Shown here piece after piece: positions 1 through 27,953 of a stretch of 27,953 nucleotides of DNA. The translations under genes were made by a program, and so were the position numbers. Source of the DNA: a virus; the IMG/VR virus record IMGVR_UViG_3300020180_000102, positions 1 to 27,953 of that record, one strand, 5' to 3'. Numbering within the stretch: the stretch's first letter is position 1; each line of letters starts with the position of its first letter. The notes beneath the pieces were generated by a model. The model searched no databases, was not told the origin of the DNA, and was given only the letters and a program-made list of their open reading frames with translations.

Positions 1-560
1 GTCGCCCATACCGCCGCCCGCGCCGCCGCCCGCGCCGCCGCCCGCGCCGCCCATGCCGCCGCCCGCGCCGCCGCCCGCGCCGACGCCCACTCCGCCGACT
101 CCGCCGCTTTGGCTGCGGAATTAAATTCCGCTCTGAGTTTCCCTTCTGCTTCGCCGGCAATAACGCGCCGCCATAACTCAATCACTCTGTCGATGACAAT
201 CTTAGAGCGGTCATCCGCATAAGGTGTAACACGCTCTAACAACCAGACGTATAACGATGCGTCCACCGTGCTTAAATCTGCGCCCGGTTTAATTGCCGCT
301 AAAAATTCTTCTGGAAACATCGACCAGAGATGATCAGGTAGGTGCTCGAAGATCGTGTCCTCAAAATGAGCCAACGCTTGAGGAATGCCCAACTCCGTTT
401 CGTATAGGGCGTGATCGTAGCTCTCCAGCGTACAGCCGACTCCACAACCGAATTCTCCATCCCATCCCGTGCCGCGCATCAGTTTATCTGCTGCGCGATG
501 TGCGCGCACACGAGCGAGATACTTTTCCTTGATTTCTGGTCGTCCGTGGAATGCGTTCAC
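1..560 (-). CDS. Hypothetical protein with Ala/Arg/Trp-rich repeat tail (partial, runs off window)
   Basis: The frame opens at a GTG at 560 and stays open to the window edge, so the C-terminus is missing. An AGGAG box (complement of 571-575) lies about 10 nt upstream and supports this start. The first 140 or so residues look like a normal soluble acidic domain (begins VNAFHGRPEIKEKYLARVRA). From about residue 150 the protein becomes a tandem repeat of Ala with Arg or Trp (AARAAARAAAWAA pattern), encoded by the GCC/GCG-rich tract at 1-110. Such Ala-Trp repeat tails occur in hypothetical proteins from metagenomes and phages; no function is known to me. It has its own promoter (617-646) and is separate from the operon to its right. 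The reading of the gene as real rests on the RBS, the promoter and the long open frame. Confidence 0.7.
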   Translation of the reverse strand, partial: MNAFHGRPEIKEKYLARVRAHRAADKLMRGTGWDGEFGCGVGCTLESYDHALYETELGIPQALAHFEDTIFEHLPDHLWSMFPEEFLAAIKPGADLSTVDASLYVWLLERVTPYADDRSKIVIDRVIELWRRVIAGEAEGKLRAEFNSAAKAAESAEWASARAAARAAAWAARAAARAAARAAVWA

Positions 561-574
561 AATGATGTTTCTCC

Positions 575-684
575 TGTGTGATTGAATGTGATGCGAGTGA
601 AATGAACCTAGTAAACATTGTACCATCAGTATGTACACACTGTCAAGTGTGTGATTGAATGTGATGCGAGTGAAATGAACCTAG
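575..684. repeat. Direct repeat pair, 37 bp, flanking a promoter
   Basis: The 37-bp sequence at 575-611 recurs without change at 648-684 (offset 73 bp). The left copy is the 5' untranslated leader of the leftward gene starting at 560. The right copy ends inside the TAG stop codon (681-683) of the leftward gene 971-681. The promoter at 617-646 lies between the copies. The arrangement suggests that a promoter segment was inserted with, or caused, a short duplication at the gene boundary. Confidence 0.9.
617..646 (-). promoter_or_regulatory. Sigma70-type promoter with internal inverted repeat (copy 1)
   Basis: On the minus strand this reads TTGACA (646-641), an 18-nt spacer, then TACAAT (622-617). 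It is about 57 nt upstream of the GTG at 560. TGTAC (619-623) and GTACA (633-637) form an inverted repeat with a 9-nt spacer that overlaps the -10 box and the spacer, so a bound repressor would block polymerase. The same block occurs at 2222-2251. Confidence 0.75.
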
Positions 685-971
685 ACTTTCCCTTCGTGGC
701 GCTTTCCGTCGGCGTCATAGCGCCAGCGGTACGCACTGCGGCGTGGCTCGGTCACATGAGTGACACGCACGATGCGAATACCGCCCAAAGCACCACTTGT
801 GACCGCAACAAAGTGCATCCGCGTTGCCAGGCGCGCTTTTGCAGCGTTGCCAACGTCTGCGGCTTTGACGACATACAAACTTGGTGGCAGCCAGTCAGGA
901 GCGTTTTTGCGCTTCCACTGGACGTGGTAAAAGCCGCCGTCCGGGAATTGCGGAATTGACGGCTTAAACAT
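681..971 (-). CDS. Hypothetical protein, 96 aa (last gene of leftward operon)
   Basis: The 96-residue product begins MFKPSIPQFPDGGFYHVQWK and is basic (many Arg/Lys), with a Tyr/Trp-containing N-terminus and a charged C-terminus. I do not recognise the family. Its ATG at 971 overlaps the end of the gene ending at 964 by 8 nt, the sign of translational coupling within the leftward operon 2181-681. The TAG stop falls in the right-hand copy of the 37-bp direct repeat. No signal peptide or membrane segment is visible. It is judged real from its overlap and operon position; its function is unknown. Confidence 0.6.
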   Translation of the reverse strand: MFKPSIPQFPDGGFYHVQWKRKNAPDWLPPSLYVVKAADVGNAAKARLATRMHFVAVTSGALGGIRIVRVTHVTEPRRSAYRWRYDADGKRHEGKV

Positions 972-1563
972 GGCTCGCCTCCTTCGCGACGCCGATCAGC
1001 GCCTCGATGTCGGCGCTTGGCGCAAACATCGGAAAGCAGGCAGCGTCGGGTAAAACGACACAAAGTGAGCGTAGCACAGTGAAACGCGCGGCTTTGCGGA
1101 CGTATAAGGTCTCGTGCTGATCGTCGGCACGGCAAGCGATGACGCGCAGCGATACGGAGTCGCGCAGGCGTTCGATGGTGATCACAACCAGATCGCCGCC
1201 ATCTGTGGCGCGGCGAGTCAGTTTGTCGCCGATGGCGATGGCGTCGCCGCGCAATGTCATCTGATCCCAGACGGTCGCGGCGGCTGCTTGTGCCAGTAGG
1301 CGTTTTCCCTCCAGTTGCGCGCGCAGCGCCTTCAAGCGCTCAGTGCGGGTTGTTGATTTTTGGCGGCGCGCTTCATAGGCGGCTTGCGCCGCCCGCGCGA
1401 TCGCGGGACGTAATCGAAGCAGATGAAACCATACGCCGACAAGACTTCGATAATACGGATCGTCACCGCCGCGCCCGCGCACAGCGCGATAAGCGCGGTA
1501 CGCGAGCGTCCAATAGTCGCGCGTTGAGACCGGGATCGTGCGTGGCGAATAAAGAAGGCTCAT
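964..1563 (-). CDS. Hypothetical protein, 199 aa
   Basis: Starts MSLLYSPRTIPVSTRDYW. The ATG overlaps the TGA of the preceding 59-aa gene (ATGA at 1563-1560). The middle (about residues 55-95) is rich in Ala, Arg, Lys and Gln and probably alpha-helical or coiled. The C-terminal half (about 100-190) is a mixed, more hydrophobic domain that looks beta-rich. No catalytic motif or membrane segment is evident and I do not recognise the family. It is the third gene of the leftward operon and overlaps the next gene by 8 nt, so its product is probably made together with its small neighbours. Confidence 0.65.
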   Translation of the reverse strand: MSLLYSPRTIPVSTRDYWTLAYRAYRAVRGRGGDDPYYRSLVGVWFHLLRLRPAIARAAQAAYEARRQKSTTRTERLKALRAQLEGKRLLAQAAAATVWDQMTLRGDAIAIGDKLTRRATDGGDLVVITIERLRDSVSLRVIACRADDQHETLYVRKAARFTVLRSLCVVLPDAACFPMFAPSADIEALIGVAKEASHV

Positions 1564-1739
1564 GACTGCGCCGCCGCATCGTCGGCGGCGATGAAGCGCG
1601 CGATCAGCCGCCGCGCTGAATTCAACATGCGGGACTTTTTGAGTGCTTCAAGCTGCTCGCGCAGTTGGTCGGCGGTCTGTTGGTCGATTTCGTCGAGGTA
1701 TTCCGCGTTGCAGCGGATCGTGCAGGTAGTGTTTTCCAT
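1560..1739 (-). CDS. Small hypothetical protein, 59 aa, helical
   Basis: An ATG at 1739 opens a 59-codon frame ending in TGA at 1562-1560, which overlaps the ATG of the next gene (ATGA). An AAGGAT ribosome-binding box lies just upstream (complement of about 1750). The product begins MENTTCTIRCNAEYLDEID and continues as a charged, probably amphipathic helix with alternating Glu/Gln/Lys/Leu, then a basic-hydrophobic helix and an Ala-Asp tail. No family is recognised. Such a short helical protein could be an adaptor or DNA-binding accessory, but that is a guess. Start, RBS and overlap make the gene convincing. Confidence 0.65.
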   Translation of the reverse strand: MENTTCTIRCNAEYLDEIDQQTADQLREQLEALKKSRMLNSARRLIARFIAADDAAAQS

Positions 1740-1818
1740 TTTGTGCTATCCTTTTTGTAGAGGTCGCGCATTGCTTCCTGGCGGCGCGACCTGCTGCGAA
1801 TAATTGGTTTGGCGGCGA

Positions 1819-2181
1819 CTAGACGGCTTCGGCGGTTTGGTTAGCCGCCACGTTCATTTCATCCCACAGGTACGCGACGATTTGATCGCGGTACACGTGG
1901 TAATCGGTCGCCAGCCAATACTGGTCGCGCGACCAGCGCCAAACGCGGACGGTAATTTCATCGAATACGTTATCAACTGCGACGATTTCGCCATCCGCGC
2001 GTACCCACCGCTTCGTGCTGCACGTGTTGGGGTTCGGGCGGATAAAGCGCACCGTCGCGCCGATCATCGTATCGGGTGCGGTTGCCGCCGAGATCTCGTC
2101 TTGATCATTGGCGGGCGGCGCGATGACAAGCAATCTCACGACTGCTTTGAGAACAATTGGCGCGTTTTTGTAAATTGCCAT
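1819..2181 (-). CDS. Hypothetical protein, 120 aa (first gene of leftward operon)
   Basis: Begins MAIYKNAPIVLKAVVRLLVI; a GGAG box sits about 10 nt before the ATG, which lies about 34 nt downstream of the predicted transcription start of the promoter at 2222-2251. Roughly residues 38-75 contain short alternating hydrophobic stretches (GATVRFI, GEIVAVDNVFDEITVRVW), like a small beta-barrel domain. The C-terminal part is rich in Trp and Tyr. No motif identifies a function. Its place as the first gene behind a strong, possibly repressible promoter suggests an early phage function. Confidence 0.65.
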   Translation of the reverse strand: MAIYKNAPIVLKAVVRLLVIAPPANDQDEISAATAPDTMIGATVRFIRPNPNTCSTKRWVRADGEIVAVDNVFDEITVRVWRWSRDQYWLATDYHVYRDQIVAYLWDEMNVAANQTAEAV

Positions 2182-2221
2182 TTGCGTTGCTCCATTTCCG
2201 TGCTAATCTCAACATGTAAAC

Positions 2222-2251
2222 ATTGTACCATCAGTATGTACACACTGTCAA
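2222..2251 (-). promoter_or_regulatory. Sigma70-type promoter with internal inverted repeat (copy 2)
   Basis: On the minus strand: TTGACA (2251-2246), 18-nt spacer, TACAAT (2227-2222), directing the operon that begins at 2181. TGTAC/GTACA with a 9-nt spacer forms the same inverted repeat as in copy 1. The block is identical to 612-646. A further copy of the flanking word GTAAACATTG lies at about 2254-2263, between this promoter and the rightward gene at 2279. That layout would suit an operator array controlled by the adjacent regulator. Confidence 0.75.
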
Positions 2252-2278
2252 TAGGTAAACATTGAGAATGAGGCGGCA

Positions 2279-2494
2279 ATGAACGAGGAAAAGCGAAACG
2301 AGCGCATTGCTTTTGACGTGTATCCCCGCGAAAAGGGGGAGTTAGAGGCGTTGCGAGAGGATGCGGGCTATAAGCATTTAACGGATTACATTCGCGCGCT
2401 TGTTGAAAATGACGCTAAGCAGCGTGGCAAAACGTTCAAATTTAATGTTAATCGAGGCGGATACCGAGAGCGTAAATCGGATCAATCGTCTTGA
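2279..2494 (+). CDS. Small ribbon-helix-helix-like DNA-binding protein, 71 aa
   Basis: The 71-residue product starts MNEEKRNERIAFDVYPREKG. A short basic segment with a strand-like RIAFDVYP, followed by two helices (about 18-30 and 34-47), matches the size and layout of ribbon-helix-helix or Arc/CopG-like regulators; this is a fold-level guess. The tail is basic (KRGKTFKFNVNRGGYRERK type). A GAGG box lies 8-9 nt upstream of the ATG. It diverges from the leftward operon, with the promoter and operator-like repeats between them, which is the usual position of an autoregulated repressor. No standard promoter for it was clear. Confidence 0.6.
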   Translation: MNEEKRNERIAFDVYPREKGELEALREDAGYKHLTDYIRALVENDAKQRGKTFKFNVNRGGYRERKSDQSS

Positions 2495-2513
2495 TTGGCG
2501 AGGTTATATGCTG

Positions 2514-2642
2514 CGCCCGCTTTGTTGTGTCGTAATCGGTCGCGCACGTCGGCAAACTTTGCGCCCATTTCAAAAATGTCGTCGGCGACTTTACGCCCCA
2601 TCGTCTTGATTTCACTCGCGCGCTGCAGCACGACAATTCGCG
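2514..2642 (-). repeat. Inverted partial copy of the DUF3102-Dam gene (129 bp)
   Basis: This is the reverse complement of 4244-4372 with 127 of 129 positions identical (one difference in a Leu/Met codon, one silent Phe codon change). On the minus strand it encodes the same 42 residues as the DUF3102-like segment of the gene at 4102-5802, but with no start signal or downstream gene, so it is not a working gene. Any rightward transcript crossing it carries RNA antisense to the start of that gene's message. It fills most of the 316-bp gene-free gap 2495-2810. Confidence 0.9.
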
Positions 2643-2659
2643 GACTGCATGATGTCCGC
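2640..2659. repeat. 20-bp dyad element, copy 1
   Basis: GCGGAC-N8-GTCCGC, an inverted repeat with an 8-nt centre. The full 20 bp, including the centre, recurs in opposite orientation at 7623-7642 inside another gene. It abuts the end of the 129-bp inverted copy. It may be a protein-binding site or another small copied fragment. Confidence 0.55.
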
Positions 2660-2745
2660 TGTCGTGTAATTGGAACAGATAGTTCATGTTTAATCCACAA
2701 CCGTTGTGTGTCAAAAATTGCTGAAAAACTGGCGTTATCAAACAC

Positions 2746-2774
2746 TTGACAAATTGACTGATTAATGAGACAAT
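2746..2774 (+). promoter_or_regulatory. Sigma70-type promoter for the rightward gene at 2811
   Basis: TTGACA (2746-2751), 17-nt spacer, GACAAT (2769-2774). Predicted transcription start is near 2781, about 30 nt before the ATG at 2811 and after the upstream in-frame ATG at 2775, which therefore cannot be the start from this promoter. The surrounding DNA (2700-2800) is AT-rich compared with the rest of the window. Confidence 0.75.
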
Positions 2775-2810
2775 ATGTTTATTGACAGATTCAGCAAAGG
2801 AAAACACACC

Positions 2811-3839
2811 ATGAACCGCGACGCCGTGAAAACACAAATCCAAAAAGTCATCGACACTCTGCACAAAGAGCTTCCCCCAAAGGCGGTGCGTAATCAGTAC
2901 AAGGTAGGCAAAGCACAGAATCAGGCGTTAACCGATTTAGGCATCATTGACTTGATGCCGGTCGGGTTCGGTTTCGCGGACGCGGACGCGGTCATACGTG
3001 AGGCGCGGGATGGCGCGGACGTAGTTATGAATGTGCACGGCGAAGGCGAAAATTCTCCAAGTTCAGTACTCTACAAGCTGATCAATGCGGTTGAAGTCGT
3101 CGGTACGGATACGGTGACGATCGCCGATCAACCAGTAGTGACTACCAGTGCAGGTGACGTTGAAGTCGTCGGTCTGGATACGGTGACGATCTTTGTCTCC
3201 GAATACGACAACCAACACACGATTGGCGAATACACAGTTCGCTGCGAATTTTCTAGCTTCGAATTCGATAATACAATCCGTGTATTCGGCTGGAACACTA
3301 AAAATGCAAATAGAGGTAACTTCACAATCAGCGTTAAAGGCGAGGAATTGAACGAAGATGAAAACGTCGATTTTCATGGAAACATCTTTTTTGCGGTGAC
3401 TATCACCACGAAACAGATCGAAGCTGCGATCGTGGCGTACCGCGACAATGTGGCAAAGCTGATCCAAGAACAGCTGGCGGAACTTCACGCCGGTCTGAGA
3501 GGAAAGGTGGCATCGTCTTTGAAATCGCGCGCTGCGCTAGTTGACCGGATTATTCATACGGTCACGATAAACGTGTCAGCGAACGACAACGAACGCCAGA
3601 TTGGCGAAGTTTATGTCCGATGTGGTTTTCCGATATGGTCTTATGACAACAGAGTTCGCTGCTATGCCTGCCTGACCAAGAACACAGACGAACTCATAGA
3701 AGTGAAGTTTGCTTCGATTGAGTGCGCCGGTCTGGATCATCCGGATAAGGACGACGACACGTATTTTACGTTAGTTATCAGCATGATAGACGTTGAAAAT
3801 GCAGCAAGTATCTGCCGCGAAATGAAAAAACAAGTATGA
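2811..3839 (+). CDS. Hypothetical protein with duplicated ~90-residue domain, 342 aa
   Basis: The start is the ATG at 2811, preceded by AAAGGA; the in-frame ATG at 2775 lies upstream of the predicted transcript. The product (MNRDAVKTQIQKVIDTLHKE...) has a helical N-terminus and then two related domains. One runs from about residue 120 (VTIFVSEYDN...GEYTVRCEF) and the other from about 245 (VTINVSANDN...GEVYVRCGF); both continue into a similar beta-rich stretch and end in a helix (QIEAAIVAYRDN / DVENAASICREM). A shorter 23-residue repeat (VEVVG-TDTVTI / VEVVG-LDTVTI) lies at about 92-127. I do not recognise the family. As first gene behind a strong promoter it is probably expressed early. The next gene overlaps it by ATGA. 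Confidence 0.75.
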   Translation: MNRDAVKTQIQKVIDTLHKELPPKAVRNQYKVGKAQNQALTDLGIIDLMPVGFGFADADAVIREARDGADVVMNVHGEGENSPSSVLYKLINAVEVVGTDTVTIADQPVVTTSAGDVEVVGLDTVTIFVSEYDNQHTIGEYTVRCEFSSFEFDNTIRVFGWNTKNANRGNFTISVKGEELNEDENVDFHGNIFFAVTITTKQIEAAIVAYRDNVAKLIQEQLAELHAGLRGKVASSLKSRAALVDRIIHTVTINVSANDNERQIGEVYVRCGFPIWSYDNRVRCYACLTKNTDELIEVKFASIECAGLDHPDKDDDTYFTLVISMIDVENAASICREMKKQV

Positions 3840-4063
3840 CAGACCAATGGATGACTGTCGCACAGGCGGCTGTCTTCAAAAACACGAGTACGCGCACGGT
3901 GACGCGCATACTTAAAGACCAGGTGACGCGCTCAGCTATATTTCCGCACGCTGAGCGCGTCACCACAGACCGCAACCTCCTCACGTGGAGACTCCACGTA
4001 AGCGATGTCCTTGCGTGGCAGCCGCGCAAGCCTGGTCAGCCGCGCAAGACAACACAAAGCTGA
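3836..4063 (+). CDS. Small helix-turn-helix DNA-binding protein, 75 aa
   Basis: Product begins MTDQWMTVAQAAVFKNTSTR. The segment WMTVAQAAVFKNTSTRTVTRIL has the pattern of an excisionase/MerR-like helix-turn-helix, followed by a basic region with a Trp-rich wing-like part. The ATG overlaps the previous stop (ATGA at 3836-3839). Proteins of this size and pattern act as excisionases or small transcription factors in phages; without an integrase in view neither role can be preferred. The tail is Pro/Arg/Lys-rich. Confidence 0.6.
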   Translation: MTDQWMTVAQAAVFKNTSTRTVTRILKDQVTRSAIFPHAERVTTDRNLLTWRLHVSDVLAWQPRKPGQPRKTTQS

Positions 4064-4101
4064 ACTGCACACGAAGCCGTAATTTCGGAAAGGCGGAGAA
4101 A

Positions 4102-5802
4102 ATGGGAAAACGAAGCGATCCTGCTCACGGGTGGCAGCAACGACAAAACGCACTACAACGCAAGCGCGTTCGTGCCGAGCGCGCGATGGTCGTCAGCGGC
4201 GCGGACAAACAAATCTTTACCTATGCGGCAATGGACGCGGAAACGCGAATTGTCGTGCTGCAGCGCGCGAGTGAAATCAAGACGCTGGGGCGTAAAGTCG
4301 CCGACGACATTTTCGAAATGGGCGCAAAGTTTGCCGACGTGCGCGACCGATTACGACACAACAAAGCGGGCGGCTTCGAGGGATGGATCGAACACGAGGG
4401 CTTTAAACGGCGGTTTGTATACAACGTCATTTGCGTGTACGAGGCGTTCGCCAACCGTGCAAATTTTGCACAGTTGGATGTACAGGTATCGGCGCTGTAT
4501 TTGCTGGTCGCGCCTTCGACTACGGATGAAGCACGCCAAATGCTGATCCAGCGCGCCGAAGCGGGCGAGACGATCACGTACACCGCTGCAAAACGCGCGA
4601 TTGATCAGCATAAACCTGCTGCACCGCCGCACGCACCGATCCAACCGATGGATGACGCGGTGTGGGAAGGACTGGCGAATGCCGATCCCGCGCCAGCCGC
4701 CGAAGAGAGCAATCCCGCATTTACGCCGTTTGCATCGCCGCGGCGCGCTAAAGAGACAGAGACGGCGGTACCGTCATTGCCCGGCATCTTGGTTGGTCAG
4801 CGCGTCCAACATGGTAATGCTGCATGGAGCGTGATCGGTGTGACAAGCAGTCAGGTTACGCTGCGTTCGCCCAATGGCAAGCATATCACCGTCAATGTCA
4901 AGCCCATCATTGATGTGATGGAGATGACGGTCATGCCGTCGCCAATGATGCCCGCGAATACACCGCCTGCCGCAACGAATGGTAAATCGCACACGTTGAG
5001 TGTGCTGACGTCCAGCGACAGCGTTGGTCAGCGCGTCCAACATGGTAATGCTGCATGGGGCGTGATCGGTGTGACAAGCAGTCAGGTTACGCTGCGTTCG
5101 CCCAATGGCAAGCATATCACCGTCAATGTCAAGCCCATCATTGATGTGATGGAGATGACGGTCATGCCGCCGCCAATGATGCCCTCGAATACACCGCCCG
5201 CCGCGCCGCTGCGTGTGATTGCGCCGCCACCAGGCAGGAATCACCCCGCCTCAACGAATGGTAAATCGCACACGTTGAGTGTGCTGACGTCCAGCGACAG
5301 CAACGAATGGTATACGCCTGCGCGGTATGTGGATGCGGCGCGGGTGCTGATGGGTGGCATCGATCTTGATCCGGCGTCGTGCGCGCTTGCCAACGAGACG
5401 GTCGGCGCGGCGCGCATCTTTGCGCTTGAGGATGACGGACTGGCGCAGGAATGGCGCGGGCGCGTGTGGATCAATCCGCCATATGGCAAAGAGGACGGCG
5501 AAAGCAATCAAGCGCGCTGGAGCGCGAAGCTGATCAGCGAGTGGTGTGCCGGGCGGATCGATCACGCTGTGATGCTGGTCAACGCATCGACCGGCAGCAA
5601 ATGGTTTCAAGCGCTGTGGCAGTATCCGATCTGTTTTACCGATCATCGAATCGAGTTCAACAACGCTGCTGGCGCTGCAAGTCAGCCGACACAGAGCAAC
5701 GCCTTTGTGTATTTCGGTGACGCGCTTGAGCGGTTCATTGATGTGTTCTCCGCGTTCGGCGTGATCGTGCCGAACGCGATAAGGCGGAGCGCGTCACGAT
5801 GA
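4102..5802 (+). CDS. DUF3102-like domain fused to phage N-6-adenine DNA methyltransferase (Dam type), 566 aa
   Basis: The start is taken as the ATG at 4102, with a GGCGGAG box before it, because earlier in-frame ATGs lie inside the preceding gene. Residues about 45-120 (RIVVLQRASEIKTLGRKVAD... RHNKAGGFEGWIE) match the DUF3102 pattern seen in phage and plasmid DNA-processing proteins. Residues 231-400 hold two near-identical 77-residue repeats in a Pro-rich linker. From residue 401 (NEWYTPARYVDAARVLMGGI) to the end is the phage Dam family: the GGIDLDPAS S-adenosylmethionine-site region and the catalytic NPPYG at 458-462. It should methylate adenine N6; the target site cannot be read from sequence. 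Part of the DUF3102 segment is copied, inverted, at 2514-2642. The next gene overlaps by ATGA. Confidence 0.88.
   Translation: MGKRSDPAHGWQQRQNALQRKRVRAERAMVVSGADKQIFTYAAMDAETRIVVLQRASEIKTLGRKVADDIFEMGAKFADVRDRLRHNKAGGFEGWIEHEGFKRRFVYNVICVYEAFANRANFAQLDVQVSALYLLVAPSTTDEARQMLIQRAEAGETITYTAAKRAIDQHKPAAPPHAPIQPMDDAVWEGLANADPAPAAEESNPAFTPFASPRRAKETETAVPSLPGILVGQRVQHGNAAWSVIGVTSSQVTLRSPNGKHITVNVKPIIDVMEMTVMPSPMMPANTPPAATNGKSHTLSVLTSSDSVGQRVQHGNAAWGVIGVTSSQVTLRSPNGKHITVNVKPIIDVMEMTVMPPPMMPSNTPPAAPLRVIAPPPGRNHPASTNGKSHTLSVLTSSDSNEWYTPARYVDAARVLMGGIDLDPASCALANETVGAARIFALEDDGLAQEWRGRVWINPPYGKEDGESNQARWSAKLISEWCAGRIDHAVMLVNASTGSKWFQALWQYPICFTDHRIEFNNAAGAASQPTQSNAFVYFGDALERFIDVFSAFGVIVPNAIRRSASR
4792..5301 (+). 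repeat. In-frame tandem duplication (231-bp period) in the methyltransferase linker
   Basis: A segment of about 182 bp from 4792 recurs at 5023 with about four differences. A 50-bp segment at 4973-5022 recurs exactly at 5252-5301. The second repeat carries an extra Pro-rich insert of about 50 bp between its two parts. The 231-bp offset equals 77 codons, so the frame is kept. Each copy encodes VGQRVQHGNAAW-VIGVTSS followed by a beta-like stretch and a Pro/Met-rich spacer. Confidence 0.95.
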
Positions 5803-6302
5803 CCATGGAGAAGGCGCAGCTTGCACGCAGCCAGATTTATGAGGTGGCGTTTGCGAATTTTCTACGGCGGCAGCGCGGGTATTACGTGCTGCCGATGGGC
5901 GAGTACAACCGCACAGGTGCGCCTGCATTGATTGGTGCAAGCGAACGATTGACACTGCCCGACCTGCTGGCATGGCGCGAAAGCGGCGCGGCGTGGTTTG
6001 ACGTGAAGGTGCGCGCGCACGCCGATTACCATCACAAAACAAACACGCTGGTGACGGGTTTTCCGCAGCGTGATTTCCAACAGTATCAGCGCATCAAGCG
6101 GCTGACCGGGCTGCCTGTCTGGATCGTGTTCGTCCATGAACATGAGGCAGGTGTGTTCGCAGGCGAGATCGATACGCTGGTGATCTCGCATATTCATGCT
6201 GCCGATAACCTGGATCGCGGCGGCACGGTGTTTTTCATCTTCCACTATTTGTCGAAACTGTTCCCGTTGGGGGAATTGGAAAGGTTCAAGGAGGCAGGGT
6301 GA
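5799..6302 (+). CDS. PD-(D/E)XK-superfamily nuclease-like protein, 167 aa
   Basis: The start ATG overlaps the previous stop (ATGACC at 5799). The motif layout is that of PD-(D/E)XK nucleases: an N-terminal helix (ARSQIYEVAFANFLRRQRGY), then Pro54-Asp55 in LTLPDLLAW, and Asp68-Val-Lys70 in WFDVKVRA, followed by Gln/Tyr-containing helices (QRDFQQYQRIKRLTG) and strands (VWIVFVHEH). These enzymes cut DNA using a metal held by the two acidic residues and the lysine; related phage proteins are resolvases, Cas4/RecB-like or restriction-like nucleases. Its position directly after an adenine methyltransferase would fit a restriction-like or modification-sensitive role, but a recombination role is as likely. 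The family call rests on motifs only. Confidence 0.65.
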   Translation: MTMEKAQLARSQIYEVAFANFLRRQRGYYVLPMGEYNRTGAPALIGASERLTLPDLLAWRESGAAWFDVKVRAHADYHHKTNTLVTGFPQRDFQQYQRIKRLTGLPVWIVFVHEHEAGVFAGEIDTLVISHIHAADNLDRGGTVFFIFHYLSKLFPLGELERFKEAG

Positions 6303-6640
6303 CCAAAAAAGGGAAATTTAAGCGGGGATCGCGGTTCGTGCTGGAAGTGACGTTGTTCGACTATGCCGATCACGTTGAAATGGAATACGTGGTGCCGATG
6401 GGTGATGAGCCGCGCGACGCGATGATGACGGCAGTCAGTTGGTTGAACAACAAGCGCGTGTTGGGATGGCGCGAGGAGGGCGGTGGACTGCCGTGCACGT
6501 GGGAATTCGCCCATCAGCGAGCGGGGTATCGCCTGCGTGCGCAATTGTCACCCGTGGTGATCGATGGCGCAGAAATGGAATGGCTGACGGATGATGAGGC
6601 AGCAATGCTCATTGAATATGTACTCAAGAAGAAGGTGTAA
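6299..6640 (+). CDS. Hypothetical protein, 113 aa
   Basis: GTG start at 6299 overlapping the previous TGA (GTGA). The product begins MTKKGKFKRGSRFVLEVTLF and has alternating strands and helices with a Trp/Glu/Gly-rich centre (LGWREEGGGLPCTWEF). No membrane segment or known motif. It sits in a run of small unknown genes between the nuclease and the replication genes. Real because of the tight overlap and uninterrupted frame; function unknown. Confidence 0.6.
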   Translation: MTKKGKFKRGSRFVLEVTLFDYADHVEMEYVVPMGDEPRDAMMTAVSWLNNKRVLGWREEGGGLPCTWEFAHQRAGYRLRAQLSPVVIDGAEMEWLTDDEAAMLIEYVLKKKV

Positions 6641-6937
6641 ATGATGGAAATCAAAACGAGTACTGCTGCCGCCGTGATCAAACGGTGGGCATCGCACAAC
6701 CAAGCCGAGCAAGCGCGCGCTGAGCGGATCGCGGATCGGATCGCGGATCGGATCGCCAAACGCATTGAGACGGGGCGCTGCCGCGTTGATCATCACCGGA
6801 TCAAGCTGGGGATTTATACGGCGCGCGGCGAATCGATCTGGTGCGCGGTGGCGGCGGCATTGATGGCGCGCGGGTTCGGGACGCCGCTGGTGACGTTCGG
6901 TGTGTTTTACGTTGAGATCACACTGCCGAAGACGTAA
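6641..6937 (+). CDS. Hypothetical protein, 98 aa, with ADRI repeat
   Basis: The ATG follows the previous TAA without a gap; a GAAGGTG box lies just upstream, and the second ATG (6644) is an equally possible start. Residues about 22-42 form a basic helix with a small repeat (AERIADRIADRIAKRIE) made from a 12-bp DNA repeat around 6725-6755. The C-terminal half (YTARGESIWCAVAAALMARG...) resembles a small alpha/beta fold. No family recognised. A weak terminator follows immediately. Confidence 0.6.
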   Translation: MMEIKTSTAAAVIKRWASHNQAEQARAERIADRIADRIAKRIETGRCRVDHHRIKLGIYTARGESIWCAVAAALMARGFGTPLVTFGVFYVEITLPKT

Positions 6938-6961
6938 CAGCCGATCAAGGGCTGCATTTTT
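6938..6961 (+). terminator. Weak Rho-independent terminator
   Basis: CAGCC (6938-6942) and GGCTG (6950-6954) form a 5-bp GC-rich stem with a 7-nt loop, followed by a run of five T (6957-6961). It starts right after the TAA of the 98-aa gene. The short stem suggests partial termination that would tune expression of the genes downstream. Confidence 0.5.
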
Positions 6962-7002
6962 CAACACAACTTTTAGGCAGAGACAAGGGAAAAGGGTGCA
7001 CG

Positions 7003-7452
7003 GTGAAAGTAAACGCGAAATTGAAAAACTACGCAGCGGGCACAACAGCGGAATTTAGCTGGAGTCGCTTTACGTCAAGCGCGCTGGACGGGGTGTATGC
7101 ATGGACGGTACAGCCGACGTGGGGAAACCGCGAGCAGGGCGGCGCGCAAAGCGCGGCGGCAGCGGATAAGGCGATTGAAGATTGCAAGGCGCGAATGCGG
7201 GCGGCGCGTGATGCGCGTCTTAAGCGCGGTGCCGAGATGGCGCCGATTGAACGGCTGCTGCCCGACCATGATCCAATCCAATTTGGGCAAGATGGCGAGT
7301 ATCGCTGGGAGGTGGCGCGCTACGGGCGCTGCGCGATGTATGCGATCCGTCTGCCTGACGGGCATGTCCAGAAAGGGCAATCGGCGGATGTGGAGGAGGC
7401 GCGGACACACATTGATACCTTGATCAATCGGGCACGCAAAAACCAGAAATAA
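7003..7452 (+). CDS. Hypothetical protein, 149 aa
   Basis: GTG start at 7003 with AAAGGGTG about 6 nt upstream. The product begins MKVNAKLKNYAAGTTAEFSW. The first half has a beta-like stretch (FSWSRFTSSALDGVYAWTVQ) and then an Ala/Arg-rich helix (about 48-75). The second half repeats a similar layout (YRWEVARYGRCAMYAIRLPDG, then a helix EEARTHIDTLINRARKNQK). Each half therefore reads as a strand pair plus helix, suggesting a diverged duplication. No function recognised. Confidence 0.65.
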   Translation: MKVNAKLKNYAAGTTAEFSWSRFTSSALDGVYAWTVQPTWGNREQGGAQSAAAADKAIEDCKARMRAARDARLKRGAEMAPIERLLPDHDPIQFGQDGEYRWEVARYGRCAMYAIRLPDGHVQKGQSADVEEARTHIDTLINRARKNQK

Positions 7453-7456
7453 AAGC

Positions 7457-7474
7457 GCGGCATACGAATGCCGC
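7457..7474. other. Short perfect hairpin in intergenic gap
   Basis: GCGGCAT (7457-7463), loop ACGA, ATGCCGC (7468-7474): a perfect 7-bp stem with a 4-nt loop between the genes ending at 7452 and starting at 7503. No T-run follows on either strand, so it is more likely an RNA stability or processing element than a terminator. Confidence 0.45.
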
Positions 7475-7502
7475 ACTCGAAAACATAGAAACGCGGTGAA
7501 GT

Positions 7503-7802
7503 TTGGCGACCAAGCATCCTGGCAGCACGATGCGCGATATGGCGGGGCGGCTGGGCATCGCTGAATCGCTGGTGTATTCGGCTTGTGTGAGCTTGTTGTG
7601 GGCACGCTGGATACGCACAGACGCGGACATCATGCAGTCCGCACACTGGCAGGTTACTAAAGCCGGAGGCGCGCTGGCACAGCAAGCCTTCGGCGCGCTG
7701 CTGAAGGCGAGTATCGAGATCGCCAAACAGATGGCGGCGATCAGCGGTGAGTCGTATTACGCCAACACCATCGTCACGCACACAAAGGGCGCAGCCGAGT
7801 AA
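7503..7802 (+). CDS. Small winged-helix-like protein, 99 aa (TTG start)
   Basis: The frame opens with TTG at 7503, preceded closely by GGTGA; the next in-frame ATG (7530) has no RBS, so the exact start is uncertain. The N-terminal part (MRDMAGRLGIAESLVYSACVSLL) has the pattern of a helix-turn-helix, followed by a wing-like WQVTKAGGALAQQA, suggesting a small winged-helix DNA-binding protein. It precedes the replication initiator by 29 nt and might regulate replication genes; that is inference. The gene carries the second copy of the 20-bp dyad at 7623-7642. Confidence 0.55.
   Translation: MATKHPGSTMRDMAGRLGIAESLVYSACVSLLWARWIRTDADIMQSAHWQVTKAGGALAQQAFGALLKASIEIAKQMAAISGESYYANTIVTHTKGAAE
7623..7642. 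repeat. 20-bp dyad element, copy 2 (inverted relative to 2640)
   Basis: The reverse complement of 2640-2659, identical over 20 bp, again with GCGGAC and GTCCGC arms. It lies inside the coding region of the 99-aa protein. Confidence 0.55.
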
Positions 7803-7831
7803 TCGGCGCGCCGGAAACGGGAAAAGGACTC

Positions 7832-8884
7832 ATGGGAAAATTTGTACCCAACACGTTTCAGACGTTCAACGATTACGTTGATGAACTGATGGCGCTGTTG
7901 ACACCGGAAGAATACAAGTGTTTGATCTTCGCCGCCCGGCACATCATGGGATGGCAAGATCGGATCAATGCACGGCGGGCGGCGATCAGTCTGACGATGT
8001 TTGAGACCGGTTACACGACGGAAGGCGGCGCGATTTATGGCGGCACAGGCATGAATCGTGCCACGATTATCCGTGCATGTGATGCGCTCGATTTTTATCG
8101 CGTGCTGATCAAAGTCGGCGAACCAACGAGCGACGGACAAGGATACGAGCTATCGGAGTCGCCGGACATGATCGGCTTGCTGCAGCGTGCGACGGATCAA
8201 AAAGAAGCCGCGCGCAACCGCACTAGTCGCGGCGCGCGTGTGTCGAAAGCGAAACGTGATGAGAAACGCGCGACCAGTACGTCGGACGCACCAGTTGGCA
8301 GTACGTCGGACGTACTAGACGAGGCAGTACGTCGCACGTACCAAAAGGAGTACGTCGGACGTACCACTACCAGTACGTCCGACGTACTGAATCAAACCCA
8401 TCTTCAAACCCATCTTCAAAGCCATAGAGATCGGGGCACGACCACTGACGAAACGGTTGCGATCATCGCCTCGCTGTACGAACAAACATTTGGAGGCGTG
8501 ATCGCTTTCAAAACATCATCGGAACTGATCGACATGGCGAAAGAACACCCGCTCGACTGGCTAAGGGAAGCCTTTGCCATCACCAAAGAACGCAAAGCGC
8601 GGTCGCTGCGCTACACACAGACGATTCTTGACGGATGGACGAAAAACGGCAAGGATGGCACACCGCAGACGGATTCGGTATCTGCTCGGTCGCACGCCGC
8701 CACCAATGACCTGCTCGGTCGCTATACGGCTCAGCACCTGGCTGAACTCAGCGATGAGCCGATAGACACGTATTTGAGCGATCTGCTCCCTGAATTGCGC
8801 CGTAAAAACTGGCTGTTGTATGGCAAGCGCGGGCTGGCGCGCCAACTTGCGGAAGCGCGTATAGCGGACGAGGTGCGCTCATGA
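7832..8884 (+). CDS. Phage replication initiator (lambda O-like N-terminus, DnaD-like C-terminus), 350 aa
   Basis: ATG at 7832 with AAAGGA upstream. Residues about 10-115 (FNDYVDELMALLTPEEYKCL... MNRATIIRACDALDFYRVL) have the winged-helix pattern of phage replication protein O-like initiators. A low-complexity linker rich in Thr/Ser/Asp (about 149-187) is encoded by five palindromic DNA repeats. Residues about 208-275 (VAIIASLYEQTFGGVIAF... YTQTILDGWTKNGK) match the DnaD/DnaB_2 domain, ending in the typical Tyr-x3-IL-x2-W motif. The N-terminal domain should bind origin repeats and the C-terminal part recruit the loader and helicase. The gene overlaps the helicase loader by ATGA, as an O/P-like pair. 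The linker is dictated by the origin repeats, as in lambda. Confidence 0.85.
   Translation: MGKFVPNTFQTFNDYVDELMALLTPEEYKCLIFAARHIMGWQDRINARRAAISLTMFETGYTTEGGAIYGGTGMNRATIIRACDALDFYRVLIKVGEPTSDGQGYELSESPDMIGLLQRATDQKEAARNRTSRGARVSKAKRDEKRATSTSDAPVGSTSDVLDEAVRRTYQKEYVGRTTTSTSDVLNQTHLQTHLQSHRDRGTTTDETVAIIASLYEQTFGGVIAFKTSSELIDMAKEHPLDWLREAFAITKERKARSLRYTQTILDGWTKNGKDGTPQTDSVSARSHAATNDLLGRYTAQHLAELSDEPIDTYLSDLLPELRRKNWLLYGKRGLARQLAEARIADEVRS
8276..8388. other. Probable replication origin: five palindromic iterons inside the initiator gene
   Basis: Five copies of a 17-bp near-perfect palindrome, consensus AGTACGTCGGACGTACT, lie at 8276-8292, 8300-8316, 8326-8342, 8349-8365 and 8372-8388. Copy 2 is a perfect palindrome around a central G, copy 5 around a central C; the others differ at one to three positions. 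Start-to-start spacing is 23-26 bp, about two helical turns, so a bound initiator would sit on one face. The position within the initiator gene, between its binding and recruiting domains, is the lambda ori/O arrangement. Confidence 0.8.
8389..8432. other. Candidate DNA unwinding element next to iterons
   Basis: Directly after iteron 5 the sequence becomes clearly AT-richer than its surroundings and contains a 12-bp word, CCCATCTTCAAA, twice in tandem (8397-8420) with a partial third. In lambda-like and plasmid origins an AT-rich tract beside the iterons is where strands open. The assignment is by position and composition only. Confidence 0.45.
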
Positions 8885-9882
8885 GCCGCCGCGATTGGAA
8901 TATTTCCCCGAATCAAAAAGGCTACAAGCGACTGGGTGATGCGATCCCGGTGATCCAGGTGACCAATGGCGCGAACGCCGAGTGCAAACACTGCGCTGGT
9001 ACCGGTTACGAGGTGATCGTGACGTACAAGGGTAAGGGGATGCACGGCGTAATCCGTGAAATTACCGATCTTGCGCCGTGTCGATGCCGGGCGAGCGGTG
9101 CGTGCGGTGCGTGCAGCGGACGCGGCTACGTGTTGAGCGATAGCACGCCGCGCGATTGCCCTTTGAACTGCCTCGCGTCGCAAAAGCTGAAAGCGAAGCG
9201 GGAGTCGGGTGTGATCAAGTACTCGCAACTGCCACCGGAATATCAACCGCTGACGTTTGTGACGTTCGACCGCATGTCCATTGAGTATCAAAACGGAAAG
9301 TATCCGGCACGCGTTGCTGCCGAACAGTTTGTTGAGGCAATAGATCAGGGCGGGTATGTCAACCGCGCAGCGGTCGCCGCGCTGTTCGGGCGCACGGCAG
9401 ATGACGATTGGCGTAATTGGCTGGTGTTTTATGGCGAGCATGGACGCGGCAAGACGGGGCTTGCGGCTGCGATTGTGAACGCGCTGGCTACAAACGGTAA
9501 GGCGTGTTTGTACATCCGACTGGGAGATTTTATCGAAGCGGTGCAAAAACGCTACAGCAAGGATCGGCGCGACGGGTTTGATGATGAATTCGGCGCGACG
9601 GCGGAAGATGTTTTAGACGAGGTAAAACGCGCGCCGATCCTCGTGTGCGACGAATTCGACGTGTCAGACGTGACGACGAATAAGCGGAGCATCGTCGAGA
9701 AGCTGGTGCGCTATCGACACGGACAAAACCTGCCGACTGTGATCACGACCAATCTTGACGCCGACTCGTTCGAGCGGCGATGGGAGCGGACGATCAGTAC
9801 GGTGGTACGGGATCGAGCGCATTGGCTGCCAATGCGCGGGTTGAGTTTGCGCCGCGACGTAAATGAATTCGAGTGGGAGTGA
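8881..9882 (+). CDS. DnaC-like replicative helicase loader with zinc-finger N-terminus, 333 aa
   Basis: The ATG overlaps the initiator stop (ATGA). The N-terminal part has Cys pairs in DnaJ-type CxxCxGxG form: C35-x2-C38 with GTGYE, C67/C69, and C75-x2-C78 with GRGYV, likely one or two zinc sites. The C-terminal AAA+ ATPase has Walker A GEHGRGKTG (185-193, Lys191) and Walker B ILVCDEFD (Asp257-Glu258), then SVVRDRAHWLPMRG near the end, as in DnaC/IstB-like loaders. It should load the host replicative DnaB helicase at the origin using ATP; no phage helicase is encoded here. Together with the preceding initiator it forms an O/P-like pair. Confidence 0.88.
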   Translation: MSRRDWNISPNQKGYKRLGDAIPVIQVTNGANAECKHCAGTGYEVIVTYKGKGMHGVIREITDLAPCRCRASGACGACSGRGYVLSDSTPRDCPLNCLASQKLKAKRESGVIKYSQLPPEYQPLTFVTFDRMSIEYQNGKYPARVAAEQFVEAIDQGGYVNRAAVAALFGRTADDDWRNWLVFYGEHGRGKTGLAAAIVNALATNGKACLYIRLGDFIEAVQKRYSKDRRDGFDDEFGATAEDVLDEVKRAPILVCDEFDVSDVTTNKRSIVEKLVRYRHGQNLPTVITTNLDADSFERRWERTISTVVRDRAHWLPMRGLSLRRDVNEFEWE

Positions 9883-11027
9883 TGATGCCAAACGAGAAGC
9901 GAGGGTTTTGGAGTCGGATCGGAAGTTTGATCGCCGCGTTCCCTGAATACTATCCCAAACTGCTGGATGGTGTGATCGGGTTCGGTGATGTACTGCAAGC
10001 GCTGGCGCAAACGCTGATCATCGCGCTCGGTCTGCCGCTGATCCTGATACTGATGTTGATCGTTGAGCATCACGGTATTTATGACGGACTGCTGTGGTTT
10101 CTTGCCGACGAAAACATGGCGTCGCTGGGCGCGCTGGCGTTCGTCCTGTTCAATCTGGGCATCGAGTTTCAGATCGCATACATCGAGGATGCGGCGAAAT
10201 ACAAGCGCCCAGAATCGTATGTGTGGTCGGCGGCGCTGGCGATCACGGATTTCAGGTATCGCATTGGCGCAAGCAAAAAAGTGAAAAAAGGCACGGCGAT
10301 TGAAAAATGGCAGCCGCGCAAGCATTCCCCTGCGCATCGATTTCACGGGCTGCGGGGATGGGTAACGGTGGCGATCTTCGTACTGGCGTTATCTGGACGG
10401 ATGCACGATGCGATTTTGAAGGTGAGTGTCATCAACCCTGACGACCCGCAATCAACGACGATCCCGCTGGCGCAAGGTATTTCCAATTTGTTGACACAGA
10501 GCAGTTTGGCGGACGCGGTGGCGTGGGGCGCGGGCACGCTGTTTACGATGGTGGCGCTGGTGGGCGTGCAGGGGTTGACGTACTACATCGCCGTGCGTGT
10601 GATTGACATCCGCGAGGATATGAAAAAACGACAGGCGAATCAGAAAGCGCAGGTCACGAGGGCGCGCAATCGGGTGTCACTGCCCGCCTCGGGGCGAGTG
10701 GGTATCAGTGCGCCGCATGTGGAGCAGCGGGCGGCTTACGCCATCGTGAAGGTGATCGACAACACGCTCAAGCCGATCAAGCTGACGGGTGGACGGTATC
10801 AATGCCCGGCGTGCGACAAAGAAATGACGCGGCAGGGGTGGGGTAAACCGCATGGTTGCCGCGTGATCGATCAGGTTGCCGGTCGGGTTGACGATGGTGG
10901 ACGCGGGGTTGCGCCAGTTGACGAACGGTTGCGTGTCAACTGGTCAACCAATAGTCAACCACCGGAAACCGATGTCTACCTGACGACAACCGATGAAGAA
11001 ACTAAACCATCGGAGGCGCGGAAATGA
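9882..11027 (+). CDS. Predicted multi-pass membrane protein with cytoplasmic Cys-rich tail, 381 aa
   Basis: Start is ATG 9882 or 9885, overlapping the previous TGA; GGGAG lies just upstream. Four hydrophobic segments are visible: about 40-63 (LAQTLIIALGLPLILILMLIV), 78-100 (ASLGALAFVLFNLGIEFQIAY), 160-173 (WVTVAIFVLALSG, short) and 212-238 (AVAWGAGTLFTMVALVGVQG). The C-terminal 130 residues are soluble and basic (KKRQANQKAQVTRARNRV) with a small putative zinc knuckle (CPACDKEM...HGC), then an acidic Thr-rich tail. I do not recognise the family. Position between the helicase loader and cytosine methyltransferase suggests a role in anchoring DNA or replication at the membrane, which is inference only. 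Confidence 0.7.
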   Translation: MMPNEKRGFWSRIGSLIAAFPEYYPKLLDGVIGFGDVLQALAQTLIIALGLPLILILMLIVEHHGIYDGLLWFLADENMASLGALAFVLFNLGIEFQIAYIEDAAKYKRPESYVWSAALAITDFRYRIGASKKVKKGTAIEKWQPRKHSPAHRFHGLRGWVTVAIFVLALSGRMHDAILKVSVINPDDPQSTTIPLAQGISNLLTQSSLADAVAWGAGTLFTMVALVGVQGLTYYIAVRVIDIREDMKKRQANQKAQVTRARNRVSLPASGRVGISAPHVEQRAAYAIVKVIDNTLKPIKLTGGRYQCPACDKEMTRQGWGKPHGCRVIDQVAGRVDDGGRGVAPVDERLRVNWSTNSQPPETDVYLTTTDEETKPSEARK

Positions 11028-12031
11028 ACGTTGTGTCTGTCTTTTCGGGTATCGAGGGGATTGGGTTAGCACTGGAACGCGCGGGCGCGACTATCGTTGC
11101 GCAAGTTGAAAAGAACCGTTTTCGACGCACCGTGCTTGAGCATCACTATCCGCACGTGTTGCGGTTAACGGACGCATATGACGCAGGAAAACAAACCCTT
11201 CCAGAAGCCGATCTTGTTTGCGGCGGAAGTCCTTGTCAAGACCTCTCAACTGCCGGAAAGCGCGCAGGCTTGGCTGGAGAGCAATCTCGTCTCTGGTATG
11301 AGTTCCATCGCATCGTTATGGAGCTTAAACCCCGATGGATTTTATTTGAGAACGTCCCCGGCTTACTCAGCTCCAATGACCGGAAAGACTTTGCAATCGT
11401 TCTTGCAGGACTTACCGGAGTCGTACCAGGTATACCTGCAAAAGGATGGCGAAACGCCGGATTTGCGCGTGGGCGATCCGGCTTCTACAGCGTGGCTTGG
11501 CGGAGTTTGGACGCTCAATATTTCGACGTCCCACAGCGCCGCGCGCGTGTCTTCGTTGTTGGCTATCTTGGAGACGGACGTGCTGCCGAAGTACTTTTTG
11601 AGCGCGAAAGCGGCAAGGGGCATATTGCTCCGCGCCAAAAAACGCGGGAAAACACTGCCTCCCCCCTTAGAGCAGTCCCTCCAAGCCGTCGTGATGGCGG
11701 CAGTTCTCCAGCACCGGGCGAATTCGTTGTACACGCCCCCCTTGTCGCGGGAACGCTGGCAGGCAGCGGCGCTGGAACAATGCGTCCTGCGGGTCAGGCG
11801 AACGAAACCGACATGCTGATCGCCGTGAATCAATCGTATGGCGGCTGGTCAATTACAGAGTTTGGCGTGCGCCGTTTCACGCCGCTTGAATGTGAGCGAC
11901 TGCAAGGTTTCCCCGACAACTGGACGAATGTAGGCATAAGTGACAGCGCGCGCTACAGAGCGTTGGGCGACTCGGTTGCCGTGCCGTGTGTGCAGTGGAT
12001 AGCCGAGCGGATCATGGCGGTGACGCCGTGA
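11024..12031 (+). CDS. dcm: DNA (cytosine-5)-methyltransferase, 335 aa
   Basis: The ATG overlaps the previous stop (ATGA). C5-methyltransferase motifs appear in order: motif I VFSGIEGIGLALE (about 5-17), motif IV GGSPCQDLS with catalytic Cys71, motif VI ENV (109-111), motif VIII QRRARVF (171-177), motif IX RFTPLECERLQGFP and motif X GDSV (315-318, usually GNSV). It transfers a methyl group from S-adenosylmethionine to carbon 5 of cytosine; target sequence unknown. The stretch between motifs VIII and IX, the target-recognition region, is short and coincides with a second long reading frame (11178-11819). Phages carry such enzymes to avoid host restriction. Operon partners are the membrane protein and the duplicated-domain protein, joined by overlaps. 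The gene symbol denotes the enzyme class. Confidence 0.92.
   Translation: MNVVSVFSGIEGIGLALERAGATIVAQVEKNRFRRTVLEHHYPHVLRLTDAYDAGKQTLPEADLVCGGSPCQDLSTAGKRAGLAGEQSRLWYEFHRIVMELKPRWILFENVPGLLSSNDRKDFAIVLAGLTGVVPGIPAKGWRNAGFARGRSGFYSVAWRSLDAQYFDVPQRRARVFVVGYLGDGRAAEVLFERESGKGHIAPRQKTRENTASPLRAVPPSRRDGGSSPAPGEFVVHAPLVAGTLAGSGAGTMRPAGQANETDMLIAVNQSYGGWSITEFGVRRFTPLECERLQGFPDNWTNVGISDSARYRALGDSVAVPCVQWIAERIMAVTP
11178..11819 (+). CDS. Nested ORF in +1 frame of the cytosine methyltransferase, 213 aa, possible overlapping gene
   Basis: Open for 213 codons entirely inside the methyltransferase gene, in the +1 frame. The product (MTQENKPFQKPILFAAEVLV...) carries KTSQLPESAQAWLESNLVSG, a WTLN-containing centre, and LPKYFLSAKAARGILLRAKK followed by RGKTLP. 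From memory, hypothetical phage proteins with a motif like YFLSxKAxxGILRRAxxRGKxLP are annotated widely beside or across such methyltransferases. Here the motif is exactly the shifted-frame reading of the methyltransferase segment VLFERESGKGHIAP. No clear Shine-Dalgarno precedes the ATG. It could be a true overlapping gene or a by-product of conserved methyltransferase codons. Confidence 0.4.
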   Translation: MTQENKPFQKPILFAAEVLVKTSQLPESAQAWLESNLVSGMSSIASLWSLNPDGFYLRTSPAYSAPMTGKTLQSFLQDLPESYQVYLQKDGETPDLRVGDPASTAWLGGVWTLNISTSHSAARVSSLLAILETDVLPKYFLSAKAARGILLRAKKRGKTLPPPLEQSLQAVVMAAVLQHRANSLYTPPLSRERWQAAALEQCVLRVRRTKPTC

Positions 12032-12579
12032 AATCATGTGTGAAATGCGACGAGCCAAGAATGATCAACGCGGCAGGCAAATTGATGACGCTGTGTGTTG
12101 AGCATCAGATCGCGTATTGGCGTGCGCGCAAACCGAAAGGCGAGAACGCGCTGCCGATGCGTGAGAAACTGAAGCGAGCGCCATCCCCGCAGCACCAGGC
12201 GTTTGTGTTGATTGACAGCGAGGCGGGTGAAATATGGCGCGTGACAGCCGTCCGCGAACACATCGAACGCGATGCTGAAAAGCTCAATCAGCATATACTG
12301 CCGATCCTCAAACGAGGTGGCGCGCGGATCGTAACGATCAAGGAGCGGGCGCGCAAACCGAAAGGTGAGAACGCGCTGCCGATGCGTGAGGAACTGAAGC
12401 GAGCGCCATCACCGAAGCACCAGGAGTTTGTGTTGATTGACAGCGAGGCGGGTGAAATATGGCGCGTGACAGCCGTCTGCGAACACATCGAACGCGATGC
12501 TGAAAAGCTCAATCAGTATATGCTGCCGATCCTCAAACGGGGTGGCGCGCGGATCGTAACGATCAAGGAGCGGGCGTGA
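12028..12579 (+). CDS. Hypothetical protein with zinc-knuckle N-terminus and duplicated domain, 183 aa
   Basis: The start is the GTG at 12028, overlapping the methyltransferase stop (GTGA). An in-frame ATG further up lies within the methyltransferase gene. The N-terminus has Cys4-x2-Cys7 and Cys23-x2-His26, a possible zinc-binding knuckle. The rest is two copies of a 75-residue unit (KPKGENALPMREKLKRAPSP... FVLIDSEAGEIWRVTAV...), differing at only a few residues. The unit has a basic N-terminal part, a strand-rich centre and a helix with Leu/Ile. The family is not recognised. The high identity between copies shows a recent duplication. The next gene begins at the stop. Confidence 0.7.
   Translation: MKSCVKCDEPRMINAAGKLMTLCVEHQIAYWRARKPKGENALPMREKLKRAPSPQHQAFVLIDSEAGEIWRVTAVREHIERDAEKLNQHILPILKRGGARIVTIKERARKPKGENALPMREELKRAPSPKHQEFVLIDSEAGEIWRVTAVCEHIERDAEKLNQYMLPILKRGGARIVTIKERA
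12122..12571 (+). repeat. Tandem duplication, 225-bp period
   Basis: The unit beginning near 12122 recurs near 12347 with about ten differences over 225 bp. The period is 75 codons, so both copies stay in frame. Several differences alter amino acids (Lys/Glu, Gln/Lys, Ala/Glu, Arg/Cys, His/Tyr), showing some divergence since duplication. Confidence 0.95.
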
Positions 12580-13706
12580 TGGGAACGACAACCATCAGTT
12601 GGGCGAGCAAAACGCTCAATTACTATTCGTGGAATTGCAATCTGGTCTCGCCGGGCTGCGCGCACTGTTACGCGAAGGCAATGGCAACCGAGAAGGGACT
12701 GTCTTTCGACGGCGCGCCGCGCTGGCGTGATAGCGCATACCGCGAATACAAAGCGCTGAAGGCGGGCGATGTGGCGTTCGTCAATTCGATGAGCGATACG
12801 TTTCACGAGGCGGTACCAGTGGCATGGCTGCACCGTATTTTCCAATATGCTCGGATGCGCCCGGACGTGAAGTTCCTGCTGTTGACGAAGCGCATCGAGC
12901 GGGTGGTGTATCTCGCGCCATATCTGGATTGGTCGCCGAATGTGTGGATCGGGACAAGTGTTGAAAGTGTCGATTACGCATGGCGGCTTGATTGGCTGCG
13001 GCGCGTGCCGAGCGCTGGACGGTTCGTGTCGTTTGAGCCGCTCTTGGAAAGTGTGGGCACGGTCGATCTCACCGGGATCGATTGGGCGATTGTGGGTGGC
13101 GAGAGCGGCGATCAGCGGCGCGCGTTCGATCCTGAATGGGCGCGGGAAATTCGCCAGCAGTGCCGCCTGTTCAACGCCGCGTTTTTCTACAAGCAGGGGA
13201 GTCGTTTGCGTCCAGGCAAAGATGATGTACTGGATGGGCAGGAATGGAAGGAAGTGCCGCCCGCGCTGCGCGGACGCATGATCACCGTGATGACAGGTCG
13301 CGTCGGTGTGAAGGACAAGGACGCACTGGACATTACGGTGATGAGCGCCAGCACGCCGGAGGGCAAATTGTTCGCGCCGACGTGGGAGATGGTAAACGGC
13401 GTGAAGGACGGCACTCTGACGCACGCGGCGTATACCGTGTCGTATTTGACGCTCCTGCGTGACCGCTATCAACGAGACGCAGCGGCGTTTCATCGGCTGC
13501 TGGAGCGGGATCGGATCGTGCTGACGTGTTACTGCGCGGCGGGGGCGTTTTGTCACCGCCATATCGCGCTCGATGTGATCCGAAAGATCGCCGCTCAGCG
13601 CAAGATTATCGTCGTCGGCGTCGGGGAAGTCAAAGCGTCAGCAACGAACGTTGAACAACCGACGTTGTTCGATCTGCCGCCGGAAAAGCGGGTGATTTAT
13701 GGGTAA
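12579..13706 (+). CDS. Gp37/Gp68-family (DUF5131) radical-SAM-like protein fused to DUF488-like domain, 375 aa
   Basis: ATG at 12579 joins the previous stop (TGATG), with GGAG upstream. Residues 1-230 match the phage Gp37/Gp68 family: WNCNLVSPGCAHCYA with Cys20-x6-Cys27-x2-Cys30, a cysteine layout that could hold an iron-sulfur cluster, then FVNSMSDTFHE, LLTKR, WIGTSVES and FVSFEPLLE and GGESG motifs. From about residue 250 a second domain (DITVMSASTPEGKLFAPTWE...) ends with CYC (317-319) and CHR (325-327), the pattern of DUF488-like proteins. The Gp37/Gp68 family is linked to radical S-adenosylmethionine enzymes; the substrate is not established. Both domains are common in phages as separate proteins, so the fusion hints that they act in one pathway, perhaps nucleic-acid modification. 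Confidence 0.8.
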   Translation: MGTTTISWASKTLNYYSWNCNLVSPGCAHCYAKAMATEKGLSFDGAPRWRDSAYREYKALKAGDVAFVNSMSDTFHEAVPVAWLHRIFQYARMRPDVKFLLLTKRIERVVYLAPYLDWSPNVWIGTSVESVDYAWRLDWLRRVPSAGRFVSFEPLLESVGTVDLTGIDWAIVGGESGDQRRAFDPEWAREIRQQCRLFNAAFFYKQGSRLRPGKDDVLDGQEWKEVPPALRGRMITVMTGRVGVKDKDALDITVMSASTPEGKLFAPTWEMVNGVKDGTLTHAAYTVSYLTLLRDRYQRDAAAFHRLLERDRIVLTCYCAAGAFCHRHIALDVIRKIAAQRKIIVVGVGEVKASATNVEQPTLFDLPPEKRVIYG

Positions 13707-14151
13707 AAACGTGCGACCGCTGCAACTTCCTTTGATCACGCTGTATGACGAGCGCGCGCGGCACATTGAAAAGCTGCTGCGGCGCATGAAGTTCGATGAT
13801 GCGCTTATCAGCCGCCGCGGGTGGTATGACAAATGGCGGGTTGAGTACCTTCATTTAGATGAAGGACTGCCGCATTATCGCGTATTTTGTCATGAGCAAC
13901 TGCTCGGCGTGGCGCGCATTCATTCGACATCGGATTTTGCGTATCGGGACGGGCAAGTGGCGGCGTATCTGACGGCGGTAGGCTTCACCGCCACAAACAC
14001 GCGCCTGGCGCGTTATGGCGCGCAAACGCTGCCCGACGCAGATGTCAATGACGTGCCATATTTATTCTGGTGGGACGGAATCACCGCGAAAAAGCATCGT
14101 CCGAGGCGCACGGAAAAGCCTCGATCCAGATCGCATATCATGAATGTGTAG
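13699..14151 (+). CDS. Hypothetical protein, 150 aa
   Basis: Starts at ATG 13699, overlapping the previous gene by 8 nt. The product begins MGKNVRPLQLPLITLYDERA, with a mixed alpha/beta look, several Trp/Tyr-rich stretches (RRGWYDKWRVEYLHLDEG, VPYLFWWDG) and a very basic C-terminus (KKHRPRRTEKPRSRSH). The basic tail may bind nucleic acid. Family not recognised. It is the last gene before the hairpin-bearing gap that separates the modification/replication block from the late block. Confidence 0.65.
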   Translation: MGKNVRPLQLPLITLYDERARHIEKLLRRMKFDDALISRRGWYDKWRVEYLHLDEGLPHYRVFCHEQLLGVARIHSTSDFAYRDGQVAAYLTAVGFTATNTRLARYGAQTLPDADVNDVPYLFWWDGITAKKHRPRRTEKPRSRSHIMNV

Positions 14152-14184
14152 CGGTCACCCAGCCGTTACCCTTTTCCCCCAGAC

Positions 14185-14219
14185 GGGGATGGCGAGAGCG
14201 GCAAACTCTCGCCATCCCC
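14185..14219 (+). terminator. Strong perfect stem-loop, possible terminator (no T-run)
   Basis: GGGGATGGCGAGAG (14185-14198), a 7-nt loop CGGCAAA, then the exact complement CTCTCGCCATCCCC (14206-14219): a 14-bp GC-rich stem 33 nt after the 150-aa gene. No T-run follows on either strand. It lies at the boundary between the two gene blocks, so it could end the upstream transcript, protect an RNA 3' end, or be a protein-binding site. Confidence 0.6.
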
Positions 14220-14236
14220 TGACGCAACAGAAGCCC

Positions 14237-14275
14237 GCCGCGTGATGCGGTAGAGTCCCTACAGTATCACACGGC
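14237..14275 (+). promoter_or_regulatory. Second stem-loop in the leader of the ParB-methyltransferase gene
   Basis: Outer stem 14237-14246 with 14266-14275 (10 bp, one C/A mismatch) encloses an inner GTAG/CTAC stem (14250-14253, 14259-14262) with loop AGTCC. It ends 8 nt before the AAAGGAG ribosome-binding site of the gene at 14297. It could affect translation or RNA stability of that gene, but no RBS sequestration is evident. Confidence 0.4.
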
Positions 14276-14296
14276 TCGATCAAAGGAGTAGCGCTT

Positions 14297-15622
14297 TTGA
14301 TTCTCGCAGACATTTCTAATCATCGTCCGCTCTCAACGCTGGTTGAGTGGATGGACAATTATAATTCTAATGATGTGGCGATCATTGCGCGCAGCATTCG
14401 CCGTTTTGGGTTCAACGCAGCTTTGCGCGTGTGGCATCAGCAGATCGTCATGGCGGGCAACCATACGCTCAAGGCACTGCGCCTGATCCAAGAGCAGGGT
14501 AAAAAAGAAGAATGGGATCATGCCTTCCCGCCCGCCAACGTGATCGAGCGCGACGGCGAGTGGTATGTGTTGTGCGTTGATATGTCGCACCTGAACGAGA
14601 TCGAGGCGCGCGCTTTCGCCATCGCAGACAACCAACTCGCACGGCAGGCGGTCGTTGACGAAGGTCGGATGTCCGAGTACCTGCGTGAGATCGCAGATGC
14701 TGAAAAAACAATGCTTGAGGCGACCGGAATTAGCGAACTGGAGATGAAACGCATGATCAACCGTCATGCGGCAGCGGTCGCCGCACTGGAAGATAAGGGC
14801 GCGCAGACATCACGCGGTGAAGCGCTGTGCGATGAATGGAACACAGTGAGTGGTCAACTGTGGATCATTGCGTCAATCACTGGGCGCGGTGAGCATCGAC
14901 TGTTATGCGGCGACAGCACGAACAAAGACGACGTGGTGCGCGTGATGAATAGTCAGCGTGCAGTACTCTTCGCAACCGATCCGCCATATCTGATCGGATA
15001 CAATGGCGAAAGTCGCCCGGGTGATTGGAGTAAACAGAATAGAAGCGGGTCACACAAAAACTGGGATGACCCGGCGCAAGGTGAAGCATTCTATGAGGCG
15101 TTTGTAAAGATGGCGGTTGAGTATGCGGTCATGCCGGACGCGGCGTGGTACTGCTGGCACGCCAGTAGCAATCAGGCAATGGTGGAGCGGGTGTGGGATC
15201 GGTTTGGCGCGTTCGTGCATCAACAGATCATTTGGGTAAAAGATCGAGCTTCCCTTACGCACTCATGGTATATGTGGCAGCACGAGGTGTGTTTTTTCGG
15301 CTGGATTAAGGGCAAAAAACCCAAACGCATCCTTGAAACATATCCGTCAACGGTGTGGAACGCCGATACGGTTCCACAGCACATACACACGGATCATACG
15401 ACGCAAAAACCAGTCGAGTTATTTGCGAGACCGATTGAGCAACATACCGAGCGTGGCGATATCTGTTACGAGCCGTTCGCTGGCAGCGGCACGCAGTTTG
15501 TCGCCGCCGAAAAGAGTGCCCGTCTGTGCTATGGCATCGAAAAGGAGCCGATTTACGTGGCTGTGATCTTGCAGCGCCTCGCGGATATGGGCTTGTTGCC
15601 GCGTCTCGTTGAGGACGCTTGA
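14297..15622 (+). CDS. ParB/sulfiredoxin-like domain fused to N6-adenine/N4-cytosine DNA methyltransferase, 441 aa
   Basis: TTG start at 14297, supported by AAAGGAG 8 nt upstream. Residues about 1-130 are a ParB-type nuclease fold (VAIIARSIRRFGFNAALRVW, AGNHTLKALRLI with the basic and aromatic pattern of the family). From about 190 to the end is a beta-class amino-methyltransferase: LLCGDSTN, then DPPYLIGY with catalytic DPPY at 228-231, and later PFAGSGT (393-399), the SAM-binding motif. DPPY before FxGxGT defines the order. The ParB-methyltransferase fusion is common in phages next to terminase genes. It methylates exocyclic amino groups of adenine or cytosine; the target is unknown. It opens the late block and lies just upstream of the small terminase. 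Confidence 0.88.
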   Translation: MILADISNHRPLSTLVEWMDNYNSNDVAIIARSIRRFGFNAALRVWHQQIVMAGNHTLKALRLIQEQGKKEEWDHAFPPANVIERDGEWYVLCVDMSHLNEIEARAFAIADNQLARQAVVDEGRMSEYLREIADAEKTMLEATGISELEMKRMINRHAAAVAALEDKGAQTSRGEALCDEWNTVSGQLWIIASITGRGEHRLLCGDSTNKDDVVRVMNSQRAVLFATDPPYLIGYNGESRPGDWSKQNRSGSHKNWDDPAQGEAFYEAFVKMAVEYAVMPDAAWYCWHASSNQAMVERVWDRFGAFVHQQIIWVKDRASLTHSWYMWQHEVCFFGWIKGKKPKRILETYPSTVWNADTVPQHIHTDHTTQKPVELFARPIEQHTERGDICYEPFAGSGTQFVAAEKSARLCYGIEKEPIYVAVILQRLADMGLLPRLVEDA

Positions 15623-15645
15623 CACCTGTCAATCTGTGCTAGGAT
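15619..15645 (+). promoter_or_regulatory. TTGACA/TGTCAA palindrome, possible late promoter or operator
   Basis: TTGACA (15619-15624), CC, TGTCAA (15627-15632) forms a palindrome at the end of the ParB-methyltransferase gene. TAGGAT (15640-15645) could serve as a -10 box but the 15-nt spacing is short for sigma70. It lies about 90 nt upstream of the small terminase gene. Confidence 0.4.
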
Positions 15646-15677
15646 CAAATTGTAACGGTATCTGGCGCATCAACGAG

Positions 15678-15719
15678 ACGCGGCAAGGGGTGCAAAAGAT
15701 CATCCCTGCCTCGCCGCGT
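15678..15719 (+). other. Stem-loop in small-terminase leader
   Basis: ACGCGGC (15678-15684) pairs with GCCGCGT (15713-15719), with an inner AGGG/CCCT pairing possible. The hairpin abuts the AGGA box of the small terminase gene. It may modulate translation, or be part of the packaging recognition region that is often found near the small terminase gene. Confidence 0.4.
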
Positions 15720-15733
15720 AGGACAAAACTATA

Positions 15734-16300
15734 TTGGCTGGACGTAGCTCTAAACTAACCCCTGAACTCCAAAAGGACTTGTGTGACAACCTGAAAGCGG
15801 GCGTTGTCGTCCGTGATGCGTGCGCGCAGGTCGGCATTGGAGAGTCCACGTATTACGCGTGGTTGACCAAGAGCGGCAAACTATACGTAGAGTTTCAGGA
15901 GGCGGTCAGGCGCGCGCAAAGTTCGGCGCGGGTATCAGCAACGCTGGCGCTGCGCAGTGGAATGCTCGCATCGCAGACCGTCATTGAAGCAACGGAGATA
16001 TTTACCGAAACGCGGCTGCGTAAAATGACGGATGGCAGCGAAGAACCTTATACGTATGAGAAAAAGACGACGCGCAAATCGACGACTAAGCATCCGTCGG
16101 ATTGGCGCGCTGCGCTGGAATACCTGAAACGCCGCGATCCTGAGCACTGGTCAGATCGGGTGAAGGTTGAGGATTGGCACGATTTGGCAATTGGGTACAT
16201 CCGCGCGGGCGAAGTCAGCTTTGACGCATTAAAAGAGGAATACGGACAAGACCTTGCTACCAAACTCTTTACGGCAGCAGGCGTACCTGCAACGACTTGA
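15734..16300 (+). CDS. terS: Terminase small subunit, 188 aa
   Basis: TTG start at 15734 with AGGA 10 nt upstream. The N-terminal helix-turn-helix reads LCDNLKAGVVVRDACAQVGI followed by GESTYYAWLTKSGK, the typical DNA-recognition domain of small terminases (about 15-50). A long helical centre (YVEFQEAVRRAQSSARVSAT, then RLRKMTDGS) forms the oligomer core, and a Trp/Pro-containing region (HPSDWRAALEYLKRRDPEHW) is typical of TerS families. The C-terminus would contact the large subunit. It binds the packaging site and feeds DNA to the motor. The large-subunit gene follows immediately, overlapping by 47 nt if its TTG start is right. Confidence 0.9.
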   Translation: MAGRSSKLTPELQKDLCDNLKAGVVVRDACAQVGIGESTYYAWLTKSGKLYVEFQEAVRRAQSSARVSATLALRSGMLASQTVIEATEIFTETRLRKMTDGSEEPYTYEKKTTRKSTTKHPSDWRAALEYLKRRDPEHWSDRVKVEDWHDLAIGYIRAGEVSFDALKEEYGQDLATKLFTAAGVPATT

Positions 16301-17636
16301 GCGCGCCAAACAAAAGACACGCATGACGGCAGTGAGCGGCGCGCCGGGCGCGCCGCGCTATGTGCCGCGCGGCAGCAACCTCGAAGCGTTCACCTCAACG
16401 GCGGCGGAAGTGTTGCTGTCAGGCGCGGCGGGAACTGGCAAGAGCCGTGCGTGGCTTGAAAAACTGCACTACTGCGCGCAGATGCATCCGGGTATGCGCG
16501 GCTTGATCGTCCGCAAAACCAAGAACAGTCTCGCGGAGTCCGGCTTATACACGTTCGAGGAGCATGTGCTCGGTCGCGGGCATATGGTATTGCAGACGGG
16601 CGGGCTGCGGCGCAATCGCCAAAAGTATGTCTATCCGAATGGCAGCGAGATCGTGGTCAGCGGCATGGACAACCCGATTGCGGTTCGATCCGCAGAGTAC
16701 GACATCATTTTTGTACAGGAAGCAATCGAACTGAGTGAAGGCGAGTGGGAAGAACTAACCGGACGCCTTCGCAATGGAAAAATGCCGTATCAGCAGATTG
16801 GCGCGGATACGAACCCGTCGTTTCCGCAGCATTGGTTGAAACGACGGGCTGATCATGGGTTGGTGGAGATGATCTTTTGCCGCCACGAAGATAACCCGCG
16901 CCTGTTCGACCCCGAAACGAAGGAATGGACAGACGAGGGTAATTCGTATGTTGCGCGCCTGGATCGCCTGACGGGCGTGCGCAAGCTGCGGCTGCGCTAT
17001 GGGCAGTGGGTGCAGGCGGAGGGGGCGGTGTATGACGAATTCGACGAGTCGATCCATGTGATCGCGCCGTTCGATATACCTGAGCAATGGCGGCGTTTCA
17101 GGGTGGTAGACTTCGGATATACCAATCCGTTTACCTGCCAATGGTGGGCGGCAGATGATGACGGACGGTTGTATCTGTACCGCGAAATCTACAGAAGCGG
17201 CGTGTTGGTTGAGGATCACGCACGAACGATCAACAACCTGTCCGCGGGCGAACGGATTGACATGACAATCGCAGATCATGACGCAGAGGATCGAGCGACA
17301 CTGGAGCGGCATGGCATCAGTACGGTCGCCGCGCACAAAGATGTGACGCCTGGTATTCAGGCGGTACAGGCGCGATTGCGAAAAGCGGGAGACGGAAAGC
17401 CGCGTCTGTTTTTGATGCGCGACGCGCTGGTTGGACGCGATATCGAGTTGTATGAGGCGGGCAAGCCCGCCAGCACGCTGGATGAAATGCCAGGCTATAT
17501 GTGGCAAAAGACGACGGACGGCAAGCCGAACAAAGAGCAGCCGCTCAAAATCGACGATCACGGGATGGACGCGCTGCGGTACATGGTCGCGCAGATGGAC
17601 TTAATCAGCAGCGCATGGGGGTTCGACTTAGCATGA
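16254..17636 (+). CDS. terL: Terminase large subunit (ATPase-nuclease packaging motor), 460 aa
   Basis: The N-terminal ATPase has Walker A LLSGAAGTGKS (Lys63) and Walker B DIIFVQEA (Asp150, Glu156). The C-terminal RNase-H-like nuclease has VVDFGYTNP (Asp286), IADHDAEDR (Asp341, Asp343) and DDHGMDALRY (Asp434, Asp435, Asp439). It powers packaging by ATP hydrolysis and cuts the DNA concatemer. The start is uncertain: TTG at 16254 lies inside the small-subunit gene with GAGG about 13 nt before it; ATG 16323 would remove 23 residues and lacks a clear RBS. The portal gene begins at its stop (ATGA). Length is normal for a siphovirus TerL. Confidence 0.93.
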   Translation: MLPNSLRQQAYLQRLERAKQKTRMTAVSGAPGAPRYVPRGSNLEAFTSTAAEVLLSGAAGTGKSRAWLEKLHYCAQMHPGMRGLIVRKTKNSLAESGLYTFEEHVLGRGHMVLQTGGLRRNRQKYVYPNGSEIVVSGMDNPIAVRSAEYDIIFVQEAIELSEGEWEELTGRLRNGKMPYQQIGADTNPSFPQHWLKRRADHGLVEMIFCRHEDNPRLFDPETKEWTDEGNSYVARLDRLTGVRKLRLRYGQWVQAEGAVYDEFDESIHVIAPFDIPEQWRRFRVVDFGYTNPFTCQWWAADDDGRLYLYREIYRSGVLVEDHARTINNLSAGERIDMTIADHDAEDRATLERHGISTVAAHKDVTPGIQAVQARLRKAGDGKPRLFLMRDALVGRDIELYEAGKPASTLDEMPGYMWQKTTDGKPNKEQPLKIDDHGMDALRYMVAQMDLISSAWGFDLA

Positions 17637-20287
17637 GCATGATTTTCGGCGGCGATACCAAAACGACTTATGCGATCAAAAGTGCTATGCAGCAGTATGT
17701 CGCCGCAAATCGCATCGATGCGACGAGCCATGAATTAACGCAACTGTATGCAACGTCAGTGACGTTGGGACAGGTGGCGGATTTTCGCGGCAATATGATC
17801 GCGCAAATTCCGATGCGCGTGAAGATCAACGGAAAGATCGTTGACGAGAAAAATCCAATCTATTCGATCTTCCGACGCGGCGCTGGTTACAGCGATCTCG
17901 CTAAGCGCACCGAGATCACGATGATATTCTGGGGTCGTAACCTGCTGTGGAAAGATCGCAACGCTTTTAACGTGCCGCGCAAGCTGACGTGGATCAATCC
18001 GAATATCTACATGCTTGATGTGTATTCGACGCACGGGCTGCGCGGCTTTCGACTGATGCAGGCGCGGGGATACAGCGATGAACGCTACATTGATCTTGAG
18101 GATGCGGTGTATGTGCATGGCATTGATTTCGATGACGACTTCGACGGCGTGGGCGAGGCGGAGCGCGCGTTTCTAGAGGCGTCGGTCGAACCGGAGCGGG
18201 CGCAAACGCTGATCAGCACGTTCAGGAACATGGGCATTCCTGCCGGGATTGTGCAGCCGACAGAGGGCGGCGGCGACATGAAGCCCGAGGAGCGAAGTGG
18301 ACTGGCGGGTATGCTGCGGCGCGTGACTGAAGGCGCACAGAATGCGGGGCGCACGATTGTGTCGGCGCGACGCTATGAATGGCGACAAATGCAATCGGCG
18401 CTGAAAGACATGGATTTATCACCGATTGCAAGAGAGGCGCGCGAGTCGATTTGCTTTGCGCTGGGCGTGCCGATGAGCCTGATCCAATCGAACTCATCGA
18501 GCTATGCGGAACTGGAAGGATTGCGCCGCGTGTGGGCGCACGCATGGCTCGTGCCGCGCGCGGAATGGTACGCGCAAGAACTGACCGAGCAGTTGGGGCG
18601 CGACCCGTTCCTGATCCGTGCGGTAGGCGGGGATATCGTGATCGAACCTGATCTTGATGCGGTACCGTTTTTAAAAGAGGACGCTGCGAGCCGCGTGAAC
18701 GTGGTGAATGCGAAGGTGATGGGCGGCTTGATGAGCCTGTACGATGCGCAGGTTGCGGCAGGCGAGAAGCCGCGCGACGAATTCCGCGATTTGTACAATG
18801 TGCCTGGCATCGGCGTGCTTCCGGCGGCGGAGGTGATGAATGTGTGGCGTGAAAAAATCCTCCCTACGCCGCCATCGTCATTTGGCGCACTGCTCGGATC
18901 AACATCCAGCGCGCCGCCGCAAGTGGATGATGCGCCGCGCGTGCTGCCTGATCAACCAAAAGATGTTGAGGCGGCACTGGGTGTGCCCGCGCCGCAAAAG
19001 GCGGTCAGTAAAGCCGCGTATGTGACAATTCCACTGGCGGATCACGATGATCTGCTGGTGGCGCAGTACAAGCTGCGCCGTGCGCTGGAAGGCGTTGACG
19101 GGGTGGAATGGCAATCCCCGGCAACATTTCATATCACGCTGGTGTACAGCGAGTATGTGCCGGACGTGATGCTGCAATCGGTGATCGCCGCGCTGCGGAC
19201 ACAGCCCGCCCTGCTGCAATGCGATATTGAAGGCGGGGCGCTGGGTGTGTTCGAAAGCGGCGACGAACGCGCGTTGTGCGTACAGGTGCATGTAGGCGAC
19301 GAGGTGCGCGCGCTACAAGCGGCGGTGTATGCGGCGTTCGATGAGCGCCATGTGCCGTTATCGGCGTACAGCGAGGCGGCGGCATGGAAGCCGCATATCA
19401 CGCTGGCATATTTTCCAAGAGAGATTGATGTGCCGGACGTGCGCGTTGGGCTGCACGCGCACGTGAGCAAAATCCAGATCAGCCGCGCGGATCATGAGCA
19501 CGTTGCCACCATGACACTGGCGCGGCGGCTGGGCGATCTGGCGGTGAAGTCAAAAATCCCGGACGCGCAGCGCAAAGAACTTACCGACTGGCGGCGCATC
19601 GTTGCGCGCAAAAGCGCGGCATACGCATTCGAGACGGTTGAATTGCCCGGCATGGTTGCGGCGATGATCCGCATGGCGCTAGAGGATGGTGAGCCGCCTG
19701 GCGATGTGTTCGACGAGGCGGAGGCATGGCTTGCAGGTTTTGGCGTCAAGTCGTATGAGGATACGAGCGCCGCGTTCGTGCAAGAGATGATTCGGATCAT
19801 CGGTGAAGGGCAGCGCAGCGAGGTGAGCCGCCAGAAATTTGGCGGACAGATGCGCAGTGCGCTGCGGCGGTATGGATTGATCGCGTTCTCGGACGGACGT
19901 GCGGCAGAGGGCGGGGATATTGAGTCGATCAGCATTGATGAGTTGAAGGTGTTTCGCGCGTGGCAGGCGGAAACGTCCGCGTTTATCACGGGCTTCGGCG
20001 CGGAAATCTTCACAGAGGGCGGGATCGACGAGGCAGAGATCGCCATTCGCGCGGATATGTGGGCGGACAAGTCGCTGCGGGATGTGCGGAATCGTGGTGC
20101 GGCGCTGGTCGCACCGAAGAAGCTGAAACGATGGAAACGAAACCCTGCGAAAGATTCATGCGACGATTGTTTGGCGCGCGATGGACAGGTGATGACGTTC
20201 GAGGAATGGGAACAGATCGGACTGCCGGGTGATCAACGGCTCGCGTGTCATGGTTTCTTTTGCGGCTGCACTTTGGAGGATGCGTAG
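17633..20287 (+). CDS. Portal protein fused to 2H phosphoesterase-like domain and MuF-type head-morphogenesis domain, 884 aa
   Basis: ATG at 17633 overlaps the TerL stop (ATGA); the longer upstream frame is inside terL. Residues 1 to about 430 are an HK97-type portal (MSMIFGGDTKTTYAIKSAMQ..., FRNMGIPAGIVQPTEG, RESICFALGVPMSLIQSNSS). About 460-640 is a 2H phosphoesterase domain: FHITLVY (His500, Thr502) and PHITLAY (His588, Thr590), 88 residues apart. The C-terminus (about 660-884) is MuF-like, ending with KDSCDDCLARDGQVMTFEEW and CHGFFCGC, the cysteine pattern of minor head proteins. The portal is the capsid vertex through which DNA enters; the MuF part lies inside the head. A 2H domain inside the portal-MuF chain is unusual; such domains cleave 2'-5' or cyclic phosphodiesters. 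Confidence 0.9.
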   Translation: MSMIFGGDTKTTYAIKSAMQQYVAANRIDATSHELTQLYATSVTLGQVADFRGNMIAQIPMRVKINGKIVDEKNPIYSIFRRGAGYSDLAKRTEITMIFWGRNLLWKDRNAFNVPRKLTWINPNIYMLDVYSTHGLRGFRLMQARGYSDERYIDLEDAVYVHGIDFDDDFDGVGEAERAFLEASVEPERAQTLISTFRNMGIPAGIVQPTEGGGDMKPEERSGLAGMLRRVTEGAQNAGRTIVSARRYEWRQMQSALKDMDLSPIAREARESICFALGVPMSLIQSNSSSYAELEGLRRVWAHAWLVPRAEWYAQELTEQLGRDPFLIRAVGGDIVIEPDLDAVPFLKEDAASRVNVVNAKVMGGLMSLYDAQVAAGEKPRDEFRDLYNVPGIGVLPAAEVMNVWREKILPTPPSSFGALLGSTSSAPPQVDDAPRVLPDQPKDVEAALGVPAPQKAVSKAAYVTIPLADHDDLLVAQYKLRRALEGVDGVEWQSPATFHITLVYSEYVPDVMLQSVIAALRTQPALLQCDIEGGALGVFESGDERALCVQVHVGDEVRALQAAVYAAFDERHVPLSAYSEAAAWKPHITLAYFPREIDVPDVRVGLHAHVSKIQISRADHEHVATMTLARRLGDLAVKSKIPDAQRKELTDWRRIVARKSAAYAFETVELPGMVAAMIRMALEDGEPPGDVFDEAEAWLAGFGVKSYEDTSAAFVQEMIRIIGEGQRSEVSRQKFGGQMRSALRRYGLIAFSDGRAAEGGDIESISIDELKVFRAWQAETSAFITGFGAEIFTEGGIDEAEIAIRADMWADKSLRDVRNRGAALVAPKKLKRWKRNPAKDSCDDCLARDGQVMTFEEWEQIGLPGDQRLACHGFFCGCTLEDA

Positions 20288-20289
20288 AG

Positions 20290-20457
20290 ATGACACGCGA
20301 ACAGTGGAACATGATGTCGCCAACGCAGCAGTTCGATTACGTGCGGTTGCTCGAACTGATGGTTGACGAGCCTACCATCGATCAAACCGCAGAGATGGCG
20401 ATGCTGGCTGAGCCGCCGTTCGACGAAGCGGATACGGCAAAATTCGAGGCACTGTGA
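20290..20457 (+). CDS. Small hypothetical protein, 55 aa
   Basis: The start is the ATG at 20290, because an earlier in-frame ATG is within the portal gene; GGAGG lies upstream at about 11 nt. The product begins MTREQWNMMSPTQQFDYVRL and is acidic and helical (Glu/Asp-rich, with Met and Leu spaced for helices). A 55-residue acidic protein between portal and connector genes may be a small head-accessory protein. Family not recognised. Its last bases overlap the GTG start of the next gene (GTGA). Confidence 0.65.
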   Translation: MTREQWNMMSPTQQFDYVRLLELMVDEPTIDQTAEMAMLAEPPFDEADTAKFEAL

Positions 20458-20990
20458 TCCAGTTTAGCACCGACAGCGGACTATCGCGGCAAACGTTTGC
20501 AGATTTGAAATATGCGGTGAAGTTTGCGCCGCGCACATTGCGAACCATCGTCAACAAATCAATCTTGCCGCGCTCGCGCGCGCGCTTGTTGAAAGTGTTA
20601 GCGACTGAAGCGGGACCGGTCAGTCGTCCGTTTGAGTTTGCGACAGCCAGGTCGAGGGCGTGGTATTTCGCCAACAAGAAAGCGCCATACCGCCGCACAG
20701 GACGGATGATTAAAAGTTGGAAAGTGATGATGCGGCAGTTTCAAGGTAATGCGTTCGGTATCGTGGCAGAGAACGATGCGCCAGGCGCGCAGTACGTTTT
20801 TGGACCTCGACAAGTGCCGGGTCATTTCTATACCGGATGGGCAGATGCCGACATTGCTGTGAACGATGAAGCGGCACGGCTTGATGATGAGGTGATCACG
20901 GCGGCGCTGACGGTCATTGATGCGGGAACTTTGAAGCGGCTTGGCTTGGGGACGGCGGCGGCGGTGTTGGGGCGGCGCGCGGGGTTGTGA
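20454..20990 (+). CDS. Probable head-tail connector / HK97 gp10-like protein, 178 aa
   Basis: GTG start at 20454, overlapping the previous TGA. The product begins MIQFSTDSGLSRQTFADLKY and continues with basic helical and beta stretches (TRSRAWYFANKKAPYRRTGRMI, GNAFGIVAENDAPGAQYVFG). A TGRMI-K-SW region followed by AQYVFGPRQ resembles the gp10-like head-tail joining proteins, which bind a tube or collar; this is a resemblance, not a firm motif. Genes with this position (between portal and protease-capsid) often encode connectors or morphogenesis proteins. Confidence 0.6.
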   Translation: MIQFSTDSGLSRQTFADLKYAVKFAPRTLRTIVNKSILPRSRARLLKVLATEAGPVSRPFEFATARSRAWYFANKKAPYRRTGRMIKSWKVMMRQFQGNAFGIVAENDAPGAQYVFGPRQVPGHFYTGWADADIAVNDEAARLDDEVITAALTVIDAGTLKRLGLGTAAAVLGRRAGL

Positions 20991-21047
20991 GCCGCGACAA
21001 TCGCTGGCGGGGTGAGGGCAGTTGACAAATCAAAAAACGGATGAATT

Positions 21048-23165
21048 ATGAGTACGACCGCGCACGGAAACGTTCTGTTGGACGCAAAAACACAAGCCTT
21101 GTGGCAGGAAACTTACGACGCGGCTTTTGCCGACACGAACGACGAGCGGCTTGCTGAACTCGCGGCGTGGGGCGCTATTCGCCGCCGCTATGTAATGCGG
21201 CTGCTCGGTCGCAAAAGCGCGGCGGGCAATCCCATCGTCACAGGATGGGCGATGCTGTTCACGGATGCAGGCGCGCGGGATGTCGATAACCAGTATTTCG
21301 ACGCCGCGACCGACACGCTGCTTGATTTTTACGGGGGCGCGCCGCTGTGGTACGAGCACGGTCAGGACGCCACGTATGGTATTGCGCCGATTGGACGACG
21401 AGTCAACGCAAGGGTGTATCGGCGCGGCGTCGTCCTCGAACACGAACTACTTCCGGATCATCCGCTTTTCGAGCGCACGATGCGCGAAATCGAGGCGGGT
21501 GATCTGACGTACAGCACGGACACGCTCTCGCACTATGCACGCGAAGGATACGACGATGAATCGGGGTATCTGCGTGTGTGGTTTGCGGCGGGGTGCTCTG
21601 TCACTCGAAACCCGGCTGAACCTGCGCTCGGCGCGGTGACAGGAGGGGAATTTATCACGGCGATGAAACGTGCGACGGCTGAGGCGCGGGAGGCGCAAGG
21701 CGGCACGATCAACGATGGATCGGCAAACAAGACTATGGAGACCTCTCGCATGAAAGAGAAATTGTTAAAGCAGTTGGCGTTATTCTTTGGCGTCGATGCG
21801 ACGCTGACAGCCGTCAAGATGGCAACGGAAGATGTGATCGCCGCGATGACGGAGGAAGACACCGACGAAGAAGGCGCGGGCGAAGCCAAAGATGGAGTGC
21901 CGGATATGGCACAGCTTCGCGCGGCACTGCAACTGCCGGAAGACGCGGATGCAACGGCGATCCGCGAGGCATTGATGGCGTTGATCGCCACAATGGAAGC
22001 GCCTGTTGATGCTGCGCCCGTCGTTGAAGGCGGGATGTCGGCGGCGAAGATGGCGCGCTTGAACTATGGCGCGTTGGGTGCGGCGTGGTCGGATGCGACG
22101 AAATCTGCGCCCGCGTTGGGTGGCGCGCCGTCGCTGACCAAGAAGCACGATGCGCCGGGCAAGAGCCGCACGTATGGCGGTGGTGCGTTCGGCGGCACTG
22201 GCAAATCCAGCAAGCCGAGCCTGATCAAGATGATCAACGACATTACATCGGGTAAGGCGGCGTCGAGCCAGATCGGTTCAACGGGCGGATACATCCTCAA
22301 CATGGACGTGTCAGATCAGATCATCCCCGAATTGTTGGAGAAAAACTGGCTGATGGAGGCAGGCGTGACGCAGTATCCGATGGACGGGACGGCGGCGCTG
22401 ACCATCCCCAAGGATGAGGGCGGCGAAGAAGCGTACTGGGTGGGTGAAGCACAGGAAGTCGGCCAGACCGAACCGTCATTTGGCGCGATCACGCTGATGC
22501 CAAAGGCGGTTGCCGCGCGCATTCCGATCCCCAACCAACTCCTGAATAACAGCCGAATCAACTACGAAGCGCATGTACGCGAAAAAATCGTGTATCGCAT
22601 CAATCGCGCGATTGAAAACGCGGCGCTGTTTGGCACGGGCGGCGTAGTGGCAGGCAGCACGGGCGCGCAGCCGCGCGGGTTGGTCAACACAACCGGAGTG
22701 ACGATTACGTCGCTTGGAACGAACGGGGCGCAGCCCACGTTGGAAGATTTGACGGCGGCAGAGCTCCGTTTACAAGAGTCGAGCGTTGAAGCGTCCGAGA
22801 GTTGGCGATGGGTGCTTTCGCCGCGCACAAAAAAGACGTTCACCGATTTGACGGATCTGGACGGCAATCCGCTGCTGCGCCAAACATGGCGCGACGGCAC
22901 ACCTTCAACCCTGATCGGCTATCCGTATCAGGCGACAACGCTCGTGCCGAATAATTTAACGGTCGGCACGAGCGCCGATTGCTCCTACATCTTCCTGGGT
23001 GAGTGGAAACATTTTGCAATCGGCATCAGTAATCAGATCGAAATTGCGGTCAACCCTTATCGGCTGATGCATCAGTTGATGACCGAGATCATCGCGTACA
23101 CCTACGTTGATGTCGCGGTTTTGCAACCGAGCGCATTCGAGGTGTTAACGGGCGTGCGCCCGTAA
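21048..23165 (+). CDS. HK97-type prohead protease fused to major capsid protein, 705 aa
   Basis: ATG at 21048. Residues 1-205 are a prohead protease of the S78-like type: GWAMLFTDAGARDVDNQYFD, catalytic His104 (LWYEHGQD) and a candidate catalytic Ser156 (LTYSTDT), with GYLRVWFAAGCSVTRNPAEP as the closing motif. A helical, acidic, Glu/Asp-rich stretch (about 225-320) looks like the delta/scaffold region. From about 405 (SSQIGSTGGYILNMDVSDQI) to the end is the HK97-fold major capsid protein (EVGQTEPSFGAITLMPKAVA, AAELRLQESSVEASESWRWV). The protein would be cut by its own protease during head maturation. The fusion is known in some phages, but separate genes are more common. Start RBS is weak (GGATG). 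Confidence 0.9.
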   Translation: MSTTAHGNVLLDAKTQALWQETYDAAFADTNDERLAELAAWGAIRRRYVMRLLGRKSAAGNPIVTGWAMLFTDAGARDVDNQYFDAATDTLLDFYGGAPLWYEHGQDATYGIAPIGRRVNARVYRRGVVLEHELLPDHPLFERTMREIEAGDLTYSTDTLSHYAREGYDDESGYLRVWFAAGCSVTRNPAEPALGAVTGGEFITAMKRATAEAREAQGGTINDGSANKTMETSRMKEKLLKQLALFFGVDATLTAVKMATEDVIAAMTEEDTDEEGAGEAKDGVPDMAQLRAALQLPEDADATAIREALMALIATMEAPVDAAPVVEGGMSAAKMARLNYGALGAAWSDATKSAPALGGAPSLTKKHDAPGKSRTYGGGAFGGTGKSSKPSLIKMINDITSGKAASSQIGSTGGYILNMDVSDQIIPELLEKNWLMEAGVTQYPMDGTAALTIPKDEGGEEAYWVGEAQEVGQTEPSFGAITLMPKAVAARIPIPNQLLNNSRINYEAHVREKIVYRINRAIENAALFGTGGVVAGSTGAQPRGLVNTTGVTITSLGTNGAQPTLEDLTAAELRLQESSVEASESWRWVLSPRTKKTFTDLTDLDGNPLLRQTWRDGTPSTLIGYPYQATTLVPNNLTVGTSADCSYIFLGEWKHFAIGISNQIEIAVNPYRLMHQLMTEIIAYTYVDVAVLQPSAFEVLTGVRP

Positions 23166-23245
23166 GTCTGTCGGGTTCTAGACTGACACAAACAAACGCG
23201 TTTTAGCAGGGGCGCATGACCGCGCTAAAGCACGGTGTCCCCTGC
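23165..23245 (+). other. Leader with alternative stem-loops before decoration gene
   Basis: Between the capsid stop and the next ATG (23273). GCAGGGG (23206-23212) pairs with CCCCTGC (23239-23245). TTTAGC (23202-23207) pairs with GCTAAA (23224-23229). The two stems share bases 23206-23207, so they cannot both be complete. A further small hairpin AGTCT/AGACT lies at the start of the leader. No T-run follows; it looks like an RNA-structure or attenuation element rather than a simple terminator. Confidence 0.45.
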
Positions 23246-23272
23246 CGTTCATTTCGATAGAAAGGTGCAAGT

Positions 23273-23698
23273 ATGTTCAGCATGTTAGCAGCACAATTGC
23301 GAGTGTCCGCTACAATCCGCGCGGCGGCATATACGACGGCGAACGCCGCGACGTTGGACGGGACTTCAGTAGATATTGGCGAGCTTGAGGGGTCGTTGAT
23401 CCTTGTGGTAGATGCGGCGCTGGCGTCGACGGGTGAAAGCATGGCGTTCGCTGTGCAGCACAGCTATGACGGCACAACGTGGGCGGAGGTTCCGGCGGCA
23501 GCGCTGGTCAACGCCGAAACAGGCGTCGCCACAACGATCACGGTCAACACGGCGTCGGTCGCGGTGAATGATCGGGTGGCGCTTAAGCGCGACTTGCTGC
23601 GCCGCTTTGTGCGCGTGCAAGGGACAGCGACGGGCAACGGGACGCCCGCTTATGCTATCGCTGCTTACATCGCCGGATTGAGAAAGTACGCCTCTTAG
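23273..23698 (+). CDS. Probable capsid decoration/stabilisation protein, 141 aa
   Basis: ATG at 23273 with AAAGGTG upstream. The product begins MFSMLAAQLRVSATIRAAAY and is rich in Ala, Val and Thr with alternating beta strands (SLILVVDAALASTGESMAFA, TITVNTASVAVNDRVALK). No cysteine, membrane or enzymatic motif is present. The gene directly follows the protease-capsid gene, the usual place for head-decoration proteins that cement the shell. The identification is by position and beta-rich composition; family not recognised. Confidence 0.6.
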   Translation: MFSMLAAQLRVSATIRAAAYTTANAATLDGTSVDIGELEGSLILVVDAALASTGESMAFAVQHSYDGTTWAEVPAAALVNAETGVATTITVNTASVAVNDRVALKRDLLRRFVRVQGTATGNGTPAYAIAAYIAGLRKYAS

Positions 23699-23708
23699 GG
23701 AGGGTGTG

Positions 23709-24122
23709 ATGCCTTTTAAGAATCCGGGTGTGTATGTCAAAGATCAAGATGGTTTCACGCCGCCTGATTTCGGCGGCGCGGTTGCGGTAAAATACATGGC
23801 GATTACGTTTGCGACCATGACCGCCGTTACGCTGTTCACGCTGCCGAAAGGCGCGGTGATCGTCGGGTGGTTGGTGAACATCACCACGGCGTTCAACGGT
23901 ACGGGTGCTGACGTGCTTGACATCGGGCGCGCTGGAACTGCAAACGCGTACGCCAATGATTTGGATTTGACGAGCGCCGCGCAGCTTGTGACCGGGTTCG
24001 ATCCTAGCGCGATGTTCATCGCGCTGACCGCCGATACCGCGATTCAGGCGACGTATGTCAATGTTGCGGCGGACGCGACAGCGGGCGCGGCAACCGTGTG
24101 CGTGAAGTATATATTGCGCTAA
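23709..24122 (+). CDS. Hypothetical virion protein, beta-rich, 137 aa
   Basis: Start at ATG 23709, preceded by GGGAGG (about 8 nt); GTG 23706 is in frame but less likely. The product begins MPFKNPGVYVKDQDGFTPPD and is hydrophobic and beta-rich (VAVKYMAITFATMTAVTLFT, ATAGAATVCVKYILR). It lies between the decoration-like gene and the head-tail adaptor, so is probably a head or neck component. Its composition resembles the preceding gene product, but no repeat between them was shown. Function not known. Confidence 0.6.
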   Translation: MPFKNPGVYVKDQDGFTPPDFGGAVAVKYMAITFATMTAVTLFTLPKGAVIVGWLVNITTAFNGTGADVLDIGRAGTANAYANDLDLTSAAQLVTGFDPSAMFIALTADTAIQATYVNVAADATAGAATVCVKYILR

Positions 24123-24133
24123 GGACAAGAGCC

Positions 24134-25021
24134 ATGAGCGTTATGGGCACGATCCGGTATGCCACGCTCGCGCAGGCGCGCGCAGAAATTAAACAAGAGA
24201 TCGGCAAAGACGTAGGCGGTGACAATGACGCCTACGTCTTCGAGTCGCTGCGGTTTGTGTCGTCGCGGATCGATCAAATAAAGGCGATGACGTTTGCGCC
24301 TCATATCGGGATTCAGTATCTCGATGGACGCGGGTGGCACATTGATGCGCTGTATCGCTCGATTGATCTGCCGGAACCGTTTTTGAAAGTGACGGGTGTG
24401 ACGGTTGGCGGCGTCGTATGGGTGAGCGAAACGGACTTTGTGCCCAATCCCAAGAATCGGACGCCGATATATGGACTGCGGATACCGGGCTGGGCGGGAA
24501 AATCGTGGACAGCGGGCGACGACTGGATCGATTCGATTGCGATCACGGGGATACGCGGCTGGCATCGGGATTATGCGAATGCGTGGATTGCGTCGGGCGA
24601 TAGTGTTCAAAACGCGGGCGGGATCAGCGCGAGCGCGACGAGCATCACCGTAGCGGATGCGGCGCGTTTTTCGCCGGGTCAACTGTGCAAAATTGGCACA
24701 GTTGACGATTGGCGAGAGTTGACGGCGATCAATACGACCACCGATGTACTGACGGTGCGCACGCACGCACGCGGGAGTACATCGGTGGTGCAGGCGCAAG
24801 GCGCGGCGATCAGCGTGTATCAAGCTGATCCGGTTATTCAGCGCGCCGCGCTGCGGTGGGCGGGGTATCTGTACAAGCGGCGCGGGGCGTTCAATACGGT
24901 ACAGGTCGAACTGGACGCGGTTGCTGGTCGCACGCTGACGGATTTTCCGCCGGACGCGCCGCAAGAAGTGACGAACATCCTTGACGAGATCGCGGTGTGG
25001 CAGCCGATCGAGGGCGTGTGA
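24134..25021 (+). CDS. Probable head-tail adaptor with inserted beta domain, 295 aa
   Basis: Start at ATG 24134 with AAGGA about 9 nt upstream; an earlier in-frame ATG overlaps the previous gene. The product begins MSVMGTIRYATLAQARAEIK. The N-terminal part and the helical C-terminus (IQRAALRWAGYLYKRRGAFN, ... TLTDFPPDAPQEV) fit gp6-like head-tail adaptors. Between them (about residues 160-235) lies a segment SASATSITVADAARFSPGQL ... TDVLTVRTHARGSTSVVQA, matching a beta domain that recurs in phage tail and collar proteins. The adaptor would bridge portal and tail. TGATG links it to the next gene. Confidence 0.7.
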   Translation: MSVMGTIRYATLAQARAEIKQEIGKDVGGDNDAYVFESLRFVSSRIDQIKAMTFAPHIGIQYLDGRGWHIDALYRSIDLPEPFLKVTGVTVGGVVWVSETDFVPNPKNRTPIYGLRIPGWAGKSWTAGDDWIDSIAITGIRGWHRDYANAWIASGDSVQNAGGISASATSITVADAARFSPGQLCKIGTVDDWRELTAINTTTDVLTVRTHARGSTSVVQAQGAAISVYQADPVIQRAALRWAGYLYKRRGAFNTVQVELDAVAGRTLTDFPPDAPQEVTNILDEIAVWQPIEGV

Positions 25022-25500
25022 TGGGCTATCTTGAGGTAGCATCGGAGCGGATCGCGGCGTTGTGGATAGCATTTACCGCAACGCTTGATCTTGATCCACC
25101 GTTGGTGGCAGTGTCGCGGTATATCAGCGCGAATATCGAGCCGCCGTACCTGTGGATTTATCCAGGCGCGGTTGGCTTTGAAGTCATCAGTGTGCAGAGC
25201 AGTCAGCGCGTGCATTCGGTCATTGCGCGCGTCGTGCTGGCAAAGACGCAATCGGGGTATGATGGCGAATACGAGCAAAAGCTGTGGACGGTCGTCCCCG
25301 ACGCGGCGGATTATTTCGAGGCACGCAAGCAGTTGATCAGCGCGGCGGGACAAGGCGCGCCGTCGTCGATTAATCCAAGCCGCACCAGTATTGAGTCAAT
25401 CACGCCATTCGGCGCGTTTACGTCATCAGACATGATTGGCTTTGAAGTCGTACATAATTTGTATTTTGTGCGACGCACGCCGCTTATTGGACGCAGCTAG
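25021..25500 (+). CDS. Probable tail terminator or head-closure protein, 159 aa
   Basis: ATG at 25021 shares a base with the previous TGA (TGATG). The product begins MGYLEVASERIAALWIAFTA. The N-terminus is helical, followed by strands (PYLWIYPGAVGFEVISVQSS, VHSVIARVVLAKTQSGYDGE) and a helix (AADYFEARKQLISAAGQ). The C-terminal stretch IGFEVVHNLYFVRRTP is typical of small neck proteins. Position between the adaptor and the tail tube gene is where tail-terminator proteins are usually encoded. Identification by position and pattern. Confidence 0.6.
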   Translation: MGYLEVASERIAALWIAFTATLDLDPPLVAVSRYISANIEPPYLWIYPGAVGFEVISVQSSQRVHSVIARVVLAKTQSGYDGEYEQKLWTVVPDAADYFEARKQLISAAGQGAPSSINPSRTSIESITPFGAFTSSDMIGFEVVHNLYFVRRTPLIGRS

Positions 25501-25518
25501 AACGAGGGAGGTTAGAGC

Positions 25519-26391
25519 ATGCCAGCAGTAGCAACTAATGGTATGGTCGCAGGGATTTACAACGGGTGGCTGCACAAACGCGACAGCAACGGCTACCCGA
25601 AAGGCACGGCTGCCAATCCGGACGTCGTCGCTAACGGAACGGTATTTGCGCCGTATCGACTCAAATACCCGATTTCATTCACGCCACCCGCGCCGACGCG
25701 CCGACTGGCAACCCGCGTTGGCGGCATGGCTGTGCGCGGACAACTCGATCTGGGTGTGTCGTCACTTGGCACGATGCAAATGGAAATGGACAGTTTCGAC
25801 GAGACCTTTCACGGGTTGATCAGTAATACGGCGGCAGATGTATCGACCGTGAGCGAGTGGGCGATGACCAGCCCAAACGTGAAAGAAGCAACGCTGTCTA
25901 AATTCATTTTGGGGTTGACGACCGGGTATCTAACGGAAGCGGGCAACGCCGAATTTCTCACGATCATTTTTCACAATGTGCAGATTCGCCCGATCATGAT
26001 CGGCGGCTCACAAGGTGACGGCGTGAACCCCAGCCCGCTGCAATACGAGATTGTGCCGGACACGTCATCGCGGACAGGGATCGGACGCCTGTACAGCGGA
26101 ACCGGGTTGAGCGTGGCAGAAAACAGCGACATCGCCATGATGATTCGCTACTCGAAAGAGATCGTAGTGACGACGTTTGTCAAAGATGGCACAGCATTAA
26201 CGTTTACGCTGCCCTACCTGCCGACAACCGGAGATGCAACGGGCGCGGCGTCGAACAGCATCACCAACAACGGGGTGACGCAGGCGGTGACGAGCGTGAA
26301 CACAGCAACCGGGCTTGTAACACTGACGGCGGCGGGCACGGCTGGACACATCGTTGTTGCGGCAACGCCAACCGAATGGGTGGCTCTCTGA
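25519..26391 (+). CDS. Major tail (tube) protein, 290 aa
   Basis: ATG at 25519 with GAGG upstream. The product begins MPAVATNGMVAGIYNGWLHK and is rich in beta segments, Thr, Gly and Ala, with FTPPAPTRRLATRVGGMAVR and MQMEMDSFDETFHGLISNTA. The C-terminal 80 residues (FTLPYLPTTGDATGAASNSI ... TLTAAGTAGHIVVAATPTE) form an additional Ser/Thr-rich beta domain, as in tube proteins with surface Ig-like domains. Position after neck genes and before tail-assembly and tape-measure genes supports the call. It polymerises into the tube through which DNA passes. Confidence 0.75.
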   Translation: MPAVATNGMVAGIYNGWLHKRDSNGYPKGTAANPDVVANGTVFAPYRLKYPISFTPPAPTRRLATRVGGMAVRGQLDLGVSSLGTMQMEMDSFDETFHGLISNTAADVSTVSEWAMTSPNVKEATLSKFILGLTTGYLTEAGNAEFLTIIFHNVQIRPIMIGGSQGDGVNPSPLQYEIVPDTSSRTGIGRLYSGTGLSVAENSDIAMMIRYSKEIVVTTFVKDGTALTFTLPYLPTTGDATGAASNSITNNGVTQAVTSVNTATGLVTLTAAGTAGHIVVAATPTEWVAL

Positions 26392-26708
26392 TGGCGCTGA
26401 TTAACGATCCGCGTATCGGGACATGGGAAGCGCTGCCGGAACAGACGGTGAGCGGCGCGGCGCGGCAGGCGGGCGCGCCGCTTCAACATGTGTTTGGCGG
26501 CTATGTGATCGCGCTGGATGTGTTCATGACCGCTGCGGGGTGGATTGCGTGCTATGAATTAAGCGCGCTCATTTGGGCGGCTCATGACGATCTGCGCGCG
26601 GATACGAAGCGCGTCGGAAAGCCGTCCAGGAAAATCGTCGATACTGCGGATCAGGACGTGATCGCAGAGGAAAATAAAGATGACCTATCTCAAGTCGCTG
26701 GCGAATAA
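26391..26708 (+). CDS. Candidate tail-assembly protein, 105 aa
   Basis: ATG at 26391 shares a base with the tube gene stop (TGATG). The product begins MALINDPRIGTWEALPEQTV, has a hydrophobic centre (GGYVIALDVFMTAAGWIACY) and a charged C-terminal tail (KPSRKIVDTADQDVIAEENK). The position after the tube gene and before the tape measure is where tail-assembly chaperones lie. It overlaps the next gene by 29 nt, in a different frame (+1). The next gene has its own RBS, so a programmed shift is not needed. Family not recognised. Confidence 0.6.
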   Translation: MALINDPRIGTWEALPEQTVSGAARQAGAPLQHVFGGYVIALDVFMTAAGWIACYELSALIWAAHDDLRADTKRVGKPSRKIVDTADQDVIAEENKDDLSQVAGE

Positions 26709-27237
26709 GTACGAGGCACTGGACGGACAGATCATCTTCTGGCTGCTGCCGTACCAATCGCTGCGGTATCAGGTGGCGCGGGACGCACTTGATCAGATCG
26801 TGCCCCAGTTCAAGTGGATCAACGCGAAAGAGAGCACCGAAACGTTCGGTGAACCTGCGGAGTGGAAAGCGGCGCAAATACGCGCGGCGCAAACCAGGCA
26901 AACCGCGATGACGGATTGGCAGCGCGTGGATTTGTGGGACACGTATCATCGCGTGTTCACTTATTTTGAAGGCTTGGTCATTGATATTGAGTTCGCGTTA
27001 GCAGATGACGCGATGGCAGAATATCGAGCCTTGCAAATGTACTGGCAGTTACGCGGCGCGGGTGTCAGCGGAAATTGGCTGAATTTCGTTAATCTGATGG
27101 GCAGCCGCGCGATCACGCTGTTTTATGACGCGTATGACGCGACGCGCGACAAATCGATGACGCTTGCACCAGAAGATAGCGCGCCGATCGATGGGGATAC
27201 GGACCCGGAAGCGGGCGGCGGCGAGACCTCTACCTAA
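26680..27237 (+). CDS. Candidate tail-assembly chaperone, 185 aa
   Basis: ATG at 26680 with GAGG 9 nt before, inside the preceding gene. The product begins MTYLKSLANKYEALDGQIIF and is helical, with Trp/Tyr-rich positions (IPQFKWINAKEST, ALQMYWQLRGAGVSGNWLNF) and an acidic Gly-rich C-terminus (PIDGDTDPEAGGGETST). The acidic tail and the position just before the tape-measure gene resemble tail-assembly chaperones. An open -1 frame starts near its end (27180) and continues as the next ORF; see that entry. Function inferred from position. Confidence 0.6.
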   Translation: MTYLKSLANKYEALDGQIIFWLLPYQSLRYQVARDALDQIVPQFKWINAKESTETFGEPAEWKAAQIRAAQTRQTAMTDWQRVDLWDTYHRVFTYFEGLVIDIEFALADDAMAEYRALQMYWQLRGAGVSGNWLNFVNLMGSRAITLFYDAYDATRDKSMTLAPEDSAPIDGDTDPEAGGGETST

Positions 27238-27275
27238 CTGCGTATCACGCGCATCTCGCCGCCGTCGTTGACAGC

Positions 27276-27533
27276 GTGGAAAAAGCGGAGCAGCAAAAAG
27301 ATCACCTGATGCTTTTCCCGCCGCCACCACATACTTATACGTATCATTTCGAATACCTGGCACTGGCGGATCAGATTGAAAAGGCGACCGGAAAGCCGAT
27401 TTTGAATCCGCGCCTGATCAATGCGGAGTCGCTGGAAGTCTACGATCTGCAATTTCGCAGCGACCTTGAACAGTATCGTCGAGAAATTCAATATCGGCGC
27501 GACGTGAAGAGACGTCCGTCACACATGAGGTAG
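27276..27533 (+). CDS. Small ORF or -1 frame extension of the tail-assembly gene, at least 85 aa
   Basis: The frame is open from 27180 to 27533, in the -1 phase relative to the 185-aa gene. From the GTG at 27276 it encodes MEKAEQQKDHLMLFPPPPHT and a charged helical region (LEVYDLQFRSDLEQYRREIQ). No ribosome-binding site precedes the GTG. If read through from upstream it would add DLYLTAYHAHLAAVVDS before this. Tail-assembly chaperones often make a longer form by a -1 frameshift in this place, but no standard slippery heptamer is seen between 27180 and 27237. It could also be translated by re-initiation, 36 nt after the upstream stop. Confidence 0.5.
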   Translation: MEKAEQQKDHLMLFPPPPHTYTYHFEYLALADQIEKATGKPILNPRLINAESLEVYDLQFRSDLEQYRREIQYRRDVKRRPSHMR

Positions 27534-27542
27534 CGCGTCATC

Positions 27543-27953
27543 GTGGATCGCATTGCACGGACGATATTAGCAATTACTACAGACCAAAACAGCATCAACA
27601 ATACGCTGCAGCAGATCGAGCGCGTTGAGCGTGGTTCGATTGCGCTCGACAGCTCGTTCGCCGATCTCGGAGATGCTATTGGCTTTGAGTCGATCTCACG
27701 ACGTTTTGACAGTATTCACCGCGAGATCGAAGACCAGCAGTTCGATCTCGAAACGCTGCGGAGGGAGTGGGATGATGTCACCGAAGCCGCTGACCGCGCG
27801 GCACAAGCGCAGCAAAAAGCGGCGTTAGATACGAGCAACATCCTGCCGTTTGGTGATGAGACCGCCGCTCAACCGGCGCGGAGCAGTAGGGTTTCGTTGC
27901 CTGCCGCAACCCGCGGAAATATCGACGCGGGCAGCATCGGCGCGGTGACGGGG
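27543..27953 (+). CDS. Probable tape-measure protein, N-terminal part (runs off window)
   Basis: GTG at 27543 opens a frame that stays open to the window end (137 codons). GAGG lies about 13 nt upstream, a long spacing. The product begins MDRIARTILAITTDQNSINN and continues with helical, Gln/Glu/Asp-rich stretches (FDSIHREIEDQQFDLETLRR, EAADRAAQAQQKAALDTSNI) typical of coiled-coil tape measure starts. Tape-measure genes are the longest in siphovirus tail blocks and follow the assembly chaperones. Only the N-terminus is seen, so the call is by position and pattern. Confidence 0.65.
   Translation, partial: MDRIARTILAITTDQNSINNTLQQIERVERGSIALDSSFADLGDAIGFESISRRFDSIHREIEDQQFDLETLRREWDDVTEAADRAAQAQQKAALDTSNILPFGDETAAQPARSSRVSLPAATRGNIDAGSIGAVTG

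Follow-up and report, generated by a model that had tools for sequence, protein, structure and literature searches.

A reading frame nested in phage cytosine methyltransferase genes probably encodes an accessory β-like subunit

The gene for the β chain of the C5-cytosine methyltransferase M.EcoHK31I lies inside the gene for its α chain, in another reading frame. In this two-polypeptide enzyme, the large chain carries motifs I-VIII and X and the small chain carries motif IX; M.AquI is divided differently, with motifs I-VIII on its α chain and part of the variable region and motifs IX-X on its β chain (PMC3404938). We describe here a large overlap in the gene of a phage C5-cytosine methyltransferase (Dcm) and compare it with these enzymes; a literature search in an open library found no description of this overlap.

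The window, by which we mean the whole stretch of DNA that was analyzed, is a 27,953-base virus record from IMG/VR. Its genes are those of a tailed phage, with replication genes (O-like and a DnaC-like loader) as well as portal and head genes. The outer methyltransferase gene (11024..12031, + strand, as are all features of this locus given below) encodes a 335-residue α chain which matches PF00145 (E=6.8e-54) and PHROG 116 (E=2.4e-79). Motifs I, IV (PCQ, 11231..11239), VI (ENV), VIII, IX and X are all present in its translation and in order, and this motif set together with the PF00145 match places the outer frame among the C5-cytosine DNA methyltransferases. Motif IX (RRFTPLECERLQGFPDNWT) and motif X (YRALGDSVAVPC) are read in the main frame at 11870..11989, downstream of the nested gene.

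Three other ORFs of the window were noted. Directly upstream of Dcm, a 384-residue ORF (9873-11027) contains hydrophobic stretches and a CxxC-containing, zinc-finger-like end, and has no PHROG match. The ORF at 11986-12579 is made up of nearly identical tandem copies, two in number, of about 75 codons (KPKGENALPMRE...VTIKERA). The start of the ORF at 14297-15622 matches ParB-like profiles and most of its length matches the DNA methyltransferase PHROG 498, and we read it as a ParB-methyltransferase fusion.

The nested gene, of what we call type A, occupies phase +1 within the Dcm ORF and encodes a β-like product of 213 residues from an ATG start (11178..11819). It begins about 17 codons before motif IV, continues past motif VIII and stops before motifs IX and X. 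A preliminary description of this DNA had reported a second open frame running through motifs IV-VIII and beyond, with an RGKTLP motif, and the sequence bears this out: the product contains YFLSAKAARGILLRA (11592-11636) and RGKTLP, the shifted readings of Dcm VLFERESGKGHIAP and of the residues that follow it. Both belong to a conserved C-terminal domain (WTLNxSE...SLSxxLE...KYFLSxKAxxGILxRAxKRGKxLPxxL, 11481..11702), delineated by alignments and AlphaFold2. The length of the frame in the window is by itself only suggestive, because an open +1 run of this size (216 codons) also appears in 0.5% of 5000 shuffles of the window Dcm in which the protein and codon usage were kept and synonymous codons permuted (p=0.0052). 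The comparative evidence for the nested frame goes far beyond this.

Homologs of the nested product are numerous. Searches with tblastn returned 117 phage records for the window product and, with relatives as queries, 136 phage and 573 plasmid records; dmt of phage P1 is among them and holds a copy of the nested gene at 2201-2686 of L333 (annotations of P1 and other genomes were used as deposited). Scans with the C-terminal alignment found at least 596 places in IMG/VR and at least 280 in GTDB genomes. The homologs range over phages, prophages, plasmids and integrative elements of several phyla, and in nearly all of the 160 loci retained from the motif scans the nested frame is open inside the Dcm ORF, in the same phase.

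A first conservation scan was set aside as biased, because its loci had been picked by the nested motif, and the test was repeated on loci retrieved by Dcm only, once with the first 109 Dcm residues and once with the whole Dcm (142 Dcm ORFs). When all three forward frames of these ORFs were scored with an HMM for the nested C-terminal domain, the score exceeded 30 bits in frame +1 of 91 of the 142 and in frames 0 and +2 of none, with no intermediate values, though the loci are related and such counts do not represent independent events. A Dcm codon alignment of 76 of the Dcm-selected loci gave a fourfold third-base identity of 0.30 upstream of the overlap, 0.51 from motif VI to motif VIII, 0.70 (0.66-0.73) in the C-terminal domain and 0.29 downstream of it; synonymous constraint is strongest at Dcm codons 183-218 (11570..11677). 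Among the loci that the Dcm N-terminus by itself retrieved, the domain reached 0.68 (0.60-0.76), versus 0.29-0.31 elsewhere. Within the domain, position 1 of the Dcm codon, which is the nested wobble position, is the most variable (0.63) and position 3, the nested second position, is the least (0.39). Such a pattern marks a protein-coding nested frame, over which the Dcm protein can vary freely. At codons 183-218 the nested frame dominates, and the Dcm sequence resembles a free linker from motif VIII to the target recognition region. The constrained stretch falls in this interval, the one in which fragments of M.SssI best tolerate a split (PMC3404938).

Purifying selection limited to the overlap, combined with nested codon periodicity, is what marks a functional same-strand overlapping gene, and we regard the nested frame as almost certainly a translated, selected gene and not an artefact. 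The possibility that both frames are selected is supported: the nested frame is unbroken by stops in relatives, including loci selected by Dcm only, synonymous change falls strongly over the overlap and the codon phase switches to the nested frame. Selection on the nested product is strong mainly over its C-terminal ~70 residues and weaker over its middle. The KTS at its N-terminus was dropped as independent evidence, because it is the +1 reading of motif IV.

Most Dcm genes without the KYFLS domain contain a second family of +1 ORFs, type B (L178, L182, L183, L190, L207 and L230 among them). The type B product resembles type A in its N-terminal part (QLTLF, SPAKTS, FSETWPRSGM) and continues with WPTP repeats and LNPxWVEWLMGFPxGWT. 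The outer frame of type B loci reads RVAHGxPxRVDRLxxLGNAVVPQ where canonical motif IX would stand. Open +1 runs exceed the shuffle expectation in both families (medians 160 vs 78 in type A, and 224 vs 108 in type B, n=49), and frame +2 shows no excess over synonymous shuffles in the relatives. PHROG 16143 matches type A nested products (L001, E=3.6e-14; L005, E=1.5e-7), the window only weakly (E=0.0099), and PHROG 1008 matches the type B product of L178 (E=5e-29). The records of mycobacteriophages XFactor (L337) and DosHalletts (L338) annotate no more than a hypothetical protein in the type B nested frame, although the Dcm frame is open as well.

Standalone copies were looked for among type B matches from genomes of Enterobacteriaceae and Pseudomonas; the readable ones again lay inside Dcm, and many weak ones were unclassifiable by the pattern used. 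Mycobacteriophage Thibault gp104, at first sight standalone, is actually a Dcm interrupted by an HNH-bearing insertion. An interruption of this kind, with the HNH endonuclease in a third frame, was observed in the Omega-like mycobacteriophages Thibault (L004, 350-2300), Constella (L011) and Schatzie (L010), and one submitter noted that the intron boundaries could not be determined.

In some relatives the nested frame contains Dcm motifs. In L177 and L237 it holds motif IX (PF00145 positions 253-298, near the cutoff) and in L228 and L239 motif IX was identified there by sequence, motif X being in the outer frame at all four loci. In L096 and L153/L157, motifs IX and X are both in the nested frame (47.1 and 40.9 bits). 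Type B has a motif-IX-like segment in the nested frame by eye, with no Pfam hit, and the nested product of the window has no PF00145 match. Loci with merged frames were retained only for L096, L153/L157 and the L339 clade, because of their long intact β frames and conserved motifs IX-X; others, such as L094, L105, L114, L125, L140, L165 and L172, are merged at odd places, which we read as indels, decay or assembly errors, and were excluded.

Homologs not overlapped by a methyltransferase, which the preliminary description had named as something to look for, do exist. In L339/L341/L346, L342 and L348 the overlap is gone and the nested domain is in a separate ORF directly behind the α ORF. In L339 and its relatives the α ORF terminates downstream of motif VIII and ~300 nt upstream of the KYFLS motif; the β ORF consists of an N-terminal clamp-like motif, the nested domain, a variable region and motifs IX-X. 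The β start is a GTG after AAGGAGG in L339 and L346, an ATG after GGAGG in L342 (motif QMMLF) and an ATG after AAGGAG in L348 (motif QLTLL). These five split Dcm genes were seen in Clostridia-related mobile elements, with α stop and β start within a few bases of each other. Hypothetical proteins with the nested motif had also been described as common near such enzymes; those of the L339-type clade do adjoin the enzyme, and elsewhere, wherever checked, they lie inside the enzyme gene.

The N-terminal part of many nested products resembles a sliding-clamp ligand: QL[SD]LF is a DnaN-clamp-binding pentapeptide. Among 210 non-redundant Dcm genes, with synonymous shuffling as the expectation, Q[LMIV]x[LMI][FLY] occurs near the nested start in frame +1 of 52 loci (2.3 expected), mostly as QLTLF, QLTMF or QLSLF, and in frame +2 of none (0.3 expected). 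Only roughly one locus in four has the motif. Of the 52, 47 have an ATG no more than 25 codons upstream of it, and a Shine-Dalgarno sequence of at least 4 nt precedes 68% of the nearest ATGs versus 14% of control ATGs in frame +2. In the window, alignment with L014 (FRQLTLFAADSPVKTS) and L001 (NQLTLFAGDFHAKTS) identifies QKPILF (11202..11219) as a degenerate version of the relatives' QLTLF; it does not match the pattern above, and might conceivably have a clamp-like role. In the lineages that possess the motif, the nested product may tether the enzyme to the sliding clamp, at slightly below even odds.

AlphaFold2, applied to 78 nested sequences, shows a confident two-helix C-terminal unit, with pLDDT above 90 around residues 140-180, and low confidence over the N-terminal two thirds. 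Foldseek against the PDB gave no informative match, and a sequence search of the PDB returned no hit.

Selection on the nested protein, its tight linkage to Dcm, the occurrence of motif IX or IX-X in its frame and the de-overlapped homologs with their own starts can all be read from the sequences. They point to an internally initiated accessory (β) methyltransferase subunit, a variant of the two-polypeptide enzymes of M.EcoHK31I and M.AquI type, a reading to which we assign a probability of about 0.68. The locus would then be a two-protein gene: the outer frame would give the C5-cytosine methyltransferase, and internal +1 initiation a small β-like protein with a mostly disordered N-terminal part, bearing in many relatives a motif like those that bind the DnaN sliding clamp, and a conserved helical C-terminal domain. 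The β protein would most likely bind the methyltransferase as a subunit and complete or steer the enzyme. In many relatives it could also tether the enzyme to the host replication clamp, and newly copied phage DNA would then be methylated at the fork.

That the nested product works together with Dcm as a subunit is likely, because its homologs are nearly all in Dcm genes, its frame carries motif IX or IX-X at some loci and the separate β ORFs of the L339 type join the nested domain to motifs IX-X. The window is of the majority type, in which α has every motif. With motifs IX and X read in the outer frame, its Dcm could work alone, and β is there best regarded as a subunit that assists or steers the enzyme. 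The same completeness of Dcm, in the window and in most type A loci, is what makes the strongest alternative plausible: the nested protein may be selected as an independent small protein, such as a replication, host-takeover or counter-defence factor, that was overprinted in Dcm and for which the enzyme has no obvious need. A clamp-like N-terminus would suit a replication factor too. We nevertheless consider this unlikely, as an independent factor would hardly be expected to have nearly all its homologs in or directly adjoining a Dcm gene, to include, in several lineages, motif IX or IX-X of the enzyme itself, or to remain fused to the C-terminal half of the methyltransferase where the overlap is gone.

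A second alternative concerns how the nested frame is reached. Ribosomal frameshifting would join the Dcm N-terminus to a nested tail, and the constraint, weak at the nested N-terminus and rising toward the C-terminus, has the profile of such a tail; the nested start of the window, moreover, has no clear Shine-Dalgarno sequence. Internal initiation of the β subunit agrees better with the enrichment of ATG and Shine-Dalgarno sequences in the relatives, with an N-terminal motif that is conserved yet placed differently in different families and with the de-overlapped versions, which have their own start and Shine-Dalgarno sequence. At L177 and L237, with motif IX in frame +1 and motif X in frame 0, frameshifting would need a second shift back. 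We judge the frameshifting alternative very improbable. That the +1 conservation is a by-product of the conserved Dcm protein or of a DNA or RNA element, as parts such as KTS might suggest, is scarcely credible and already contradicted: conservation of Dcm-synonymous sites is confined to the overlap, variability tracks nested codon positions, the motif persists in ORFs with no overlapping Dcm frame and the nested HMM is silent in the other forward frames.

The finding is a large same-strand overlapping pair, conserved across several phyla and largely hidden, because gene callers retain one frame per locus. If the nested product is indeed a subunit, many phage Dcm enzymes taken as single proteins would be two-protein enzymes, re-coding the gene for expression constructs would eliminate the partner, and PHROG families that bear the methyltransferase label would in fact be that partner. 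More tentatively, and with the odds somewhat against it, phage and mobile-element Dcm genes may as a rule be dual-coding, with a +1 β of at least two families that couples methylation to the fork via the host clamp and an overlap that is sometimes resolved to a split. The loci also form a series of a rare kind. It leads from complete overlap, by way of a motif IX that has changed frames, to a gene on its own, so that ideas on how overlapping genes evolve can be put to a direct test.

Several described cases resemble this locus in part. In the ShiLan element, a phage methylase gene also encodes an HNH endonuclease in a different frame (PMC11855218); the element shares with our loci a second frame in such a gene, and differs in being a mobile HNH insertion, not a native overlap. 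PHROG 16143 and PHROG 1008 both bear the label DNA methyltransferase, which hides that these proteins are encoded out of frame with the enzyme, within its gene. In Paenibacillus phage Shelly, a depositor had already annotated gp56 ("g55 internal gene"), a type B internal gene inside Dcm; it has the type B C-terminus, unlike the window, and its record makes no claim of function or selection. The layout of M.EcoHK31I (YGGCCR) is resembled by type B and by L177 and L237, a likeness of layout and not a comparison of sequences. At L177 and L237 the large chain lacks motif IX and the small chain supplies it; the outer frame of the window retains motif IX, and its nested product ends in the KYFLS domain without it. 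M.EcoHK31I also belongs to a restriction-modification system, whereas the loci described here are in phages and mobile elements. The M.AquI arrangement, in which β carries motifs IX-X, is seen in L096, L153, L339, L342 and L348; the window differs from it in having these motifs in an unsplit Dcm, and the β of the AquI-like clade differs in having, in addition, the clamp-like motif and the KYFLS domain at its start.

Follow-up and report, generated by a model that had tools for sequence, protein, structure and literature searches.

A predicted 2H phosphoesterase domain set between the portal and a MuF-like region in a protein of uncultivated phages

The portal protein encoded in IMG/VR record IMGVR_UViG_3300020180_000102 appears to carry an enzyme. 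A LigT/ThpR-like 2H domain follows the portal on a flexible linker and is itself followed by a MuF-like region. We give about an even chance to the interpretation that this is an enzyme carried in the phage head and directed against nucleotide signals of the host. The window, which is the whole stretch analysed (27,953 nucleotides, positions 1 to 27,953 of the record), contains the three parts in one open frame, as the initial annotation had stated: its 884 codons are uninterrupted and encode 884 amino acids. The two HIT motifs are also found where they had been placed, at residues 500–502 and 588–590, with a spacing of exactly 88 residues, within the roughly 80–90 that mark the 2H superfamily. 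The features of this region are the following:

16254–17636, plus strand: terminase large subunit, directly upstream of the fusion (PF04466, E 7.1e-12; PHROG terminase)
17633–20287, plus strand: portal-2H-MuF-like fusion frame (884 aa); its ATG overlaps the 3' end, with the stop codon, of the terminase frame
17792–18736, plus strand: HK97-type portal domain, aa 54–368 (PF04860, E 2.6e-23; PHROG portal families)
18851–19012, plus strand: linker between portal and 2H rich in Pro, Ala, Ser and Gln, about aa 407–460 (from the sequence)
19013–19537, plus strand: predicted 2H phosphoesterase domain, about aa 461–635 (PF13563; AlphaFold2; Foldseek matches to LigT/CPDase)
19130–19138, plus strand: first HxT motif, H500-I-T502 (FHITL), conserved in the related locus L030
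19394–19402, plus strand: second HxT motif, H588-I-T590 (KPHIT), conserved in L030
19550–20284, plus strand: MuF-like C-terminal region, about aa 640–884 (PF04233 below threshold; alignment of seven relatives)
20159–20269, plus strand: putative metal-binding motif CDDC...CHGFFCGC, aa 843–879 (Cys and Trp positions invariant in seven sequences)
20454–20990, plus strand: HK97 gp10-like gene, downstream of the fusion (PF04883 below threshold)
21048–23165, plus strand: major capsid frame with ChaB-like and protease-like regions at its N-terminus (PF05065, E 7.1e-47)

The two ends of the protein differ in how clearly they are recognised. The portal domain that had been reported is clearly present: PF04860 scores 83.2 bits vs a cut-off of 39.1, and the terminase gene lies directly upstream. 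For the C-terminus, described from the start as MuF-like, the position stands, as the region comes after portal and 2H within one chain of the head module. Its profile match does not reach the curated cut-off (PF04233, E 7.8e-4, 14.9 bits vs 29.6 in a single-record search), nor does that of any relative. In the window, L041 and L051 alike, the sub-threshold match lies in the latter half of the profile. The C-termini of the relatives have in common a CxDC...W...C...CxC motif. It is found at the end of the proteins from the window, L030, L041, L045, L049, L051 and L082, and in the alignment of these seven sequences C-D-C, W, C, C and C are invariant. By sequence the end of the fusion is thus weakly MuF-like, below threshold.

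The domain at about residues 461–635 is well supported as a 2H phosphoesterase by its motifs, profiles and predicted fold. The Pfam 2H profile PF13563 gives E 4.4e-10 with the whole protein and E 2.9e-12 with the isolated domain, and LigT_PEase (PF02834) gives E 1.7e-5; both exceed their curated cut-offs. With such profile E-values a chance origin of the HxT motifs is ruled out. A third H-x-S, at residue 610, is incidental. The score with the ThpR/LigT equivalog of NCBIfam (TIGR02258) is 33.7 bits vs a cut-off of 65.7, which places the domain below this equivalog. The Acb1 profile PF23474 gives 15.6 bits vs a cut-off of 27, a score that rules out membership in Acb1 proper; sub-threshold Acb1 matches in Pfam are found in the window and in several relatives.

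Residues 455–649 were modelled with AlphaFold2 using an alignment of 42 rows. The model is confident (pLDDT 91.5, pTM 0.84) and has the 2H fold which had been expected; a single-sequence model of the full protein (pLDDT 37) was discarded. In a Foldseek search of the PDB the top matches are drCPDase 5h7e (E 4.6e-8), 1iuh and E. coli LigT, with probability 1.00 and TM about 0.7 to CPDase/LigT. Further matches are the AKAP18, Usb1, rotavirus VP3 and coronavirus ns2 phosphodiesterases, together with mitoribosomal AKAP7-like proteins; the poxvirus cGAMP phosphodiesterase matches more weakly. Acb1 is absent among the best 50 PDB matches listed, and a model named Acb1 has rank 33 in a library of viral structures. 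At the sequence level the profile finds as its nearest solved proteins archaeal LigT-like proteins and the Deinococcus 2',3'-cyclic phosphodiesterase, while with Acb1 it gives E 0.53. The 2H fold and the paired motifs of the initial annotation are thus upheld, and so is its comparison with LigT: the model matches 2',3'-cyclic phosphodiesterases of the LigT/ThpR type. Since these are the nearest relatives, the likeness to Acb1 which it had also drawn is limited to the superfamily level. Neither a fold other than 2H nor homologs lacking the paired HxT motifs came to light, because profiles, confident fold prediction and homologs all support both features.

The fusion is not restricted to this record. 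It had been suggested that other portal-2H-MuF fusions be searched for, and we have found nine other IMG/VR contigs with a 2H domain after the portal part; their portals and terminases are partly unrelated. One of them, L030, was reached through a terminase search which is blind to the HxT motif. It shows the portal-2H-MuF-like order with both motifs. That search gave 37 loci with related terminases, and a 2H is seen only in L030; several of these loci are too short to reach the portal. The other eight fusion proteins (L041, L045, L046, L047, L049, L051, L081 and L082) come from two DNA-pattern scans of viral contigs in which both motifs were required, so that motif conservation in these eight is not independent evidence. 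Strong conservation extends outside the search pattern to the LSxYS stretch before KPHIT, to F540 and to Q562. A Pfam portal match is present in nine of the ten fusion proteins and a PF13563 match in all ten isolated domains. Most relatives have comparable linkers between portal and 2H, which vary in length. The fusions of L047 and L081 are truncated where their DNA stops; that of L046 has its stop 91 bases short of the contig end and lacks the Cys motif. The portal-2H-MuF-like protein of L082 (9866–13264, minus strand) has about 200 extra residues after the 2H with no profile match; a degenerate second 2H was considered for this region and rejected, as the profile found one copy only.

Elsewhere the 2H domain is found in short frames. 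In bacterial and archaeal genomes the pattern with both motifs gave only frames of 146–256 aa, stand-alone enzymes by their length. Among 399 Pseudomonadota genomes the 2H profile matched 37 frames, mostly of 180–250 aa. Three are longer (506, 514 and 324 aa); that of 506 aa is a stand-alone enzyme whose open frame continues upstream. The portal-2H clade was found neither in these 399 genomes nor in the phage database. With phage records, 2H queries gave no portal fusion and whole-protein queries gave matches confined to the portal part. As queries against viral or genome contigs, neither the whole protein nor the capsid protein nor the first two-row 2H alignment led to further loci. The MuF-like profile had zero matches in 299 Pseudomonadota genomes, in a search without positive control. 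A motif-unbiased search that used the C-terminus recovered the L082 contig and no other; in plasmids there were four weak matches, none of which coincides with an annotated feature.

The 2H region changes little in protein relative to its silent change. For the pair L046/L081 dN is 0.14 vs a dS of about 2, and for L041/L045 silent sites are saturated. This second pair has a peculiar structure: amino-acid identity is 94% in the portal and 90% in the C-terminus, and residues about 376–600, linker and 2H, have 45–72% nucleotide identity, with 20–56% at third positions. Both proteins keep intact HxT motifs. In this one pair it looks as if linker and 2H had been replaced by recombination between near-identical flanks, and the 2H would therefore behave as an exchangeable cassette. 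L041 and L049 are 55% identical in the 2H vs 26% over 144 aligned portal residues. Replacement and contrast are what a functional cassette in an evolutionary arms race would be expected to show. None of the frames of L041, L045, L046, L049, L081 and L082 is detectably similar to the window terminase; the six frames directly upstream of their fusions have a Pfam terminase match over the cut-off in two cases and below it in one.

The gene order terminase, fusion, gp10-like, capsid recurs partly in the relatives, and gp10-like homologs adjoin the fusion in L049 and L082. At the start of the capsid frame the ChaB (8.4e-6) and Mu-like_Pro (0.02) matches are both under the cut-off; the counterpart in L030 carries Peptidase_S78. 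This frame is a possible source of the maturation protease.

Other parts of the window have repeats. A directly adjacent 225-nt repeat (96%) at 12120–12569 doubles a unit of 75 aa in the frame 11986–12579. Direct repeats of 182 nt (98%) and 57 nt (96%), at 4792–5204 and 4966–5301, lie within the frame 3985–5802, which has a Dam methylase domain at its end. The right arm of a 129-nt inverted repeat (2514–2642 and 4244–4372, 98% complementary, arms 1601 nt apart) falls within the same frame. GC-rich 12-nt repeats are found at 3–116, the left end of the record.

By the topology of portals, the region following the portal core would face the capsid interior. A MuF-type protein, gp7 of phage SPP1, is directed by the portal into the procapsid interior (PMC6316719). 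By analogy the part of our protein after the portal core would lie on the inner side of the capsid, and up to 12 copies of the 2H may travel with the packaged DNA. Catalysis would be of the metal-free HxT/HxT acid-base type, with 2'-3' cyclic, 2'-5' or cyclic-oligonucleotide phosphodiesters as putative targets; the substrate cannot be deduced from sequence. Release by the head protease, or entry into the cell alongside the DNA, is assumed. The most likely role would be that of an early counter-defence enzyme acting on a host nucleotide signal, and the capsid-internal enzyme proposed in the initial annotation is plausible. Several points stand against it: the nearest relatives are cyclic phosphodiesterases of housekeeping type, the MuF match is below threshold, and a domain tethered to the portal must be cleaved to exit the virion. 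No cleavage site which would free the 2H from the portal was identified.

RNA processing is the main alternative, possible though doubtful. The domain would then be an RNase or an RNA-end processing enzyme, similar to Usb1 or ThpR, whose target is host or phage RNA instead of a defence signal. The structural matches include Usb1 and LigT, and the sequence profile is nearest to ThpR-type cyclic phosphodiesterases; Iyer et al. 2017 regard an RNase function as compatible with what portal/MuF-PBECR fusions suggest by analogy (PMC5512222). However, the window has no tRNA and the ten other frames checked have no RNA ligase match, so that no repair pathway is visible in this record, which may be a fragment. 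An unlikely reading keeps the enzyme in the infected cell, where it would act during late expression and assembly and never be ejected, destroying signals or RNA locally while bound to the portal, for example at the spot where the portal is sensed by a defence protein. With the 2H covalently tied to the portal, its placement can be explained without a release step, and portals do trigger defence: YonE of SPbeta activates SpbK, which makes ADPR and N1-cADPR (PMC12847820). The countering of defences that target portal or terminase has also been raised for portal-linked ADP-ribosyltransferases (PMC9503650). But the MuF-like region after the 2H speaks for a place inside the capsid, late timing would come after most alarms, and we have found in this analysis no 2H enzyme known to cleave cADPR-type signals.

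It is quite improbable that the tethered 2H destroys in place the nucleotide signal of a portal-recognising defence, the linker-2H cassette being swapped between phages to match different signals. Least credible of all is a non-catalytic domain, structural or nucleotide-binding, which would assist the assembly of the portal or the handling of DNA. There are proteins of 2H fold that serve mainly for binding or as structural parts, and AKAP18 and mitoribosomal AKAP7-like proteins are found among the fold matches. Against it, the window and the independently found L030 each have the two HxT motifs intact. The restriction of the 2H to L030 among the 37 related-terminase loci, several too short for the portal, argues that assembly does not in general require it.

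The idea of portal/MuF-2H fusions is not new. Iyer et al. 2017 (PMC5512222) describe, in phage polyvalent proteins, fusions of 2H with MuF or portal domains, and propose that these act as RNases or destroy signal nucleotides; the latter proposal was made again in 2022 (PMC9503650). Our protein belongs with these fusions, as its 2H is joined to a portal in the packaging module, with the same kinds of domain, fusion logic and functional proposals. With respect to them it differs by the three-part chain, by its presence in uncultivated phages and by the evidence for 2H cassette exchange. Figure 5B of that paper may already show the triple order. What looks modestly new is the recurrence of the three-part chain among uncultivated phages, together with the apparent exchangeability of its 2H part. 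Our literature search found no experimental test of a portal-2H fusion.

Other known systems are similar in part. The LigT/ThpR RNA 2',3'-cyclic phosphodiesterases (5h7e, 1iuh, 5ldo) share fold and HxT pair and are the best structural and profile matches, but they stand alone with about 180–200 aa, whereas the window domain is embedded in a virion protein and scores below the NCBIfam equivalog cut-off. The anti-CBASS nuclease Acb1 (PMC9117128) likewise has a 2H fold with the HxT/HxT tetrad; it is a free protein, while the window 2H is fused to the portal. MuF polymorphic toxins (Jamet et al. 2017, PMC5576092) also join an enzyme to a MuF-type head protein near the portal. There the enzyme is C-terminal to MuF and the gene lies downstream of the portal gene; here it lies between portal and MuF-like parts in one chain. 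In L083 (1–1935, plus strand) a 2H is again found on a head-module protein, but its partner is not a portal: the 2H lies ahead of a serine protease of XkdF type (PF14550, E 1.8e-19); by eye, the frame 5925–6926 of L043 (minus strand) looks like the same fusion. Very long frames with a 2H and repeated segments are found in L044 (7813–12198, plus strand, 1462 aa) and L050 (2–7513, plus strand, 2504 aa). Each is truncated at one end of the sequence retrieved, and they resemble polyvalent proteins.

If the 2H is active and carried in the head, the phage would have an enzyme ready against a nucleotide- or RNA-based response of the host even before phage gene expression begins. Linker and 2H, as an exchangeable cassette, would also offer a natural set of variants for probing which host signals are targeted.
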